A DNA stretch of 64,000 bases, from contig SCQS01000034.1 of the NCBI GenBank assembly GCA_004299705.1, positions 1 to 64,000 of the forward strand. The letters run 5' to 3'. A program made the translations under genes and the position numbers. The notes under the pieces were generated by a model that saw only the letters and a list, made by a program, of their open reading frames with translations, did no database searches and had not been told where the DNA came from. This DNA comes from Rhodanobacteraceae bacterium. Its GTDB lineage: Bacteria; Pseudomonadota; Gammaproteobacteria; Xanthomonadales; Rhodanobacteraceae. Below, piece after piece: positions 1 to 64,000 of this stretch (positions within the stretch are counted from its first letter, which is position 1; every line of letters starts with the position of its first letter).

Positions 1-1035
1 GTGTCGATCTCGGGCTACCACATCGCCGAGGCCGGCGCGAACCCGATCTCGCAGCTCGCCTTCACGCTGTCGAACGGCTTCACCATCGTCGAGTACTACC
101 TCGCGCGCGGCATGCAGATCGACGACTTCGCACCCAACCTGTCGTTCTTCTTCTCCAACGGCATGGACCCGGAATACAGCGTCATCGGCCGCGTGGCGCG
201 GCGCATCTGGGCGCGCGCGATGCGCGAGCGCTACGGCGCCTCCGCCCGCAGCCAGATGCTGAAGTACCACATCCAGACCTCCGGCCGCTCGCTGCACGCG
301 CAGGAAATCCAGTTCAACGACATCCGCACCACGCTGCAGGCGCTGTACGCGCTGTTCGACAACTGCAATTCGCTGCACACCAACGCCTACGACGAGGCCA
401 TCACCACGCCCACCGAGGAATCGGTGCGCCGCGCAGTCGCCATCCAGCTCATCATCAACCACGAGCTCGGCCTCAACTTCAACGAGAACCCGTGGCAGGG
501 CAGCTACGTCATCGAGCAGCTCACCGATCTGGTGGAAGAGGCCGTGTACAAGGAGTTCGAGGCCATCAGCGACCGCGGCGGCGTGCTGGGCGCGATGGAC
601 ACCATGTACCAGCGCGGCAAGATCCAGGAAGAATCGCTGTACTACGAACACAAGAAACACGACGGCTCGCTGCCGCTGATCGGCGTCAACACCTTCCTGC
701 CCAAGGAACACGCCGGCGAAACCGCCACCACCATCGAACTGATCCGCTCGACCGAGGAAGAGAAGGGCCAGCAGATCACCAACGTGCAGGCCTTCCAGAA
801 GGCCCGCAACCCGCTGGCGCCTTCAGGCGAAACCGGCCACGCGCACGAAGTCGATTCCGCCGACGCACCCGTCAAGCAAGTCCATGACGGCCACGGCCTG
901 CGCTACCTTCAGGACACCGCCCGCGAACGCCGCAATGTGTTCGAAGCGCTGATGGAGGCGGTCAAGACTCACTCGCTGGGGCAGATCAGCCATGCGCTGT
1001 ACGATGTGGGTGGGGAGTATCGTAGAAATATGTGA
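1..1035 (+). CDS. icmF: Fused isobutyryl-CoA mutase IcmF, C-terminal part (5' end outside window)
   Basis: The frame is open from base 1 and stops at TGA 1033-1035, giving the last 344 residues of a B12-dependent acyl-CoA mutase. The segment beginning [12 protein letters not shown], the NPWQGSY stretch and the C-terminus [13 protein letters not shown] are typical of the mutase substrate barrel and tail of IcmF. IcmF fuses a B12-binding domain, a MeaI-type GTPase chaperone and the mutase barrel in about 1100 residues, and interconverts isobutyryl-CoA and n-butyryl-CoA. The B12-binding and GTPase domains must lie upstream of the window. The first codon seen is GTG, but it is internal, not a start. 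A plain methylmalonyl-CoA mutase large chain is less likely because of the tail. Confidence 0.88.
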
Positions 1036-1249
1036 CACGGTGATCATCTCAAGTCTCTCCGATATCCACGTACGCATAGTTTCACCGACTGAGTGCTGAC
1101 CGCTGTGCCTGCACGCGGAATATCGGATCGAAGAGTTGGTAGTGATCCGCACGCTGGCGCCGGCCTGAGTTACTTGCCACGAAGGGCAAACATGATCGAG
1201 CGATAGTGGTGAGCCGGTCTGTCATTATCTAAATTCAGTAGGGGACTTT

Positions 1250-1435
1250 ATGGACTGGATTATAGCGAACAAAGAATGGCTCTTTGGAGGAGTGGCCGTG
1301 GCCGTGCCGTTGGCCATAGTGGGTTGGCTTCGGTTGAATCATGAGAATAAGCAAATTCAAAGAGGTGGGAAAAATTCGACAAACATACAAGTTGGCGGAG
1401 ATATGCGAGTTGGTGGGAAAGAAAATGACGAATAA
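1250..1435 (+). CDS. Small single-pass membrane protein with an NSTNIQVGGD tail
   Basis: This 61-residue protein has one hydrophobic segment (about residues 10-27) followed by a polar tail carrying RGGKNSTNIQVGGDMRVGG. The ATG follows a purine-rich GTAGGGGAC stretch. The base composition is clearly AT-richer than the flanking chromosome. Its 3' end overlaps the next gene by 11 nt, so the two are probably translationally coupled. The next protein starts with a very similar Gly/Asn motif (SGGDDSTNLQAG), suggesting the two act together at the membrane. The function is unknown; a defence or stress role is only a guess from composition and gene pairing. Confidence 0.6.
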   Translation: MDWIIANKEWLFGGVAVAVPLAIVGWLRLNHENKQIQRGGKNSTNIQVGGDMRVGGKENDE

Positions 1436-2530
1436 ACAAAGTCAATCAGGCGGTGATGATTCGACTAATTTGCAAGCCGGTACTATGATCGTAAATCTCG
1501 GGATCGACGAAAAGCGCGCACGAGAAATCTACCGAGAAATGAGCGTGCAATTGAGAGAAGAATATTCTAAGGAAGCTCTAAAGATAGCGAGCGATAGAGT
1601 AGGGCAATTTGAAAATAGCCTAATGCCTAAAATGGAAAAGGTGAATGGAGCTCTGGAGGCTTTTGGCGACCCGAGTTTCCAGCTTCTTCTGGTTGAGGCC
1701 CAGAAGGCAGCGGCCTCCACCGAAAGAGTTGCAGACTACGATCTATTATCTGAGTTACTAATCCATAGATTCGAGAAAGGCGAAAATCGCGTCATGCGAG
1801 CTGGAATAAGTCGCGCCGTTGAGATAGTTGATAAGATTTCTGATGATGCTATGCTGGCTTGACAGTAGCTCATGCTGTTTCGGCTTTTATTCCAGCTAGT
1901 GGGGATATTATTCAAGGCTTAAATATATTGGATAACTTGTACGAGAAGGTAATTTATGGAACTCTACCTGAAGGGCAAGACTGGATCGATCACTTGGACA
2001 TATTGGATGCGGTACGAATCGGTTCCTTTGGCGGATTGAAAAAGATACAGCAATATTATCCTGAGTTACTACCTGGATATGTGGACGTTGGTATAGAGAA
2101 AAACTCCACCGATCATAAGAAGGCAATCGAATTACTTCAGCATAATGGACTTCCTCGTGATGTTTTGGTCGATCACGCTTTGAATGATTCCTTTGTCCGT
2201 ATAAATGTTCCTAGAAGAGATGGGATTCGTTCGTTTCAGTTGCATCGGTTGAAAGTCGAAATAGGAGGGGTTATTTTCTGTCCTGAACCCATATCTGAGA
2301 TACAGTTTTCCTCTATCAATTCTATATACGACCTTTACAATCAGGATACGAACTTAAGAAACAAAAATATCGAGGCTTTCATTTCTGAGTGGGATAAAAG
2401 ATCCAATTTGAAGAAGCTCAGGCAATGGTGGGATGCAATTCCCGGTGTCTTCCAGATTACGTCGGTGGGCAAGGTTCTGGCGCACTCAAACGCTCAACGG
2501 TGCGACAAATCTTTACCGCCGCTCGCTTAG
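1425..2530 (+). pseudogene. LPO_1073/Vpar_1526-like protein, split by a -1 frame change
   Basis: ATG 1425 opens a frame that ends at TGA 1860-1862 (145 residues). The rest continues in the -1 frame from 1859 to TAG 2530. Joined, the two give a product of about 369 residues whose start (QSQSGGDDSTNLQAG, then an E/K-rich helical stretch) and middle (AMLA followed by LTVAHAVSAF) read smoothly as one protein of the LPO_1073/Vpar_1526 type. That family has no known activity; the name is from memory of its N-terminal pattern. The downstream piece could start at TTG 1859, overlapping the stop as TTGA, so a coupled two-gene form is possible. I see no slippery heptamer. A single-base deletion is the simplest reading. 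The gene is AT-rich and looks acquired. Confidence 0.55.
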
Positions 2531-2741
2531 ATGGTGGTAAGACCAATCACGCGTGATAATGAGTTGAAGGATTAGATGAATGCATCTGCGTCAACCTCAA
2601 TCCCAATCATGGCCTGAATTAGGGCTGCCTCAAGCTCTTGCGGGCCAATTGATCCAAGCCGCGCGCAGTTCCGACTCAATTTCTGGGTTAACGCATAATT
2701 TCTATCGTTATCCGGCGCGATTCTCTCCTGCGTTGGCGTAA

Positions 2742-2785
2742 ACAGGGGTCAGGGTCGACTTTTCGGCGGGTCGTCGGTCTCAATG
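2742..2785 (-). repeat. RAYT element end remnant, copy 1
   Basis: A short copy of the left end of the RAYT element at 7200-8045: GGGGTCAGGGTCGACTTTT followed by a CGGCGGGTCGTCGGT stretch. It lies just upstream of the unknown gene starting at 2796 and has the same orientation as the other left-end copies. Confidence 0.7.
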
Positions 2786-2795
2786 TGAGGGGCAT

Positions 2796-3251
2796 GTGGG
2801 TAAATCCTTCGAATTTTCTGATGCCTTAGTCGGCCCGCGCGAACGAGCGCTTCTCGGTTTGTTCGATTCGATGCGTTTTGAAATTGAGAAAATTGTGTTA
2901 AGTGACTCTACTTGTGAATTTCTCGTCGGGATTACGTGCAAGCCAAAGCGGCGACGTGCGAGCTATTTGAAGAAGAAGAGCGGGGCGTTTTATACGGATT
3001 TCAAAGTGCTAAATGAGAATATGCCAGTTCGGCAAGATTGCGCTCTGAAATTAGAGAAAAGGCTTTTTGATAAATTCGTGGACCACCCTCAATACCGCAC
3101 CACGAAAAAGAAGCCGAACTCTTATCGTCGAAGTACTGGAGGCAAAAAGGACGACGGAACGCGCTGCTACTTTTTGTATGTAGCTGTAGGGAAGAAGAGT
3201 AGAAAACCAGCGGTCAGAATCGACTTTTCAGCAGGCCGTCGGTTTCGATGA
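2796..3251 (+). CDS. Hypothetical protein bracketed by RAYT end repeats
   Basis: A 151-residue basic protein of unknown family starting at GTG 2796 after a GAGGGG ribosome-binding site. It is Lys/Arg-rich, with a KPKRRRASYLKKK patch near residue 50, and is AT-richer than its surroundings. The last 13 or so residues (from PAVRIDFSAGR on) and the stop codon are encoded by a RAYT end repeat, so the original C-terminus has probably been replaced. Direct repeat copies at 2742-2785 and 3205-3260 bracket the gene. A nucleic-acid-binding role would fit the charge but is not shown. No homologous family was recognised. Confidence 0.45.
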   Translation: MGKSFEFSDALVGPRERALLGLFDSMRFEIEKIVLSDSTCEFLVGITCKPKRRRASYLKKKSGAFYTDFKVLNENMPVRQDCALKLEKRLFDKFVDHPQYRTTKKKPNSYRRSTGGKKDDGTRCYFLYVAVGKKSRKPAVRIDFSAGRRFR

Positions 3252-3260
3252 CGGCCTTTT
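3205..3260 (-). repeat. RAYT element end remnant, copy 2
   Basis: A diverged copy of the element's left end (GGTCAGAATCGACTTTTC, then AGCAGGCCGTCGGTTTCGAT and a GACGGCCTTTT stretch). It overlaps the 3' end of the gene at 2796-3251 and supplies that gene's stop codon. Confidence 0.7.
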
Positions 3261-3301
3261 GGGCACAAAGCGGGGCCAGATTCATTTCCTGGCAGTAGAT
3301 A

Positions 3302-3352
3302 CAAAAAGGTGTCAGGGACAATTTTCTGGCAGGGCGACGGGGCGCCTCGACT
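3302..3352. repeat. Second REP-like repeat family, copy 1
   Basis: The core AAAGGTGTCAGGGACAATTT, followed by TCTGGCAGGGCGACGG, is nearly identical to 3393-3445. A weaker relative ending ATTTCCTGGCAG lies at 3273-3296. These differ from the GTCAGAGTCGAC family and look like ends of another RAYT lineage. Confidence 0.65.
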
Positions 3353-3392
3353 GAACGTCAGTCAGGCCGCGGCTTCTCGGCCGGAGTCGTCC

Positions 3393-3445
3393 GAAAAAAG
3401 GTGTCAGGGACAATTTTCTGACAGGGCGACGGGGGCACCTCGACT
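3393..3445. repeat. Second REP-like repeat family, copy 2
   Basis: A direct copy of the 3302-3352 unit, 91 bp further on, ending 10 bp beyond the stop codon of the convergent racemase-like gene. Here the AATTTTCTGACAG core can pair with the preceding GTCAG. Confidence 0.65.
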
Positions 3446-3454
3446 AAAAGCCGA

Positions 3455-4174
3455 TCAGTTCGCGTCTTTGCAACCGGAGCCTTTCGCGAGCATCCAATCC
3501 GCGGCGGCCTGGCAGTGGAGTTCGGTGGTGTCGACGCGCGGGATGTCTGGTGCGTCCTCTGCGCGCAGCAGCATGCCGAACTCGGTGCAGCCGAGGATCA
3601 CCACCTGCGCGCCCGCGGTGTGCATCCGGCGCATGATCGTGATGAAACGTTCGCGCGATGCCGCTTCCACGCGCCCCTTCACCAGCTCGTCGAAGATGAT
3701 CTGGTGCAGCGCGTCTTGTTCTTCCGGCGTTGGCACGCTGATGGACAGGCCGTGGCGTTCCAGCCGTTCGCGGTAGAACGGCTGGGCCATGGTGAAGCGG
3801 GTGCCGAGCAACGCGGCGCTGCGGTGGCCGTCGGCCAGCAAGGCGTGGGCGGTGATGTCGGCAAGGTGCAGCACCGGAATGCTGACGGCCGCCTCGACCG
3901 CCGGTGCCACCCGATGCATCGTGTTGGCGCAGATCAACAGGCCTTCGGCCCCGGCATGTTCCAGCCGGCGCGCGGCATCTGCGAGGATGCGGCCGGCCGC
4001 ATCCCAGTCATCGGCGTGTTGCAGGCGCGCGATCTCGGCGAACTCGACACTCCACAGCAACAACCTGGCCGAGTGCAGGCCGCCCAGGCGCGCGGCAACC
4101 AGCTCGTTGATGCGCTGGTAGTAGTGCATGGTGGATTCCCAGCTCATGCCACCGATCAGCCCGATGGTTTTCAT
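3455..4174 (-). CDS. Aspartate/glutamate racemase family protein (YgeA-like)
   Basis: A 239-residue cofactor-independent racemase-fold protein. The N-terminal IGLIGGMSWEST signature and the two catalytic cysteine motifs, CANTMH (Cys82) and GCTEFG (Cys196), are all present, so the enzyme looks intact. Members interconvert the L- and D-forms of aspartate, glutamate or other amino acids through the two-cysteine mechanism; the substrate cannot be read from the sequence. ATG 4174 is preferred over the TTG three codons upstream. The gene stands alone on the minus strand, with REP-like repeats just downstream of its stop and a RAYT end repeat upstream. Confidence 0.85.
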   Translation of the reverse strand: MKTIGLIGGMSWESTMHYYQRINELVAARLGGLHSARLLLWSVEFAEIARLQHADDWDAAGRILADAARRLEHAGAEGLLICANTMHRVAPAVEAAVSIPVLHLADITAHALLADGHRSAALLGTRFTMAQPFYRERLERHGLSISVPTPEEQDALHQIIFDELVKGRVEAASRERFITIMRRMHTAGAQVVILGCTEFGMLLRAEDAPDIPRVDTTELHCQAAADWMLAKGSGCKDAN

Positions 4175-4223
4175 GCCGTGCAACGCCCGATGAATTGAAG
4201 CGGGAATTCTCGCACGAGGTAAA

Positions 4224-4355
4224 AATTGGGGTCAGAGTCGACTTTCCGTCAGGTCGGCGGTGTCGCGGGCGCCCTTTTCCCGTCCGCCGATCTTCTTTGG
4301 GCCGAGCTTTCTTCCCGGCTGCCGTTCGATCGCAAGGCGGAAGCGTTCGGGGCCG
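4224..4355 (-). repeat. RAYT element 3'-end remnant, copy 3
   Basis: About 130 bp matches the left end of the RAYT element (compare 7203-7335): GGGGTCAGAGTCGACTTTCC, a CCGATCTTCTTTGGGCC stretch and GCCGTTCGATCGCAAGGCGG. It therefore holds the end repeat plus a fossil of the transposase C-terminal coding region. It lies directly upstream of the toxin-antitoxin module at 4399-4961. Confidence 0.8.
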
Positions 4356-4398
4356 CGCATGTGGTAATGTGGGTTTGTGGTAACCACGGAGCTTTCGC

Positions 4399-4653
4399 AT
4401 GAGTCGCCTGACCATCGACATGACCAGCCAGCAACACCAGCACCTGAAGGCGCTGGCCGCCTTGCAAGGCAAGACGATCAAGCAATACACGCTTGAACGG
4501 CTGTTCCCAGGGGACGCCGGGGACGATCAAGCATGGCAGCAGCTCAAGACTCTGCTGCGCACGCGAATCGACGCGGGGCTGGCGGGGGATGTGTCCGTCA
4601 AAAGTGTTCACGACATCCTCGATGAGGAACTGACGGCGGGCGACCGCGCTTGA
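4399..4653 (+). CDS. ParD-like antitoxin of a RelE/ParE module
   Basis: An 84-residue protein whose first half (MSRLTIDMTSQQHQHLKALA) resembles the ribbon-helix-helix DNA-binding domain of ParD-type antitoxins. The acidic C-terminal half would wrap the toxin. It overlaps the toxin gene by 4 nt (TTGA), the usual antitoxin-first arrangement, and probably represses its own promoter. Remnants of RAYT ends flank the module on both sides, so it sits as a discrete cassette. The family call is from pattern; the exact ParD subgroup is uncertain. Confidence 0.75.
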   Translation: MSRLTIDMTSQQHQHLKALAALQGKTIKQYTLERLFPGDAGDDQAWQQLKTLLRTRIDAGLAGDVSVKSVHDILDEELTAGDRA

Positions 4654-4961
4654 CCCGGCCCGGTTATGTCCTGACCCGTGCGGCAGAAACCGACCTGCGC
4701 GGAATCATTCGACACACGCGGAGGGAATGGGGTGAGGCTCAAGTCCGTCGCTACGTCACCAAGCTGGAGCAGGGCATGGCCCGCCTCGCCGCCAGCCAGG
4801 GTGCTTTCAAGGAACTGGGCGCGATCCATCCGGCGCTACGGGTGGTGCGCTGCGAGCACCACTACGTCTTTTGCTTGCCACGCGAACACGGCCCCGCGTT
4901 GATCGTGGCGATCCTGCACGAACGCATGGACCTGATGGCTCGTCTGGCCGAACATTTGTAA
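4650..4961 (+). CDS. RelE/ParE family toxin
   Basis: A 103-residue ParE/RelE-fold toxin: YVLTRAAETDLRGIIRHTRREWG at the N-terminus, and LRVVRCEHHYVFCLPREHG before a final ILHERMDLMARLAEHL segment, typical of ParE-type proteins. Translation starts at TTG 4650, which overlaps the antitoxin stop; no ATG is available nearby. No stop or frameshift is seen, so the module looks functional. ParE toxins poison gyrase and RelE toxins cut mRNA; the sequence alone does not say which applies. A RAYT end repeat begins 8 bp after the stop codon. Confidence 0.8.
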   Translation: MTRPGYVLTRAAETDLRGIIRHTRREWGEAQVRRYVTKLEQGMARLAASQGAFKELGAIHPALRVVRCEHHYVFCLPREHGPALIVAILHERMDLMARLAEHL

Positions 4962-4968
4962 CAGCAAG

Positions 4969-5103
4969 AACGGGATCATCGTCGACTTTCCGGCAGGCCA
5001 TCGGTTTCGGTGACGGCCTTTTTTCGGCCGGCCGATCTTCCTTGGCCCTAGTTTCTGTCCCAGTTGCTGTTCGATCGCGCGGTGGAAGCGCTCGGCATTG
5101 AGG
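4969..5103 (-). repeat. RAYT element 3'-end remnant, copy 4
   Basis: About 135 bp similar to 7203-7335, with the GTCGACTTTCCGGCAGGCC end, a TTTTTTCGGCCGGCCGATCT segment and a CTGTTCGATCGCGCGGTGG stretch. It starts 8 bp after the toxin stop codon and ends about 30 bp before the next small gene. Confidence 0.8.
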
Positions 5104-5134
5104 CTATACTCCTTCTGACTGCTGGAGAAACGCG

Positions 5135-5323
5135 GTGAAGGAAATCGTATTCCTCGTCGAAGAATCCGATGAAGGCGGTTCCGTTGCCCGTGCCCTTGGC
5201 GAGCCCATCTTCACCCAGGCCGATTCCATGGAAGCGTTGCGCGACGAAGTGCGCGATGCTGTCCGCTGCCATTTCGGCGAGAACGGCGGCCCGTCAGTGA
5301 TACGGCTGCACTCGACACGGTAG
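5135..5323 (+). CDS. HicB-like small protein without an adjacent HicA
   Basis: A 62-residue protein starting at GTG 5135. The sequence KEIVFLVEESDEGGSVARAL and the DEVRDAVRCHF helix match the small HicB-like family often mislabelled 2-oxoisovalerate dehydrogenase. Such proteins normally precede a HicA toxin. Here the next gene, 2 nt away, is a DUF4160 protein and no HicA is present. It may be an orphan antitoxin or may have a new partner. It is the first gene of a tight run through 6065 that lies between two RAYT end repeats. Confidence 0.6.
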   Translation: MKEIVFLVEESDEGGSVARALGEPIFTQADSMEALRDEVRDAVRCHFGENGGPSVIRLHSTR

Positions 5324-5325
5324 CC

Positions 5326-5592
5326 ATGCCGATCATTTCCAGCTTCTTCGGCATCTACGTGCGTATGTACTTCGCGGATCACGCACCGCCGCATATCCAT
5401 GTGGAGTATCAAGGACACGAAGCGCTGGTGGCGATCGACTCGGGCGAAATCCTGCAAGGGCGCTTGCCCAAACGCGCAGGTGTTTTGGTGCGTCAGTGGT
5501 GCCTCGACCACCGCGACGAACTGGGGCAGAATTGGAAACACGCGCAGGCATTGCAACCGTTGAGCCGCATTCCGGGAGCCGACAATGATTAA
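5326..5592 (+). CDS. DUF4160 domain protein
   Basis: An 88-residue protein with the DUF4160 pattern: PIISSFFGIYVRMYFADHAP near the start, the PHIHVEY motif and a downstream GEILQGRLPKR segment. DUF4160 genes regularly precede DUF2442 genes and the pair is suspected to be a toxin-antitoxin system; no activity is established. It begins 2 nt after the HicB-like stop and overlaps the DUF2442 start by 8 nt, so it is cotranslated with both. Confidence 0.75.
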   Translation: MPIISSFFGIYVRMYFADHAPPHIHVEYQGHEALVAIDSGEILQGRLPKRAGVLVRQWCLDHRDELGQNWKHAQALQPLSRIPGADND

Positions 5593-5854
5593 GCTGATCT
5601 CCATCGAGCCGAAGCAAGGCTACGAAATCCTGCTCCGTTTTTCGGACGGCGCATCCGGCGTCTTCGATTTCAAACCCTTCGTCGAGGCCGGCACCGAGAT
5701 GACCGAGCCATTGCGTGACCGAACATTTTTCAAGCGCTGCTTCATCGAGCTCGGTGCGCTTGCCTGGCCCAATGGGTTCGACATGAGCGCCGGTTCATTG
5801 CATCAGCGATTGCGCGATGACGGCAAGTTGCGCCGTGACCCCAAGGCCGCGTGA
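5585..5854 (+). CDS. DUF2442 domain protein
   Basis: An 89-residue DUF2442 protein. LRFSDGASGVFDFKPF and the later FIELGALAWPNGFDMS segment are characteristic. It is the usual downstream partner of DUF4160, here overlapping it by 8 nt. The family may supply the antitoxin half of the pair, by analogy with other small two-gene modules; this is inference. The gene is complete. Confidence 0.75.
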   Translation: MIKLISIEPKQGYEILLRFSDGASGVFDFKPFVEAGTEMTEPLRDRTFFKRCFIELGALAWPNGFDMSAGSLHQRLRDDGKLRRDPKAA

Positions 5855-5867
5855 GCCGAAGAATGTC

Positions 5868-6065
5868 ATGAAGGTCAAATACTTCCAGGACACCGACACG
5901 CTCTACATCGAATTTCGCGCCGATCGCATCGCGGAAACACGCGATCTGGACGAGAACACCCTGCTGGAACTGGATGACCAGGGGCGCGTCTGCGCCATGA
6001 CGATGGAGCACGCGTCCCAACGCACCGACATTCCGGGGTTTTCGTACGAGCAGATCGCGGCTTGA
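5868..6065 (+). CDS. DUF2283 domain protein
   Basis: A 65-residue protein beginning MKVKYFQDTDTLYIEF, the hallmark of DUF2283, with the family's later EL-DDQGRV turn. ATG 5868 lies 13 nt after the DUF2442 stop. DUF2283 genes are commonly found among toxin-antitoxin type small genes, but no function is known. A short RAYT end repeat begins 3 bp after its stop codon and closes the cassette. Confidence 0.75.
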   Translation: MKVKYFQDTDTLYIEFRADRIAETRDLDENTLLELDDQGRVCAMTMEHASQRTDIPGFSYEQIAA

Positions 6066-6068
6066 CGA

Positions 6069-6092
6069 AAACAGGGGTCGGAGTCGACTTAC
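6069..6092 (-). repeat. RAYT element end remnant, copy 5 (short)
   Basis: Only the terminal core ACAGGGGTCGGAGTCGACTT remains. It separates the DUF2283 stop (6065) from the 5'-truncated toxin remnant starting at 6099. Confidence 0.65.
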
Positions 6093-6098
6093 CCCCAA

Positions 6099-6266
6099 GG
6101 CCTGCGCCTCATCAGGGGCTTTCGGGATGAGGCTCTGTCCGGTGACTGGAAGGGCCATCGGTCATCCCGGCTCAACGAGCAATGGCGGGTCATCTACTCC
6201 GTGGAGTCTGACGTCATGATCGTTTAAGTCGTACGCGTCACACCGCATGACTACCGGAAACGTTGA
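6099..6266 (+). pseudogene. RelE/HigB-type toxin remnant, 5'-truncated with an in-frame stop
   Basis: Read from 6099, the frame gives LIRGFRDEALSGDWKGHRSS, then RLNEQWRVIYSVESDVMIV, a TAA stop at 6225-6227, and VVRVTPHDYRKR to TGA 6264-6266. This is the C-terminal two thirds of a RelE/HigB-like mRNA interferase in which a codon (probably GAA) has become TAA. The N-terminus is missing where the short RAYT end repeat sits. The gene cannot make an intact toxin, yet the antitoxin gene immediately downstream is whole. The normal order toxin then HTH antitoxin is preserved. Confidence 0.7.
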
Positions 6267-6267
6267 T

Positions 6268-6522
6268 ATGCGCAAACTCATTCCCGCCAAGAAGCGCATC
6301 GATGTCACGCCCGGGGAATCGGTGCGGATCATCCGCGAGTTGCAGGGCCTCAGCCAGACGCAACTTTCGGCCCTGTGCGGCATTCCCCAAACCACCATCT
6401 CCAGCATCGAGAATGGTCGCGTCAACCTGGGTGTCGAACGCGCGAAGGTGCTGGGCGTCGCCCTGCGCTGCCACCCGGCTGTCCTCATATTTCCCGGCTG
6501 GCAACTCGATTCTGCAGCCTGA
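6268..6522 (+). CDS. HigA-like HTH antitoxin, orphaned by toxin decay
   Basis: An 84-residue protein (from ATG 6268) with a Cro/CI-type helix-turn-helix: LSQTQLSALCGIPQTTISSI followed by ENGRVNLGVERA. It is the standard partner of the RelE/HigB-type toxin whose remnant ends 1 nt upstream. ATG 6247 is also in frame, but 6268 has a GGAAACG element in front and corresponds to the usual MRKLIPAKKRIDVTPGE start. With the toxin broken, it may persist as a repressor or as immunity against related toxins. Confidence 0.75.
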   Translation: MRKLIPAKKRIDVTPGESVRIIRELQGLSQTQLSALCGIPQTTISSIENGRVNLGVERAKVLGVALRCHPAVLIFPGWQLDSAA

Positions 6523-6638
6523 CCTCATTCCGGCGGATGCGCTGCTTGCCGGCTTGCCAAACTCGGCGGAAGCTACACGGAAGCGCAACGCCGATCGTGT
6601 CAAACTTGCCATGCAGCAGGTCGCAAGCGAGGTGGAAC

Positions 6639-7190
6639 ATGAAACGCATGGCCGGATCCCATCGGGGCACCATCGCCATTTTTGCCGCGCTCGCGCTGTG
6701 GCTGGGCAGCATCGCGCCGCTGATTTCCACTGCGGCCACGCCTGCCCAATCCTCGGTATCGGTGACGTACGTCAACCCGCAGCAATTCACCGAAAACCGC
6801 CTGTACGGCTGGCAGGATCGGTTCAATCGGGTCGATTACCTGGCGCAGCTCAAGGCCTACCTGATCAAGCAGGGGCAGGCCATCCTCAAGCCGGGGCAGA
6901 GCTTGCACGTCAACATCACCGACATCCGGCTGGCGGGTGCGTACGAGCCCTGGCGCGGTCCGCAATGGAGTTACGTGCGCATCATGCGCGACATCTACTC
7001 GCCGCGGATCGATCTGAATTTCAAGTTGATCGACCAGGACGGCAATGTGCTGCGCGAGGGCAAGCGGGTGCTGCGCGACCCGGGCTACCTGAGCAGCGGT
7101 GAGAGCCTGCCGGGCGCAACGGGTGCGTCGCTGTATTACGACAAGGCGCTGCTGCGTCGATGGCTGATGCGAGGCCCGGACAAGCTCTGA
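6639..7190 (+). CDS. Secreted DUF3016 protein
   Basis: A 183-residue protein with an N-terminal signal sequence (MKRMAGSHRGTIAIFAALAL, then a hydrophobic run and cleavage near STAATPAQ). The mature part, VTYVNPQQFTENR through the YVRIMRDIYSPRIDLNF segment, fits the DUF3016 family of exported proteins of unknown role. ATG 6639 is chosen because of the GAGGTGG ribosome-binding site and the signal peptide. The left end of the RAYT element starts 10 bp after its stop, and the transposase frame, running convergently, overlaps its last 55 nt. Confidence 0.75.
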   Translation: MKRMAGSHRGTIAIFAALALWLGSIAPLISTAATPAQSSVSVTYVNPQQFTENRLYGWQDRFNRVDYLAQLKAYLIKQGQAILKPGQSLHVNITDIRLAGAYEPWRGPQWSYVRIMRDIYSPRIDLNFKLIDQDGNVLREGKRVLRDPGYLSSGESLPGATGASLYYDKALLRRWLMRGPDKL

Positions 7191-7933
7191 AAAGAGAGCA
7201 AAACCGGGGTCAGAGTCGACTTTCCAGCAGGTCGTCGGTGTCGATGACGGCCTTTTTCGGCCGGCCGATCTTCTTGGGCCTGAGTTCCCCGTCCCAGCCG
7301 CCGTTCGATCGCAAGGCGGAAGCGGTCGGGGCCGTAGATGCGTTGGTGTTGAAGGTGTCGGCGGATGGCGTCGGTTTCTTCGGGATCGACGGCTTGCATG
7401 ACGAGTTCCCGGTAGTTCCGCCGCCGTGCTGCGACGGTGCGGCCCATGCGCGCCAATGCGGGATGCGGGGTGATCAGGGGATCGGGTGCGCCGAGGGCGT
7501 GGCAGCGATGGCTGGACCAGGGGTAGTCGGCCGGGTCGGCGACCATCTTCGCGCGAAGCGGGTTCAGTTCGATGTAGCGGTGGCACTGCAGCAGGTAGCG
7601 GTCATCGCCGACGGGACATGCCTTGTAGCGTCCTTCCCATAGCGTGCCGGTTCGGCCATGCCGATCGTTCACATAGCGGACGTAGCGCCGCCCAAGGGCC
7701 TGCATGGTGCGCCCGATGCGACCTGCGGAGTCGGGTGTCATCAGCAGATGCACGTGGTTCGTCATCAGGACGTACGCGTGCACGGCGCAGCCTTCGCGCC
7801 GCGCGATCTCGCGCAGGTCTTGCAGATACCGGATGTAGTCGATCTCGACGAAGAAGCACGGGCGGCGATCGTTGCCGCGCTGGATCACGTGTTGTGCAAC
7901 GCCGGGCAGGTCGACCCGGAGGGAACGGGGCAT
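7136..7933 (-). CDS. REP-associated tyrosine transposase (RAYT, Y1 family)
   Basis: A 265-residue protein with the IS200-like/RAYT fold: LPGVAQHVIQRGNDRRPCFF at the start, the HUH metal motif TNHVHLL (His60, His62), RRYVRYVNDRHGRTG with candidate nucleophile tyrosines near 84-87, and WEGRYKA. RAYTs mobilise REP-type hairpins. No stop occurs inside the element: the frame reads through the left terminal repeat and ends in flanking DNA at 7136, overlapping the 3' end of the DUF3016 gene. About 20 residues are therefore host-derived. The start is ATG 7933. It is the only full copy in the window; five copies of the 3' end lie upstream. Confidence 0.85.
   Translation of the reverse strand: MPRSLRVDLPGVAQHVIQRGNDRRPCFFVEIDYIRYLQDLREIARREGCAVHAYVLMTNHVHLLMTPDSAGRIGRTMQALGRRYVRYVNDRHGRTGTLWEGRYKACPVGDDRYLLQCHRYIELNPLRAKMVADPADYPWSSHRCHALGAPDPLITPHPALARMGRTVAARRRNYRELVMQAVDPEETDAIRRHLQHQRIYGPDRFRLAIERRLGRGTQAQEDRPAEKGRHRHRRPAGKSTLTPVLLSFQSLSGPRISHRRSSALS
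7200..7223 (+). repeat. Left terminal inverted repeat of the RAYT element
   Basis: A 24-bp repeat containing GGGGTCAGAGTCGACTTT, the inverted match of 8022-8045 and the parent of the remnants at 2742, 3205, 4224, 4969 and 6069. Confidence 0.8.
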
Positions 7934-8021
7934 GGCTGCAATCCTTGCAAGGCGGATCGTGGCATTCTCGCGTTTGCTTGCATGCGCGGCTGTCGGCGGT
8001 CGCCGGAAGTGGCTGTCGGCA

Positions 8022-8045
8022 AAAGTCGACTCTGACCCCGGTTTT
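8022..8045 (-). repeat. Right terminal inverted repeat of the RAYT element
   Basis: The inverted partner of 7200-7223 (AAAGTCGACTCTGACCCCGG on the plus strand). Its last bases form part of the TAA stop of the DUF1428 gene. Confidence 0.8.
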
Positions 8046-8397
8046 ACGGCAGGCTTACCACCGGCACGAAGCCGCCGAAGATCATGCGCTTGCCGTCGAA
8101 GGGGCAGTTGGCGGCTTGCTCCATGCGCGGATCCTTCATGAATTTCTCCATGCCGGCGTCGCGGGTGGCCTGGTCGGGCCACTCCACCCAGGAGAACACC
8201 ACGGACTCGTCTTGCTTCGCCTGCACGGCACGGCGGAAATCGGTGAGCTTGCCGTCGGGCACGTTGTCGCCCCAGCATTCCAGCACCCGCGTGGCACCGA
8301 ACTCCAGAAACAGGGGGTCGAAGGTACGCGCGTGCTTGATGAACTGCTCGCGGTTGGCGTTGGGTACGGCGATCACGAAACCATCGATGTAGGACAT
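8044..8397 (-). CDS. DUF1428 family protein
   Basis: A 117-residue protein beginning MSYIDGFVIAVPNANREQF, with VLECWGDNVPDGKLTDF and the C-terminal DGKRMIFGGFVPV stretch, all typical of the DUF1428 (YbaA-like, ferredoxin-like fold) family. The biochemical role is unknown. ATG 8397 follows a GAGGAAACA element. The TAA stop (8044-8046) is shared with the last bases of the RAYT right repeat, so the insertion just missed the coding sequence or created a new stop. Confidence 0.85.
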   Translation of the reverse strand: MSYIDGFVIAVPNANREQFIKHARTFDPLFLEFGATRVLECWGDNVPDGKLTDFRRAVQAKQDESVVFSWVEWPDQATRDAGMEKFMKDPRMEQAANCPFDGKRMIFGGFVPVVSLP

Positions 8398-8523
8398 GGT
8401 TGTTTCCTCGGCGGGAACGGCGGCCGGTATGGCCACCTGCTGGTGAAGCGACGAAGGAACGCATGCGGAATCGACATCAATGGACGGCCCGGCCGCTGAA
8501 GCTCGGGCGGCTATCATGACCGA

Positions 8524-8889
8524 ATGTCCAAGCTGCTCCTGAACCTGCGCAACGTGCCCGATGACGAGGCCGACGACGTGCGCGCGATGCTCGACGCGAA
8601 GCGGATCGCCTTCTACGAAACCACGCCCAGTCCCTGGGGCATCTCGGCCGGTGGGATCTGGGTGACCGAAGACGCCGACTTCGCGGACGCCAAGCGCGCG
8701 TTCGACGAGTACGAGCAGCAGCGTAGCGTCCGCGTTCGGGCCGAATATGCCGCGGCCAGGCGCGAAGGCACCGCGGAGACGTTCATCGGCATCCTTCGCT
8801 CCGACCCGCTGCGCGTGGTGATGACCTTGCTGGGCATACTTCTCGCGTTGGGCCTGGTGGCGCTTCCGGTGATCCTGTTGCGGGGTTAG
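8524..8889 (+). CDS. DUF6164-like membrane protein
   Basis: A 121-residue protein. The soluble first part (MSKLLLNLRNVPDDEADDVR and TPSPWGISAGGIWV) resembles a ferredoxin-like DUF2007/DUF6164 domain, and one transmembrane helix is at about residues 97-118. The combination matches DUF6164 proteins, which I associate with xanthomonad genomes. The function is unknown. It stands alone between the DUF1428 gene (divergent) and the broken toxin at 8963. Confidence 0.65.
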   Translation: MSKLLLNLRNVPDDEADDVRAMLDAKRIAFYETTPSPWGISAGGIWVTEDADFADAKRAFDEYEQQRSVRVRAEYAAARREGTAETFIGILRSDPLRVVMTLLGILLALGLVALPVILLRG

Positions 8890-8962
8890 GAAACATGCGG
8901 GCCTGGAAAGCCGACTCGGAGCTCGGTTTTCCTTCATATGCAAATAAATGTATAATCTGCCC

Positions 8963-9286
8963 ATGAAGGGACTCGTGTTTATCGGCAGCAGTCAGGACGA
9001 TTTTCGCGCGATGCCTGCCAGCGTTCGCCGCGCGTTGGGCATCGAGTTGATGCGGGTGCAGTTCGGCGGTGAACCGATGGATTTCAAGTCGATGCCGGGC
9101 GTTGGTTCGGGCGCCTGAGAGATTCGTGAGCGCGATGCCACCGGCGCTTTCAGGGTGATCTACGTCGCCAAGTTCGTGGACACCATCTACGTGCTGCACG
9201 CGTTCCGGAAGAAGACGCAGAAAACCGCGAGAGGCGATCTCGAACTTGCGTCCAAGCGATACAAGTTGATTGGAGTGAAGCCATGA
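8963..9286 (+). pseudogene. Phage Gp49/HigB-type toxin with an in-frame TGA
   Basis: ATG 8963 opens a 107-codon frame that matches Gp49-like HigB/RelE toxins (GLVFIGSSQDDFRAMP, then FRVIYVAKFVDTIYVLHAF and RKKTQKTARGDLELA) but is interrupted by TGA at 9116-9118 after VGSGA. Intact relatives usually have an aromatic residue there. The frame otherwise runs cleanly to TGA 9284-9286, overlapping the antitoxin ATG by 4 nt. A TATAAT-like box precedes the start in an AT-rich patch near 8940. It is a nonsense-inactivated toxin unless read-through occurs. Confidence 0.75.
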
Positions 9287-9591
9287 AAAAGACCGATTCC
9301 CGCGCGAACGATGTTCGCCGCATCAAGGGCAGTGGCAACGTGTTCATCGACCTTGGCTTCGAACCGGCCGAGGCTGAAGTGATGAAACTGCGGGCGGAAG
9401 TGATGATCCGCATCGAGCGGTTGGTGAAGGCGAAAGGCTGGACGCAAGTCGAAGCCGCGCGTCGGCTGGGCGTGACGCAACCGCGCATTTCCCGGCTACT
9501 CAAGGGCAAGTGGGAAGACTTCAGCCTCGACATGTTGCTGACCTTGGCAGCGCGAGCGGGTCTGAAGCCGAGCCTCCGGTTGGCAGCGTGA
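9283..9591 (+). CDS. HigA-like XRE antitoxin
   Basis: A 102-residue antitoxin with a helix-turn-helix (GWTQVEAARRLGVTQPRISR, then LLKGKWEDFSLDMLLTLA) in the C-terminal half, as in HigA2-type proteins that follow Gp49-like toxins. It starts at ATG 9283, overlapping the stop of the nonsense-mutated toxin (ATGA), so the operon layout is intact while the toxin is not. It is expected to bind the shared promoter. It is the second case in this region of a live antitoxin next to a dead toxin. Confidence 0.8.
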   Translation: MKKTDSRANDVRRIKGSGNVFIDLGFEPAEAEVMKLRAEVMIRIERLVKAKGWTQVEAARRLGVTQPRISRLLKGKWEDFSLDMLLTLAARAGLKPSLRLAA

Positions 9592-9604
9592 TGTACGAAG
9601 TGAG

Positions 9605-11239
9605 TCACGCTCCTGCCGGCCGCAATGCCATCGTCACCGCTTCCGCCACCTTGATGCCATCGACCGCCGCGGAAAGAATCCCTCCGGCGTAGCCGGCGCC
9701 TTCGCCGGCGGGGTACAGGCCGTGAGTATTGAGGCTTTGCAAGTTCGCGGCGTCGCGGCGGATGCGGATGGGTGACGAGGTGCGGGTTTCGACGCCGGTA
9801 AGGATGGCGTCGGGTAGCGCGTAGCCGCGGATCTGGCGCGCGAACATCGGTATCGTGTTGCGGATCGCGGCGATGGCGTAGTCGGGCAGGGCGCTGGAAA
9901 GATCGGTCAGGCGCACGCCCGGTTTGTAGGATGGCGTGACATCGCCGAGTGCTTTCGTCGCGCGACCCGCGAGGAAATCTTCGACGCGTTGCGCCGGTGC
10001 AGTGAAATCGCCACCGCCGAGTTGGAAGGCGTGGGTTTCCCAGTGCCGCTGCAGCGCGACGCCGGCCAGCGGACCTTCGCCGTAAACCGCGTAGTCGGCA
10101 GGCGTGATCTCGCACACCAGCGCCGCGTTGGCATTGCGCTCGTTGCGTGAGTATTGGCTCATGCCGTTGGTCACCACGCGGCCGGTTTCGCTGGTCGCGG
10201 CCACCACGGTGCCCCCGGGGCACATGCAAAAGCTGTAGACCGAGCGGCCGCGGTCGCCGTGATGGACCAGGTGATAGTCGGCCGCGCCGAGGATGGGATG
10301 GCCGGCCTGCGGGCCGAAACGCGCTCGATCGATCAGCGATTGCGGGTGCTCGATGCGAAAGCCGATCGAGAACGGCTTGGGTTCGATATACACGCCGCGT
10401 GCGTGCAACATCGTAAAGGTGTCGCGGGCGCTGTGGCCCAGCGCAAGGACGACATGGTCGCTGCGCAGGGTTTCGCCGTTGGCGAGGCGCACGCCGCGCA
10501 CACGGCGTGCATCCTGCGCGCCGGTTTCGATCATCAGGTCGTCCACGCGCTGGCCGAAGCGGATTTCGCCGCCCAACGCGGTGATGCGCGCGCGCAGTTT
10601 TTCCACCATGCCGACCAGCCGGAAGGTGCCGATGTGGGGTTTGCTGACGTAGAGGATTTCTTCCGGCGCGCCGGCGTCCACGAATTCGCGCAACACCTTG
10701 CGGTCGTAGTGCCGCGCGTCGTGGATGTTGCTGTGCAGCTTGCCGTCGGAAAACGTGCCGGCGCCGCCTTCGCCGAATTGCACGTTCGATTCCTCGTGCA
10801 GGTGGCGTTGCCGCCACAGGTCCCAGGTGTCCTGCGTGCGCTCGCGCACCGCCTTGCCGCGTTCCAGCACGATCGGCGCCGTGCCCGCTTCGGCAAGGAT
10901 CAGCGCCGCGAAGATGCCGCAGGGTCCGAAGCCGATCACGATCGGGCGATGTTCGGGCCGCCTATTTGCAGGCGTGACCGGGTGGTAGCGCGTGTCGGGT
11001 GCGATCTGCAAGTCACGGGTATTGGCGTGACGCGCCAGCAGCCCGGCTTCGTCCGCGACTTCGATTTCCAGCGTGTAGATCAGCATGATCGCGCCGCGGT
11101 TGCGCGCGTCGTAGCCGCGACGGAATACGGTGAATGCGCGCAAGGCCTCGCGCGCGATGCCGAGCCGCGCGCAGATGGCGGCGGGCAGGGCGTCGGGCGC
11201 GTGCTCCAGCGGCAGCTTGAGGTTGGTGAGGCGCAGCAT
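9605..11239 (-). CDS. NAD(P)/FAD-dependent dehydrogenase (COG2509-like)
   Basis: A 544-residue flavoprotein. An N-terminal region of about 100 residues (LPLEHAPDALPAAICARLGI) precedes a Rossmann FAD-binding motif, VIGFGPCGIFAALILAEAG. Further on are GKLHSNIHD, the SDHVVLALGHSARDTF segment and a C-terminal GLYPAGEGAGYAGGI flavin-contact motif. These match the uncharacterised FAD-dependent dehydrogenase family COG2509. The electron donor and substrate are unknown. ATG 11239 is the first good start. It is transcribed alone, converging with the antitoxin gene 13 bp away. Confidence 0.85.
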   Translation of the reverse strand: MLRLTNLKLPLEHAPDALPAAICARLGIAREALRAFTVFRRGYDARNRGAIMLIYTLEIEVADEAGLLARHANTRDLQIAPDTRYHPVTPANRRPEHRPIVIGFGPCGIFAALILAEAGTAPIVLERGKAVRERTQDTWDLWRQRHLHEESNVQFGEGGAGTFSDGKLHSNIHDARHYDRKVLREFVDAGAPEEILYVSKPHIGTFRLVGMVEKLRARITALGGEIRFGQRVDDLMIETGAQDARRVRGVRLANGETLRSDHVVLALGHSARDTFTMLHARGVYIEPKPFSIGFRIEHPQSLIDRARFGPQAGHPILGAADYHLVHHGDRGRSVYSFCMCPGGTVVAATSETGRVVTNGMSQYSRNERNANAALVCEITPADYAVYGEGPLAGVALQRHWETHAFQLGGGDFTAPAQRVEDFLAGRATKALGDVTPSYKPGVRLTDLSSALPDYAIAAIRNTIPMFARQIRGYALPDAILTGVETRTSSPIRIRRDAANLQSLNTHGLYPAGEGAGYAGGILSAAVDGIKVAEAVTMALRPAGA

Positions 11240-11294
11240 GCGTATCCAACGATAGCGCGGCCGGGTTCGGCTGCCGTAGACAAATGACAGGCAT

Positions 11295-11320
11295 GAAAAA
11301 GCCCGCCGAAGCGGGCTTTC
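11295..11320 (-). terminator. Rho-independent terminator of the cold-shock gene
   Basis: Read on the minus strand: the stem AAAGCCCGC / GCGGGCTTT with a TTCG tetraloop, followed by further T residues, about 23 bp after the cold-shock stop codon. Confidence 0.85.
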
Positions 11321-11342
11321 TCACAAGCTTGGCAAGATGACT

Positions 11343-11552
11343 TTAAGCCACCTGCACCTGGTCCGCCTGCATGCCCTTGGGGCCCTTGACGGCGATGAAG
11401 GTGACCTTCTGGCCTTCCTGCAGCGACTTGAAGCCGTTGCCCTGGATGGCGCGGAAGTGCACGAACAAGTCATCACCGCTTTCCGGGGTGATGAAGCCGA
11501 AGCCCTTGGCATCGTTGAACCATTTGACTGTACCGCTCTGGCGATCCGCCAT
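11343..11552 (-). CDS. cspA: CspA-family cold-shock protein
   Basis: A 69-residue single cold-shock domain with both RNA-binding motifs, KGFGFI (RNP1) and LFVHF (RNP2), and the usual [14 protein letters not shown] start. It binds single-stranded RNA/DNA and acts as an RNA chaperone in the cytoplasm. The gene is monocistronic, with a strong terminator downstream at 11295-11320. Whether it is cold-induced or constitutive cannot be told. The symbol marks the family, not strict orthology with the E. coli gene. Confidence 0.93.
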
Positions 11553-11751
11553 GACACATTACCTTTTGAAACGTGGATGAATACGGCATGGAGTGAGGCG
11601 AACTCGCCGCAAAGATACGCAGTGCATCCGAAGTTGCCCCAAGCGCTGCCCGCCTAGGATACCCGAGATTCGGCCCGCGTGCGCATTTCGGCCTTGATGG
11701 ATCGTCGAGGCGGATTTACCTCCGGTTGGGGCAGGGGGGCGCGCGGCGGCC

Positions 11752-12357
11752 TCATGCGCGCCGCAGGTTGCGCACGTGCCGCCACACGTACCAGGCCGCG
11801 AACAGCAGGAAAACGATGCCGATGACGGTGTCGAAGCGGTGGAAGTAGCCGCCGAGCGTGTTCCAGTGTTCGCCCAGCTTCAGCCCGATCCATGCGAGCA
11901 GCCAGCACCAGATCAGCGAACCCAGGAAGGTGTAGGCGGTGAAGCGCCACAGCGGCATGCGCGCGACACCGGCCGGGAAGGCGATGAAGGTGCGCACCAC
12001 CGGCAACAGGCGTCCGACGAAGATGGTGATTTCGCCGTGGCGCTTGAACCAGTGGTCGGCCAGGTCGAGGTCGTGGCGCGAGACCAGGATGTATTTGCCA
12101 TAGCGTTCGACCAATGGCCGCCCGCCCCATGCGCCCACGCCGTAGGCGACCCAGGATCCGATCACACAGCCGATCGCGCCGGCGATACCGACCAGCCACA
12201 GGTTCAGCTCGCCCTTGTAGACAAGATACCCGGAGAACGGCAGGACGACTTCGGACGGCAGCGGGATGCAGGCGCTTTCGATCGCCATCAGCAAGGCGAC
12301 GCCGAGGTATCGCAATTGCGATATGACCGCGATCACGAAGGCCGCGACCAGACTCAT
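11752..12357 (-). CDS. DedA family membrane protein
   Basis: A 201-residue polytopic protein. The ESACIPLPSEVVLPFSGYLV segment and GRLLPVVRTFIAFPAG with the membrane re-entrant pattern identify the DedA/SNARE-associated family. Members are implicated in lipid-carrier (undecaprenyl phosphate or phospholipid) translocation and membrane homeostasis. At least four hydrophobic segments are visible and the C-terminus is a short basic tail. ATG 12357 is taken as the start, since it gives the standard MSLVAAFVIAVISQLRYLG N-terminus. Confidence 0.88.
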   Translation of the reverse strand: MSLVAAFVIAVISQLRYLGVALLMAIESACIPLPSEVVLPFSGYLVYKGELNLWLVGIAGAIGCVIGSWVAYGVGAWGGRPLVERYGKYILVSRHDLDLADHWFKRHGEITIFVGRLLPVVRTFIAFPAGVARMPLWRFTAYTFLGSLIWCWLLAWIGLKLGEHWNTLGGYFHRFDTVIGIVFLLFAAWYVWRHVRNLRRA

Positions 12358-12665
12358 CAAGGTTCCCAATGCGTTGCGGCTCCGGTGCGGCTGACGAGTG
12401 CCATGGTAGCGGCGCGGCATGTGTGCGGGTGTTGAATCATGTAGCGAAGACCGTGACCGTATCGATGATGCGGATCGCACTGCGTCAGCACGCAGCGGCA
12501 ATCTGCCGTGTCGCGCATGACAGAAGGAAACCGGGACTTTTTTGGCCGCGCGCGGAGGGCTGGGCGCCTGACAGGTTGTTGAAAAGTGCTGTCCTGCGTT
12601 TTTTGAACACACCGAGTCCGGCACATGTCCGTACTCGGTTTCGCAGGATGTTTTTCAACACCCAG
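12358..12665. other. Intergenic stretch upstream of dedA
   Basis: About 308 bp. Apart from the imperfect palindrome at 12577-12660, no gene, RNA or clear promoter was recognised. Confidence 0.5.
12577..12660. repeat. Long interrupted palindrome (MITE-like or terminator)
   Basis: Three nested arm pairs: TGTTGAAAA/TTTTTCAACA at the outside, TCCTGCG/CGCAGGA in the middle and ACCGAGT/ACTCGGT inside, over 84 bp. It lies 6 bp beyond the stop of the methyltransferase gene (minus strand). The TGTTGAAAA outer arms resemble ends of small mobile elements; it could also act as a terminator. Confidence 0.55.
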
Positions 12666-13655
12666 CTAAACCGCTGGAATGGTGCTGACCTCCGTTGTCC
12701 CGGACACAACCACCCAGCCGAACTGTGCGCCGTCGGGTCGTGCCAGGCGTTCCAGTTCGAATTTCCGGGCCCACAGACGCTCCGCCCGTGCGGCGAGCGC
12801 TTGTGCTCCTTCCGCATCGAGCGCGGCTCGCCGCATGGCTGAGAGGCGAGCCTGGTGCGCCTTGATGGCCAATTCTGTTTCGTTGATCTTGTCGAGCACC
12901 GCTCGCACTCCGGCGCGTGGTTGTTTCTGGATTGCATCGACCAGGACCGTACCGACGTTCTGGTACATCCGCAGATCCATGGTGCTGCTTGCCGCGACCT
13001 GCAGTGCTTGCAGTGCATTGCGGAAGTTTGCTCGCGCAACATCGAAGCTTGGCGCCGACGAATCGCCTGAGGCTGCCCTGGCAAGTGTCGCAGCTGCCGG
13101 GAATATCCCGGTCGCCGTCAATCGTTCTGCATCGTCAAGCTGGTCTTTCGCGCCTTGCACGACCACACTGCCGGCGGCGTGTGTCACGAACCTGATGGTG
13201 GTGGCTTGCCGGCTTACCCGTCGGAGCTCGGCCAGGGTTCGTTCGACGTCGGTGTACTCGATCGCGTATTGGCCGACGATGACGTCGAACGAAGCGTCCG
13301 GGAAGGGCAGATCTTCGGCCTGGGTACGTGGCGAAAAATGGATCATTCCCGCGCTGGACTCGAGTCCAGCCGGGTGCAGCGCTGCGGAGTCCACCGCCTC
13401 GATGGCGACGTGCAGGTTGCGGGCACTGGCTGACTCGGCTGCCAGCCGTGCGACCGCACCGTTGCCGGCACAGACGTCCAGTATGCGTGCGCCGTCGGAG
13501 AGCCTACTGAAAAAGCGCTTCCAACCCTCGCTGATGAACGGCTGATAATTGACACCGCCTTCGCCGCCGCATGATGCCAGGCGACCGGTGTGCCAGTACT
13601 GATCCCAGGCGTAGGTTGAATCAGAACGCGGCGGCGGGTTCAGGGTTCGACTCAA
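12666..13655 (-). CDS. Class I SAM-dependent methyltransferase
   Basis: A 329-residue protein with the SAM-binding motif I ARILDVCAGNGAVARLAAE (about residues 55-73) and post-motif regions LPFPDASFDVIVGQYAIEYT, typical of Methyltransf_11/25 proteins. The C-terminal third (about 220-300) is long, helical and Ala/Glu/Arg-rich, and may mediate dimerisation. No ATG is available; the start is TTG 13655, since a stop codon lies 10 codons upstream. The substrate is unknown. It appears monocistronic, ending at the 12577-12660 palindrome. Confidence 0.75.
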   Translation of the reverse strand: MSRTLNPPPRSDSTYAWDQYWHTGRLASCGGEGGVNYQPFISEGWKRFFSRLSDGARILDVCAGNGAVARLAAESASARNLHVAIEAVDSAALHPAGLESSAGMIHFSPRTQAEDLPFPDASFDVIVGQYAIEYTDVERTLAELRRVSRQATTIRFVTHAAGSVVVQGAKDQLDDAERLTATGIFPAAATLARAASGDSSAPSFDVARANFRNALQALQVAASSTMDLRMYQNVGTVLVDAIQKQPRAGVRAVLDKINETELAIKAHQARLSAMRRAALDAEGAQALAARAERLWARKFELERLARPDGAQFGWVVVSGTTEVSTIPAV

Positions 13656-14024
13656 GTCGGGTCTCGCGAACGCACCATGGGATCAGGGTCCATTACAAGA
13701 CGTCACGGGCACTGCATGGCCCGGAACAAGGCCTGCGTGATGTCATGATCATACATGTGCCGTTAGCTTCGGGCAGGCGTCGTGCTGGTCAAGCCGCGTC
13801 TTGCAGCGTGCATGTGGTTGATCCGCAGTGTCTGGCTCCCGGCATCGCAGAATCTGAATGTACAGGTCATGGCAGTGGATACGCGACACACCGCGACTAC
13901 CCGTGGTCGTAGGGGATGGCTGACACAGCTTACGGATACTGATGCGCGTCGGAAGGGTGGCCAGCCGACAGCGCATGGTTGCACGTGATTCGAAAATCCG
14001 TGCTTTGGATTCCTGGAGCCCCGC
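13656..14024. other. Intergenic region between divergent genes
   Basis: 369 bp between the methyltransferase (minus) and the ligase (plus). Small open frames on both strands show no recognisable protein. A GGTTCGACTC stretch at 13650 resembles a tRNA T-loop, but no cloverleaf could be assembled. Confidence 0.45.
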
Positions 14025-14924
14025 ATGCGTCCGATACTGCAATGGATCGCGTCGGTAATGCTGGCGCTGGCACCGTGCTTGCCGATGCTTGCCGCGGCCG
14101 TGCCGCCACCGGTCGAACTGGTGGATGTCTATCACGGCGGCGTGGAGCTGTCCCGTTATTGGGTCAGCGAAAAGTTCGATGGCGTGCGCGGCTATTGGGA
14201 CGGGCACAGATTGTTGACCCGCGAAGGCACCGTCGTGCGGGTGCCGGCCTGGTTCACGCGCAACTGGCCGGACACGCCGCTGGATGGCGAGTTGTGGGCG
14301 GGGTACGGTCGGTTCGAGCGGGCTTCGGCCATCGTGCGGTCTGCTGACGCGGACGATCCGGCCTGGCATGCGATCAGTTATCGCGTGTTCGACCTGCCCG
14401 CGGAGGCGGGGAACTTCGATGCGCGGGTGCCGGCCATCCGCAGGGTCGTGGCCGCGATCGGCGATCCGTGGGTCGTCGCCGTCCGTCAGTTTCATGTTGC
14501 CGACGACGCGCAACTCAAGGCGGCGTTGCAGCGCGTGCTGGACAGGGGCGGCGAGGGCCTGGTGCTGCATCGTGGCGACGTGCCTTATCGGGCCGGGCGT
14601 GGCGCCGGCCTGCTCAAGCTCAAACCCTACGAGGACGCCGAGGCCAAGGTGGTCGCGATCCATCCCGGGCATGGCCGGCTCCAAGGCTTGATGGGCTCGA
14701 TCAAGGTGCGCACGCCCGCTGGCCGTCGTTTTTCGATTGGCTCGGGGTTCTCCGATGACGATCGTGCGCACCCGCCCGCGATCGGATCATGGGTGACCTA
14801 TCGGTTCAATGGCCGGACGAACAGCGGCCTGCCGCGCTTCGCGCGCTTCCTGCGCAGGCGGCCGGGCGGGCCGCCACCCGAAGTCGTGGCAAGCGATGCC
14901 ACTAACGCGCCGGCGCAGCCATGA
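14025..14924 (+). CDS. ligE: Periplasmic ATP-dependent DNA ligase (Lig E type)
   Basis: A 299-residue protein with an N-terminal signal peptide (about 25 residues, ending [10 protein letters not shown]). The ligase nucleotidyl-transfer motif [13 protein letters not shown] contains the adenylation lysine Lys50; [21 protein letters not shown] and LLKLKP are motifs III, IV and V, followed by an OB-fold domain. Minimal Lig E enzymes seal nicks in the periplasm or extracellular DNA and are often linked with competence or biofilm DNA. The ATG follows a TGGAG ribosome-binding site. No competence gene is adjacent. Confidence 0.88.
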
Positions 14925-15032
14925 CGTGTCCGTTCGTGCGATTCTGCCTTTGACCGTCGCCGTGGGTTGACTTGATGGGCACGTGCCTCGATATCGAAGC
15001 GCATTGCCAATGGCGCCGCACGTTCGATATCC

Positions 15033-16004
15033 ATGATCCCGCTTTCGTTTCTTGACCTGTGTCCGATCGTCGAAGGCGGTTCGGCGGCGCAGACCTTCGT
15101 CAACGCGGTGGATCTTGCACAGCACGCCGAGCGCTGGGGCTTCAAGCGTTACTGGATGGCCGAGCACCACGGCATGTCGGGCATCGGCAGCGCCGCGACG
15201 GCGGTGTTGATCGGCCACGTGGCCGGGGCCACTTCGACGATCCGCGTAGGCGCGGGTGGCGTAATGCTGCCCAACCATTCTCCGTTGGTGATCGCCGAGC
15301 AGTTCGCGACGCTGGACGCGTTGTATCCAGACCGCATCGATCTCGGCCTCGGCCGTGCACCCGGTTCGGACCAGGCGACCATGCGGGCATTGCGCCGCAA
15401 CCTCGGCGCCGATCCCGACGGATTCCCCTACGACGTGCAGGAACTGGCGGCGTATTTCGATGGCACGGCGCCGGTGCACGCGACACCGGGCGCGGGCCAC
15501 GAGGTGCCGATCTGGATTCTCGGCTCCAGCCTGTTCGGCGCGCAACTGGCGGCTGCGTTGGGGCGACCGTATGCATTCGCCTCGCACTTCGCACCTGCGC
15601 AGATGCTGGATGCGATAGCGGTGTACCGCGCGCAGTTCCGCCCGTCGCGCCATCTCGACAAGCCGTATGCGATGCTGGGTTTCAACGTGTTCGCCGCGGA
15701 TACGGATGCTGAGGCACATTACCTTGCGACGTCGTGGCAGCAGGCGTTCGTGGCGCTGCGTTCAGGGCATCCCGGGCGCCTGCCGCCGCCGGTGGAAGGT
15801 TATCTGGAAACCTTGCCGCCGCAGGCGCGCGGCATGCTGGATCACGTGCTCGCGTGCACGGCCATTGGCGCACCCGGCACGATCGCCGCTGCGATCCGGG
15901 CATTCATCGACAAGACGCAGCCCGACGAGCTGATCGTGACCGGCAACATGTACGACCATGCCGCACGCCGGCATTCGCTGGAAATCGTCGCGGAACTGAT
16001 CTGA
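15033..16004 (+). CDS. LLM class flavin-dependent oxidoreductase
   Basis: A 323-residue luciferase-like monooxygenase-fold protein. The start [20 protein letters not shown], the AEHHGM motif, [20 protein letters not shown] and [10 protein letters not shown] are typical of the subgroup that includes YhbW-type proteins. Members use FMNH2 or F420; in this organism FMN is expected. No partner reductase is adjacent. The gene precedes a dienelactone hydrolase-like gene by 61 bp on the same strand, so the two could share a transcript. The substrate is unknown. Confidence 0.87.
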
Positions 16005-16065
16005 GGCATCCACTTTCGCGCGATCACGCGCTGCCCACTTTTCGACTGCTGGAGGAACCCGCGTC

Positions 16066-16803
16066 ATGAAACATGAAACCATCACCATTCGCACCCGCGA
16101 CGGGCAATGCCCGGCGCACGTCTTCACGCCTGATGGCGCGGGCTCGTGGCCTGCGGTGATCGTGTACATGGACGCGTTCGGCATCCGCCCGGCGTTGCTG
16201 CAACTGGGTGAGCGCCTTGCGGGTGGCGGTTACGTGGTACTGGTGCCGGATTTGTTCTATCGCTACGGCGCGTATGGCCCGCTGGATCCGAAACAAGCGT
16301 TCGCCGGCGACTTTCGCGCGATGGTCGGGCCATTGATGGCGACCACGGACAACGCCAAAGCCGCGCGGGATACCGAGGCGTTCCTGGCGTACCTCGATAC
16401 GCGCACCGACGTGGTGGGCGACAAGGTCGGCACGGTCGGCTTCTGCATGGGCGGTGGCATGGCGATCGCCGCCGCGGGTACGTACCCGGACCGTGTGGGT
16501 GCCGCCATCAGTTTCCACGGCGGACGTCTGGCGACGGATGACCCGACCAGCCCGCATTTGCTGGCGCCGAGCATTCGCGCGGAGTTGTACGTCGCGGTTG
16601 CCGACAAGGATGGCAGTTGTCCGCCGGAAATGGTCGAGCGCTTCAAGCGGGCACTGGACGATGCTGGCGTTCGTTACCGCTGTGAGGTTTACAGTGGCGC
16701 TTCGCACGGCTGGATGAAAACCGATTTCCCCGTTTACAACGAAGCGGCGGCGGAACGCGGCTGGTCCGAAATGTTTGCGTTGTTCGGGCGCGCGCTGAAA
16801 TAA
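16066..16803 (+). CDS. Dienelactone hydrolase family protein
   Basis: A 245-residue alpha/beta hydrolase of the DLH family. The nucleophile elbow GFCMGGG carries the family's cysteine, followed by a VADKDGSCPPE acid segment and the catalytic histidine in SGASHGWM. It is expected to hydrolyse dienelactone-like or other cyclic esters in the cytoplasm; the natural substrate is unclear. A GGAGGA ribosome-binding site precedes ATG 16066. It follows the LLM oxidoreductase on the same strand, hinting at a catabolic pair. Confidence 0.88.
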   Translation: MKHETITIRTRDGQCPAHVFTPDGAGSWPAVIVYMDAFGIRPALLQLGERLAGGGYVVLVPDLFYRYGAYGPLDPKQAFAGDFRAMVGPLMATTDNAKAARDTEAFLAYLDTRTDVVGDKVGTVGFCMGGGMAIAAAGTYPDRVGAAISFHGGRLATDDPTSPHLLAPSIRAELYVAVADKDGSCPPEMVERFKRALDDAGVRYRCEVYSGASHGWMKTDFPVYNEAAAERGWSEMFALFGRALK

Positions 16804-16855
16804 ATCGAAGCCTTGCGTGCGGAGAACGAATCCGATCCCGCCCCGACGGTGCCAT

Positions 16856-16872
16856 TTGGCACGTTTCGTGCA
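16856..16872 (+). promoter_or_regulatory. Candidate sigma-54 promoter for the diguanylate cyclase
   Basis: TTGGCACGTTTCGTGCA has the invariant GG and GC of a -24/-12 promoter with 10 nt between them; the -24 box is perfect and the -12 box is GTGCA in place of TTGCA. It would give a leader of about 80 nt before ATG 16964. Confidence 0.45.
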
Positions 16873-16963
16873 CCCGGTGTGAAGAAACACCGGCTGTTGC
16901 GACCCCGCCCCCTCGCAGGTCCGGTCGCATGTGCCGGCCCCCGTTTCCGGGCAGTATTCGCCG

Positions 16964-18046
16964 ATGAATTCGCAAAGCGTCGCAACACCTTCCATCGATT
17001 CATTCAAGCGCGGGATGGTGCTGGTCATCATCGTGCTGGCCCTGCTCAGCACGATCGCCGGATGGATCGCGATGGGTGCACGCGGAATGATGACGCCCGC
17101 GCTCGGCCGGGTCCAGATGATCACGACCCTGCTGCTGCTGGCGTTGCTGATCACGGCCTGGTGGAAGTTGCTGCCGCAGCGCGCGATCGAGTTGGGTTGC
17201 CTGCTGGTTGCGTTTGTCGTCTGCGCGGTGTGCATGGCGTTGGCCATGTACTCGCCCCGCTACGGGGCGGGCCTGCATCTGCAGCCGTTGTATCTGTGGA
17301 TTCCGGTCATCTACGTGTTTGCCTTCACGCTGACCGATCACAAGACCGGCCTGATCCTGTCGCTGGCGATGCTGTTGCTGTTCTTCGGAATCAGCCTGCC
17401 GTATCTCATGCGCGGCAGGGCCGCGACCTATGGCAACCTGACCTTGCAGCTGCATTTCGTCTCCGCGGTGCTGATCGCGGCGCTGTATTTCTTTTCCAGT
17501 TACCAGCATCGCCTCGGACAGGCGCAGCGGACGCTCGAGCAGTTGGCGTACCTTTCGAACACCGATGCCCTGACCGGGTTGTCCAATCGCCGCCACATGG
17601 CTGCGATCATCGCGGGCGAACTCGCCCGTTGCGGCGACGGTCGGGGCGGTTTCGCGATCATGCTGTTCGACATCGACCATTTCAAGGCAATCAACGATCA
17701 GTTGGGCCACGGCGGCGGCGACAAGGTTCTCGCGGCATTGGCTGCGCGCGCGGGCAAGCTATTCCGCGACGGCGACAGCCTGGGGCGCTGGGGCGGCGAC
17801 GAGTTTGTGGCAATTGCGCGAGGTCTCGATGCCGCGGCGGCCGAGCGCATGGCGGAAACGCTGCGCGAGGGCATCGCGACGGAACCCTTGTTCGGACGCT
17901 GCCGCGCCACGATCAGTTGCGGGGTGACGCTGGCCCGCGCTGGCGACAGCCTCGACGGTTTGCTGCAACGGGTCGACGTGGCGTTGTATGCGGCCAAGCG
18001 CGCCGGTCGCGACCGGGTCGAAGGTATCATCCTCAAGGCGTCTTGA
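16964..18046 (+). CDS. Membrane diguanylate cyclase (GGDEF)
   Basis: A 360-residue protein with about six N-terminal membrane segments (roughly residues 15-185) and a GGDEF domain. The active-site GGDEF is at residues 277-281 and an inhibitory RxxD site (RDGD) stands five residues before it, so the enzyme should make c-di-GMP and be product-inhibited. The membrane part is not one I can name and is presumably the sensor. ATG 16964 is preferred over an in-frame GTG 33 bp upstream. A sigma-54-like promoter at 16856-16872 may control it. Confidence 0.87.
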   Translation: MNSQSVATPSIDSFKRGMVLVIIVLALLSTIAGWIAMGARGMMTPALGRVQMITTLLLLALLITAWWKLLPQRAIELGCLLVAFVVCAVCMALAMYSPRYGAGLHLQPLYLWIPVIYVFAFTLTDHKTGLILSLAMLLLFFGISLPYLMRGRAATYGNLTLQLHFVSAVLIAALYFFSSYQHRLGQAQRTLEQLAYLSNTDALTGLSNRRHMAAIIAGELARCGDGRGGFAIMLFDIDHFKAINDQLGHGGGDKVLAALAARAGKLFRDGDSLGRWGGDEFVAIARGLDAAAAERMAETLREGIATEPLFGRCRATISCGVTLARAGDSLDGLLQRVDVALYAAKRAGRDRVEGIILKAS

Positions 18047-18095
18047 CGGGCAAGCCGCTTGCGTCGAGAACGGTTCAAAGCGTGCCGCAAACGAA

Positions 18096-18995
18096 CTACA
18101 TGGTTTCGCCGCCATTTCGCTTGCGCGCGAACAATCCACGTATGCGGCGGACGGTTGGGCCGGCGTGGCCGCGCATCCGCGCATTGAAACTGCCCGGGAT
18201 CGGCTGGTGGGAACGCCGTATCCAGTATCCGCCCGATTCCGGCACCAGCCGGTGGCCCATCGCCCGGCAGTCGGATTCCGAAAAATAGTGGAACACGATG
18301 CTGCGCCGGGTGCGCCCGTGCTCGGCAATCGGGTTGCCGCCATGCAGCAATTGCGCGTTCCAGATGAATGCATCGCCCTTGTTGGGCTGGAACAGTTCGC
18401 TGTGCAAGCCGTGCTGTTGCACTTGCGTTTGCATCCAGGCGCTCCAGGCGCCCATTTCCTCGGGAATGTAGTGGCGCGCGCCGTTGGAAAAAACGTACGG
18501 ATCAATTTTGTGGCTGCCCGGCCAATACCGCAGCAAGCCTGATTCCGGCGTACAGTCTTCCAGCGCCACCCAGACCGCGACCAGATGGGTCGGCGTGCGT
18601 GGCGTCATGAACAGCGAATCGACGTGGTCGGCTTGCTCGGTGCCATATTCCAGACTCAGCGAATTGCACAACGCGGGCCGTTCACCCAGGAGCTGTTGCA
18701 GCAAGGCAGCCATGCGATCGTCGAGCGCCAGCCGGCGAACCGAAGCCTGCTCCAGGTACAGGTCATTGACCTTGAAACGATGCGACGCGCGCGCGTCCGT
18801 GGGCACGTCGCGCAGGCGCATCCGTCGGTCGACATCCATGTCGTCCACGGTGACGCGGGCGTGACCGTCGCGCCAAATTGCGCGATAGTCCGCGAGCACG
18901 GCATCGACCTCTGCGTCGTTGCAGAACGACGGTAGCGCAAGCACGCCGCGCGCATCCCATTCCGCCATGGCGTCATGTAGTTGCTGTCCGTCCAT
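18096..18995 (-). CDS. Phytanoyl-CoA dioxygenase (PhyH) family protein
   Basis: A 299-residue Fe(II)/2-oxoglutarate-dependent dioxygenase-like protein. The iron facial triad is visible as HVD (in DHVDSLF) and the distal histidine of LLHGGNP, and RRSIVFHYF supplies the likely 2-oxoglutarate arginine. The last 40 residues are basic and probably disordered. The hydroxylation substrate is unknown; bacterial PhyH proteins act on lipids, amino acids and secondary metabolites. It is transcribed alone and faces away from the MpaB-like gene, with 115 bp between the start codons. Confidence 0.85.
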   Translation of the reverse strand: MDGQQLHDAMAEWDARGVLALPSFCNDAEVDAVLADYRAIWRDGHARVTVDDMDVDRRMRLRDVPTDARASHRFKVNDLYLEQASVRRLALDDRMAALLQQLLGERPALCNSLSLEYGTEQADHVDSLFMTPRTPTHLVAVWVALEDCTPESGLLRYWPGSHKIDPYVFSNGARHYIPEEMGAWSAWMQTQVQQHGLHSELFQPNKGDAFIWNAQLLHGGNPIAEHGRTRRSIVFHYFSESDCRAMGHRLVPESGGYWIRRSHQPIPGSFNARMRGHAGPTVRRIRGLFARKRNGGETM

Positions 18996-19110
18996 GCTTC
19001 ACCCCAGTGTGCCGGCGAACGTTGCAGGACGATTCTACTGCGGTGCGGTGGACCAGCAGTTCCGCCTTTGCGTATGGGTCGTGTGCCTGCCATCGGCGTA
19101 AAGTTGCAGC

Positions 19111-20109
19111 ATGCGCGATCCCGACGACATGACACTCGATGGCCGCGCGCCGCACCGCGACGGGTATTCCCGGCATCCACGCTTGCCTGGCTTGAAACTG
19201 TTGCCGCGCCCCATGCGCCGGCACTTGCGACGCGAGGTGCTGGCGGTGCTGAGTCGTGACGCGCCGGCGCCGGACTACGACATGCCGCTGGGCGACCCCG
19301 GCCTGTTCGGGCCGGGCAGCGTGACCTGGAAAATCCACGCGGATTTTCCTTCGATGATGGTGGGCGGGCTGGCGTCGCTGATGTTGCAGGCGCTGCATCC
19401 GCTGGCGCTGGCGGGGGTGTGGGACCATTCCAGTTTTCGCACCGATACGCTCGGCCGGTTGCGCAACACTTCCGCGTTCGTCGGACGCACGACCTACGCA
19501 CCGCGCGTGCCGGCGGAAGCGGCAATCGAGCGTGTTCTCTCGATCCACCACGCTGTACGCGGCACGACGCCGGATGGACGCGCGTACAGCGCGGACGATC
19601 CGCATTTGCTGACCTGGGTGCATTGCGCCGAGTGCTGGTGCTTCCTGCGTGCGTACGAGGCGTATTGCGGCGTGCGGATTCCGCCGGGACTGCAGGATCG
19701 TTACCTGGCCGAGGTCGCGCGGATCGCCGAAGCGCTGGGCGCGCGCGGGGTTCCGAAATCGGTAGCGCAACTCGACGCCTTCTTCGCCACGGTGCAGCCG
19801 GAATTGGCGTTCGATGCGCGTACCCGCGACACGCTGGAAATCCTGGGCTCGATCCGCCTGCCCATTCCGTTCGCCGGTTTCAGCCGCGACCTGTTCCTGG
19901 GTGCCGCGGCGGCGTTGCTTCCGGAATGGGCACTCGACTTGATGGGACGTTCCCGCTTGCGGCGTTGGCGCGACCACGGCGCTGCGCATGCATTGCGGTT
20001 GGTGGCGCCCAGCGTGCGCGACGCGATGGCGGAAGGCGGCCTTGCCTGGCGTGCGTGCCGGCGCACCGGCGCGGATTACGCGGCGCTGTTCAAGTGGACC
20101 GACGCGTGA
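19111..20109 (+). CDS. MpaB-like oxygenase (DUF2236 family)
   Basis: A 332-residue protein of the oxygenase MpaB/latex-clearing-protein-like family: GDPGLFGPGSVTWKIHADFP, LMLQALHPLALAGVWDHSSF with the family histidine, LRNTSAFVGRTTY, and the WVHCAECWCFL segment. Relatives are heme b enzymes of oxidative cleavage or of fungal mycophenolate synthesis. No signal peptide is seen. The start is ATG 19111; ATG 19129 is an alternative. No pathway partner is adjacent. Confidence 0.82.
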   Translation: MRDPDDMTLDGRAPHRDGYSRHPRLPGLKLLPRPMRRHLRREVLAVLSRDAPAPDYDMPLGDPGLFGPGSVTWKIHADFPSMMVGGLASLMLQALHPLALAGVWDHSSFRTDTLGRLRNTSAFVGRTTYAPRVPAEAAIERVLSIHHAVRGTTPDGRAYSADDPHLLTWVHCAECWCFLRAYEAYCGVRIPPGLQDRYLAEVARIAEALGARGVPKSVAQLDAFFATVQPELAFDARTRDTLEILGSIRLPIPFAGFSRDLFLGAAAALLPEWALDLMGRSRLRRWRDHGAAHALRLVAPSVRDAMAEGGLAWRACRRTGADYAALFKWTDA

Positions 20110-20171
20110 TGATGAGTACGCAGCCCTGCGCCGCAAACCATGGCCGGACACATTGCATCTGCTTCGTGACA

Positions 20172-20208
20172 GGCAAGACGAGCCGCCTGTCGGCGACTCG
20201 TCTTGCCA
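20172..20208 (-). terminator. Hairpin downstream of PEP-CTERM gene 1
   Basis: An 11-bp perfect stem (GGCAAGACGAG / CTCGTCTTGCC) lies 4 bp beyond the gene's stop. There is no T-tract, so it may stabilise the 3' end rather than act as a classical terminator. Confidence 0.6.
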
Positions 20209-20212
20209 TGGT

Positions 20213-20962
20213 TCACACGGCGATGCGCGCTCTTTTCTTTTCGACCGACCGACGCCACGCGAACAGGCCGAGCATGGCAGCGCCGAACAGCCACAGGAGA
20301 TCGGGCTCCGGCACCGACGCGGTGGCAAACGGCGGTCCCGGCAAAACCGCGTAGCCGCCGTCGGAGGTCAATTCCAAGACCGCCATGCCATAGGTAAGCC
20401 CGCCGGATCCTGGCCCAAAGAAGTCAGGTGGAACCACTCCGAAACTCCACAGGTCCAGGAAGCCGCCGTTGCTGAGCGAAAACATCACGCCGTAAGGGTC
20501 GAGGAAGCCACCGAAGAATGGGTAATCCCAGCAGGTCTGCGGCGAGCCATCGGCGTAAAAAAGATCGTCGTACGTGATCACGCCATTGTCCTGCGCCGAG
20601 GTGCCGGACGCGGCAAGCTGGCTGAAGCTCGCCGGGAATGGCAACATACCGGGTTGCCATGTGCCATCGGCGACATCGAAAGGCGTGGCGAAATTGCGTG
20701 CCCGCACCCCGGTGATCGATACCGTGCCGAAGGCCGAGTTTGAAAAGCTGCCGCTGGCGCCCATGACGAGTTGAGCTCCGGACGGATCGCCTGCCGTGGT
20801 ATCGGGCACGACATTCAGTAAAGCATGTCCGGTGCCGCCTGCTCCATTGAAGCCGATTTCGACCGGGTTGGCACGGGCATTGGGCGCCAGCAGAAACGCT
20901 GCAAGCATCGCGCCGGCCGCCAGGATTCCGGTTTGGGTCAACAGCCGCTTCTTCGTGTTCAT
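20213..20962 (-). CDS. PEP-CTERM sorting domain protein 1
   Basis: A 249-residue secreted protein: a signal peptide (basic MNTKKRLL, then hydrophobic, cleavage near ARANP), a beta-rich mature domain, and a C-terminal exosortase signal with VPEP, a membrane helix (LLWLFGAAMLGLFA) and a basic WRRSVEKKR tail. Exosortase is expected to cleave and anchor or release it at the cell surface, usually with exopolysaccharide. ATG 20962 has a GGAGG site 7 nt upstream. It is a paralogue of the gene at 21539-22267 and has its own sigma-54 promoter (21031-21048). No exosortase gene is in the window. Confidence 0.9.
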   Translation of the reverse strand: MNTKKRLLTQTGILAAGAMLAAFLLAPNARANPVEIGFNGAGGTGHALLNVVPDTTAGDPSGAQLVMGASGSFSNSAFGTVSITGVRARNFATPFDVADGTWQPGMLPFPASFSQLAASGTSAQDNGVITYDDLFYADGSPQTCWDYPFFGGFLDPYGVMFSLSNGGFLDLWSFGVVPPDFFGPGSGGLTYGMAVLELTSDGGYAVLPGPPFATASVPEPDLLWLFGAAMLGLFAWRRSVEKKRARIAV

Positions 20963-21030
20963 CGCACAACCTCCACTTTGCACATGGGGCAGGGCAAGCC
21001 GCTCTGCGGGCACTCTCGGGCGGACAGAGA

Positions 21031-21048
21031 AGCATTACGCGTGCCAAA
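21031..21048 (-). promoter_or_regulatory. Sigma-54 promoter of PEP-CTERM gene 1
   Basis: On the minus strand the sequence reads TTTGGCACGCGTAATGCT: a perfect -24 TTGGCACG, 10 nt between the invariant GG and GC, and TGCT at -12. The predicted start site is near 21021, giving a leader of about 59 nt. Confidence 0.85.
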
Positions 21049-21096
21049 TCGCAGGTGGTTGATTCTCCTAAAACTTTCTTGGGCCGCAGAGATGAA

Positions 21097-21114
21097 TTTG
21101 TAAAGTTTGTCTAC
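21097..21114 (-). promoter_or_regulatory. Upstream element C (GTAAAG..TGTC.AC)
   Basis: TTTGTAAAGTTTGTCTAC on the plus strand, 49 bp upstream of the sigma-54 promoter of PEP-CTERM gene 1. It matches the 15-nt consensus of sites A, B and D except for one base (T for G near the end). Confidence 0.65.
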
Positions 21115-21299
21115 GTCGAGCGACGTGGGTTCGCCCGCGGACGAAACGCGTGGCCTGGGTTCGGGCTTCCTGAACGGTGTCATCTCCACACTGCTTATGA
21201 GCGCGGAACCCTGTCCTGACGCGGGCTTCCTCTCGAAAGAACGGCGAAGTCGCAGGCTGTCGGCGTGCGACAAAAACCGCGCAACGCGCAGCGGCCCGT

Positions 21300-21317
21300 T
21301 GCGTAAAGAATGTCGAC
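21300..21317 (-). promoter_or_regulatory. Upstream element D
   Basis: GTAAAGAATGTCGAC at 21303-21317 matches the same consensus, about 250 bp upstream of the sigma-54 promoter of gene 1, still a workable distance for an enhancer-binding activator. Confidence 0.55.
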
Positions 21318-21496
21318 GCAGAAGCGGCAGCCTGTGCGTTGAAGGGGTGGGTCGACTGCTCGGCAGGTACGGCGCATGTCCATTGCACGCTGGCGGGCGT
21401 TGCGAAGCCAGCACGAAACACCCGGCCTCGCGTCTGGACATCCCCATCGAGTGGGGCGAGACCCACTGGGTCGATGCTTGATGGCGGGTGCTTGAA

Positions 21497-21533
21497 GGCA
21501 GGGCGAGCCGCCATGTCGGCGGCCCGCCCTGCC
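21497..21533 (-). terminator. Hairpin downstream of PEP-CTERM gene 2
   Basis: Outer stem GGCAGGGCG / CGCCCTGCC and inner stem GCCGCC / GGCGGC lie 5 bp beyond the stop of the gene. The layout parallels 20172-20208 after gene 1, and there is likewise no T-tract. Confidence 0.6.
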
Positions 21534-21538
21534 ATGAT

Positions 21539-22267
21539 TCAGCCAGCGATGCGCGCCCTTTTCTTTTCGACCGACCGACGCCACGCGAACAGACCCAGCA
21601 CGCCGGCGCCGAACAGCCAGAAGAAATCCGGTTCGGGAATGGATGCGGTGGCGAACGGCGGGGCGCCCAGTACCTCGTAACCGCCGGCGCCGTTCGGCTG
21701 GATCACTTTCAGCCCGTAGGTGAGGCCGCTTACGAATGGCGGCAATTCCTCCGCCGCGGGGTCGACGACCCCGAAACTCCAAAGATCCACGAAATCGCCG
21801 TTGTCGAGAGCGAACATCACGCCCATGAGATCCAGGAATCCGCCGGAAAACGGCCAGACGAGATCTCCATTCACATAGCAGATCAAAGGCGATCCGGTCG
21901 GGTAGAACAGGTTGTCGTAGCTGACTCCGTCGTGGTCTCCGTAGCCCGGGATCGGAAACAGGCTGTAGCTGTAAGGCAGTACTTCACCGGCTGCCGTGGT
22001 GGGATCGAGACCCCGCACCCCCGTGATTGCCACGCCGTTGAACATGCCGCTGGCACCCGTGATCGCCATGGGCGAGTGGTCGGGATTCACTTCATCGCCG
22101 GCATGGGGCGCCCCGAGCGTGAGGTCGGCATAGCCGCTGCCCGGTGCCCCGCTGAAGTGGATCCTGACCACGCTGGCGCCGGCATTGGCTGTGAACGCAC
22201 ACGCGACCAATGCCGCGAACGCCGTGCAAAGCCAGGTCTTGATGGTTGATGGAGTCCTCGCTTTCAT
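21539..22267 (-). CDS. PEP-CTERM sorting domain protein 2
   Basis: A 242-residue secreted protein with a signal peptide (MKARTPSTIKTWLCTAFAAL, cleavage near NAGAS), a mature domain resembling gene 1, and a C-terminal sorting signal: IPEP, a membrane helix (FFWLFGAGVLGLFA) and WRRSVEKKR. The final 20 or so codons are almost identical at DNA level to those of gene 1 (21546-21604 versus 20217-20275), indicating recent duplication or conversion. It is controlled by its own sigma-54 promoter at 22351-22368 with two upstream elements. The function of the mature part is unknown. Confidence 0.9.
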   Translation of the reverse strand: MKARTPSTIKTWLCTAFAALVACAFTANAGASVVRIHFSGAPGSGYADLTLGAPHAGDEVNPDHSPMAITGASGMFNGVAITGVRGLDPTTAAGEVLPYSYSLFPIPGYGDHDGVSYDNLFYPTGSPLICYVNGDLVWPFSGGFLDLMGVMFALDNGDFVDLWSFGVVDPAAEELPPFVSGLTYGLKVIQPNGAGGYEVLGAPPFATASIPEPDFFWLFGAGVLGLFAWRRSVEKKRARIAG

Positions 22268-22350
22268 TGCTGCAACCTCCCCGTGGAACTTGAAAAGCCC
22301 CTGTGCCTGCCTTTCGGTTACCTTTCGTGAACCTTTCGGCAGGACTGGAA

Positions 22351-22368
22351 AAGCAATTCATGTGCCAT
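22351..22368 (-). promoter_or_regulatory. Sigma-54 promoter of PEP-CTERM gene 2
   Basis: On the minus strand it reads ATGGCACATGAATTGCTT: TGGCAC at -24, 10 nt between GG and GC, and a perfect TTGCTT at -12. The predicted start site is near 22341, about 74 nt before the ATG. Confidence 0.88.
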
Positions 22369-22429
22369 GCGAGCAGGCGGCTCGTTTTTGCCCTGAATCG
22401 AACGTGGCCCATGGGTTCGGACACGGGGT

Positions 22430-22447
22430 TTTGTAAGAATTGTCGAC
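22430..22447 (-). promoter_or_regulatory. Upstream element A
   Basis: TTTGTAAGAATTGTCGAC on the plus strand, about 60 bp upstream of the sigma-54 promoter of gene 2. Together with element B it forms a direct repeat that also shares a flanking GGACAC (22419 and 22461). Confidence 0.7.
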
Positions 22448-22471
22448 GCTGTTTCGGCTTGGACACTGATT

Positions 22472-22489
22472 TTTGTAAAGGTTGTCGAC
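22472..22489 (-). promoter_or_regulatory. Upstream element B
   Basis: TTTGTAAAGGTTGTCGAC, 42 bp (four helical turns) from element A, which would place two activator dimers on the same DNA face. Confidence 0.7.
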
Positions 22490-22664
22490 TCCCTTGCGGG
22501 CTGCTGTAGGCGTGGCGGATGTACCGAAATACGAGAATGCGCGTGGCGCGAACAGGTCTGCGCGTTTCCGGTCAAGCGCAACGCGGGTGAAGGCGCCGGC
22601 CGGTCTGGACACGCCCGTCTGGTCGGGCGAGACTTCGCCCGATCTTTGACGCAAGGAATTCGTC

Positions 22665-23063
22665 GTGCCCCATTTGCCCGATCTCGTGGTGTTGCTGACC
22701 GTGTTGTTGTTGCTCGCCGTGACCACCGTGACCGGGCGGGCGCGCGGCAAGTACGGCATCAAGGCGCCCGCCGTCAGCGGTCACCCGATGTTCGAGCGTG
22801 CGTACCGGGTTCAGATGAATACGCTCGAGCACACGCTGATGTTCCTGCCAGCGTTGTGGCTGGCGGCGCGTTGGGGCAATCCCACCTGGGCGGGAATCCT
22901 GGGGCTGGTGTGGATCGTCGGGCGCGCCTGGTACATCCCCGCGTACCTGCGCGATCCGGCTGCGCGGGGAAAACCGTTCGCGCTGGCCGGGTTCGCCTTG
23001 ATCCTGCTGATCGTGTTGGCGGCCTTGGGTGTGATTCGCCTGTTCCTGTTGCAGCCGCTGTGA
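22665..23063 (+). CDS. MAPEG family membrane protein
   Basis: A 132-residue protein with four hydrophobic segments and the MAPEG hallmark FERAYRVQMNTLEH, with the R-x-x-x-N-x-x-E pattern in the second half of helix 2. MAPEG proteins include glutathione-dependent transferases and peroxidases acting on lipids in the membrane; the bacterial role is unclear. The start is GTG 22665, giving the MPHLPDLVVLL N-terminus; no ATG is suitably placed. It is divergent from PEP-CTERM gene 2. Confidence 0.85.
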   Translation: MPHLPDLVVLLTVLLLLAVTTVTGRARGKYGIKAPAVSGHPMFERAYRVQMNTLEHTLMFLPALWLAARWGNPTWAGILGLVWIVGRAWYIPAYLRDPAARGKPFALAGFALILLIVLAALGVIRLFLLQPL

Positions 23064-23189
23064 TCGCTTCGATCCGTCGGAAGCGCGGCGGACAGCGCGA
23101 GCGTGCACAGACCAACCTCTGAACAAGGCTGTTTTCAGTTCGTGTGACGTCTCGGATCACGAACCAGGCAAAGCAAAATCCAAACATCT

Positions 23190-23636
23190 TCAAGCGCCAT
23201 GGGCGCGGGCCCACTGCACGATGCTGGTGGTGTTCATCGCACCTGACTGGCGCGCCACTTCGCGGCCGCCGCGGAACAGTGCCAAGGTTGGGATGCTGCG
23301 GATGTTGTAACGGGCACCGAGAACCTGTTCCGCGTCGGTATCGACCTTGAGCAGCCGCACGCGGGGTTCGAGTTGCGTGGCGGCTTGCGCATAGTGCGGC
23401 GCCATCATCTTGCACGGGCCGCACCAGGTGGCCCAGAAGTCCCCCAATACCGGGATGTCGTTGCGGCCAAGGTGCCGGTCGAACGCCGCCGTGTTCACCT
23501 CCACGGGGTGGCCTTCGAACAGCGGCCGATGGCACTTGCCGCAGGTCGGCGCGGCGCCGAGACGGTCGGCGGGCACGCGGTTCACCGCGAGGCAGTGCGG
23601 ACAGACGATGTGCAGGGCGTCGCTCATGGGATTCAT
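23190..23636 (-). CDS. trxC: Thioredoxin 2 (TrxC)
   Basis: A 148-residue thioredoxin with the TrxC-specific N-terminal zinc finger (CPHC and CGKC) and the active site WCGPC (in FWATWCGPCKMMAP). TrxC reduces disulfides in the cytoplasm and is often induced by oxidative stress. ATG 23636 is chosen; ATG 23627 (MSDALHIVCPHC) is an equally plausible start. The gene follows the DsbA-like oxidoreductase by 16 nt on the same strand, so the two redox proteins are probably cotranscribed. Confidence 0.92.
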   Translation of the reverse strand: MNPMSDALHIVCPHCLAVNRVPADRLGAAPTCGKCHRPLFEGHPVEVNTAAFDRHLGRNDIPVLGDFWATWCGPCKMMAPHYAQAATQLEPRVRLLKVDTDAEQVLGARYNIRSIPTLALFRGGREVARQSGAMNTTSIVQWARAHGA

Positions 23637-23652
23637 TGCCTGCCGGCGCGGT

Positions 23653-24321
23653 TCACGCGTTCGGCGTCTTGGCTGCAATCTCGCGCAGCGCCTGCTCGAA
23701 CGCTTCCGGCGGCTGCCCGCCCGAGATCAGGTATTCGTTGTTGACGATGGTGGCGGGTACCGAGTGGATGCCGGCCTGCTGGTAGTGGCGTTCCTGTGCG
23801 CGTACCGCGTCGGCATACAGGTTGTTTTCCAGCACGCTGCGGGCTTGTGCGGCATCGAGCCCGACTTCACCCGCAATGCGCACGAGTATTTCGCGATCGG
23901 CCACGTTTTCGTTGTCCGTGAAATAGGCGCGGAACAAGGCCTGCTTCAGCGCCACGGCCTTGGCCGGATCCTGCGTTTCGGCCCAGTGCAGCAAACGGTG
24001 CGCGTCGTAGGTGTTCCAGACCCGGCTGCCGCGTTGCATGTTGTAATCGAAGCCCACCGCTGCGGCGCGTTCGCGCAGCGCCTTGCGGTTGGCTTCCGAT
24101 TGCGCTTCGCTGATGCCGTACTTGTGCATGATGTGGTCGACCGCGTCCTCGCCCTCGAACGGCATGTCGGGGCTCAGCTCGAAAGGCTGCAAGTGGATGT
24201 CGGCCGCGACGTTGCCGTCCAGTTTTTCCAGCGCCCGTTGCAGGCTGGCCAGGCCGATCGCGCACCACGGGCAGGCGACGTCGGACACGAAATCGATACG
24301 GAGGCGGGCAGGGGCTGGCAT
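23653..24321 (-). CDS. DsbA family oxidoreductase (FrnE-like)
   Basis: A 222-residue DsbA-fold protein without a signal peptide. The active site CPWC (Cys17, Cys20) is near the N-terminus in DFVSDVACPWC, and the cis-proline loop is in GIHSVPATIVNN. This is the cytoplasmic FrnE/2-hydroxychromene isomerase-like branch, which acts on thiols or polyketide precursors. ATG 24321 is used. It lies just upstream of trxC, pointing to a shared role in cytoplasmic thiol redox. Confidence 0.88.
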   Translation of the reverse strand: MPAPARLRIDFVSDVACPWCAIGLASLQRALEKLDGNVAADIHLQPFELSPDMPFEGEDAVDHIMHKYGISEAQSEANRKALRERAAAVGFDYNMQRGSRVWNTYDAHRLLHWAETQDPAKAVALKQALFRAYFTDNENVADREILVRIAGEVGLDAAQARSVLENNLYADAVRAQERHYQQAGIHSVPATIVNNEYLISGGQPPEAFEQALREIAAKTPNA

Positions 24322-24446
24322 GGCGATCGGCACGGTATGGATGTCTCGCCGATATGGAGGCGGCTGCCGGCAAGTCAATCGTCCAGGCCGTCGCTTCCGC
24401 ACGGATGTAACATGCAACGGTTCTGCGCAGTGCGGAGGTGCATGAA

Positions 24447-25874
24447 ATGTACGCGAGATGGCGCGTCGGTTTCATGTTGGCGGCGATGTGCTCGCTCGCT
24501 GCCGTTGCGGTGGCTTCGCCGTCTCGGGCCGCCGCGCATCAGGACTGGCCGATGTTCGGCTGGGATGTCGGCCGCAGCAGCGCGCCGGACGTGTCGATGG
24601 GTGTCACGGCGAACGATCTGGGAAAGTTGCAGCGCCAGCAGGTCAGGATCGACGGCACCGTGGATGCATCGGCGATCTACCTGCACGGCGTGGCCGTGAA
24701 GGGCGCGCCCCACGACGTTTTCTTCGTGACCACGACCTACGGCAAGACGCTGGCGATCGATGCCGACAACGGCAAGCTGTTGTGGGAATTCACGCCGCCG
24801 GGCTACGACAGCGTGAAGGGCACGTACCGGATCACCACGTCCACGCCCGTGGCCGATCCCGATCGCAAGTTCATCTATGCGGCGTCGCCTGACGGCATGA
24901 TCCGCAAGCTCGCGATCGACGATGGCAAGGTCGTGTGGAGCACGTCGATCACCCGGCTGCCGGCGCGCGAGAAGATCGCCTCGCCGCTCGGCTTCTTCAA
25001 GGGTCGCGTGATCGCGACCACCGGCGGTTACATCGGCGACGAGCCGCCGTACCAGGGGCACGTCGCGATACTGGATGCCAGGAGCGGCAAACTGCTGCAC
25101 GTCTGGAACGCGTTGTGCAGCGACCGCCACGAATTGATCGATCCGAAAACCTGCCCCGAGAGCGATGCCGCGATCTGGGGCCGCGCGGGCGCGGTGATCG
25201 ATGCGAAGACGGGCAACATCTTCGTCGCGACCGGGAATGCGCCGTGGGATGGCAAGCAGAATTGGGGCGACGCCGTGATCGAACTCGATCCCGACGCCAC
25301 GCAGATCCTCGGCAATTTCACGCCGGCGAATACCGAATATCTCAACGAACACGACGAGGACGTCGGTTCCACCTCGCCGGTGCTGGCGGGAGGGCCGTAC
25401 ATGGTGCAGGGCGGCAAGGATGGCCTGCTGCACGTGCTCGATTGGCAAAAGATGGCAGGCACGACACCGCATCGCGGCGGCGAAGCGTCCAGCGTGCCCA
25501 CGCCGGGTGGCGCACGGTTGTTTACCGCGCCTGCCAGGTGGCGGCACGCCGGCACGACCTGGGTCTTCGTCGCGGACAACGACGGCACCGAGGCGTTCAG
25601 CCTGGACGGAGGCGCGCTCAAGCCCCGCTGGCGCAACAGCCACGCCGGCACCAGTCCGGTGGTCGCCGACGGCATGTTGTTCGTGTACGACCCGCATGGC
25701 GGTTTGTACGTGTACGACGCGGTCAGCGGGCACCAGATCGACAAACTCGATTGCGGCGGCGGCCACTGGAACAGTCCGATCGTGGTCGACGGACGCATCG
25801 CGCTGCCCGAAGGCAACGCCAACGACCATGCGACCCGCGGCGTGTTCGACATCTGGCGGATCGCCCGGCCCTGA
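24447..25874 (+). CDS. Secreted PQQ-binding-like beta-propeller protein
   Basis: A 475-residue protein with a signal peptide (MYARWRVGFMLAAMCSLAAV, cleavage near SRAAAHQ) and repeated beta-propeller blades of PQQ type, such as GKTLAIDADNGKLLWEF, GMIRKLAIDDGKVVWS and DGLLHVLDWQKM. A QDWPMFGWDVGRS start is common in outer-membrane or periplasmic quinoprotein-like proteins. No dehydrogenase catalytic Asp/Glu set or cytochrome domain could be identified, so enzymatic activity is uncertain. ATG 24447 has a GGAGGT site 7 nt upstream. Confidence 0.8.
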   Translation: MYARWRVGFMLAAMCSLAAVAVASPSRAAAHQDWPMFGWDVGRSSAPDVSMGVTANDLGKLQRQQVRIDGTVDASAIYLHGVAVKGAPHDVFFVTTTYGKTLAIDADNGKLLWEFTPPGYDSVKGTYRITTSTPVADPDRKFIYAASPDGMIRKLAIDDGKVVWSTSITRLPAREKIASPLGFFKGRVIATTGGYIGDEPPYQGHVAILDARSGKLLHVWNALCSDRHELIDPKTCPESDAAIWGRAGAVIDAKTGNIFVATGNAPWDGKQNWGDAVIELDPDATQILGNFTPANTEYLNEHDEDVGSTSPVLAGGPYMVQGGKDGLLHVLDWQKMAGTTPHRGGEASSVPTPGGARLFTAPARWRHAGTTWVFVADNDGTEAFSLDGGALKPRWRNSHAGTSPVVADGMLFVYDPHGGLYVYDAVSGHQIDKLDCGGGHWNSPIVVDGRIALPEGNANDHATRGVFDIWRIARP

Positions 25875-25961
25875 CGGCTTGGGCAGCGCACGCGAGTTGT
25901 TGCTGATACGCGCTGTTAGAGTGTTCGCCTTGTTTTGGACAAGCACTGGAAGCGCGCAATC

Positions 25962-26879
25962 ATGATCGAGGCCTTTTATCCCATCGGTACGCCCGGCCAA
26001 CCATGGGGCACCGCCGAGAAAGCCGCATGGCTGGCCCGCCAGCGCAAGCAACGCAGTTACGCCGATGACGTGCTGCGAGTGGTCGAAGGGTTGCGGGCGG
26101 ATTTCGATGTGGTGCAGTACGGCGAACTCGATTACGCGCCGGAACGCTATCCGTTGTTTGCCCTGCGCAGCCGCGACTGGAACGAAGCATTGCCGACCAT
26201 GCTGGTGACGGGCGGTGTGCACGGCTACGAAACCAGCGGCGTGCACGGCGCGCTGCGCTTCGCCGGACAACGTGCAAGCGATTACGCAGGCCGCGCCAAC
26301 GTGGTGATCGTGCCGTGCGTCAGCCCGTGGGGTTACGAACGCATCCACCGATGGGATCCGTACGCGCTGGATCCGAACCGCAATTTCACCGCGGGCAGCC
26401 CGGCGCCGGAATCGGCCGCGTTGATGCGTTTCGTCGCGCCGTTTCGCGAGGGTGTGTTGATGCACATCGACCTGCACGAGACCACCGACACCGACGAATC
26501 CGAGTTCCGCCCCGCGCTGGCCGCGCGCGATGGCAAACCGTTCGAGCCGGGCACCATCCCCGATGGCTTTTATCTGTGTGCCGACGGCGAGAAGCCCGCG
26601 CCAGGATTCCAGCAGGCGGTGATCGCGGCGGTGGCGAAGATCACCCATATCGCGCCCGCCGATCCCGATGGAACCATCATCGGTTCTCAAGTGGTGGCAC
26701 CGGGCGTCATCGAATATCCCGTGGTGAAGTGGGGCCTGTGTGCGGGCATCACCGCCGCGCGCTACCGCACCACCACCGAGGTGTACCCCGACAGCCCGCG
26801 CGCAACGCCCGAACAGTGCAACGCGGCACAAGTCGCGGCTGCTTGCGCCGCGGTCGATTACGCATTGGCGCACGTTTGA
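25962..26879 (+). CDS. M14 family zinc metallocarboxypeptidase
   Basis: A 305-residue protein with M14 features: the HGYE zinc motif (in VTGGVHGYETSGVHGA), DPNRNF and the third zinc ligand in HIDLHETT. No signal peptide is present, so it is probably cytoplasmic and related to succinylglutamate desuccinylase/aspartoacylase-like M14 members rather than digestive carboxypeptidases. The C-terminal YRTTTEVYPD segment fits the family's catalytic Glu region. ATG 25962 is preferred over an in-frame TTG 27 nt upstream. Confidence 0.83.
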   Translation: MIEAFYPIGTPGQPWGTAEKAAWLARQRKQRSYADDVLRVVEGLRADFDVVQYGELDYAPERYPLFALRSRDWNEALPTMLVTGGVHGYETSGVHGALRFAGQRASDYAGRANVVIVPCVSPWGYERIHRWDPYALDPNRNFTAGSPAPESAALMRFVAPFREGVLMHIDLHETTDTDESEFRPALAARDGKPFEPGTIPDGFYLCADGEKPAPGFQQAVIAAVAKITHIAPADPDGTIIGSQVVAPGVIEYPVVKWGLCAGITAARYRTTTEVYPDSPRATPEQCNAAQVAAACAAVDYALAHV

Positions 26880-27442
26880 GCGCCGGCGCACGGCTGCCTG
26901 CTTGAGCTGAATTGCTTTTGTTCGACGTTCTCCCGGGGCCACGCGCTGGCTCCGGGCGGCAGCTGCGCGCCTGGTGATGGCGCGGGAGTCAGCCGGAATA
27001 TGTTCTAAATAGCTTTAGTTAAAACATATATTTATAATATTAAGTTTATGTTGTATATAAAGAGTTTTTCTGGTACCGACCTATGTGTGGCTAGAGGCTT
27101 TCATCATGGATTTGGTCGAAAACGGCTTTTGGGCGGCGCACTGTTCCAAAAATTTGTGATGGATTTCTCATGAACAAAGCGTAAAGTAGCAACCGCCGTC
27201 GGCTCGGGTTAGCGGGTTTTCGTGGGGAAACATGGCGATCGACGTCAATCGGTTACCGAATCTTTCGCATCCTTTTTTGCGAGATGAGGCAGCCCGGTGT
27301 ACGCGTGTGTATCCCACCCCCGCGATCCGGATGGCGGCAAGCAGCAGAGGATCGGAGGCCGAAGCATGACCTTTTCACCGGCGTCCTTCTTCTTTCATCA
27401 CCCGTTGTCAAAAAGCTCGATCCCAGACCCGAGGAGAACGTC
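26880..27442. other. Long intergenic region with an AT-rich patch
   Basis: 563 bp without a recognisable gene. Positions 27001-27075 are almost entirely A and T in a 65% G+C genome and include TATAAT at 27033-27038. No good -35 partner was found. The patch may be a promoter, a xenogeneic-silencer-type binding region or a trace of insertion. Confidence 0.5.
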
Positions 27443-28231
27443 ATGAGTGCGCGTTTTGAACGTAGTGGCCCCTTGACCGAAATCGCCAGCTATCCGCAGT
27501 GGGCGCAAGACATGGTTGCCGAGTGCGACCCCGTCAAGCGAACCGTCGTCGATCACGAGCTGTGGAAGGTTATGTGCGACAGCACGCCCAGCCGTGAGAG
27601 CACTGCCAATTTCATGATCGGCATTTGGCCCGTGATCGAGCGGTTTCCGGCCTACATGGCGCAAAGCCTGCTGAAGACCCGCTACGGCCGCAGCGATGGC
27701 GACGATCTCGCGCGGCGTTGGTTGGTGCGCAATATCCGCGTCGAGCAAAATCACGCCGAATATTGGTTGAATTGGGCCGAAGGCGCGGGCATCCCGCGCG
27801 AGGAGTTGTTGAGTGGAATGGTTCCGCCCGGCACCCAGGGGCTCGCGAACTGGTGCGAGGAAGCCAGCAGCCGTGGTTCGCTGGCCGCAAGCATTGCCGC
27901 GACCAACTATGCGGTGGAAGGTGCAACCGGGGAATGGTCGCGCATCCTCTACGACAGTGAGAGTTATGCGGCAAAATTTCCTGAATCGACGCGGCGGGGC
28001 AGCCTGCGTTGGTTGCAATTGCACGCGGCCTATGACGACACCCATCCCTGGGAGGCGCTGGAAATCGTTTGCACGCTTTTGGGCAACGCGCCGAAGGCGA
28101 CCGAAGTCGCACACATCGCGGAGTGTGTCAAGCGCAGTTACACCAGCATGCGCATTCTGGCGGATCGCTGTGTACAGCCAAGTCGCGTGCTCGAAGCGCA
28201 GGAAGGCTACCAGGCTGCGGTTGCGGCCTGA
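27443..28231 (+). CDS. Heme-oxygenase-like iron-dependent oxidase (TenA/PqqC fold)
   Basis: A 262-residue, mostly helical protein resembling the iron-containing redox enzyme family. Possible metal ligands are E and H in RVEQNHAEYW, E in ATNYAVEGATGEW, and the H-x3-D-x3-H set in LHAAYDDTHPWEAL, the pattern of heme-oxygenase-like diiron oxidases. These enzymes carry out oxidative C-C or C-N chemistry on fatty acids or amino acids. The substrate is unknown. The ATG follows GAGGAGAACGTC. It is 71 bp upstream of a c-di-GMP signalling gene on the same strand. Confidence 0.7.
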   Translation: MSARFERSGPLTEIASYPQWAQDMVAECDPVKRTVVDHELWKVMCDSTPSRESTANFMIGIWPVIERFPAYMAQSLLKTRYGRSDGDDLARRWLVRNIRVEQNHAEYWLNWAEGAGIPREELLSGMVPPGTQGLANWCEEASSRGSLAASIAATNYAVEGATGEWSRILYDSESYAAKFPESTRRGSLRWLQLHAAYDDTHPWEALEIVCTLLGNAPKATEVAHIAECVKRSYTSMRILADRCVQPSRVLEAQEGYQAAVAA

Positions 28232-28302
28232 TCTGGCTGAATTGGTACGAAAAATGCATGCAAGGAGAACGACATAGCTTGCAATGATTGTCCACCTGAC
28301 CC

Positions 28303-31056
28303 ATGCGCCGCGGCTCTCTCCCAACCGTGCAGAACCCGCTAGCCAAACGCCTGTTGCCGTTGGCCTATGCGCTCGTGGTGATGGTGGCGTTCATCCTGAT
28401 GCTGACGTGGATCACCTTGCAGGTCCAGACCGCTCTCGCCGGATTTCTGAACGGCGAGAGCGTTTGGTCCAAGGCCCAAAAGCAAGCCACGGTCGACTTG
28501 CTCAACTATGCAACCACCGGCGATGCCGCCGACTATGCCGATTTCCAACGTAATCTTGCCGCGCTGAATGCATTCCGCTCGGCGCGCGATCAGGTGTTGT
28601 CCGGGAATTTCAATTACGCATCCGTCGAAGACGAGCTGCGTCGCAGCCATGCGCTGCCGGTTGCGATCCCGAGCGTGATCTTCATGCTGGATCACTTCGC
28701 CAACGCGCCCTACATGAAGGAAGCGATGCAACTGTGGCGATCGACCGATTCCTCCATTGCCGAGCTGCAGGCGATTGCGCGTGATCTGCATGCCACGTAC
28801 GCGACCGGACTCCTCCCAGAGCCGGAGAAAATCCGTCAGCGCGATCGCATCAACCAGATCAACGCGTTCATCCAGCCGCGCAGCAACCAGTTTTCACAGA
28901 GTATCGCAAATGGCGCTGTTGCCATCGGCAGGGTCTTGTTCTTCTGCGTACTCTTCGCGGCAGCAGTGGCGTTCGTGCTGTGGTTGCTGATGGCGCGCCG
29001 CTTGCTGGCTCGCATCCGCGGCAGCGAGGAGCGCTACCGCCTGCTGTTCGACAGCGCGCCTGACGCGATCGTGATGGTGGACGAAAACAGTGGCGTCGTC
29101 GTCGATGCCAACCGCACCGCCAGTACCTGGACGGGTCGCGAGCTGCAGGACTTGCTCGGCGTCGAGTACAACGGCCTGTTCGAGCAGGGCATCGCCCGCA
29201 AGGGCTCCTCCGGCAGTGGCGAACTGCGCGGCAATGACGGCAGTTCGCGGCCGGTTGAGACCCAGACCAGCATGACGTCGTGGGGCGAGCAGGTGGTGCG
29301 CCAGGCCATCATCCGCGACATCTCGGAACGCGTGGAAAGCGACCGGGCGCGCCGCGTGGCCGCCGAGGCGCTGGCCAGCATCGCCGAGGGCGTGATCATC
29401 GCCGATGCGGAGCGGCAGGTGCTTTCGCTCAACACCGCCGCCACGCAGTTGACTGGCTTCACCACCGAACGGCTGGCTGGCATGCGCCTGGATGCGACGC
29501 GCATCATGGCCGATGGCGGTCCGTTGCCGGCCGCGATATGGGACGAGGTCGTCGCCACCCACCATTGGTCGGGCGAAGTGCTGAGCCGCCGCAACGACGG
29601 CAGCGTGTATGCCGAGGAGTTGAGCATCAGCACGATCCGGGATGCCGAGCAGCGCGTGCTGCATTACGTCGCGGTGTTCAACGATGTTTCGGCCGACAAG
29701 GCCAACCGCAATCGGCTGGAACACCTGGCCGCGCACGATGCCTTGACGGGATTGGCCAACCGTTCGGAGTTCCAGCGCCATTGCGAGACGGCCATCGAAT
29801 TCGCCGCGCGCGATCGCAGTGCCGTGGCGGTGCTGTTCATCGACCTGGATGCGTTCAAGTTCGTCAACGACAGCTACAGCCATGCCGCGGGCGATCGCTT
29901 GCTGAAGCAGGTGGCGGAACGCATCACCCGCCAGTTGGGCGAATCGGATGTTGCCGGACGCATCGGCGGCGACGAGTTCACGGTATTGCTGCCGCGCCTG
30001 GCGATCCGCGAGGATGCGGCGACCCTGGCCGGGCGCCTGCTGGCCACGCTGTCGGAACCGTTCCACGTCGACGATTACGAAATCGTGGTCAGCGCCAGCA
30101 TCGGCATTGCGGGTTACCCGCTGGATGGGGAGGACGCGAAAACCCTGATCGCCAACGCCGACGCCGCGATGTACACGGCCAAGACCGAGGAACGCAATGC
30201 CTGGCGTTTCTATGTGCCGATGATGCAGGCCGATGCACGCCACCGGATGTTGCTGGCCACCGAATTGCGCCAGGCTTTGCAGAATCGTGAATTCAGGCTT
30301 GCCTTCCAGCCCAGCATCGAGATGAGTTCGGGTCGCATCGTCGCGGTCGAGGCGTTGCTGCGTTGGCAGCATCCCGAACGCGGCGAGGTGATGCCGGGCG
30401 AGTTCATTCCCATCGCCGAGAGCATCGGCCTGATCCATCGCATCGACGAGTGGGTGATGCACGAGGCCTGTGCGCAGATCCATGCCTGGGACGAGGAGGA
30501 CATGCCGCGCATCCGCGTCGCGATCAACGTGTCCGCGCGTTGGTTCGGCCATCCGGGCTTCGCCGAGAGCGTGCGCCACGCGTTGCTGGTGAATGCGGTG
30601 GCGCCCGAACGCGTCGTGCTGGAGATCACCGAAGGCGCGATGCTGAGCCTGGGCGAGGGCACCGAACACACGATGCGTGCGTTGCAGTCGCTCGGCATCG
30701 GCGTGGCGATCGACGATTTCGGTACCGGTTACGCGTCGATGGCATACCTGAAGCTGCCGGCCGTGGCCTACCTCAAGATCGACCGCTCGTTCATTTCAGG
30801 GTTGCCCGGCAGCAGCAACGATGCGGCCATCACCACCGCGATGCTGGCGATGGCCAGCAGCCTTGGCCTGACCACCATCGCCGAGGGTATCGAGACCGAG
30901 GCGCAGCACGAATTCCTGCTGAATGCCGGATGTGCGGAAGGGCAAGGGTACCTGTATGCGTATCCGTTGCCACCGACCGCACTGGAGCGCATGTTGCGAC
31001 CCAAGCGCCAGCCCGGCAACACCAAACTCAAGCTGGTGCCGCCGGTGCGTAGTTGA
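28303..31056 (+). CDS. Membrane PAS-PAS-GGDEF-EAL c-di-GMP enzyme
   Basis: A 917-residue signalling protein. Two membrane segments (about 17-40 and 204-228) flank a periplasmic helical sensor; two PAS domains follow (about 235-345 and 350-465). GGDEF is at 555-559 with an intact signature but no RxxD inhibitory site, and EAL starts at residue 683. The EAL domain keeps its metal and catalytic residues (EALLRW, INVSARW, LEITEG, DDFGTGY, LKIDRSF, AEGIET), so phosphodiesterase activity is likely; cyclase activity is also possible. The ATG has only a weak ribosome-binding site. Confidence 0.92.
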   Translation: MRRGSLPTVQNPLAKRLLPLAYALVVMVAFILMLTWITLQVQTALAGFLNGESVWSKAQKQATVDLLNYATTGDAADYADFQRNLAALNAFRSARDQVLSGNFNYASVEDELRRSHALPVAIPSVIFMLDHFANAPYMKEAMQLWRSTDSSIAELQAIARDLHATYATGLLPEPEKIRQRDRINQINAFIQPRSNQFSQSIANGAVAIGRVLFFCVLFAAAVAFVLWLLMARRLLARIRGSEERYRLLFDSAPDAIVMVDENSGVVVDANRTASTWTGRELQDLLGVEYNGLFEQGIARKGSSGSGELRGNDGSSRPVETQTSMTSWGEQVVRQAIIRDISERVESDRARRVAAEALASIAEGVIIADAERQVLSLNTAATQLTGFTTERLAGMRLDATRIMADGGPLPAAIWDEVVATHHWSGEVLSRRNDGSVYAEELSISTIRDAEQRVLHYVAVFNDVSADKANRNRLEHLAAHDALTGLANRSEFQRHCETAIEFAARDRSAVAVLFIDLDAFKFVNDSYSHAAGDRLLKQVAERITRQLGESDVAGRIGGDEFTVLLPRLAIREDAATLAGRLLATLSEPFHVDDYEIVVSASIGIAGYPLDGEDAKTLIANADAAMYTAKTEERNAWRFYVPMMQADARHRMLLATELRQALQNREFRLAFQPSIEMSSGRIVAVEALLRWQHPERGEVMPGEFIPIAESIGLIHRIDEWVMHEACAQIHAWDEEDMPRIRVAINVSARWFGHPGFAESVRHALLVNAVAPERVVLEITEGAMLSLGEGTEHTMRALQSLGIGVAIDDFGTGYASMAYLKLPAVAYLKIDRSFISGLPGSSNDAAITTAMLAMASSLGLTTIAEGIETEAQHEFLLNAGCAEGQGYLYAYPLPPTALERMLRPKRQPGNTKLKLVPPVRS

Positions 31057-31111
31057 GCGCATTGCAGGAAGGTCTGCCCGCCATCTCCGGGTGGTGCAAT
31101 ACTTGCCCGCC

Positions 31112-31690
31112 ATGGACGCGCCGCACGACACCACCCGCATCAACCGTTTGCGCCAGGATTTCACGGGCGTCGAAAGCGTGTGGCTGTTCGGCTACGGATC
31201 GCTGATCTACAAGGCCGATTTCCCGTACCTGGAACGACGTCGCGCCACGATCCATGGCTGGTCGCGGCGCCTGTGGCAGGGGTCGCACGATCACCGCGGC
31301 ACCTTCGAGCATCCCGGTCGGGTGGCGACGCTGATTCCGGAAGAAGGCGCGGCATGCGTGGGCATGGCGTATCACGTGGCGCCCGCGACATTCGAGCACC
31401 TCGATCACCGCGAAAAGAATGGCTACCTGCGCCATGAGGGGGTGCTGGATTTCGGCAACGGGAAATCCGTGGCGGGCTTGGTCTACATCGCGGCGCAAGG
31501 CAACGCCGCGTGGCTGGGGCCGGCCGACGACGCGACGCTAGCGCGCCACGTCGCCGCCGCCTCCGGCCCGAGCGGCCGCAACAGCGATTACGTGCTGCAT
31601 CTTGCGCGGGCCTTGCGCGAGCTGGGCGCCGACGACCCGCACGTTTTCGCGGTCGAAGCGCGTTTGCGGGACCTTCACGGCACCGGTTGA
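31112..31690 (+). CDS. Gamma-glutamylcyclotransferase (ChaC-like)
   Basis: A 192-residue protein with the GGCT fold signature LFGYGSLIY, followed by RRRATIHGWSRRLWQGSHDH and a CVGMAYHV strand, as in ChaC-type enzymes that release 5-oxoproline from gamma-glutamyl peptides such as glutathione. The conserved Glu base probably lies in FEHLDHREKNGY. ATG 31112 gives MDAPHDTTR, just before the fold. It is cytoplasmic. The gene follows the c-di-GMP protein by 55 bp on the same strand without an evident functional link. Confidence 0.85.
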   Translation: MDAPHDTTRINRLRQDFTGVESVWLFGYGSLIYKADFPYLERRRATIHGWSRRLWQGSHDHRGTFEHPGRVATLIPEEGAACVGMAYHVAPATFEHLDHREKNGYLRHEGVLDFGNGKSVAGLVYIAAQGNAAWLGPADDATLARHVAAASGPSGRNSDYVLHLARALRELGADDPHVFAVEARLRDLHGTG

Positions 31691-31743
31691 CGGACTCATT
31701 GCACCGGGAACGCACGATGTGATCCGCGCGGCGTGGACGAGGT

Positions 31744-33267
31744 TCAATCCTGCGCGCGCAGCCGCAGGCCGCGTGGCGTCAGCGCGCGTTCGATGATCTC
31801 GAACACGCCCTGCATCAGCAGCGCCAGCAGCGCGGCGGGTATTGCGCCTTCCATGATCAGCGGGATGCTGTCGAGGCGGATGCCGGTAAGGATCGGTTGG
31901 CCGTAGCCGCCCGCGCCGATCAGCGCGCCGAGGGTGGCGGTGCCGACGTTGATCACCGCGGCGATCTTGACGCCCGCCAGGATCGAACGCAGCGCCAGCG
32001 GCAGTTCCACCCGCCACAGCCGCAGGCGCGGTGGCAAGCCGAGCGCTGCCGCCGATTCCAGCAATGACGGTTCGATGCCGGTCAGGCCGGCGTGGGTGTT
32101 GCGCACGATCGGCAGCAGGCTGTACAGGAACAGCGCGGCGATTGCGGGCTTCGCGCCGATGCCGAACAGCGGAATCATGAACACGAACAACGCGAGCGAC
32201 GGTACCGTCTGCAGGATCCCGGTCAAGCCCAGCACCAGCTGCCCGAGCCTGCGCCGACGCGCGGCGAAGATGCCGAGTGGTACCGCGATCAGGATGGCCA
32301 GCGACAGCGAGATGCCGACCAGCGCCAGGTGTTGCAGGGTGTAGCGGCCGAGCTGCGGCCAGAAGCGATTGTCCGCATCCGGCGCCGTCTTGATGCCGAG
32401 AAAATTGGCGGCGACCTGCGTTTCGCTCATCCCGTCTATTTTCACGGCCTTGTTCATCGCGCGCATCTGGCTGGCATCGATGCGGCCGGCAAGGCCGTTC
32501 AATGCCGCGACGAATTTCGGCGCGCGCCGGTCGAGGTCGAGGCGGTACAGATACACCGCGTCGTAGCGCGGGAAGAAGTGCTTGTTGTCCTGCAGCACGC
32601 GCAGGTGGTAGTAGGCGATCTCGGCGTCGGTGCTGTAGAGGTCGATGGCATCGACCGCGCCCGCGGCCAGCGCGCGGTAGGCGAGGTCGTGGTCCATCCC
32701 GCGCGCGTTCATCGGCAGGTGGTAGGTCTTCTTCAGGCCCGGCCAACCATCCGCGCGATTCATGAATTCGTTGGAGAACGCGAGCTTCAGGTCCGGATGT
32801 TTCGCAAGGTCCGAGATGCTGCGGATGTGCAACCGCTCGGCTTCCTGCTCCCGCATCCCGATCGCGTAGGTATTGTTGAAACCCAGCGGATCGGTGATGC
32901 CGATGCCGAATTGTGCGAGTCTCTTGCGCAACACGGCGATGCCGGCATCCGGCGGCACGTCGTGCAGCAATTCGTGGGTGATGGTGCCGGTGTATTCGGG
33001 GTAGGCGTCGATGTCGCCTTGCAGCAACGCGCGCCACAGGATGCGGGTGCCGCCGAGGCTGCGCCGGTGCTGCACCTGCACGCCGCGCTGCCGCGCCGCC
33101 AGTCGTGCGATTTCACCCAGCACCACCGATTCCGTGAAGTTCTTGGAGCCGATCACGACCGTCGGTGTGTTGGATGGCGGGGCGGGTTTTTGCGCGAATG
33201 CCGTTGCCGGCAACAGCAGCAGTAACACCATGAAAGCAAGACGGCGTTGCAGGACCTTGCGCAACAC
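31744..33267 (-). CDS. Osmoprotectant ABC transporter, fused substrate-binding and permease protein
   Basis: About 507 residues. A signal peptide leads into an OpuAC-type binding domain (VIGSKNFTESVVLGEI, GTITHELLHDVPPD, DLYSTDAEIAYYHL; about 35-295). This is followed by a BPD_transp_1 permease domain with several membrane helices and the EAA loop near IEPSLLESAAALGLPP. Such fusions import glycine betaine, choline or carnitine with an OpuCA-type ATPase. The start is uncertain: TTG 33267 gives a basic n-region (LRKVLQRR), whereas ATG 33231 leaves too short a signal peptide. A paired inverted REP sits 10 bp upstream, separating this gene from its ATPase. Confidence 0.85.
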   Translation of the reverse strand: MLRKVLQRRLAFMVLLLLLPATAFAQKPAPPSNTPTVVIGSKNFTESVVLGEIARLAARQRGVQVQHRRSLGGTRILWRALLQGDIDAYPEYTGTITHELLHDVPPDAGIAVLRKRLAQFGIGITDPLGFNNTYAIGMREQEAERLHIRSISDLAKHPDLKLAFSNEFMNRADGWPGLKKTYHLPMNARGMDHDLAYRALAAGAVDAIDLYSTDAEIAYYHLRVLQDNKHFFPRYDAVYLYRLDLDRRAPKFVAALNGLAGRIDASQMRAMNKAVKIDGMSETQVAANFLGIKTAPDADNRFWPQLGRYTLQHLALVGISLSLAILIAVPLGIFAARRRRLGQLVLGLTGILQTVPSLALFVFMIPLFGIGAKPAIAALFLYSLLPIVRNTHAGLTGIEPSLLESAAALGLPPRLRLWRVELPLALRSILAGVKIAAVINVGTATLGALIGAGGYGQPILTGIRLDSIPLIMEGAIPAALLALLMQGVFEIIERALTPRGLRLRAQD

Positions 33268-33276
33268 TCCCCAAGG

Positions 33277-33426
33277 CGTCATTCCCGCGCAAGCGGGACT
33301 GTGTTTGCAGGATTGCAAACACGAACGCCGCAGGCGACCCGAAGGGCGAGCGCCATGGATGGCGCGAGTAATCCAAATTGCTTTCGCAGTAATCCCAAAT
33401 GGATTCCCGCTTGCGCGGGAATGACG
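33277..33426. repeat. Paired inverted REP (REPIN-like) between two ABC transporter genes
   Basis: The 150-bp unit has perfect 22-bp inverted arms (core GTCATTCCCGCGCAAGCGGG at 33277-33298, inverted at 33405-33426). Each arm is itself a small hairpin. The centre includes GAGCGCCATGGATGGCGCGA. This is the architecture of a REP doublet, and its sequence is unrelated to the ends of the RAYT element at 7200. Confidence 0.8.
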
Positions 33427-33455
33427 TCTGGGAGAAGAGTTTTTCGACGAGTCAA

Positions 33456-34223
33456 TCATGTCGCCGCACCCGGCAGGCTTCGGTGCGCCGCAAGAAACTC
33501 GCGCACGAAGGCGTCGGCGGGTGCGATGCGGAAATCATCGAGGCTGCCATCCTGCACCACCCGGCCGCGTCGCATCAGGATCAGTCGACGGCTGAAGAAC
33601 GCGGCTTCGGCGAGATCGTGGGTCACCATGATCACGGTCTTGCCGAGGCGGCCGAAGATTTCGCGCAGTTCATCCTGCAAGCCGTGCCGTACCAATGGAT
33701 CGAGTGCGCCCAATGGTTCGTCCAGCAGCAGGGTGGGCGGGTCCAGCATCAACGCGCGCATCAGTGCGACACGCTGGCGCTGGCCGCCGGAAAGTTCCGC
33801 CGGGAAGCGCGTCAACAGGTTCGCGTGCAAGTGGGTCAGCTCGGACAGCTCCGACGCGCGCTCGCGCACGCGTGCCGCGTGCCACCCGAGATGCCGCGGC
33901 AGCAAGGCGAGGTTGGCGAGCACGCTGAGGTGCGGAAACAGACCGCCGTCCTGGATCACGTAACCCACGCGGCGGCGGACTTCCGGCAGCGCATCGCGCC
34001 GCAACCGATCGCCGTCACACAAAACCACGCCGGCGTCCGGCCATTCGAGGCCGAGCAACAGGCGCAGCACGGTGGATTTGCCCGAGCCGCTGCTGCCGAT
34101 CAGGATGCTGGTGCGGCCGCGCGCGAACGTCAGGCTGACGTTGTCGACTGCGCGCACCTCGCCGAACGCGCGGGTGACCCCCTCGAGTGCGAAGGCTGCA
34201 TCAGATTCCCTTAAGGCAGGCAT
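33456..34223 (-). CDS. Osmoprotectant ABC transporter ATP-binding protein
   Basis: A 255-residue ABC ATPase with Walker A GSSGSGKST, Q-loop VIQDGG, signature LSGGQRQRVAL, Walker B LLLDEP and an H-loop in VTHDLAEA. It lacks the C-terminal CBS pair often seen in OpuCA. It energises the fused permease/binding protein encoded downstream. Its start (ATG 34223) overlaps the 3' end of the methyltransferase gene by 23 nt, so the three genes form one operon, methyltransferase then ATPase then permease, with a REP doublet inserted before the last gene. Confidence 0.88.
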   Translation of the reverse strand: MPALRESDAAFALEGVTRAFGEVRAVDNVSLTFARGRTSILIGSSGSGKSTVLRLLLGLEWPDAGVVLCDGDRLRRDALPEVRRRVGYVIQDGGLFPHLSVLANLALLPRHLGWHAARVRERASELSELTHLHANLLTRFPAELSGGQRQRVALMRALMLDPPTLLLDEPLGALDPLVRHGLQDELREIFGRLGKTVIMVTHDLAEAAFFSRRLILMRRGRVVQDGSLDDFRIAPADAFVREFLAAHRSLPGAAT

Positions 34224-34971
34224 CGTCGATATCGCGCCGCTTGCGACCGACCACCGCGTAGTAATACAGCATGTTGCCTTCGATAGACAGCCGGTGGCGG
34301 TAGCGTTCCAGCCGGTGCAGTTTCAGGTAATCGTCGTGCACCATGCGCTTGACCAGCCGCGAGAAGCCGCTGGTGTCGTCGCTGTCGAGGAAGGTTTCCT
34401 TGATGTTGAAGGCGACCCAGCCGCCGGGTTTCACCAGGTTGTAGGCGGCCGCGAATGCATCCACCGGGATGTCTCCGAAACCCAGCGCGGCCACCGTGGT
34501 CATCGCGTCGAAGTTCCAGCCCTGCAGTTCGGCCAGCAATTCCAACGACAAGTGGGTGAGGTCGGCGACGTAATAGGCATCGTAGGCGCCGGGGCGGTCG
34601 CGGTCCGCGGCGCGCTCGGCTTCCTCGATGTTGTCGATGCCGACCACGCGCGCGGCGCCATGCTGCACAAGCAGTTCGCCGACCATGCCGTTACCCGCGC
34701 CGACGTCCAGCACCCGCATCTGGGTGGGATCGTCGCCGGCCTTGAGCGCGGCGTCGCGCAGCAGTTCAGTCAGTTTCGCCGGCGAGGTGCACTTGAGGCG
34801 CTGGTAGAACAGTTGCTCGTACAGGCCGGGATGGTTGTAGATGTCGGCGTAGTCGTGGAACAGGATGCGGCGCTCCTTGCCGCCTTCGGTGATCGTGAAG
34901 TACGCCTCGTTCTGGCGGGCGCGGGTGAGGTTGTCGGCGGGAAAACGGATGTGATAGCGCGATGCTTGCAT
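34201..34971 (-). CDS. Class I SAM-dependent methyltransferase
   Basis: A 256-residue protein with motif I MRVLDVGAGNGMVGELL (about residue 86) and a VVGIDNIEEAERAADRDRPG acidic motif II region. Upstream lies an N-terminal domain with ILFHDYADIYNHPGLYEQLF. ATG 34971 is chosen over alternatives further upstream because the family start MQASRYHIRFP is clear. It is the first gene of the operon with the osmolyte ABC transporter and overlaps it by 23 nt. A role in making or modifying a transported methylated compound is possible but unproven. Confidence 0.75.
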   Translation of the reverse strand: MQASRYHIRFPADNLTRARQNEAYFTITEGGKERRILFHDYADIYNHPGLYEQLFYQRLKCTSPAKLTELLRDAALKAGDDPTQMRVLDVGAGNGMVGELLVQHGAARVVGIDNIEEAERAADRDRPGAYDAYYVADLTHLSLELLAELQGWNFDAMTTVAALGFGDIPVDAFAAAYNLVKPGGWVAFNIKETFLDSDDTSGFSRLVKRMVHDDYLKLHRLERYRHRLSIEGNMLYYYAVVGRKRRDIDDACLKGI

Positions 34972-35394
34972 GCTGGTCCTGTGCAGGTGGGACTGGGGTC
35001 GCGACGGCGAGCGGCAGCGCAAGGCACTGGACCGGCGGATTCGTCAACTGCGCGCAAGCGCAAAAGGTGCGACGTTGAATCCCCACCGTATTGGAGGCAC
35101 GCCGGCATTGCAAACCCACGCGTCGGCGTGCATCCCCCTTCCGCAGGAAGGGGGAATGAGGGGGATGGCTTTGCTTTTTGATGACGTGCCATGTCGGCAG
35201 CATCCCCCGCTGCTTAGCAGCGACCCCTTTCCCGCGGAAGGAGGTGAGCATGCTTTCCCCCTTCGCTTGCGAAGGGGGATTGAGGGGGATGGCTTTCGCT
35301 TTTGATGGCGCGCCGTATCGGCAACATCCCCCGCGGCTTCGCAGCGACCCCTTCCATGGAAGGGGCAGTCCCTGCGCTGATTGATGCACGCGGC
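34972..35394. other. Intergenic region made mostly of palindromic repeats
   Basis: 423 bp between the methyltransferase start and the zinc-ribbon stop, both minus strand. The first 160 bp shows no recognisable gene; the rest is the two-unit repeat at 35134-35364. Confidence 0.5.
35134..35364. repeat. Two tandem units of a palindrome-rich repeat
   Basis: Units at about 35134-35241 and 35254-35364 share a CCCCCTTC..GAAGGGGG hairpin, then GAGGGGGATGGCTTT, GCATCCCCCGC and a CAGCGACCCCTT stretch followed by a short palindrome. Identity is roughly 80% by eye with a period near 119 bp. No spacer structure of CRISPR type is present. Confidence 0.75.
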
Positions 35395-35748
35395 TCAGTG
35401 CCGCGTGCGCTTGCCGCCGGGATTCATTTCGACGCCGAGCGTGAACGAGCGTTGCTCGCCGGGCTGCATCGCACCGACGCCGACCAGACGCCGCGCGATT
35501 TCCTCGCCGCGCTCGTTGCGTATCGTCAGCACCATGGAGTATTCCCACGCGCCGCTGTCGGGGTTGCGGAAACTGCCCTCGACGCGCAGCGGCGTCAGTG
35601 CGGCGGCAGCCCCGAGCTCGGCCGCGGGCCCGCCATAACGCAACCGGTGGTTGCAGGCGGGGCAGACTTCGGCGCTTTCGAGGATCGTCTCGCGGCAATG
35701 CGGGCACGTGCGCGTCGCGCCTGCCGTGCCCGCACCGGCGGTGGTCAT
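35395..35748 (-). CDS. Zinc-ribbon protein next to bactofilin
   Basis: A 117-residue protein. A double-CxxC zinc ribbon (CPHC near residue 15 and CPAC near residue 30) is followed by a beta-rich domain (SFRNPDSGAWEYSMVLTIRN) that could be a small immunoglobulin-like fold. ATG 35748 overlaps the bactofilin stop codon (ATGA), so the two are translationally coupled and probably act together. No family name was recognised. It ends just before the palindromic repeat region. Confidence 0.7.
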   Translation of the reverse strand: MTTAGAGTAGATRTCPHCRETILESAEVCPACNHRLRYGGPAAELGAAAALTPLRVEGSFRNPDSGAWEYSMVLTIRNERGEEIARRLVGVGAMQPGEQRSFTLGVEMNPGGKRTRH

Positions 35749-36287
35749 TTGTTCTGACCGTTGCCGAGATTGTTGTTCTTGTGGATGTCGGTGACACCGG
35801 CCTTGTCGTCGTCCCATCCGAACTCGGCGTTGCCGCGCATCCTGGAACCCTTGGCGACACTGAAGGTCTTCGACTTCACGTCACCAGTCAAAGCACCAGT
35901 CTGCAGCAGTTCGACGTGCTGGGCGTTTTCGATGTTGCCGGTCAGTTCGCCGGCCACCGTGACGCGTTCGGCGCGCACGCTGCCGTTGACCTTGGCGCCG
36001 CTCTCGATGGTCAGGTCGCCGCGCACGTTGATGTCGCCCTTGAAGCGGCCGGCGATGCGCACGTGGCCCGCGCCCTCGATCTTGCCTTCGATCACGAGGT
36101 CAGGGGAGATGTGCGATTCCGCGGCCGAACGGGCGGGAGCCTGCGTTTCGAAATTGGCGGGATTGGCGGGTTTGATCGGGGCTGCCGGAGCCGGCGCCAT
36201 CGGCGCGGGTGTATCGAAGCGCGCGACGTCGGCGGGATCCGCCAATGGCGACGAGGGGGATTTCACGGGTTCTTTCCACAAGGCCAT
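35745..36287 (-). CDS. Bactofilin family protein
   Basis: A 180-residue polymer-forming protein. A Pro/Ala-rich N-terminal tail of about 55 residues precedes the bactofilin beta-helix core (VIEGKIEGAGHVRIAGRFKG, NVRGDLTIESGAKVNGSVRA, and so on to FSVAKGSRMRG). Bactofilins form nucleotide-free filaments used in cell shape, stalk or motility positioning. The C-terminal tail is polar and Asn-rich. It overlaps the downstream zinc-ribbon gene by 4 nt. No peptidase M23 partner, common next to bactofilins, is present. Confidence 0.88.
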   Translation of the reverse strand: MALWKEPVKSPSSPLADPADVARFDTPAPMAPAPAAPIKPANPANFETQAPARSAAESHISPDLVIEGKIEGAGHVRIAGRFKGDINVRGDLTIESGAKVNGSVRAERVTVAGELTGNIENAQHVELLQTGALTGDVKSKTFSVAKGSRMRGNAEFGWDDDKAGVTDIHKNNNLGNGQNK

Positions 36288-36567
36288 GGCGGCGCTCCGG
36301 TTGGGGGTCAGGGAGGTCGAGCGTACCGCCAATCGCGCCGGATGGGAACAGGTACATGAACAAAAAGCCCTTGCACGGCGCGGAATTGCGACCCTGATCT
36401 CGGGTGATACCTGAGCCCGTCGCGATCGCAATGGAGTGCGGACTGCGTCGACCCGCCAACGCGCCTCTACGGCGGGACGAAAGCTGCGTTGTCGATTCCG
36501 ATACCGATGGTTCGTCGTCTGGTCGGAGGCGAGTGCCTCACCCATCCATTCGCGAGGAAAAACGACG

Positions 36568-36915
36568 ATGCGATTTCTTTCCCTGGTTCGAGTCAACGAG
36601 CGTGCCGGCAAGAAACCCGACCAGCGGTTGATCGACGACATGACGCAATTGATCACCGAGATGACCGCGGACGGCACGTTGCTGGACACGGCTGGCTTGT
36701 GCCCGACATCCGAAGGCAAGAAGGTGCGGCTTTCGCGCGGCAGGCAAACGGTATCGGACGGTCCGTTCGCCGAATCCAAGGAAGTGATCGGCGGCTACGC
36801 GCTGCTGCAGGCGGATTCGATGGAGCACGCGCTGCAACTGACCCGCCGCTTCCTCGACGTGCACGGCGATGAATGGGAAGTGGAGTGCGAGCTGCGGCAG
36901 ATCGCGGAGAATTAA
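36568..36915 (+). CDS. YciI family protein
   Basis: A 115-residue protein of the YCII-related/DGPF family: MRFLSLVRVNE at the start and the signature TVSDGPFAESKEVIGGYALL. The fold is a ferredoxin-like dimer. These genes often sit next to ECF sigma factors or enzymes and their activity is unknown. ATG 36568 follows a GAGGAAAAA site. It lies 50 bp upstream of a glutathione transferase gene on the same strand, probably cotranscribed. Confidence 0.88.
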   Translation: MRFLSLVRVNERAGKKPDQRLIDDMTQLITEMTADGTLLDTAGLCPTSEGKKVRLSRGRQTVSDGPFAESKEVIGGYALLQADSMEHALQLTRRFLDVHGDEWEVECELRQIAEN

Positions 36916-36965
36916 TTGCTAGCCAGTTGCCGGATTCTCGCCATGCATCCAGAAGGAACGTTCCG

Positions 36966-37616
36966 ATGATCCCCACCATCACGGCGTTTGAGCGATCTCC
37001 CGACGGCGGCAAGGGGCTGGCGCGCGACATGCGCGTGCGCTGGGCGCTCGAAGAAGTGGGCCAGCCTTACGAGGTGCGGCTGGTTTCGTTCGAGGCCATG
37101 AAGCAACCCGTGCATCTTGCGCTGCAACCGTTCGGGCAAGTTCCGACCTATGAAGAAGGCGATCTCGTGCTGTTCGAGTCGGGCGCGATCGTGCTTCACA
37201 TCGCGGAGCGTCATGCGGGCCTGCTGCCGAACGACGCGAACGCGCGGGCGAGGGCGATCGCCTGGATGTTTGCCGCGCTCAATACCGTGGAACCGCCGAT
37301 CCTGGAACTCGTGACCGTCAAGATTCTGGAAGGCGACAAGCCTTGGAGCAAGGAGCGCCTGCCGCTCGTCATGGATCGCATCCGTACCCGGCTGGGCCAA
37401 CTTTCCGTTCGTCTGGGCGATGCCGACTGGCTGGACGGCGCGTTCAGTGCGGGCGACCTGATGATGGTGCACGCGCTGCTGCGGCTGCAGCTGTCGGGCA
37501 TGCTGGGCGAGTTTCCTGCATTGGCGGCTTATGTCGCCCGTGGCGAAGCGCGACCCGCGTACCAACGCGCCTTCGCAGCGCAGTTGGCGGTCTTCACCGC
37601 CGCGCACGCTCGGTAG
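36966..37616 (+). CDS. Glutathione S-transferase family protein
   Basis: A 216-residue GST. The N-terminal thioredoxin-like domain includes RVRWALEEVGQPYEVRLVSF, the cis-proline FGQVPTYEEGD and ESGAIVLHIAERH; the C-terminal helical domain includes WLDGAFSAGDLMMVHALL. All standard GST elements are present, suggesting an intact glutathione-binding enzyme; the electrophilic substrate is unknown. ATG 36966 gives the MIPTITAFE start. It follows the YciI gene. Confidence 0.88.
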   Translation: MIPTITAFERSPDGGKGLARDMRVRWALEEVGQPYEVRLVSFEAMKQPVHLALQPFGQVPTYEEGDLVLFESGAIVLHIAERHAGLLPNDANARARAIAWMFAALNTVEPPILELVTVKILEGDKPWSKERLPLVMDRIRTRLGQLSVRLGDADWLDGAFSAGDLMMVHALLRLQLSGMLGEFPALAAYVARGEARPAYQRAFAAQLAVFTAAHAR

Positions 37617-37673
37617 CAGAGGAACGTCGGGAGGCACTGCGTCCCGCAAATAACGGCATAAACGAATACCACG

Positions 37674-38108
37674 CTACCCGGCGGCCTCCTTCACCAGTTC
37701 GCGGATGCGCTTTTCCTCGGCGGCGGTCAACTTCGTCAGCGCGAACGACGTCGGCCACATCGCGCCGTCGTCGAGCTTCGCGGCATCGTTGAAGCCGAGG
37801 GTCAAGTAGCGATCCTTGAACTTGGACGCGGGCTTGAAGAACACGACCACTTTTTCGTCCGCGTTGGCGTAGGCGGGCATGCCATACCAGGTCCTCGGCA
37901 GCAGGCCCGGCGCGGCATCGTGGATGACCTGGTGAAGGCGCTCGCACAGCGTGCGTTCGGGCTGCGCCAACTTCGCGATGGCGGCCAGCACGTCCTTCTC
38001 GCCGTCCGCGCCACGCTTCGCGTTCTTCAGTTCTCGCGCGCGCTCCTTCATCGCGGCGCGTTCTTCGGCGGTAAAGCTCGATGCCTGGGTGGCCTTCTTG
38101 GTTGCCAT
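37674..38108 (-). CDS. DUF1801 family protein (YdhG-like)
   Basis: A 144-residue protein. A charged helical N-terminal region (KKATQASSFTAEERAAMKER) precedes the DUF1801 core with LPRTWYGMPAYANADEKVVVFFKP and FKDRYLTLGFNDAAKLDDG. The family has a frataxin/YdhG-like fold and is sometimes annotated as an iron chaperone without strong evidence. It lies 35 bp downstream of a VOC gene remnant on the same strand. Confidence 0.82.
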   Translation of the reverse strand: MATKKATQASSFTAEERAAMKERARELKNAKRGADGEKDVLAAIAKLAQPERTLCERLHQVIHDAAPGLLPRTWYGMPAYANADEKVVVFFKPASKFKDRYLTLGFNDAAKLDDGAMWPTSFALTKLTAAEEKRIRELVKEAAG

Positions 38109-38143
38109 GATTGTTTTCCTGTGTGGGTAATGCGTATCGAAGC

Positions 38144-38308
38144 TCAGCGCCGCTCCTGCACGCGCAACAGGTTGCCGGCAGGGTCGCGGATGGCACGGTC
38201 ACGCACGCGCCGCAGGCGGGCGAAGTCACGAAGTTGGGTCGGCGCGGGTTTGCTGGCCATCGGCGGATCGTCCCATGCCCCGCCGGCGTGCTCAAACCGG
38301 ACGTGCTC
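38144..38308 (-). pseudogene. Possible VOC (glyoxalase-like) protein remnant, C-terminal end only
   Basis: A 54-codon stretch reading EHVRFEHAGGAWDDPPMASK, then PAPTQLRDFARLRRVRDRA and IRDPAGNLLRVQERR before TGA 38144-38146, resembles the last strand and loop of vicinal oxygen chelate proteins (the DPAGNLLRVQE ending). It begins right at the stop codon of the DUF899 gene, with no upstream part of the domain, so a deletion has probably removed the N-terminal two thirds. An ATG at 38260 could make a 38-residue peptide, but no function is expected. Confidence 0.4.
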
Positions 38309-39010
38309 TCAGTCGCCGTACTCGAGCTTCGGATACCAGGTGGGTTGTCGGCCTTCCGGGGTCAAGTCGAGGACGTTCCAGAGTGGCATCAGGTCGGGCG
38401 CGCCGCGCGGGTCCTGGCCAGGGTCGGGCGTCGTCGCGAACAGCTCGCCCGCCCAGAAATGCCGGACCGTGCCGTCGCGGCGGGTGAACACGTTGAAAGC
38501 CGGGGTGTCGCCGTCGTCCGGGTTGACGTAGGCGCGCGTGTAAGCGCCGCCGCTATCCGAATAGACATTGAGGTTGCGCCAACCGCGACCGCGCTTGAAC
38601 GCGGCCAGGCGCTCGATCGGCGAGCGCGCGGTCACTGCCAGGGCCACGTTCTGCTCAATGTCACGCGCTTCGCCTTCCAGGGCGCTCAGCAGCGACGTGC
38701 ACATCGGGCAGGGGCGTTCGCGTTGCGGGCCGAACATCCAGCTGTAGATCACCAGCGTCTGCTTGTCGCCGAACAGGCTCGCGAAATCGGTGTCGCCGTG
38801 CTCGCCCGTGAAGCGGTAATCGCCGGTGACTTCGCCGCCCGGCGGCAAGCCGCGGCGCAGTTCGGCCACGCGTTCGATGTGCCGGCGCAGTTCGATTTCC
38901 TCGGCCAGCAGCGCCTGTCGGGCGCGGCGATAGTCGGCGCTTTCATTGGGGAAATGCACGGGGTTGCGGGAGGCGAGTTCGGCGGCTGGAACCAGTTTCG
39001 GCGTGCTCAT
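38309..39010 (-). CDS. DUF899 thioredoxin-like protein
   Basis: A 233-residue protein of the DUF899 family: ADYRRARQALLAEEIELRRH at the N-terminus, then a thioredoxin-like domain with TLVIYSWMFGPQRERPCPMC (a CPMC motif) and TSLLSALEG, and later YVNPDDGDTPAFNVFTRRDG. The function is unknown; the CPMC pair suggests redox activity. ATG 39010 has a GAGGAGAACGATC site upstream. It follows a frameshifted GST gene on the same strand by 17 bp, suggesting an original redox operon. Confidence 0.82.
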   Translation of the reverse strand: MSTPKLVPAAELASRNPVHFPNESADYRRARQALLAEEIELRRHIERVAELRRGLPPGGEVTGDYRFTGEHGDTDFASLFGDKQTLVIYSWMFGPQRERPCPMCTSLLSALEGEARDIEQNVALAVTARSPIERLAAFKRGRGWRNLNVYSDSGGAYTRAYVNPDDGDTPAFNVFTRRDGTVRHFWAGELFATTPDPGQDPRGAPDLMPLWNVLDLTPEGRQPTWYPKLEYGD

Positions 39011-39027
39011 GATCGTTCTCCTCGAAG

Positions 39028-39688
39028 TCAATCCTGATTGGGTGCGCCCAGTGGAAACAGCGGGCGATACGGCCGGCCGCCTTCGACGCAGCGGGCGAAG
39101 GAGGGCCGTGCGATCAGCCGCGCGCGGTAGGCGTGGACGTTGGCGAACTTCCTGTCGATGGGGTGTGTCCAGTCCGCGTAGAACAGCGACGGTGCGGCGG
39201 CGCAATCGGCGAGGCTGAAAGCCTTGCCCGCGGCCCATTCGCGGCCTGCCATGTAGCCGTCCAGCCAGGCGCAGGCGGTGTCCAGCACGGTGCGCGCCTC
39301 GTTGACGCCGTAGGGATCGCGGTCGGATTCTTTCCGCAACGCGTTGAACACGATTTTTTGCTGCGGCGTCGAAACGTAGTTGTCGAAGAAGCGGTCCAGC
39401 ATCCGAGCGTCGATCGCGACATCCGCGTCGACGGGGATCAGCCGCGAGGGACCGGGGTGGTGGACGTGCAAGTATTCGATGATGCTGGTGGCTTCCATCA
39501 CCTGGCGGTCGCCATCGACAAGCAGCGGGAAGCGTCGGATCGGCCAGCGCCGCGCGAACTCGGCGTAGATGTCGGGGCTTTCCGGCGACAGGTTCAGGAA
39601 TTCGAACGGCGTGCCGTTTTCGTACAGCGCGATCAACGCCTTCTGGCGTGTACGACGAAAACGGGTGGCCGAACAGTTTCAGGGGCAT
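39028..39688 (-). pseudogene. Glutathione S-transferase gene with an N-terminal frameshift
   Basis: ATG 39688 starts MPLKLFGHPFSSYT in one frame; the rest (QKALIALYENGTPFEFLNLS to PLFPLGAPNQD, stop 39028) lies in another. One extra C near 39646 (ACGCCAGAAG, expected ACGCAGAAG) explains it. The remaining 202 residues are a clean GST with FPLLVDGDRQVMEATSIIEY and a full helical domain. Starting at TTG 39636 would lack the glutathione-contacting first strand. It may be a recent mutation or a sequencing error in a C run. Confidence 0.75.
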
Positions 39689-39770
39689 GGACGGGCTTCG
39701 CAGGGCACGGCTACTTTATTCCGCGACGATTGGCGATAGCGGGAATCGACAATGGCCCGTCGGTGTCGCG

Positions 39771-40733
39771 TCACTCGGGCGGCAAATCCAGTTGCCGGCG
39801 TACCTCGTCGATCGGCCGTGCCACCAGCGGCCAGAAATCCCAGTTGTCGGCGAGGTCGGTGTTCATCGCGCTGCCGCGTTCGATGGAGCGCAGGAAACGT
39901 TCGGCCAGGCCCGGTTCAGCCAGCACGCCGGTCATCCGGGGCTGCGGCACCGGCGTCATGTTCATGCCGGCACCGAAGGTGAATTGCACGAACAGCAGCA
40001 CGTAGAACGGGTTGATCCTGCGGAAGCCTGCGGTGAGGCCGCCCACCAGCATTTCCTCGCCGGGCGTCGCGCGGTAACCGCCCAGCACGTGCGCGAAGTC
40101 GTGATAGACGCCGGCCAGCGGAAAGCCGTGCTTCTCGCCGGGAAAGCCGAAATGGTTCTCGCGGCAGTGTTCGAAGAATCGGCGGCCCAGCGTGTCCTCG
40201 GGCAGCTTGCCGAAGGCGATGAAGCGCGCCGCAAGTTCGGGGTCCTCATACAGGCCGCGTAGCCCGAGCAGCCCGGCCGCAACGCCGGGAAGGCCGCCAT
40301 GGTCGCGGTACTGGTGCTTGACCATGTCCGCGATGTGCGAATGGCGCAGGAAGTCGAGGCGGAACAGCAGCATGTGCTGTTCCATCATTTTCTGCATGGT
40401 CTGCAGCGCCGGCATGTGAACGCGCAGCGCGTTAGCGAACGCGGTGACGGTTTCCCACGCCGCGGGCGTGGTCGGGCTGTCGGCAAGGCTGACCACGAGC
40501 ATGCCCTGGCAAAACTGCTCGGCAAGCGGTCCGGCCGGAAACCCTGCGGCGAGTTCGGCGGGCGCGATCGGTGCAAATTCGTCGAGGGGCTCATCCAGTT
40601 GCAACAACACGCGTTCGGCAGCTTCGATCATCGCGCGTGCGGCGGGCCGGATCACCCCATCGGCCGCGGCCACCATGCGCATCGCGCGCAGTCCCAGCCT
40701 TCCCTGTTCGGGCGTCGGATAGATCAGTTGCAT
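39771..40733 (-). CDS. Coq4-like protein with an N-terminal helical region
   Basis: A 320-residue protein. The second half carries FGFPGEKHGFPLAGVYHDFA and the motif HDFAHVLGGYRATPGEE, which fits HDxxH-x11-E, the metal-binding signature of COQ4-like proteins that act in ubiquinone head-group decarboxylation or hydroxylation. The first 100 residues (AMRMVAAADGVIRPAARAMI) look helical, similar to TerB-type domains. Such two-part proteins are not well studied. No quinone biosynthesis gene is adjacent. The motif assignment is from the pattern alone. Confidence 0.6.
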   Translation of the reverse strand: MQLIYPTPEQGRLGLRAMRMVAAADGVIRPAARAMIEAAERVLLQLDEPLDEFAPIAPAELAAGFPAGPLAEQFCQGMLVVSLADSPTTPAAWETVTAFANALRVHMPALQTMQKMMEQHMLLFRLDFLRHSHIADMVKHQYRDHGGLPGVAAGLLGLRGLYEDPELAARFIAFGKLPEDTLGRRFFEHCRENHFGFPGEKHGFPLAGVYHDFAHVLGGYRATPGEEMLVGGLTAGFRRINPFYVLLFVQFTFGAGMNMTPVPQPRMTGVLAEPGLAERFLRSIERGSAMNTDLADNWDFWPLVARPIDEVRRQLDLPPE

Positions 40734-40862
40734 CGGATGCTCCCGCAGGTGAGAAGCGCGGCATTATGGGTGACGATGCAGCCTCCGAGGCGGGACGAGC
40801 GAGCGTTTGTTCAGCGTCGGAACAGGCTTGCGTGATGACGCGCGTGGCCTTACGTTGAAGCC

Positions 40863-41129
40863 ATGGCCAAGGGTTTCGTCAACGACGATGCGGTGCAGGA
40901 GCAGATCGACGCGACGGTCGCCGATGCGGTGGCGCGTGCGCGCAGCAAGCAGCCCAAGGGGCCGGGTCTGAGCCACTGCGAAGAATGCGATGCGCCCATT
41001 CCGGAAGCGCGGCGCAAGGCCGTGCCGGGCGTGCGCCTGTGCGTGCAATGCCAGGCCGAGCGCGACCGCGAGGAGGGCGTGTTCAGCGGCTACAACCGCA
41101 GGGGCAGCAAGGACAGCCAGTTGCGCTGA
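40863..41129 (+). CDS. DksA/TraR family zinc finger protein
   Basis: An 88-residue protein with the C4 zinc finger CEECDAPIPEARRKAVPGVR, then LCVQC, and a C-terminal helix, as in YbiI/TraR-type short DksA relatives. It lacks the long coiled coil of full DksA, so whether it enters the RNA polymerase secondary channel is uncertain. The N-terminal part is a short amphipathic helix (DAVQEQIDATVADAVARARS). Transcribed alone. Confidence 0.88.
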   Translation: MAKGFVNDDAVQEQIDATVADAVARARSKQPKGPGLSHCEECDAPIPEARRKAVPGVRLCVQCQAERDREEGVFSGYNRRGSKDSQLR

Positions 41130-41349
41130 TCGCTGTTTGCCTGCCGATCCGAACCACGACGCTTCTGCACGGCTCGGCTTCGCTGGGCGCCTGTCGATAC
41201 GGGCGGAGTTCGTCCGTCACAAGGCGGCAACATGTTCGTGCGCGGCTTGCGATGTGTGGCCTCGGAAAATACCATACTGATTAGTTCAATTACGCTAGGA
41301 CTCGAGCCCGGGCGTAATGCTCGACCCGCCTCCAATCCGAGACGATCTG

Positions 41350-42309
41350 ATGAAACCCATGCATCCAGCCTTGGCAGTCGCCGCTGATCCGGTGATCGAG
41401 GTCCGCGGCCTCGACAAAACCTACGAGGGCGGTTTCCATGCCTTGAAAGGCATCGACCTCGACGTGCGACGCGGCGAGATTTTCGCGCTGCTGGGCCCGA
41501 ACGGCGCCGGCAAGACCACGCTGATCAGCATCATCTGCGGCATCGTGAATCCCGGCAGTGGCACGGTCACGGTGGACGGCCACGACATCGTGCGCGACTG
41601 GCGCAAGACCCGCACGATCATCGGGCTGGTGCCGCAGGAACTGAAGACCGACGCATTCGAGACGGTGTGGAACACGGTGCGCTTCAGCCGCGGCCTGTTC
41701 GGCAAGGCGCCTGACGATGCCTACCTCGAACAGCTTTTGAAGGACCTGTCGCTGTGGGACAAGCGCGACGCCAGGATCCTGATGCTGTCGGGCGGCATGA
41801 AGCGGCGCGTGATGATCGCGAAAGCCTTGTCGCACCAGCCGACTGTGCTGTTCCTGGACGAGCCGACCGCGGGCGTGGACGTGGAACTGCGCCGCGACAT
41901 GTGGGCGATGGTGCGGCGGCTGCGCGAATCGGGCGTGACGATCATCCTGACCACGCATTACATCGAGGAGGCCGAAGACATGGCCGACCGGGTAGGCGTG
42001 ATCAACAAGGGCGAGTTGATCGTGGTCGAGGAAAAGACCACGTTGATGCAGAAGCTCGGCAAGAAGCAGTTGCGGCTGCAATTGCACGAGGCCATTGCGG
42101 AGCTGCCGCAGGCATTGTCCGCCTACCAGCTCGAACTCAACGGCAAGCGCGACGAGATCACGTACACCTACGACACCCAGGGCGAGCGCACCGGCATCAC
42201 GATGTTGCTGCGCGATCTCGCCGCCGCCGGCATCGGGTTCAAGGACTTGAGCACGCGCCAGGACACGCTGGAACAAATCTTCGTGGAACTGGTGAAGGAG
42301 GGCGCATGA
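41350..42309 (+). CDS. ABC-2 type exporter, ATP-binding protein
   Basis: A 319-residue ABC ATPase: Walker [11 protein letters not shown]-loop LVPQEL, signature [15 protein letters not shown], Walker [13 protein letters not shown] and H-loop [15 protein letters not shown]. The C-terminal region after residue 230 is typical of YadG-like/drug-export ATPases, which pair with a six-helix ABC-2 permease. Starts at 41317 or 41359 are possible. Its stop overlaps the permease start by 4 nt (ATGA). The substrate is unknown; YadGH-type systems are implicated in lipid or drug export. Confidence 0.88.
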
Positions 42310-43082
42310 ATTTCCATTTTGTGAACGTGCACGGCATTCGCGCGATCTATCGTTTCGAGATGGCGCGTACCGGCCGCACGCTGATGCAAAGCATCCTGTC
42401 GCCGGTGGTCTCGACTTCGCTGTATTTCGTGGTGTTCGGTTCGGCGATCGGCTCGCGCATCACCAGCGTCGAGGGCGTGAGCTACGCGGCCTTCATCATT
42501 CCGGGCCTGGTGATGCTGTCGCTGTTGATGCAGAGCGTCTCGAACGCCTCGTTCGGCATCTATTTCCCGAAGTTCGTCGGCACGATTTACGAGGTGCATT
42601 CGGCGCCGCTGTCGTATCTGGAAATCGTGACCGGCTACGTGGGCGCGGCGGCCACCAAGGCCATCATCGTGGGCGTGATCATCCTGGTTACCGCGCGCTT
42701 GTTCGTGGATTATTCGATCGCGCATCCGGCGGTGATGGTGCTGTTCCTGGTGATGACCACCGTGGCCTTCAGCCTGTTCGGTTTCATCATCGGAATCTGG
42801 GCGGACAACTTCGAGAAGCTGCAAGTCGTGCCATTGATGATCATCACGCCGCTGACCTTCCTCGGCGGCAGTTTCTATTCCATCCACATGCTGCCGCCGT
42901 TCTGGCAGAAGGTGACGCTGTTCAACCCCGTGGTGTATTTGATCTCCGGATTCCGTTGGAGCTTTTACGGGCTGGCCGACGTGAACGTGGGCGTCAGCGT
43001 GGCCGCCACGCTGTTTTTCCTGGCGCTGTGCCTGGCGGGGGTGTGGTGGATTTTCAAGACGGGTTGGCGTCTGAAAGCCTGA
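42306..43082 (+). CDS. ABC-2 type exporter, permease (YadH-like)
   Basis: A 258-residue membrane protein with six predicted helices and the ABC-2 signature: [20 protein letters not shown] near the start, [20 protein letters not shown] and [20 protein letters not shown] in the second half. It forms the translocation path for the ATPase encoded immediately upstream, and its ATG overlaps that gene's stop. The pair YadG/YadH is the closest named match by pattern. Confidence 0.87.
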
Positions 43083-43208
43083 ACGGGCGCGGTTTGTTTC
43101 CAATGGCAACGCGTACCGAGCGCGTCGCGGGGCGGCTTCGGTGAACAAGTGTGTCCCTGTGCGCCGCGCGTCACAGGTCGCGGCAAAATGCATGAGCAAG
43201 GCCGCGCC

Positions 43209-43245
43209 GGGGTCGTGGATGGCACCGTTTTTGCTCCACGACCCC
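43209..43245 (+). other. Hairpin in the leader of the MASE2-GGDEF gene
   Basis: A perfect 10-bp stem, GGGGTCGTGG / CCACGACCCC, with a 17-nt loop containing a T-run, 28 bp before ATG 43273. No T-tract follows. It could be a terminator of the ABC operon, attenuate the cyclase message, or mean nothing. Confidence 0.4.
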
Positions 43246-43272
43246 TGTGTGAACCAGGGGGTGCACTGTTCC

Positions 43273-44331
43273 ATGTCCAGCGAATTCTTTCCGGCTGCCG
43301 CGTTGACCCGCGAAGAGCGTGCCTTGCGCTTCGTGAAGCGCGCCCACGGCATCCGTATGCTGGGGTTGGCCCTGGGTGCGGTGGTGGTTGGCACGGTGCT
43401 GTTGCGCAATGACGCGCCGGCACCAGTGTGGGTGCTGATGGTCGTGCACGGTTTCGTGTGGCCGCATGTCGCGCGCCTGCTGTCCGGGCGCAGCGCGGAG
43501 CCCGCGAAGACCGAGCAGCGCAACATGCTGGTGGACGCTGCGATGAGCGGCGTCTGGGTCGCGCTGATGCAGTTCAACCTGTTGCCGTCCGTGGCACTGG
43601 TTGCCATGCTCGGCATGGATTTGATTGCGGTGGGTGGATACAGGCTGCTTGCGCGCGGCATGGCGTTGCAAGCCACGGCGTGCGCGGTCGCGGCGGTGGC
43701 CGACGGTTTCAATTTCGCGCCGCGCACCGGGTTGCCCGAGATGCTGGCGACGCTGCCGTTGCTGACGATGTTCCCGATCGTGCTCAGCGTGAGCATGCAT
43801 CGCCTGTCACGACAGGTGCAGCAACAGAACCACTTGTTGCTCCAGTTGAGCAGCGTCGACAGCCTGAGCGGCCTGCTCAATCGCAGCCATTGGGAAAATG
43901 CGGTGAACGCGGCGCTGTCGCGGCATTGCTGCGACGTCGCGGTGATGCTGCTGGTCGATATCGACCAGTTCAAGCGGGCCAACGACCAGCATGGCCATAC
44001 CGCGGGCGACGAGGTGATCAGAAAGGTCGGAAAGGTCATCCGCGCCAGCCTGCGCGACGGTGACCTTGCGGGCCGCTACGGTGGTGATGAATTTTGCGTG
44101 GTGCTGTGCGGCGCCGACATGCACGCCGCCGCGACGGTGGCGGAACGGATTCGCTCCAGCGTGGCGTGCTCGCTGTTCGAACGGGCTCCGGGCTTGCGCT
44201 GTACCTTGAGCATCGGGCTTGCACGCCACCATACGGCGATGCGCGACACCCGCGAGTGGGTGAAGGATGCCGACGCCGCCCTGTATCGCGCCAAGTTGTC
44301 CGGGCGCAACCGTTTCGTGCTGGCCAACTGA
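43273..44331 (+). CDS. MASE2-GGDEF diguanylate cyclase (DgcC/AdrA-like)
   Basis: A 352-residue membrane protein. The N-terminal MASE2 domain (RALRFVKRAHGIRMLGLALG, VHGFVWPHVARLLSGRSAEP and about five helices to residue 190) is followed by GGDEF at residues 270-274 with an RxxD inhibitory site (RDGD) five residues upstream. The similarity in layout to E. coli DgcC, which activates cellulose synthesis, is strong. ATG 43273 gives the matching N-terminus; upstream in-frame starts would add an unlikely extension. No cellulose genes are in the window. Confidence 0.88.
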   Translation: MSSEFFPAAALTREERALRFVKRAHGIRMLGLALGAVVVGTVLLRNDAPAPVWVLMVVHGFVWPHVARLLSGRSAEPAKTEQRNMLVDAAMSGVWVALMQFNLLPSVALVAMLGMDLIAVGGYRLLARGMALQATACAVAAVADGFNFAPRTGLPEMLATLPLLTMFPIVLSVSMHRLSRQVQQQNHLLLQLSSVDSLSGLLNRSHWENAVNAALSRHCCDVAVMLLVDIDQFKRANDQHGHTAGDEVIRKVGKVIRASLRDGDLAGRYGGDEFCVVLCGADMHAAATVAERIRSSVACSLFERAPGLRCTLSIGLARHHTAMRDTREWVKDADAALYRAKLSGRNRFVLAN

Positions 44332-44422
44332 GGCAACGCAGGCCGGTTGCGGCGCCTGATCCGGGGCTCGGCCACGGTGCTACCATCGGCGCGACTTCCC
44401 GGTGCGCGCCGGCTGGTGCTCC

Positions 44423-44824
44423 ATGGGTGAAGCTTCGTTCGACGTGATCGAAGGCGTGGCCCGATTCCGCCTGACCGGGGAGCAGGTGCTGGAAAGCGGT
44501 GTGCGGCAGATCGCCGACGCAATCGTTCGCACCAAGCAAGCCGGCCTGGACAAGTTGCTGGTCGACATCCGCCACATCACCGGCGTGCAGCCACCGAGCG
44601 TCACGACACGTTTGTGGCTGATGGGCGAATGGGCGCGTGCCGGTCGCGGCAGCGTGCGCGTCGCCATGGTCACCCGGCCGGAATTCATCGACCCCGACCG
44701 CTTCGGCATTGCCGCGGGACTCAATGCCGGATTCAGCAGCAATGTCTTCGAAGCCGAGGATCGGGCGCTGGATTGGCTGCTGGGACGACGCGGCGGGAGA
44801 CCGTCGGACGCAGCCTTGCCCTGA
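44423..44824 (+). CDS. STAS-like/SpoIIAA-type small protein
   Basis: A 133-residue protein with alternating strands and helices (VIEGVARFRLTGEQVLESGV, LDKLLVDIRHITGVQPPSV, RVAMVTRPEFIDPDRFG) resembling SpoIIAA-like/STAS-like domains that appear as standalone proteins in proteobacteria. No phosphorylatable serine motif typical of anti-anti-sigma factors is clear. It follows the diguanylate cyclase on the same strand by 91 bp. The function is unknown. Confidence 0.55.
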   Translation: MGEASFDVIEGVARFRLTGEQVLESGVRQIADAIVRTKQAGLDKLLVDIRHITGVQPPSVTTRLWLMGEWARAGRGSVRVAMVTRPEFIDPDRFGIAAGLNAGFSSNVFEAEDRALDWLLGRRGGRPSDAALP

Positions 44825-44888
44825 TCCGGCGCGCCGGGCGGCATAGTTTGGGAGCACAATGGGCATCCCGTCCTTCGAGGAGAGCGTC

Positions 44889-45689
44889 ATGCGATGCATC
44901 GGTATTGCAGTGATGGGCGCGTTGTTGCTGCCGCTGGCCGCGACCGCGCAGACCCACCCCGACTGGTCCATGCCAGTCGCGGCCCACGTGAAAGTCCCTG
45001 CGTACATCAGCAAGGCCATGAACGACCCCGCGCGTGCGGCCGACAAGAAAGACGATGTGCGCCGCCAGATGGCCGCGGTGCTGACGTTTTCCGGCATCAA
45101 GCCCGGCGACAAGGTCATGGAACTCATTCCAGCGACCGGCTACTGGACGCGTGCGTTCAGCCAGATCGTCAAACCCGACGGGCACGTGTACACCATCTGG
45201 TCGTCCAACACCAAACCGGACAACAAGAACTGGGTGAACTGGGAAAAGCTGGTGAAGACGCCGCACTACAGCGACGTGACCATGCTGAAGGAATACATGG
45301 GCAAGCCGCACGCGCCGGTGCCCGTGGACATCGTGTTCACCGCCGACAATTACCACGACCTGCACGATCCGTTCTGGGGTCCGCAGCATAAGCCGCTGGA
45401 CATGGCCGAGTTCAACAAGGCCGTCTACGCCGCATTGAAGCCGGGTGGGGTGTTCGTGATCGTCGACCACATCGCGCCGGCGGGTTCCGGCACCCGCGAC
45501 ACGGACACGCTGCACCGCATCGATCCCGCGGTGGTGAAGAAGGAAGTGGAAGCCGCGGGCTTCGTGTTCGACGGTTCCAGCGACGCGCTGGTCAACCCCA
45601 AGGATCCGCTGACCATCAAGGTGTTCGATCCGGCGGTGCGCGGCCACACCAGCCAGTTCATCTATCGGTTCAGGAAGCCCGCGAAATAG
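44889..45689 (+). CDS. Exported class I methyltransferase-like protein
   Basis: A 266-residue protein with a signal peptide (MRCIGIAVMGALLLPLAATA, cleavage near AQTHP) and a methyltransferase fold: the MELIPATGYWTRAFSQIV motif I region, YTIWSSNTKPDNKNWVNWEK and LKPGGVFVIVDH. It belongs to a group of secreted SAM-methyltransferase-like proteins whose periplasmic location makes SAM use puzzling. Motif I deviates from GxGxG (IPATGYW), so it may bind another ligand. ATG 44889 follows GAGGAGAGC. Confidence 0.8.
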   Translation: MRCIGIAVMGALLLPLAATAQTHPDWSMPVAAHVKVPAYISKAMNDPARAADKKDDVRRQMAAVLTFSGIKPGDKVMELIPATGYWTRAFSQIVKPDGHVYTIWSSNTKPDNKNWVNWEKLVKTPHYSDVTMLKEYMGKPHAPVPVDIVFTADNYHDLHDPFWGPQHKPLDMAEFNKAVYAALKPGGVFVIVDHIAPAGSGTRDTDTLHRIDPAVVKKEVEAAGFVFDGSSDALVNPKDPLTIKVFDPAVRGHTSQFIYRFRKPAK

Positions 45690-45890
45690 CAGCTTTGATT
45701 TTTGTCCGATGACGAGACGGGCGGCCAGGTGCCGCCCGTTCTGCACTGGCGGTACACGTCAGCGCGGGGTTCCTCCGGCATTGCCCGTGATCCTGGCGAC
45801 CGCGGGTCATCACGCTGGTGCTGTGCAACCGGACGGGATTGGCCCGGGGCTGGCAGTGTCGCTCAAGGTGTCGAATGGCGTGCCTGTCTG

Positions 45891-46115
45891 CGCACCAAGG
45901 TTGAGACGATCTACCACCCGGTCGGCACCTGCAAAATGGGCGAGGATGACGCGGCAGTGGTCGATGCGAACATCGAAGTGGATGGCCTCGATGGCTTGTA
46001 CGTCGTCGATGCTTCCATTATGCCGACCTTGATCGGCGGTAATACCAATTGACCCACGGTCATGATCGCCGAGAAAGCAGCCGGCGTGATGCCTGGCGTG
46101 TCCGGCTGCGGTTGA
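45891..46115 (+). pseudogene. GMC oxidoreductase remnant, C-terminal end with internal TGA
   Basis: The frame reads [20 protein letters not shown], then [20 protein letters not shown] and [16 protein letters not shown] at 46050-46052, and PTVMIAEKAAGVMPG. This is the substrate-domain end of a glucose-methanol-choline oxidoreductase, including the catalytic HPVGTCKMG histidine. The TGA replaces the Ala codon normally before PTVMIAEKAA. The FAD-binding N-terminal 450 residues are absent; about 200 bp upstream shows only scattered frames. It is a decaying remnant. Confidence 0.8.
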
Positions 46116-46234
46116 TGCGCCGTTTTCTCAGCCAGTACTGCAAGGCCATCTCGCAGCGGATGAGTACGCTGGCAGGCAGCCGTGGATCGGTCAAAATCCA
46201 GACGCAACGCGTTCTCCCAGCCTCGCAGCCAGAA

Positions 46235-46597
46235 TCAGGCTTGTTTGGTTTCCGGCCGACGCCTCGCCGTCTGGTTTGGAGCACAGTAGATCCCGTGCAG
46301 CGTGGCGATGATGGCTTCGGCGGGGCCGGGCCGCAACGAATACCACACGGTTTGTGATTCACGCCGGGTCACCACGAGTTCCTCTGCGCGCAGCCGCGCC
46401 AAGTGTTGAGACAGCGCCGACTGGCTGAGCTCGGGCACGCGTTCGTTGATCTGGCCCACGCTCAGTTCGCCACCCACCAGCATGCACAGGATGCGCAGGC
46501 GCTGGGGGTTGGCCAACGCCCGCAGCAGGCCGGCGGCCTCGTCCGAGTGGGATTCCATGGCCTCCAGGTCGAAGGCAAGGTCGGGTCGTTTTGTCAT
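46235..46597 (-). CDS. ArsR family repressor, BigR/SqrR-like
   Basis: A 120-residue winged-helix protein: LLRALANPQRLRILCMLVGG, recognition helix SQSALSQHLARLRAEELVVT and a RRESQTVWYSL wing. Two cysteines, Cys38 and Cys105, occupy the positions used by the BigR/SqrR/YgaV group, whose persulfide- or oxidant-driven disulfide releases DNA. The metal ligands of ArsR proper are absent. It is divergent from a DUF2892-DUF302-RND operon, and a perfect palindrome lies between them at 46651-46674. Sulfide sensing is inference. Confidence 0.82.
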   Translation of the reverse strand: MTKRPDLAFDLEAMESHSDEAAGLLRALANPQRLRILCMLVGGELSVGQINERVPELSQSALSQHLARLRAEELVVTRRESQTVWYSLRPGPAEAIIATLHGIYCAPNQTARRRPETKQA

Positions 46598-46632
46598 GGC
46601 AGCAGATTCCCGCGGTGTTCGCATTACGAGTG

Positions 46633-46662
46633 TTGACATCATAACACATACTAATTTAGAAT
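46633..46662 (+). promoter_or_regulatory. Promoter of the DUF2892-RND operon
   Basis: TTGACA at 46633-46638, an 18-nt spacer and TAGAAT at 46657-46662. The AT-rich patch contrasts with the G+C-rich surroundings, and the palindromic operator covers the -10 box. Confidence 0.75.
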
Positions 46663-46674
46663 ACTCTAAATTAG
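46651..46674. promoter_or_regulatory. Palindromic operator, probably for the ArsR/BigR-like repressor
   Basis: Perfect inverted repeat CTAATTTAGA - 4 nt - TCTAAATTAG, in the 110-bp divergent intergenic region, overlapping the -10 box at 46657-46662. The binding protein is assumed to be the adjacent repressor. Confidence 0.8.
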
Positions 46675-46707
46675 ATACAACGAACGTAACCCGCGAAGAG
46701 GTGACCC

Positions 46708-46941
46708 GTGAACATCGATCGGATGGTGATGCGTTTCGCAGGCAGCATGGTGATTGCAAGCGTGCTGCTCGCGCATTTCTTTACCCCGTGGTGGCTGCTG
46801 CTGACGTTGTTCGTCGGCGCCAACCTGCTGCAGTCCTCGTTCACGGGGTTCTGCCCATTGGCTCGGATCCTGCGCAAGTTCGGCTTGCAATCGGGCTGCG
46901 CGTTCCCGGTCCAATCACATCCCTCCCAAGAGGAAACTTGA
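46708..46941 (+). CDS. DUF2892 (YgaP-like) membrane protein
   Basis: A 77-residue protein with two hydrophobic segments (MVIASVLLAHFFTPWWLLLT and a following helix) and the FTGFCPLARILRKFG signature with a conserved cysteine, as in DUF2892 domains that often accompany rhodaneses and sulfur-responsive regulators. The start is GTG 46708 after GAAGAGGTG. It is the first gene of an operon with DUF302 and RND pump genes, preceded by a regulated promoter. It may pass or bind persulfide sulfur at the membrane; this is inference. Confidence 0.8.
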   Translation: MNIDRMVMRFAGSMVIASVLLAHFFTPWWLLLTLFVGANLLQSSFTGFCPLARILRKFGLQSGCAFPVQSHPSQEET

Positions 46942-46942
46942 C

Positions 46943-47326
46943 ATGTACTACATCGTGAATTCGGACAAATCGTTTGCGCAGGCCGTCGAAGCCCTGGATG
47001 CCGCGGTCAAGCGCCACAAGTTCGGCGTGCTGCACGTCCACGACATTGGCGCGACGCTGCGTGGCAAGGGCCAGTCATTCGCAGGCGAGTGCAAGGTATT
47101 CGAAGTGTGCAGTCCGGCGCATGCGGCGGCCGTACTCGCGAGCGACCTGCGACTCAACACCGCGCTGCCCTGCCGCATTTCCGTGTACACCGAGCAAGGC
47201 AAAACCCGCCTCGGGATGATCGAGCCCGAGCGCATGCTGGAGTTGCTGTCGAGCGATCCGGCGTTGACGAAGGTAGCGCGCGAAGTCGGCGACGCGACCC
47301 GGCGGATGATCGACGAGGCGAAGTGA
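46943..47326 (+). CDS. DUF302 family protein
   Basis: A 127-residue protein with the DUF302 core: FAQAVEALDAAVKRHKFGVL, GECKVFEVCSPAHAAAVLAS and LPCRISVYTEQGKTRLGMIE. The fold is a small alpha-beta dimer; the biochemical role is unknown, but these genes occur in redox and sulfur-related clusters. It starts 1 nt after the DUF2892 stop, and its own stop overlaps the ATG of the efflux adaptor, so all four operon genes are tightly coupled. Confidence 0.85.
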   Translation: MYYIVNSDKSFAQAVEALDAAVKRHKFGVLHVHDIGATLRGKGQSFAGECKVFEVCSPAHAAAVLASDLRLNTALPCRISVYTEQGKTRLGMIEPERMLELLSSDPALTKVAREVGDATRRMIDEAK

Positions 47327-48423
47327 TGCGCTACCTGCGTGCCTTCCACCCATTGCGGTTCGGATTGCCACTTGCAGGATTGGTGGTGCTGGCGGCCTGC
47401 GGAAGCGCACCCAAGCCCGTGGCAATGCCGCCAGAACCGCCGCTCGCAACCTTGACCGTCGGTTCCGCGCAGGCAGCGCGCGAGCAGGTTTGGGACGGGG
47501 TGGTCGAGGCCGTGGATGAAACCACGATGTCCGCGCAGACGAACGCACGGGTCGAGGCGCTGCCGTTCGACGTGGGCGACCACGTTTCCAAGGGCGATGT
47601 GCTGGTCCGCTTCAGCAGTGTCGAGCAGCAGTCCGGCCGCAAGGCCGCCGCCGCCAACGTTGCCGCGGCGAATGCCGAGTATCAGGACGCCGAGGTCAAC
47701 TGGAAGCGCATGCGGGCCGTGGTCGACCAGGGTTACGTTTCGCGCGCGCAGATGGATGCCGCGACCGCGCATCGCGACGCTGCGCGCGCGGCCTTGAACG
47801 CAGCGACCGCCGCGCTGCATAGCGCGAGCCAGCAGGCCGATTACACCGTGGTGCGGGCCCCGTTCAACGGCGTCATCACCCGCCGCTTCGTGCATGTGGG
47901 CGAGGCGGTGCAATCCGGGCCGCCAGCGCCGCAGCCACTTGTCGCGTTGTCGGCACTGGATGCGTTGCGGGTGGATGTGGTGGTGCCGCAGAGCGCGGTC
48001 GATTCGATCCGGCAGTTCCACACCGCCACGGTATTGGCCGGCGACGGGAAACGCGTACTGGTATCCGCGATCACGGTGCTCCCGTACGCCGATCCCGCCA
48101 CGCACACGTTTCGCATCCGCGTTCCGTTGCCCGCCAACATCACCGGCCTTTATCCGGGCATGACCGTCAAGGTGGCGTTTGCGGTCGGCGATGCCCAGCG
48201 CCTGCTGGTCCCGGTTTCCGCCTTGATGCAGAGCGGTGAATTGAGTGGTGTTTACGTGGTCGGTGCCGACCATTCCGTGGGCCTGCGCCAACTTCGATTG
48301 GGCCATCGTTACGGCGACAAGGTCGAAGTGCTGGCCGGGCTTGCACCCGGTGATCGCATCGCGCGCGATCCTGAAGCCGCGGCGTTGTATCTCGCCAAGC
48401 TGCACGCGGCGGGGAAAGGTTGA
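47326..48423 (+). CDS. RND efflux periplasmic adaptor lipoprotein
   Basis: A 365-residue membrane-fusion protein with a lipobox (VVLAAC, Cys25), a biotinyl-lipoyl-like domain (SAQTNARVEALPFDVGDHVS), a helical hairpin (about 105-165), then ADYTVVRAPFNGVITRRFVH and a beta-barrel and membrane-proximal domain. It links the inner-membrane RND pump encoded next to an outer-membrane channel, which is not encoded in the window. ATG 47326 overlaps the DUF302 stop by 1 nt. Confidence 0.9.
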   Translation: MRYLRAFHPLRFGLPLAGLVVLAACGSAPKPVAMPPEPPLATLTVGSAQAAREQVWDGVVEAVDETTMSAQTNARVEALPFDVGDHVSKGDVLVRFSSVEQQSGRKAAAANVAAANAEYQDAEVNWKRMRAVVDQGYVSRAQMDAATAHRDAARAALNAATAALHSASQQADYTVVRAPFNGVITRRFVHVGEAVQSGPPAPQPLVALSALDALRVDVVVPQSAVDSIRQFHTATVLAGDGKRVLVSAITVLPYADPATHTFRIRVPLPANITGLYPGMTVKVAFAVGDAQRLLVPVSALMQSGELSGVYVVGADHSVGLRQLRLGHRYGDKVEVLAGLAPGDRIARDPEAAALYLAKLHAAGKG

Positions 48424-48425
48424 CC

Positions 48426-51400
48426 ATGGACACGCCGCGCCTCGGATTCTCCGGACGCATCGCCCGCGCGTTCCAGAATCATCCGCTGACGCCAATCCTG
48501 GCCGTGGCGGCGTTGCTGCTTGGGCTGACCGCGCTGATGATCACGCCGCGCGAGGAAGAGCCGCAGATCGACGTGACCATGGCCAACGTGATGGTGCCGT
48601 TTCCGGGTGCCGACGTGCGTGATGTCGAGAACCTCGTGGCATCTCCCCTCGAGCAGCAGCTTGCCGGTATCCAGGGCATCAAGCACGTCTATTCGGTGAG
48701 CCGCCCGGGCCTGGCGCTGCTGACCGTGCAGTTCAAGGTTGGCGTGCCGCGCCAGACGGCATTGGTACGACTGTACAACAAGGTGTTCCAGAACCGTGCA
48801 CTGTGGCCGCCCAATCTGGGCGTTGGCCAACCGTTGATCCAGGCCAAGGGCATCGACGACGTCCCGGTCATGACCCTGTCGCTGTGGAGCGACCGCGCGG
48901 GCACGACACCGGTCGAGCTCGCCGAAGTCGCGCACACACTGGAAACCTACCTGAAGCGCGTCCCCGGCACCCGTGACGTGTACACGATCGGGGCACCCGA
49001 TCGTGCGGTGGTGGTCGACCTCGACCCTGCCAGGCTGGCCGTATACGGCCTGTCGCTTGCCGACCTCACGCGCTCGCTGCGCGCGGCGAACATCGTCACG
49101 CAGGCGGGCGAGCGTGTGGCGGGTGATCGCGTGGTGCCGGTCACTGCGGGCACCTTTCTCACGGGCGCCGACGAGATTTCGCAACTGGTGATCGGACTCA
49201 AGGACGGCCAGCCGGTGTTCCTGTCCGATGTTGCACAGGTTCACGCCGGTGCCGACCTGCCGAGCAGCTATGTCTGGTTCGGCACGCCTCCCGGCAAGGC
49301 CGGCCCCAGGACTGGCGAGACCCCGTCGGTGACGATGGCGATCACCAAGCGCACCGGCACCAACGCCGAGAACATCACCCAGGCCGTCCGGCAACGTGTC
49401 CGCCAACTCGAAGGCGTGGTGATCCCGGCCGGCATCCACGCGGTGGTCACCCGTGACTACGGCCAATCGTCCACGGCCAAAGCCGACCACCTGATCCACG
49501 AGCTGATCTTCGCCACTTTCTCGGTGATGCTGCTGGTGTTGCTGACGCTCGGTTGGCGCGAGGCCATCGTGGTGGGCACGGCGGTGATCATCACCCTGAT
49601 GTTGACCCTGTTCGCGTCGTGGGCCATGGGTTTCACCATCAACCGCGTCTCGCTGTTCGCGCTGATTTTTTCGATCGGCATCCTGGTCGACGACGCGGTC
49701 GTGATCGTCGAGAACATCCATCGCCACATTGCCCTGGGCGGACGCAACCTGCGTGAGGTAATCCCGGCTGCGGTGTCGGAAGTCGGCGGCCCCACGATCC
49801 TGGCGACGTTCACCGTCATCGCCGCGCTGCTGCCGATGGCTTTCGTGTCGGGGCTGATGGGCCCGTACATGCGGCCGATTCCGGTCAACGCATCGGCGGG
49901 CATGCTGTTGTCGCTGGCGGTGGCGCTGGTGGTGACGCCGTGGCTGGCGCTGAAACTGTTGCGCGGACATGCGGCGCAAACGGTGCACGAAGACGCGCCG
50001 CGCTCGCCGCGCTCGCTGCGATTCTTTCGCCGCCTGATGCTGCCATTCGTGACCGGCGCGCGCGCGGCCCGTCGGCGACGCATGTTGTTTGGCGCCATGA
50101 TCGTGCTGGTGCTGGCCGCCGCGGGCCTGGTGGTCGTCAAGGCCGTCATCCTGAAGATGCTGCCGTTCGACAACAAGTCGCAATTCACGGTGGTGGTCGA
50201 CATGCCGGTGGGCAGTACGCTGCAGACCACCAATCAGGCCTTGCAGCAGATGGCGCACGCACTGGATGGCGTGCCCGAAGTGCTGAACTACCAAGGCTAC
50301 GCGGGCACCGCTGCACCAATCACCTTCAACGGGCTGGTACGCCAGTATTACCTGCGAGAAGGCCCCATCGATGGCGAGCTGCAAGTCAACCTGGTGCCCA
50401 AGGACGATCGCAAACGCCAAAGCCACCAGATCGCGCAGGCGGTGCGCCCCAAGCTGGCTGCGATTGGCGCGCGTTACGGCGCTTCCGTGAAAGTGGTGGA
50501 AGTGCCAGCCGGTCCGCCGGTTCTGGCCCCCATCGTGGCCGAGATCTACGGGCCCAACTATGCCACGCTGCACAAGCTCGCCCTGGGCGTCGAGCGGGAT
50601 TTTCGTTCCGACCGTGACCTCGTCGACATCGGCACCAGCGTCGAGGCCGACTCTCCGCGTGAGATCGTGGTGGTGGATCGCGCACGTGCCGCGCGTTTGG
50701 GACTCAACCAAACCGAGATCGCGACGGCGCTGCACACGGCGCTGTCGGGCGATGACGCGACGTATGTGATGGATGGCCGCGCGCGTTACGCCATTCCGGT
50801 GCGCTTGCACTTGCCGGCTGGTGACCAGGCATCGCTTGCGCAACTCCTGGCTTTGCGCGTGCGCACCAGCGGCGGTGTGCTGGTGCCGCTGTCGGCCGTG
50901 GTGACGGTCGAGAAGGCCAACTGGGAAAAAGCCATCTTCCACAAGGATCTGCTGCCCTACACCTATGTCACCGCGGATGACGCCGGCCGCGTGGACAGCC
51001 CGTTGTATGGCATGTTCGCGATGGTTTCCAGGCTTGGCCACGGTGCTGTCGATGGCCACAAGCTGACGCAGAACTTCATCCATCAGCCGATCGACCCGGT
51101 GGGCTATTCGGTGAAATGGAGCGGCGAGTGGACGATCACCTACGAAACGTTCCGCGACATGGGCATTGCCTATCTCGCCGGGTTGGCGCTGATCTACCTG
51201 TTGGTGGTTGCCCACTTCAAGCGATACATGGTGCCGTTGATCATCATGGCGCCGATTCCGTTGACCGTAATCGGCGTGATGCCGGGTCATGCGCTGGTCG
51301 GCGCACAATTCACGGCGACCTCGATGATCGGGATGATTGCGCTGGCCGGCATCATGGTACGCAACTCGATCCTCCTGATCGACTTCATCGACCTCGCACT

Positions 51401-51653
51401 GGCGTCCGGCAAGCCATTGCGTGATGCGGTCATCGAGGCCGCGGCCGTGCGCGCCAAGCCGATTGTGTTGACCGCGATCGCCCTGATGATCGGTGGCTCC
51501 TTCATCCTCAGCGACCCGATCTTCCAGGGTCTTGCGGTGTCGCTGATCTTCGGCGTTCTTATCTCCACGGTGCTCACCTTGCTGGTGGTCCCGCTTCTGT
51601 ATTACGCGTGGCTGTCACGCGGCTCCCGAACCAATGCACAGGTTGCACCTTGA
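48426..51653 (+). CDS. RND family efflux transporter permease
   Basis: A 1075-residue inner-membrane pump. It has 12 membrane helices, two large periplasmic loops, and the proton-relay aspartates of helix 4 in IFSIGILVDDAVVIVENIHR. The N-terminal segment ITPREEEPQIDVTMANVMVP with FPGADVRDVENLVASPLEQQ is typical of the HAE-1-like branch. ATG 48426 is preferred over TTG 48420. It is the last gene of the operon controlled from 46633. The exported compound is unknown; a link to sulfide or organic oxidants would follow only if the repressor is BigR-like. Confidence 0.92.
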   Translation: MDTPRLGFSGRIARAFQNHPLTPILAVAALLLGLTALMITPREEEPQIDVTMANVMVPFPGADVRDVENLVASPLEQQLAGIQGIKHVYSVSRPGLALLTVQFKVGVPRQTALVRLYNKVFQNRALWPPNLGVGQPLIQAKGIDDVPVMTLSLWSDRAGTTPVELAEVAHTLETYLKRVPGTRDVYTIGAPDRAVVVDLDPARLAVYGLSLADLTRSLRAANIVTQAGERVAGDRVVPVTAGTFLTGADEISQLVIGLKDGQPVFLSDVAQVHAGADLPSSYVWFGTPPGKAGPRTGETPSVTMAITKRTGTNAENITQAVRQRVRQLEGVVIPAGIHAVVTRDYGQSSTAKADHLIHELIFATFSVMLLVLLTLGWREAIVVGTAVIITLMLTLFASWAMGFTINRVSLFALIFSIGILVDDAVVIVENIHRHIALGGRNLREVIPAAVSEVGGPTILATFTVIAALLPMAFVSGLMGPYMRPIPVNASAGMLLSLAVALVVTPWLALKLLRGHAAQTVHEDAPRSPRSLRFFRRLMLPFVTGARAARRRRMLFGAMIVLVLAAAGLVVVKAVILKMLPFDNKSQFTVVVDMPVGSTLQTTNQALQQMAHALDGVPEVLNYQGYAGTAAPITFNGLVRQYYLREGPIDGELQVNLVPKDDRKRQSHQIAQAVRPKLAAIGARYGASVKVVEVPAGPPVLAPIVAEIYGPNYATLHKLALGVERDFRSDRDLVDIGTSVEADSPREIVVVDRARAARLGLNQTEIATALHTALSGDDATYVMDGRARYAIPVRLHLPAGDQASLAQLLALRVRTSGGVLVPLSAVVTVEKANWEKAIFHKDLLPYTYVTADDAGRVDSPLYGMFAMVSRLGHGAVDGHKLTQNFIHQPIDPVGYSVKWSGEWTITYETFRDMGIAYLAGLALIYLLVVAHFKRYMVPLIIMAPIPLTVIGVMPGHALVGAQFTATSMIGMIALAGIMVRNSILLIDFIDLALASGKPLRDAVIEAAAVRAKPIVLTAIALMIGGSFILSDPIFQGLAVSLIFGVLISTVLTLLVVPLLYYAWLSRGSRTNAQVAP

Positions 51654-51846
51654 GCGATACACACGGAACGGAAGTCGGTTGGCCTGAATCACGCAGTTTA
51701 CGACGGTGCCTTGGTACTCCGATCGGGTTGCCCCAAAGCGGCCTGTCGTGGACTGCAGCAATGGGGCGGCGCCAGCGGTCGGCACACAACGCCGTGCACA
51801 GCGCGCGGCGTGAATGCAATGACGGGCCGAGACGGCACGTGACGCG

Positions 51847-53340
51847 TCAGCGTTTGTCGAACAGCGCGCGCACGTCCTTCACGAACAGTGCGTCGCTGGA
51901 CGCACGCGCGTAGAACATGTGGCCGCCCGGGTATTCCTTGACCTGCACGCGGGTCGGATCGCCCATCGCCGGCATCTGGTCGACGGCGAGCACCGACACC
52001 ATGAACGGGCAGGACAGGTCATCCCAGCCGTGCGCGATCAGCACGCGGAAGTCCGGATCGTTGGCCACCGCTTCGCGCAGTTGCTTCACCGAGCCCTGTT
52101 CCGCGTCATCGTCGTTGTGCCACAAATTGTTGACCTTGTAATTGAGGGTCTGGTACTGCGCGTCGTCCTTCCAGCCGACGGTTTGTGTCACGAAGTTCAC
52201 CATCGCGGTGGTGGTTGGCGCGATGATGCCGTTCAGGATCGGGTCGCCCGATTGCTGGTGCGGCGCGTACGGGAACGGATCCCAGGCGGTGAAGTTGGAG
52301 TCGTAGCGGCTGCCGAGCTTGCCTTCCGAGCGGTACACCTCGCGCAGGTAGGCCTGCGTTTCCAGCCGGCCGCCGGAGTTCTTGACGAAGGTCGGGTCGA
52401 GGCCGGTGAGTTCGGTGACCTTCTTGATCATCGCGGCGTACGCGGCAGGGTCGCTGCGGCCCTTCATCAACGTTTCGGCGTAGGTGCCGCGCGTGTACGC
52501 GATGATCGGCGCCATGTTCGCGGCGCTGAGCTTGCCTTCGCGCTCCAGATGCGCGGCGACGATCGAGGGCAGGGTGGTCATCCAGGCCATCGGGGATACC
52601 AGGTCGTCGCTCCACGCCAGCGGATCGAGGTAGGGCGACAGCAGCACCATGCCGTTCATCGCGACGCCGAGCCGCGTCTGCAGGTAATAGGTGATGCGCG
52701 GGCCGCGGAAGCCGCCGTAGCTTTCGCCGGTGATGTACTTCGGCGATTCCATCCGGCCGTTCCTGACCAGCCAGTCGTAGACGATCTGCGACAGGTAATG
52801 GATGTCGGCATCGGTGGAATAGAAATCCTTGGTCGATTGCTTGTCGTCCACCAGCGAGCGGCTGTAGCCGGTGCCGACCGGATCGATGAACACGAGGTCG
52901 GTGAAGGGCAGCCAGGTGCTGGGGTTGTCGTGCAGGCGCGCGGGTGCCGAGGGCGAGTCGCCGTTGACGCCGAAGCTCACGATCTTCGGGCCGATCGCGC
53001 CGAAGTTGAGGAACACCGACGAGGCGCCCGGACCGCCGTTGAACGCGAAAGTCACCGGGCGATTCTTGCCGGGCACGGTGTACGCGGTGTAGACCACCTG
53101 CGCGATCAGCTTGCCCTTGTCGTCGCGCACCGGCAGCCAACCGACGCTGGCGGTGTATTTCAGCGTGTGGCCGTCGACCACCGTGGATTGCGAGACGTGC
53201 GCGGCCTTGGGCAGCGGCGGCAGCTCGAACGCGGGGGCATTGGCGACGTGCTTGCTGGCGCCATCGGCGTGGGCGGCTGGTGTGATGGCGCACGCGAACA
53301 GGACGGCGGCGAATGCCGTCGTGAGAATCGGCTTGAACAT
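51847..53340 (-). CDS. Secreted S10 family serine carboxypeptidase-like protein
   Basis: A 497-residue protein with a signal peptide (MFKPILTTAFAAVLFACAIT, cleavage near AHADG) and the S10 alpha/beta hydrolase fold. The oxyanion loop NGGPGASSVF, the nucleophile serine in GESYGG (in YITGESYGGFRGPR), and the acid and histidine in HGWDDLSCPF and YPGGHMFYAR are all present. It is expected to remove C-terminal residues from peptides in the periplasm or outside. It is the last of three consecutive minus-strand genes for secreted proteins. Confidence 0.9.
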   Translation of the reverse strand: MFKPILTTAFAAVLFACAITPAAHADGASKHVANAPAFELPPLPKAAHVSQSTVVDGHTLKYTASVGWLPVRDDKGKLIAQVVYTAYTVPGKNRPVTFAFNGGPGASSVFLNFGAIGPKIVSFGVNGDSPSAPARLHDNPSTWLPFTDLVFIDPVGTGYSRSLVDDKQSTKDFYSTDADIHYLSQIVYDWLVRNGRMESPKYITGESYGGFRGPRITYYLQTRLGVAMNGMVLLSPYLDPLAWSDDLVSPMAWMTTLPSIVAAHLEREGKLSAANMAPIIAYTRGTYAETLMKGRSDPAAYAAMIKKVTELTGLDPTFVKNSGGRLETQAYLREVYRSEGKLGSRYDSNFTAWDPFPYAPHQQSGDPILNGIIAPTTTAMVNFVTQTVGWKDDAQYQTLNYKVNNLWHNDDDAEQGSVKQLREAVANDPDFRVLIAHGWDDLSCPFMVSVLAVDQMPAMGDPTRVQVKEYPGGHMFYARASSDALFVKDVRALFDKR

Positions 53341-53447
53341 TGCGGGCTTCCCCAGGAAAAGTCGGCAAGCTTAGCGAAGCCTGTCATCGCGCGACCGTGC
53401 TGAAAGGCACGGTCACGCGGCCGGGGAAACTTGTCGCGATGCGTCGC

Positions 53448-54305
53448 TCAGTGACCGCTGCTGCTTCCGGCAGCTGCGGAAGCCGCGGCGGCGGCGGTAC
53501 CGCCCGCCGCAGGCTGTGCGGCCGTACCCGCGTACTGTCCGATCTGCAAGGCGTACTTCACCTGTCGGCCGGCAGGCAGCGCAGTCGGGGCGGCATAAAC
53601 GCTGACCGTGTAATTGCCGGCCGCCGGCACTGTCGTCGACCACTTGCTGGTCGGCGTCTTGCCCGAATCCACCAGCACGTTGCCGGAAGCCTGGTCCTTC
53701 ACCGTGAAGTGTACGTCGGGATTCTGGGTGATCAGGTTCACCGCCAGGGTCTTGCCCGCCGCCATCGCGACGGTGAAATCGTGCGAGGGTGCCTGCGGGT
53801 CCACGCTGCCGGTCATCTGCGCCCAGGGGTTGTTGTCTTGGAAAGTCACCGCGGTCGTCGCGGGTTGCAGGTCGTTCTTTCCGTATTGCCCGATCTGCAG
53901 CGCGTACTTGGGTTTTTCGTCGCGCTGCATCGCTTCGGGTTGCACGTACACGCGGATCGAGTAGGTGGTCGGCTCGGTGGTCTGGGTCGACCACGTGGTG
54001 GCGCCAGTCTGGAGGGTATCCACCAGTTGTTTGTCGTGGGTTTCGTCCTTGACCTTGAAGAACACGTTCGGGTCGCGCGTCACCAGGTTGACCTGGAACG
54101 TCTTGTCGGCGGGGATCGCGACGCTGTAATCGTGGTAATAGTCGTAACGGGAAACGGTGTTGACTTCCTGCGCCCAGTGGCTGTTCGGCTGGAACGTCAC
54201 CGTGACCGGCGTGTCGGCCAGCGCGGGCAGCGCCAGCGCCGCGCACAGGGCGATGCCGGTGGCGGCTGCAAGGGAACGAATGGAACGAATGCGTGACACG
54301 GACAT
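53448..54305 (-). CDS. Secreted protein with two tandem beta-domains
   Basis: A 285-residue protein: a signal peptide (MSVSRIRSIRSLAAATGIAL, cleavage near ALADT), two copies of a domain of about 105 residues, and an Ala/Gly/Ser-rich tail. The copies share VTFQPNSHWAQ / VTFQDNNPWAQ, FQVNLVTRDPNVFFKVKD / LAVNLITQNPDVHFTVKD, TTWSTQTTEPTTYSIRVYV / SKWSTTVPAAGNYTVSVYA and KYALQIGQYG / KYALQIGQYA. The strand pattern resembles bacterial pre-peptidase C-terminal domains. No catalytic domain is present; a binding role is likely. It lies between an S10 peptidase and a PNGase A-like gene. Confidence 0.75.
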   Translation of the reverse strand: MSVSRIRSIRSLAAATGIALCAALALPALADTPVTVTFQPNSHWAQEVNTVSRYDYYHDYSVAIPADKTFQVNLVTRDPNVFFKVKDETHDKQLVDTLQTGATTWSTQTTEPTTYSIRVYVQPEAMQRDEKPKYALQIGQYGKNDLQPATTAVTFQDNNPWAQMTGSVDPQAPSHDFTVAMAAGKTLAVNLITQNPDVHFTVKDQASGNVLVDSGKTPTSKWSTTVPAAGNYTVSVYAAPTALPAGRQVKYALQIGQYAGTAAQPAAGGTAAAAASAAAGSSSGH

Positions 54306-54462
54306 GGGTGAAACCTCGCGCTGATGGTGTGAAGCGCCCCCTGCTCAACGGGCGCGGTAGACGGTGCCGCAACGGTACGGACGTCCGTGCAGCATACACT
54401 TTTCGTCGCGTGGATTTGCAGCGAGTGCGGCCACCGCCCGCTGGCGGTGGCCGCATGTCAGG

Positions 54463-56217
54463 TCAGTGACTACGACCGTGCGCCTTGCAGGCCGCGCCGT
54501 CCGTCACGCCGGTCACCGCGCCGGCGGCCGATGTCACGGTGCGGCTGTAGCACGAACCGTGCGAGTCGGTGAACTTGTAACTCTGGTCTGATTGCTGGCC
54601 GGTCGGGCCGGTGAAGTTGCCGCTGGCATCGAAGTTGAGCGTATCGGCTGCACTGTCCGATTGGCTGCGACTGGAGGCGTAATGACCGCCCGGGCCGCCT
54701 TCGCTGTGTTGCCGCGAATAGTTCTGGGCAACCGTGGTGGCCTGGGTTTCGCTGCCGTCGCTGGCGACCTGCACGTCGATGTCCATCGTCAGCGGGAACG
54801 ACCAGCTCACGGTACTGTTTGCCGGGCCGTTGTCGAACGGGCGCCCGAAGGAGCGTTCGAGCGCGCTGCTGGTCTGGGTGATGTTCTGCACGAACGCCGT
54901 GGCGCTGTTGGTCACCTGCTGGCTGTTGCTGAAGCGGACGTCCTGCACCACGTTGGACGGCACGCGGCCCTGGGGCGTATCCAGATAACCACGCGTCACC
55001 AGGCTGTGCCGCGAAGTAACGTTGAAGGTGTAGTGGATGCCGTCGGGGTTGGCGACGTTTTGTTGCACCGGATGCACGCCGGTGTCGGCATCCTGGGTCA
55101 ATGCGCCGGTCAGCTGCGTGGCGCCGTGATCCTGATACAGCAGCAGCGTGGCGGCGGTGTCGAAACGCTGACTGTTGTTCTGGAAAGTCGGATCACCCGT
55201 AACGACGCTGATGCTGATCGTGTGCGGCTGGCCGTTGTCCAGCAGGCCTGCGAAGGGCGTGATGTCGACACGATACGGTTCGAAGTTCAGGGTCTGCACG
55301 CCGGGAATCGGTCGCCACAGGTAGGGATCGACTCCACCGGTGAAGACCCAGCCGGAGATGGGCACGATGCCGGCGGGCTTGCCGTCGATCGCGACTTCGG
55401 CTTCGCGGAACGCGCCGCCGCCGCAGTCGTTCAACTGCACGTCATACGGTTCCGGGAAACAGGAATACCAGAACTCGTCGCCTGATTGCGGCTCGGCGGT
55501 GACCGCGAGGTAGGCGCGGTCGATGTTGGTGGGCAGCGTTAGCGTTGCTGTCATCGGCGCCTGATCGGTGTAGATCGACACCGTGTTGCCGGCAGGGTCG
55601 TTGCCCAGCGAGAGCACCTGGTCGGGCACGCGCGGCGCCGGGTATTCGGGGGTCGCCGGATAGAAATCCAGCTCTGCGCTGCCGGTGATCGAACCGTTGT
55701 AGGTGCTGTTGTGGATGTTGTACACCACCGCGTTGCCGGGGTGCGCGCCCATCAACAGCGAGGACAGGTCGGTGACGTCGCGCTCGACATGCCAACCGGG
55801 ATTGCGCGACGACGAGGGTTCCTGGGTGGTACCGAAGTACATGTTCACGCCGCCGATCCACACGCTGGCGGTACGGTCGAATTGGCGCCCCGTGGTGACG
55901 TTGAAATCGGCCTTGAACACGACTTTGGCCCAGGGGCCGTTGCAGCCGGCGGGCGGCGTGTAACTGAAGGGGTGGGCGGAGTAATCATCGAAAGTACCGG
56001 TGGTCGAGCCGGCCGTGTACAGCTTCACGACGCAAGGGGTTTCATCCGGAACCGGCACCAGCGGGTCGGCCACCGCCACGCCGGTTTCGCCGATGGCGAT
56101 CGGCGGCCCGACGATGGATTGCGGGGCAATGGCGGCGACGGCACTCATGGCCGTGAGCAGACCGGCGGTTGCCAGCACGATGAGGCGCGGAGAACGAACA
56201 AACGGCGGGGCTTGCAT
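54463..56217 (-). CDS. PNGase A-like peptide-N4-asparagine amidase, secreted
   Basis: A 584-residue exported protein (signal MQAPPFVRSPRLIVLATAGL, cleavage near VAAIAP). The PNGase A fold is suggested by KVVFKADFNVTTGRQFDRTA, SVWIGGVNMYFGTTQEPS, the EFWYSCFPEPYDVQLNDC segment and FREAEVAIDGKPAG, then FTGGVDPYLWRPI. Plant-type PNGase A releases N-glycans, including fucosylated ones, from glycopeptides; bacterial homologues are rare and little studied. ATG 56217 with GGAG upstream is used. It probably feeds glycopeptide degradation with the S10 peptidase downstream. Confidence 0.78.
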   Translation of the reverse strand: MQAPPFVRSPRLIVLATAGLLTAMSAVAAIAPQSIVGPPIAIGETGVAVADPLVPVPDETPCVVKLYTAGSTTGTFDDYSAHPFSYTPPAGCNGPWAKVVFKADFNVTTGRQFDRTASVWIGGVNMYFGTTQEPSSSRNPGWHVERDVTDLSSLLMGAHPGNAVVYNIHNSTYNGSITGSAELDFYPATPEYPAPRVPDQVLSLGNDPAGNTVSIYTDQAPMTATLTLPTNIDRAYLAVTAEPQSGDEFWYSCFPEPYDVQLNDCGGGAFREAEVAIDGKPAGIVPISGWVFTGGVDPYLWRPIPGVQTLNFEPYRVDITPFAGLLDNGQPHTISISVVTGDPTFQNNSQRFDTAATLLLYQDHGATQLTGALTQDADTGVHPVQQNVANPDGIHYTFNVTSRHSLVTRGYLDTPQGRVPSNVVQDVRFSNSQQVTNSATAFVQNITQTSSALERSFGRPFDNGPANSTVSWSFPLTMDIDVQVASDGSETQATTVAQNYSRQHSEGGPGGHYASSRSQSDSAADTLNFDASGNFTGPTGQQSDQSYKFTDSHGSCYSRTVTSAAGAVTGVTDGAACKAHGRSH

Positions 56218-56414
56218 GACGAGTCTCCTTGGAGCTGCGTGATCCCCCTGCAAAGTTCGGCAGCCTAGCACCAAACATGGCCCGGTGTTACATCCATGCA
56301 TTCGGGATTTACATATACAATCGGCGGGCGTTCCAGGCTGGCTCCCGCGACGCGTCCTTGCGCAAACTCCGGTGCGATCCTGCACAATCGACGTTTTGAG
56401 CAAGGAATCAGCGC

Positions 56415-57029
56415 ATGCTGTTGACGATCGCCATCATCGCCATCACCTGCATCGTTTCGTGGATCGCGTTCAAGGACGGCAAACTGATGCAGCGCTTGCT
56501 GCTGTGGCCGCCGGCGGTCGAGAAGAAGCACGAATACTGGCGGCTGCTGAGCTACGGGCTGGTGCACGCGGATTTCCAGCACCTGTTGTTCAACATGGTC
56601 ACGCTGTTCTTCTTCGGGCGCGCGATGGAAGGGCTGTACGCGCGTTACCTCGGCCCGTTCGGCTTCCTGTGGTTCTATCTTGGCGCCTTGCTGGTGTCGA
56701 TACTGCCGACCTACATCAAGAATCGCCACAACCCGAACTACCGCAGTCTCGGCGCGTCCGGCGCGGTGTCGGCGGTACTGTTCGCCTTCATCCTGCTGTC
56801 GCCGTGGTCGATGATCCTGGTGTTCGTGATCCCGGTGCCGGCGATCCTGTACGCGGTGGTGTTCCTTGGCTATTCGATTTACGCGGACCAACGCGGCGGC
56901 GGTTACATCAACCACAGCGCGCATTCCTGGGGTGCGGCCTACGGCATCCTGTTCACGGTCATCATGGAACCGCGCATCACGCTGATCTTCATGCAGCAAC
57001 TCCTGCATCCGTCGTTCCTCGGCGGATAA
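56415..57029 (+). CDS. Rhomboid family intramembrane serine protease
   Basis: A 204-residue protein with six hydrophobic segments. The rhomboid signature includes HADFQHLLFNMVTLFFFGRA, the catalytic serine in GASGAVSA and a histidine in HSAHSWGAAYG near the C-terminus. The WR motif appears as EYWRLLSYGLVH. It cleaves transmembrane segments of substrates in the inner membrane; the targets are unknown, though PEP-CTERM-type tails have been proposed for some rhomboids. ATG 56415. It precedes lipA on the same strand by 74 bp. Confidence 0.88.
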   Translation: MLLTIAIIAITCIVSWIAFKDGKLMQRLLLWPPAVEKKHEYWRLLSYGLVHADFQHLLFNMVTLFFFGRAMEGLYARYLGPFGFLWFYLGALLVSILPTYIKNRHNPNYRSLGASGAVSAVLFAFILLSPWSMILVFVIPVPAILYAVVFLGYSIYADQRGGGYINHSAHSWGAAYGILFTVIMEPRITLIFMQQLLHPSFLGG

Positions 57030-57103
57030 CCCGTTGACGGATGTCAGCGATGGGCTGGCCTCGAACGGTACAATGGAAGGGACGAATCATTGACCCGAAC
57101 CCC

Positions 57104-58138
57104 ATGAGCGATCCCATCGACAACGTCCGCCCGCTGTCGGGCAGCAAGTTCACAAGCCCGCAGGGCACGCGGGCGGTCAAGGACGGCATCCGGCCGAGCG
57201 CGTTGAGCCGCGTGCCGGATGCGGCGCGCAAGCCGCCGTGGTTGCGCGTGAAATTGCCGGCAGGCGCGAAGTACGAGGAAATCCGCGACATCGTGCGCAC
57301 GCACAAGCTGTCCACGGTGTGCGCGGAATCCAAATGCCCGAACATCGCCGAGTGCTGGGGACGCGGCACGGCCACCTTGATGCTGATGGGATCGGTGTGC
57401 ACGCGCGCCTGCAAGTTCTGTTCGGTGTCCACCGGCAACCCGCAGGGCTGGCTGGATCCCATGGAACCCGCCAACGTCGCCGACGCGGTGGCGCTGATGG
57501 GCCTGAAATACGTGGTGCTGACCTCGGTCGATCGCGATGACCTGCCCGATGGCGGCGCTGGCCATTACGCCGCCTGCATCCGCGCGATCCACGGGCGCAC
57601 ACCCGAAACCGCGGTCGAAGCCCTGACCCCGGATTTCGCAGGGCGCCACCAACACGTCGCCACGGTGCTGGATGCGGGCCTTGCCACCTACGCGCAAAAC
57701 GTCGAGACGGTCGAACGCCTGACCCATCCGGTGCGCGACGCGCGCGCGGGCTACCGGCAGACGCTGGACATCCTGAAGTTCGCCAAGGGTTACGCGCCCA
57801 GTACCGTCACCAAGACCAGCATGATGCTGGGGTTGGGTGAAACCGACGACGAAATCGAACGCGCGCTTGCGGACATCCGCGCCGCCGACGTCGACGTGGT
57901 CACGATGGGCCAGTACATGCGGCCGACCCAGAACCATTTGCCGGTGGAACGTTTCGTCACGCCCGAACAGTTCCAGGAGTACCGCGAAGTCGCGCTGGGC
58001 ATGGGTTTCCTGGAAGTGGTGTCGGGGCCGCTGGTGCGTTCCAGTTACCGCGCGGAGCGGGTACTGGAGCACAACAACGTCGGCCTCGATCCGGCCGTCG
58101 TCGAAGGCATCCGCGAGACGGCCGGGCTGCGGTGCTGA
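57104..58138 (+). CDS. lipA: Lipoyl synthase
   Basis: A 344-residue radical SAM enzyme inserting two sulfurs into octanoyl groups of lipoyl domains. Both [4Fe-4S] clusters are visible: the auxiliary [12 protein letters not shown] (Cys73, 78, 84) and the radical [11 protein letters not shown] (Cys99, 103, 106). RSSYRAERV carries the conserved RSSY ligand serine near the C-terminus. LipB is usually adjacent in related bacteria but is not seen here. The downstream membrane protein overlaps its last 7 nt. Confidence 0.96.
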
Positions 58139-58620
58139 CATCGGAGTCTGCTGCACGCGGACGGGTCGCCGCGCCTTTCGTGGTCTGTGGCGGCGCTGCG
58201 GTCATTGCCGGCGGGCTGCTGGCTGCGGTGGTGGGCCTGCCCGGAACCGCGACCGCGAACCTGCCGTTGCAGCATCTGGCTTGGGCATCGGCCTACCTGG
58301 TGCTGGTGGTCGGGGTCGCCCAGTTCGTGTTCGGTTTGGGGCAGGCGTGGCTGTCCGCGCGCGTCCCGTCTGCAGGCTGGATCGTCACCGAGTGGTGCGT
58401 GTTCAACCTCGGCAATGCCGGAGTGATCGCCGGCACCTTGCTGGGTTCGTTCGAGTTGGTGCTGGCGGGCACCGCGTTGTTCGCCGCGGGCATCGCGCTG
58501 TTTTTGCTCGGAACCCGCGGCGCGTTGCGGCTCGGCTGGCTGGCCGGTTATCGCATCCTGCTGGGCCTGATGTTCCTGAGTTCGCTGGTCGGACTGGTGC
58601 TGTCCGTGCATCCGCGTTGA
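58132..58620 (+). CDS. Hypothetical four- or five-helix membrane protein
   Basis: A 162-residue, very hydrophobic protein. The first helix is at about residues 13-36, the second near [20 protein letters not shown] and the rest to residue 158, leaving short loops. The start is GTG 58132, overlapping the lipA stop by 7 nt, which suggests translational coupling. The helices are rich in Gly, Leu and Val. No family was recognised. Its position after lipA does not suggest a specific job. Confidence 0.65.
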
Positions 58621-58627
58621 TGCTGCG

Positions 58628-58846
58628 TCAGCCCCAGGGCTTCGCCTCCGCCAGCAGCGTCCGCAGCCGGGCCTCGTCTGCATCGGCAAGTAATTGTTCG
58701 GCCTCGTGATAGTTGGCCGAATCCAGCGGCTTGTGCAGCACGCCATCGCCGCCAATCCGGCTGAAAATCATCAACACGTTGCCGAAGGAAGCTTCCATCA
58801 GCGCGGCCTGCCAGTGGCCGCCCTGGGCGTCGTCGAAACTTCTCAT
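58628..58846 (-). CDS. Small conserved protein of unknown function
   Basis: A 72-residue soluble protein, MRSFDDAQGGHWQAALMEAS then FGNVLMIFSRIGGDGVLHKP and LLADADEARLRTLLAEAKPW. I associate this pattern with a small conserved protein of Xanthomonadales, but no function is attached to it. It has no cysteines or membrane segment. It converges with the preceding membrane-protein gene, with 7 bp between stop codons. Confidence 0.65.
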   Translation of the reverse strand: MRSFDDAQGGHWQAALMEASFGNVLMIFSRIGGDGVLHKPLDSANYHEAEQLLADADEARLRTLLAEAKPWG

Positions 58847-58940
58847 TGCTGAATGTTCGGGTGAGGGATCAACAGGATACACGTGCGTGTCAACCCCATT
58901 CATGCGATAATCGCGCCTGCCTGACGCTCGGATCAAACCT

Positions 58941-59288
58941 ATGACGACGTGGCGGGGTGGGTGCCATTGCGGCCGGATCGCGTTCGAGGTGGATGGCGAG
59001 ATCGATACCGTGGTGGAGTGCAATTGTTCGCATTGCCGACCCAAGGGCTACCTGCTGTGGTTCGTGCCGCGCCCGGCGCTGCGTTTGGCCACGCTAGCAA
59101 CGAACATGAGCACTTACCGTTTCAACAAACACAAGATCGCCCACCACTTTTGTCCCGTTTGCGGGGTGGCGCCGTTCGCCGATGGCGAGCACGAGGGGCA
59201 TCCGATGGCAGCGGTGAACGTCCGCTGCCTTGAGGGGGTCGAACCGGCCGGCCTGAACGTCCGCCAGGTTGACGGTCGCGCGCTGTAA
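58941..59288 (+). CDS. GFA family zinc protein
   Basis: A 115-residue protein with the glutathione-dependent formaldehyde-activating fold. Zinc ligands are visible as GGCHCG, CNCSHC and FCPVCG, the full set of the family. Members bind zinc and, in the founding enzyme, speed up formation of S-hydroxymethylglutathione; most have unknown substrates. ATG 58941. Transcribed alone, divergent from the small protein at 58628-58846. Confidence 0.9.
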   Translation: MTTWRGGCHCGRIAFEVDGEIDTVVECNCSHCRPKGYLLWFVPRPALRLATLATNMSTYRFNKHKIAHHFCPVCGVAPFADGEHEGHPMAAVNVRCLEGVEPAGLNVRQVDGRAL

Positions 59289-59393
59289 CGCGCGGGGGCC
59301 CGGGTTTCACCGCGACTTGTTTCGAGTGATCCGGCTCGTCTGGACTCGGCCCACCGGCCGAGCATGCAACGCAACAACATGAGGAAAGCAGCA

Positions 59394-59960
59394 ATGGCAA
59401 CAACACGGAACCGCAAACCCTCCGGCAAGGCCGCCGCAAAAAAGGCGACTCACAAAGCCTCTGCCGGGTCAACGGGTGCGCGCAGCGGTGTGGCGAAGGC
59501 TGCCAAGGCTGCCAAGGCTGTCAAGGCCGCCAAAAAGGCCCCCAACAAAACCCGGAATGCCAAGGCGTCTGCGTCGGCGAAGCCGTCCAAACGGCCTGCT
59601 GCCAACGTCAAGGCGGTGAAAGCCGCTACACCCGCGCCGATCCAGAAACCGGTGGTGTCGCGCCCGGCGTCCGTCAAGACCGCGGCGCGAGCCGTGGCCG
59701 CCGCGCGTGCCAGTGCCGCCAAGCGGCGTCCTCCTTCGTACATCCCGCGGTCACGTTTCAACGACGACTGGATGCTGGGTGGTGCCGTGGAGCTGCCGCG
59801 CCAACCTACACCGGCCGCGCATGCGCCGACCCGCAAGCCGCCGAAGCCGCGTGCGCCCAAGCCCAAGGCCATCAGCCATGAGCAGGCGGTGGCCAATCTG
59901 AAGGCGCTGCTGGAATCGCGCAAACGCAAGGGCGGGGCGTCGGCGGCCAAGGGCGCGTGA
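59394..59960 (+). CDS. Lys/Ala-rich histone H1-like protein
   Basis: A 188-residue protein. The first two thirds are a low-complexity Lys/Ala/Pro region (for example GKAAAKKATHKASAG and AKAAKAVKAAKKAP). The last third has IPRSRFNDDWMLGGAVELPR and a short helix (ISHEQAVANLKALLESRKR). Such tails resemble eukaryotic H1 and bacterial AlgP/H1-like DNA-compacting proteins. ATG 59394 follows GAGGAAAGC. Repeats in the DNA (AAGGCTGCC units) make the length prone to change. Confidence 0.75.
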   Translation: MATTRNRKPSGKAAAKKATHKASAGSTGARSGVAKAAKAAKAVKAAKKAPNKTRNAKASASAKPSKRPAANVKAVKAATPAPIQKPVVSRPASVKTAARAVAAARASAAKRRPPSYIPRSRFNDDWMLGGAVELPRQPTPAAHAPTRKPPKPRAPKPKAISHEQAVANLKALLESRKRKGGASAAKGA

Positions 59961-60071
59961 CACCCGCGCGACGGCCCTGCTGCTTAGCGGTTTAATAACA
60001 AAACTCTTCAGTCTAGATTTAGCACGGGTCTGGGAAACTGTCGCCACTTCGCAGAAGAAGGGGCGTCAGCC

Positions 60072-60584
60072 ATGAACGGAAAAACCGGTTCGATCCGCAA
60101 CAAACTGATGGTGGCCTGCGCGTTGCTGGTCGCGGCTGTGTTGGCCACGCCCGCGGCGATGGCGCACGATCACTATTACGGCGGCCATGGCGACCGCTCG
60201 GGCGATGTGCTGGGCGCTTTGGTCGTTGGTGCCCTGATCGGCGGCGTGCTGGTCAGTGCCAGTCAGCATCATGACCGTTACTACGACGGCGGCTATTACT
60301 CCGCACCGGCCTATCCGCAGCAGGGTTATTACGGTGGCTATCCCGCGGCGTATTCGTACCCGAGCTATCCGGCCTATTCGTACGGCAACGGCGGCTACTA
60401 CGACAACTACCCGGGCTATGGCGGCAGCGTGAACGTCGGCGTGGTGTACAACAGTGGTGGCGGTTACCGGCATGGTGGCGGTCATTACTACGGCGGCTCG
60501 CGCGGCTACTACCACGGAAACCGGGGTTACGATGGTGGCTACCATGGCGACCGGGGACACTACTACGCGCGCCACGGGCACTGA
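60072..60584 (+). CDS. Secreted Gly/Tyr/His-rich protein
   Basis: A 170-residue protein with a signal peptide (cleavage near PAAMAHDH), a short hydrophobic glycine-rich segment (GALVVGALIGGVLVS) and a long tail of GGYY, YPSYPAYSYG and RGYYHGNRGYDGG repeats ending in a His-rich GHYYARHGH. A metal-binding or surface/stress role is plausible from composition only. The start is ATG 60072 with AGAAGGGG upstream, and a strong terminator follows at 60613-60640. Confidence 0.78.
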   Translation: MNGKTGSIRNKLMVACALLVAAVLATPAAMAHDHYYGGHGDRSGDVLGALVVGALIGGVLVSASQHHDRYYDGGYYSAPAYPQQGYYGGYPAAYSYPSYPAYSYGNGGYYDNYPGYGGSVNVGVVYNSGGGYRHGGGHYYGGSRGYYHGNRGYDGGYHGDRGHYYARHGH

Positions 60585-60612
60585 TCCGCGCCGTCATTTC
60601 TGGTCTTGCCGA

Positions 60613-60640
60613 GGCCCGGTTGTCCGCAACCGGGCCTTTT
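60613..60640 (+). terminator. Rho-independent terminator
   Basis: A 10-bp perfect stem GGCCCGGTTG / CAACCGGGCC with a 4-nt loop, followed by TTTT, 28 bp after the stop of the Gly/Tyr-rich protein gene. Confidence 0.92.
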
Positions 60641-60692
60641 GTTGCAGGGGGCGGTGCGCGCAGGATGTGTCACGCGACTCGGCGTTCGCGCT

Positions 60693-61763
60693 TCAGCGAA
60701 GCGTGCGGTAAGCCTCGCGCAGCAACTCGTGGAAGTGATGCACCCCGTTCTCGCGTTTGGGATTGAGCCGTCCGGCCACGTAGGAACCCGATTCGAGACC
60801 GCGTTGCACGATCTCGCACATTTCGACGTCCTGGCGCTGCACCAGGTCACTGAAGGCATGGTCACTGGCGTGGCGTGATTCCAGGTCGGCGGTGTCCGGC
60901 GGATAGAAGTAGTCGAACGTGACCCGGCAGCGTCCCGGCGCCAGCGGCATCACGCGGTTGGCCTGCATCCGGTCCGGCAACACGTTGAGCAGGGTGTTGG
61001 GCCACACGAACCAGTACAGCGCCTCGCCATCCCCGTAGAGTTGCTTGTCGCTCGCGAGCGGGCTGTGCTGCAGCGAATGCCAGCGCGCGGTTTCGACCAC
61101 ATAGTCGCGGTAATCCAGCATCCGGTTCAACTCCGGATGGATGTGCGGCACGTGGTAGCCCTCAAGATAGTTGTCGATGTAGGCCTTCCAGTCGCAGGCG
61201 ATGTCGTAGCCGTAGTGGCGATGGAAAACATAATCGTCGAGCGGGCGCTCGCCCAGCCGTGCATCGACGCCCGCGACCAATTCAGCGAAGGGCATCGCGG
61301 GATCCAGCGCGGCGAACACCAGTCCGCGCCATTCGGCGACTTGCGCTTCGGGCAGGCGTGTCGAGCCGATGTCGAAATCGCGCGCGCCATCCATTTCCGT
61401 TGCGCTGAGCAGTCGCCCATCCAGCGCATAAGTCCAGCCGTGGTAATGGCAGCGCAGGCGTTTGGCGCCGCGGCCGTCGCACAGTGCCAGCGGCCCGGCG
61501 CGGTGCCGACAAACGTTGTGCAGCGCGCGCAGCACGCCGTCGTCGCCGCGCACCAGCAGCAGCGGGATACCCGCGATTTCCGCGACCACATGATCGCCGG
61601 CTTCGGCGAGTTGATCGACACGCGCCAGCCATTGCCAGCCGTGCGCGAACACCGCGCGGCGATCGCGCGCCGCGCTTTCGGCACCGACGTAAAAGCGTGC
61701 CGGCAGCGCATGCGCATGGTCGAGTGCCTGGGGTGCGAGGTCGTGGTCGTGGCGTTGCGTCAT
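60693..61763 (-). CDS. Rieske non-heme iron oxygenase, alpha subunit-like
   Basis: A 356-residue protein with a Rieske domain (CRHRAGPLALCDGRGAKRLR followed by CHYHGW, the C-x-H and C-x2-H ligands) and a catalytic domain (DNYLEGYHVPHIHPELN carrying the His ligands of the mononuclear iron). The pattern is that of the choline monooxygenase/carnitine-oxygenase-like group. No ferredoxin or reductase gene is adjacent. It is divergent from egtB (161 bp between starts), so a link with betaine-type chemistry, since ergothioneine is a trimethylated histidine, is conceivable but unproven. Confidence 0.85.
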   Translation of the reverse strand: MTQRHDHDLAPQALDHAHALPARFYVGAESAARDRRAVFAHGWQWLARVDQLAEAGDHVVAEIAGIPLLLVRGDDGVLRALHNVCRHRAGPLALCDGRGAKRLRCHYHGWTYALDGRLLSATEMDGARDFDIGSTRLPEAQVAEWRGLVFAALDPAMPFAELVAGVDARLGERPLDDYVFHRHYGYDIACDWKAYIDNYLEGYHVPHIHPELNRMLDYRDYVVETARWHSLQHSPLASDKQLYGDGEALYWFVWPNTLLNVLPDRMQANRVMPLAPGRCRVTFDYFYPPDTADLESRHASDHAFSDLVQRQDVEMCEIVQRGLESGSYVAGRLNPKRENGVHHFHELLREAYRTLR

Positions 61764-61924
61764 GAATCCAGTTCTCTGAACCGCTTGAAATGGGTGAGGG
61801 CGTCACCAGTTCATGTGTGGTGTCTGGCCGAGCCATCACGTTGGCTGAACGCGAGGATTGTTTGAATCAAGGTTTACCAGTGTAGGGTAAGGGAAAGCTC
61901 GCCGTATCCAGGGAATCTTCGGAA

Positions 61925-63202
61925 ATGTCCGCACAGCCCCGATCGATCCGCACATGCCACGAGCCCGAACCAGCGGGCTTGCGGTACCAGCATGTGCGCG
62001 ATGCCAGCCTGGCCCTGTGCGACACACTGGCGCCGGAAGACACGGTCGCGCAGTCGATGCCGGATGCGAGCCCCGCGAAGTGGCACCTCGCGCACACCAC
62101 GTGGTTTTTCGAGCAATTCCTGCTCGCGCACTTCGATCCTGGCTATCGCCGTTTCCACGACGGCTGGGATTACCTGTTCAATTCCTATTACCAGAGCGTC
62201 GGCCCGATGCATGCGCGGCCGCAGCGCGGCTTGTTGACGCGACCGACGCTGGACGAGGTGGTGGCCTATCGTGCGTACGTCGATGGGGCGATGCGCGACT
62301 TGTTGCGGCAGCGCGGCGATGATCCCGATCTGCTAGCGCGGCTGGAGCTCGGACTCAATCACGAACAGCAGCACCAGGAGTTGTTGCTGACGGACATCCT
62401 GCATCTGTTTGCATCGAATCCGCTGCAACCCGCGTTCCGCGACGCGCCGTCATGCGCGCCATCGGAGTCCGTGCCCTTGCGTTTCATCGAGGGGCGCGTC
62501 GGCATCGTTGAAATCGGCCACGCGGGCGATGGCTTCGCTTACGACAACGAATCGCCGCGACATCGCGCGTTGCTGCACGCGCACGCGATTGCCAACCGCT
62601 GCGTGACCAACGCCGAGTTCCGTGAATTCATCGACGATGGCGGTTATCGCAATCCCGTGTTGTGGCTGTCGGAGGGCTGGGACACCGTACAACGCGAAGG
62701 CTGGTCGCACCCGTTGTACTGGGACGATGCGCTCGAAACGGCCTTCTCTTTGGCCGGCCGCCAGGCGATCGATCTTGCTGCGCCGGTGTGCCACGTCAGC
62801 TTCTTCGAAGCCGATGCTTTCGCGCGCTGGGCGGGGGCGCGTTTGCCGACCGAGTTCGAGTGGGAAGCGCAGGCACGGGCGTTGCCCGTCGCGGGCAATT
62901 TCGCCGGCAGCGGCGCCTTGCGCCCACTGCCGGCGCGCGTCGGCAAGGTTCCCGTCCTGCAAGTGTTCGGCGATGTGTGGGAATGGACCGCCAGCCCTTA
63001 CGTTGGCTATCCCGGTTACCAACCCGCGGCCGGTGCGCTGGGCGAATACAACGGCAAGTTCATGAACGGGCAATGGGTGCTGCGCGGCGGGTCATGCGCA
63101 ACACCTGATGGGCACGTCCGCGCCAGCTATCGCAACTTCTTCCATCCCGCGGCACGCTGGCAGTTCAGCGGGTTGCGCCTGGCCAAGGATGTTTCAGCAT
63201 GA
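61925..63202 (+). CDS. egtB: EgtB, hercynine/gamma-glutamylcysteine sulfoxide synthase
   Basis: A 425-residue non-heme iron enzyme of ergothioneine synthesis. The DinB_2-like N-terminal domain carries the iron ligands in KWHLAHTTWF (a histidine there) and NHEQQHQE (His146, His150), and the C-terminal FGE-sulfatase domain includes LPTEFEWEAQARA, VWEWTASPYVGYPGY and RGGSCATPDGHVRASYRNFF. It joins hercynine with cysteine or gamma-glutamylcysteine using O2. It overlaps egtD by 4 nt (ATGA); gamma-glutamylcysteine synthesis and the EgtE lyase are not in the window. Confidence 0.93.
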   Translation: MSAQPRSIRTCHEPEPAGLRYQHVRDASLALCDTLAPEDTVAQSMPDASPAKWHLAHTTWFFEQFLLAHFDPGYRRFHDGWDYLFNSYYQSVGPMHARPQRGLLTRPTLDEVVAYRAYVDGAMRDLLRQRGDDPDLLARLELGLNHEQQHQELLLTDILHLFASNPLQPAFRDAPSCAPSESVPLRFIEGRVGIVEIGHAGDGFAYDNESPRHRALLHAHAIANRCVTNAEFREFIDDGGYRNPVLWLSEGWDTVQREGWSHPLYWDDALETAFSLAGRQAIDLAAPVCHVSFFEADAFARWAGARLPTEFEWEAQARALPVAGNFAGSGALRPLPARVGKVPVLQVFGDVWEWTASPYVGYPGYQPAAGALGEYNGKFMNGQWVLRGGSCATPDGHVRASYRNFFHPAARWQFSGLRLAKDVSA

Positions 63203-64000
63203 TCGGTACCGCCCTGCGTCGTTTCCAGCTTGAAGACCGTCGTCCGCGTCGCGACGAAATCCTCGCGGATGCGTTGCGGGGGCTTGCGAGTCATCCGAAA
63301 CGGCTGCCGTCGAAATACTTCTACGACGCGCGCGGATCGCAGCTGTTCGAGCGGATCTGCGAGCAGCCCGAGTACTACCCGACCCGGACGGAACTCGCGA
63401 TCATGCGCGACAACGTCGGCGCCATCGCGGCTGCACTGGGGCCGAACGTGCGCGTGGTCGAATACGGCAGCGGCAGCGGCTTGAAGACGCGCTTGCTGCT
63501 GAGGCACTTGCAATCGCCGGTGGCGTACGTGCCGGTGGAAATCTCGCGCAGCGCGCTCACGGAAAGCGTGACCGGCCTTGGCCACGAGTTTCCATACATC
63601 GAAATGTTGCCGGTGTGCGCGGATTTCACCCGGCCGATCAAGCTGCCGCGTGCGGCGCGCGCGCCGCGCCAGACCGTCGTGTACTTCCCGGGTTCCACCC
63701 TCGGAAATTTCGCGCCGGACGACGCGCTGCGTTTGTTGCGGCAGATGCGTGTCGAGGCGGGACAGGGTGGTGGTGCGCTGAACGGTGGCGTATTGATCGG
63801 CATCGACCTGGTCAAGGATCGAGCCGCGCTGGAAGCCGCCTACAACGATGCCGCCGGCGTGACCGCGGAATTCACCCTCAACCTGTTGCTACGACTGAAC
63901 CGCGAGCTCGGTGCGGATTTCGACCTGGGTGGATTCCGTCACCGTGCGCGTTGGCATCCACTGGCCGGCCGTATCGAAACCCACATCGTCAGTACGCGCG
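63199..64000 (+). CDS. egtD: EgtD, L-histidine N-alpha-methyltransferase (3' end outside window)
   Basis: The frame from ATG 63199 stays open to the window end, giving the first 267 residues of a protein of usually about 320. PSKYFYDARGSQLFERICEQ, PEYYPTRTELAIM and the SAM motif VVEYGSGSGLKTRLLL are typical of EgtD, which trimethylates histidine to hercynine. ATGA overlap with egtB shows cotranslation, with the order egtB-egtD opposite to the reaction order. The C-terminal end, with the rest of the histidine pocket, is beyond the window. Confidence 0.93.
   Translation, partial: MIGTALRRFQLEDRRPRRDEILADALRGLASHPKRLPSKYFYDARGSQLFERICEQPEYYPTRTELAIMRDNVGAIAAALGPNVRVVEYGSGSGLKTRLLLRHLQSPVAYVPVEISRSALTESVTGLGHEFPYIEMLPVCADFTRPIKLPRAARAPRQTVVYFPGSTLGNFAPDDALRLLRQMRVEAGQGGGALNGGVLIGIDLVKDRAALEAAYNDAAGVTAEFTLNLLLRLNRELGADFDLGGFRHRARWHPLAGRIETHIVSTR

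Follow-up and report, generated by a model that had tools for sequence, protein, structure and literature searches.

The window, that is, the whole stretch of 64,000 nucleotides analysed here, carries two genes encoding PEP-CTERM proteins on the minus strand, each with its own set of upstream elements (Table 1). Both products exceed the PF07589 cut-off of 20.7 bits and are paralogues sharing 53% identity; by eye, their N termini are signal-like, and the PEP-CTERM tail is C-terminal. With the TIGR02595 model, the genome search gave 16.4 bits for gene 1 (cut-off 16) and the protein scan 12.2 bits, and gene 2 was absent from the matches listed in either. Gene 1 has its own promoter, and its ATG start is preceded by GGAGG. 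A strong hairpin lies directly 3' of each stop codon; neither was called in the search for terminators and neither is followed by a T run. The hairpin downstream of gene 2 is probably the 3' end of a transcript, and the two hairpins are in keeping with gene 1 and gene 2 being single-gene units.

Table 1. Features of the PEP-CTERM gene pair in the window (gap, bases separating TTTACA from TGGCA)
Feature	Position	Strand	Sequence	Remarks
Hairpin directly 3' of gene 1 stop	20172..20207	-		-38.6 kcal/mol for a 59-nt stretch, z -6.8
Gene 1, PEP-CTERM protein	20213..20962	-		249 aa; PF07589 26.0 bits
Gene 1 -24/-12 promoter	21031..21046	-	TGGCACGCGTAATGCT	1 mismatch to TGGCACGN4TTGCW
IHF-like site, gene 1	21052..21064	-	AATCAACCACCTG	-18 from TGGCA; 1 mismatch to WATCAAN4TTR
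PrsR-type site C, gene 1 proximal	21099..21115	-	CGTAGACAAACTTTACA	17-mer; gap 52
PrsR-type site D, gene 1 distal, putative	21302..21318	-	CGTCGACATTCTTTACG	gap 255
Hairpin directly 3' of gene 2 stop	21497..21533	-		-42.9 kcal/mol for a 58-nt stretch, z -7.6
Gene 2, PEP-CTERM protein	21539..22267	-		242 aa; PF07589 27.4 bits
Gene 2 -24/-12 promoter	22352..22367	-	TGGCACATGAATTGCT	1 mismatch to TGGCACGN4TTGCW
PrsR-type site A, gene 2 proximal	22432..22448	-	CGTCGACAATTCTTACA	gap 64
PrsR-type site B, gene 2	22474..22490	-	AGTCGACAACCTTTACA	gap 106; 42 bp upstream of A

The upstream element, which reads GTCGACAANCTTTACA in the direction of the genes, occurs at positions 21100-21114, 21303-21317, 22433-22447 and 22475-22489 with 1, 1, 2 and 0 mismatches to GTAAAGNTTGTCGAC, respectively. 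When up to 3 mismatches were allowed, 13 matches were found in the window whereas 2.6 are expected, and none of 100 shuffled sequences reached 13; the nine matches beyond the four elements carry 3 mismatches each. Matches to the -24/-12 promoter alone are not rare (20 in the window with 2 mismatches compared to 16.9 expected). Pairs consisting of a site with at most 3 mismatches and a box with at most 1 mismatch, at a gap of 45-90, were found exactly twice in the window and not once in 60 simulated 64-kb sequences. The last six bases are TTTACA in sites C and B, CTTACA in site A and TTTACG in site D, and the gap of site D places it far beyond the usual range. A preliminary description of this locus had reported a PEP-CTERM pair under -24/-12 promoters, four copies of a 15-nt element, two per gene, and a distance of 42 bp between A and B. 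These claims hold with the exception of the length of the element: the repeated motif is real and extends over 17 nt, with the sequence TGTCGRNANNYTTTACA in the direction of the gene. This consensus was derived from the 120 site-promoter pairs described below. These were retrieved with a search pattern, so that its fixed letters are conserved of necessity; this does not apply to the first T, to the R or to the blank flanks.

A motif of this kind has been described upstream of proteobacterial PEP-CTERM genes by Haft et al. in 2006 (PMC1569441). Their motif 1 is 17 nt long, has TTTACA at its 3' end and is sometimes repeated; it is separated from the sigma-54 motif 2 by a spacer with a mean of 62.8 nt, an SD of 10.6 and a range of 32-92 nt, and the cognate activator PrsR was predicted to bind it. 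The loci described there resemble ours, with the motif about 63 nt before the -24/-12 promoter and mostly single-gene operons, and the gaps of genes 1 and 2 both fall inside the published range. To the extent that the published description, without the logo, permits a comparison, our element is motif 1 and is therefore not new. The novelty that the preliminary description had attributed to the geometry and to a one-base difference in site C was thus overstated, as motif, repetition, spacer and PrsR assignment were all in print. Section 7 of the same paper gives the mean, SD and range only, and neither IHF nor DNA-helical spacing turned up in a term search of its text.

Profile searches of this genome identified PrsR at C13:6681-8003 (671.9 bits, cut-off 502.6) side by side with PrsK (706 bits) and PrsT (589 bits), an exosortase (TIGR02602, 189.3 bits) at C60:53055-53759 and IHF alpha (TIGR00987, 158.3 bits, cut-off 120.25). 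From the presence of PrsR and of other NtrC-type activators, we infer that rpoN is present. In the 3.6-Mb genome, a degenerate form of the element is matched exactly at six places. Four are those of the window, one precedes a PEP-CTERM gene near prsKR and one lies inside a C46 reading frame taken for tryptophanyl-tRNA synthetase; the latter (C46:1774) was dropped as a chance match. With one mismatch allowed, 21 matches were obtained compared to 14 in the reversed control; 15 of the 21 carry one mismatch, and the surroundings were viewed for one of these (C20:131086). In a matrix search, PEP-CTERM loci on C20, C18, C48 and C53 were also found to have a site-promoter pair. Altogether, the element is located upstream of five further PEP-CTERM loci, one of them a remnant and one near prsKR, as well as upstream of one protease gene. 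The eight promoters of this genome have proximal gaps of 52, 52, 52, 63, 64, 64, 64 and 64; besides genes 1 and 2, these belong to C13 (63), C20 (52), C48 (64), C53 (64), C18 (52, with a weak site) and a C46 gene with a pro-kumamolisin domain and no PEP tail in frame (64). Among the 11 PEP-CTERM family matches listed at E up to 5, six exceed the cut-off, and one of these six, on C11, has no site-promoter pair.

Of the 369 genomes searched in the class, 34 contain a strict site-promoter pattern (gap 35-65); it was matched 43 times, and its reversed control once. PrsR exceeds the cut-off in 106 of the 369 genomes and is encoded by 33 of the 34 that bear the pair, the exception being G126, which has the pair and no PrsR match at the threshold used. 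The strict pair is therefore present in 33 of 106 genomes with PrsR and in 1 of the remaining 263. In the family, PrsR was found in 4 of 117 genomes and a homologue of the gene pair in 2 of 117, this genome included, so that the system is patchy. The other homologue, in G813, is single-copy and has a site that is decayed (gap 51); it lies near the same DsbA-like gene (named from reading the sequences) as in the window. In the relatives G813 and G777, four PEP-CTERM promoters were found, with gaps of 63, 63, 51 and 63; three are located within 19 kb of sequence surrounding prsR, and the remaining one is that of the gene-pair homologue. In G839, a relative with PrsR, no pair was detected in the 19 kb around prsR at the threshold used, and a phylum-wide search of 398 genomes yielded three matches, with gaps of 73, 83 and 84. 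It could be argued that an NtrC-type activator different from PrsR acts on the element, since this genome has seven further matches to the central activator region below the PrsR cut-off. We consider this very improbable given that PrsR accompanies nearly every strict pair, a frequency far above its overall occurrence in the class, and that the element precedes PEP-CTERM genes in the 19-20 kb around prsKR in this genome and in two of three relatives. These results argue for the element being a candidate PrsR site, as the preliminary description had proposed.

To describe the spacing, gaps were collected in two sets. Set 1 comprises 120 pairs from 118 stretches among the matches listed for named genomes, with gaps of 46-76 allowed. 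Twenty gaps fall at 49-53, 5 at 54-59, 74 at 60-65, 2 at 66-71 and 19 at 72-76, with none at 46-48; hence 113 of the 120 pairs lie in the ranges 49-53, 60-65 and 72-76. For the 61 pairs with a PEP-type tail, the numbers in the five ranges from 49-53 to 72-76 are 9, 0, 39, 0 and 13. The remaining 59 pairs have no VPEP-type tail pattern within 2.5 kb and include several variant tails (VPAPG), some truncated loci and some with no recognisable target. At a period of 10.5, the concentration of the gaps is 0.68 for the 120 pairs and 0.80 for the 61 tailed pairs, whereas 20,000 random draws from a single smooth bell-shaped distribution reached at most 0.308 and 0.423, respectively. Set 2 was collected from 34 genomes over gaps of 20-95, and from G618 and G697 over gaps of 20-50 and 65-96 only; it comprises 58 distinct pairs after removal of one identical to a pair of set 1 (common to G697 and L098). 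Here again the gaps are clustered: one at 43, 5 at 51-53, 37 at 61-65, 9 at 73-76 and 6 at 83-86, that is, 57 of the 58 pairs in four clusters with nothing between them. In both sets together, 170 of 178 gaps fall in the four clusters and eight outside. The cluster means are 51.4, 62.85, 74.07 and 84.67, and the step between them is 11.21 bp (bootstrap 95% 10.99-11.46), statistics that ignore kinship, only identical pairs having been removed. Pairs from records titled Bilifractor, Eubacterium, Chloroflexi and Acidimicrobiia (gaps 55, 76, 58 and 74), which are probably due to chance, were kept in all counts.

It is conceivable that the clusters are simply inherited from a small number of ancestral promoters, with no helical constraint, as related genomes, with at least one species in common, contribute to both sets and the counts ignore the tree. 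We nevertheless regard common descent as an improbable explanation. The clusters are evenly stepped, two or more spacing classes coexist within 13 of 36 genomes, and the classes near 52, 63 and 74 are each represented in both alpha- and betaproteobacterial records.

The copies located further upstream behave differently from the proximal ones. At the highest threshold, the 120-pair set contains 16 second copies in the same orientation within 300 bp (0.2 expected), at distances of 21-275 bp, which show no helical phase. None of the 16 lies at 42 bp, and the distance between sites A and B, equal to four turns of 10.5, is therefore not established as a rule. A second upstream copy accompanies 6 of the 7 PEP-CTERM promoters of this genome and 12 loci of the 120-pair set, two rates that are not comparable, the set having been chosen for perfect proximal sites and some of its loci being truncated. 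Four inverted second copies (0.2 expected) were also noticed in this set, three of them at 20-23 bp.

The spacers were compared with the IHF consensus, WATCAAN4TTR. The spacer of gene 1 contains an IHF-like site, whereas that of gene 2 has no IHF consensus (best 4-5 mismatches) and has an A5 tract. In the 113 clustered spacers of set 1, the consensus was found with at most one mismatch in the reverse orientation in 47 and in the forward orientation in 22, compared to about 6 per orientation in shuffled sequences; in the 65 bp that precede the site, the numbers are 3 and 5, respectively. Reverse matches mostly start 30-33 bp and forward matches 18-20 bp upstream of TGGCA. These two places mirror each other about position -19.5, as expected of one bend centre bound either way, given the position of the pseudo-dyad in the IHF site. 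With the places fixed beforehand from set 1, an IHF-like site was found in 22 of the 58 spacers of set 2, compared to 0.57 in shuffled sequences (largest value 4 in 500), and exact matches in 9 of 58, compared to 0.03. When the windows were shifted by 5-12 bp, 0-3 matches with one mismatch remained per orientation. The other 36 spacers of set 2 have no consensus within one mismatch at the conserved place. In both sets together, 80 of 178 pairs have an IHF-like site near this place and 98 do not. In this genome, four of the seven PEP-CTERM promoters have such a site within one mismatch, and all four promoters of G813 and G777 have one with 0-1 mismatch at -18 or -19.

The IHF-like sites might be a mere consequence of AT-richness or of intrinsic curvature beside the promoter: the spacers are rich in A and T around -18 to -21, the A5 tract of gene 2 takes the place of a consensus, and more than half of the pairs lack one within one mismatch. 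This explanation appears unlikely, as shuffled sequences of the same composition yield 0.57 sites instead of 22, matches are few in the shifted windows and both orientations occur at mirror-image places. Within the 80 pairs with a placed IHF-like site, the distance from the PrsR site to this site increases by 10.72 bp between classes (95% 10.33-11.07), and the IHF-like place itself drifts by 0.48 bp per class (0.18-0.82). In the main class, the SD of the PrsR-to-IHF distance is 0.81 compared to 1.11 for the gap, and the gap is correlated with the IHF offset (r 0.69). The helical phase of the PrsR site therefore seems to be set relative to the bend no less well than relative to the promoter. 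Because of the drift and of the 10.72-bp step, the 11.2-bp step can be read only with reserve as the helical repeat in vivo. For lac loops in E. coli, a value of about 11 bp per turn has been reported in vivo (PMC8501960).

Taken together, the motif, the promoters, the co-occurrence with PrsR, the clustered spacing and the placed IHF-like sites, all read from sequence, make it very probable that both genes are separately transcribed members of a PrsK-PrsR regulon, on which PrsR would act from one face of the helix, often through an IHF-bent loop, to reach the sigma-54 polymerase. Each gene would be transcribed alone, and the products would be exosortase substrates. With regard to binding, phosphorylation, looping, activation and IHF occupancy, we infer the following scheme. 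Phosphorylated PrsR, an NtrC-type activator, would bind upstream of the -24 box, on the 17-bp element at a distance of 51-86 bp, and contact the sigma-54 polymerase via a short DNA loop. A loop of about 5-8 turns would be too short to twist freely, so that the PrsR site would have to lie on one helix face and natural spacings would consequently step by about one turn. In many promoters, that of gene 1 among them, IHF bound beside the promoter would bend this loop.

Parts of this scheme have parallels in systems studied experimentally. The pepA gene of Aquincola tertiaricarbonis has a -24/-12 promoter whose start was mapped by primer extension and which depends on RpoN1 (PMC9850573). As in our genes, an enhancer is predicted upstream, whereas its description, in the portion concerning this promoter, gives no binding-site geometry, and PrsR was not directly tested there. 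Promoters of the NtrC/NifA type have IHF between the activator site and the sigma-54 promoter (PMC7962754, PMC5263251), and helical phasing has been demonstrated for activation loops (PMC7408454). In contrast to the NtrC/NifA-type promoters, the phase classes reported here are a natural distribution across many promoters of one regulator family. Searches of open-licence PMC papers found only incidental joint mentions of PEP-CTERM and integration host factor (as judged from titles and the beginnings of abstracts), no genome-wide periodic enhancer spacing at sigma-54 promoters and no PEP-CTERM-linked small RNA in Sphingo- taxa. Within this literature, neither the rule for the spacing nor the IHF-like site at its fixed place was found in print, and both are our additions; this helical quantisation and IHF placement, which the preliminary description had not seen, seem to be a new geometry.

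We further consider it likely that PrsR promoters across Proteobacteria share one design, with a sigma-54 box, an IHF pseudo-dyad about 19.5 bp upstream of it in one or the other orientation and a PrsR site permitted only at whole helical turns from this bend, and that their targets extend beyond PEP-CTERM genes to include a small-RNA-like hairpin transcript of sphingomonads. A participation of PEP-CTERM proteins in floc formation has been described for at least one bacterium (PMC9850573). With the spacing rule, the PrsR site, only predicted since 2006 in the literature consulted, becomes sharply testable, and the finding of targets in unannotated genomes improves. The distances also provide a comparative estimate of loop geometry, 11.2 bp per step to the promoter and 10.7 bp to the IHF centre. 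If the proposed scheme is true, the natural spacings would be a record of helical geometry in a working bacterial activation loop.

In nine records, a PrsR-type site (a 17-nt element with TTTACA at its 3' end, the predicted binding site of PrsR) and a sigma-54 -24/-12 box precede a short region containing a GC-rich hairpin instead of a PEP-CTERM gene, the gap between TTTACA and the TGGCA of the box being 64-65 bases. Eight of these records are titled as sphingomonads or erythrobacters and the remaining one, L110, as Pseudomonadota only; loop letters resembling GTCTC or GTTCT were observed in 8 of the 9 hairpins. The hairpin stretch in these records resembles a sigma-54-driven small RNA.

Comparison with Rfam gave no match at the nine hairpin stretches. 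When folded as single sequences, six hairpins had z < -2.3 and the other three did not. Seven hairpins were aligned imperfectly, and in this alignment both sides had changed in 4 of the 11 base pairs, 8 of the 11 were broken in at least one sequence and the covariation term was +0.42, a slightly unfavourable value.

PrsR-type sites with sigma-54 promoters in other records and on contigs (C53, C46) of the Rhodanobacteraceae genome itself
Record	Position	Feature	Gap (bases)	Remark
L078, L088, L102, L110, L114, L116, L118, L121, L143		Site and box at hairpin loci		
L080	462-1413	Two PrsR-type promoters and a PEP-CTERM protein		Contig title Phycisphaerales
L170	1250-1620	Two sites and a box before a short frame	157 and 64	C53
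L233	52-146	Pair matching the strict search pattern	64	C46:18451-18545; 5' of a pro-kumamolisin-domain gene

In L054, L128 and L160, a pair with a gap of 64 lies upstream of a small ORF beginning with MY, whose product, judged from its sequence, looks like a short membrane protein; the following gene was named argJ by reading the sequence only. The tail of the L080 protein, VPEPNFLWLFGAGVLGLFAWRRSAE, closely resembles those in the window, and this contig may be mis-binned.

On C53, the sites and a good sigma-54 box stand immediately 5' of a 57-aa open frame that consists almost entirely of a PEP-CTERM tail; this frame appears to be a gene remnant still in possession of its promoter. The pro-kumamolisin-domain gene on C46, which has no PEP tail within its frame, is likely a PrsR target beyond the PEP-CTERM family.
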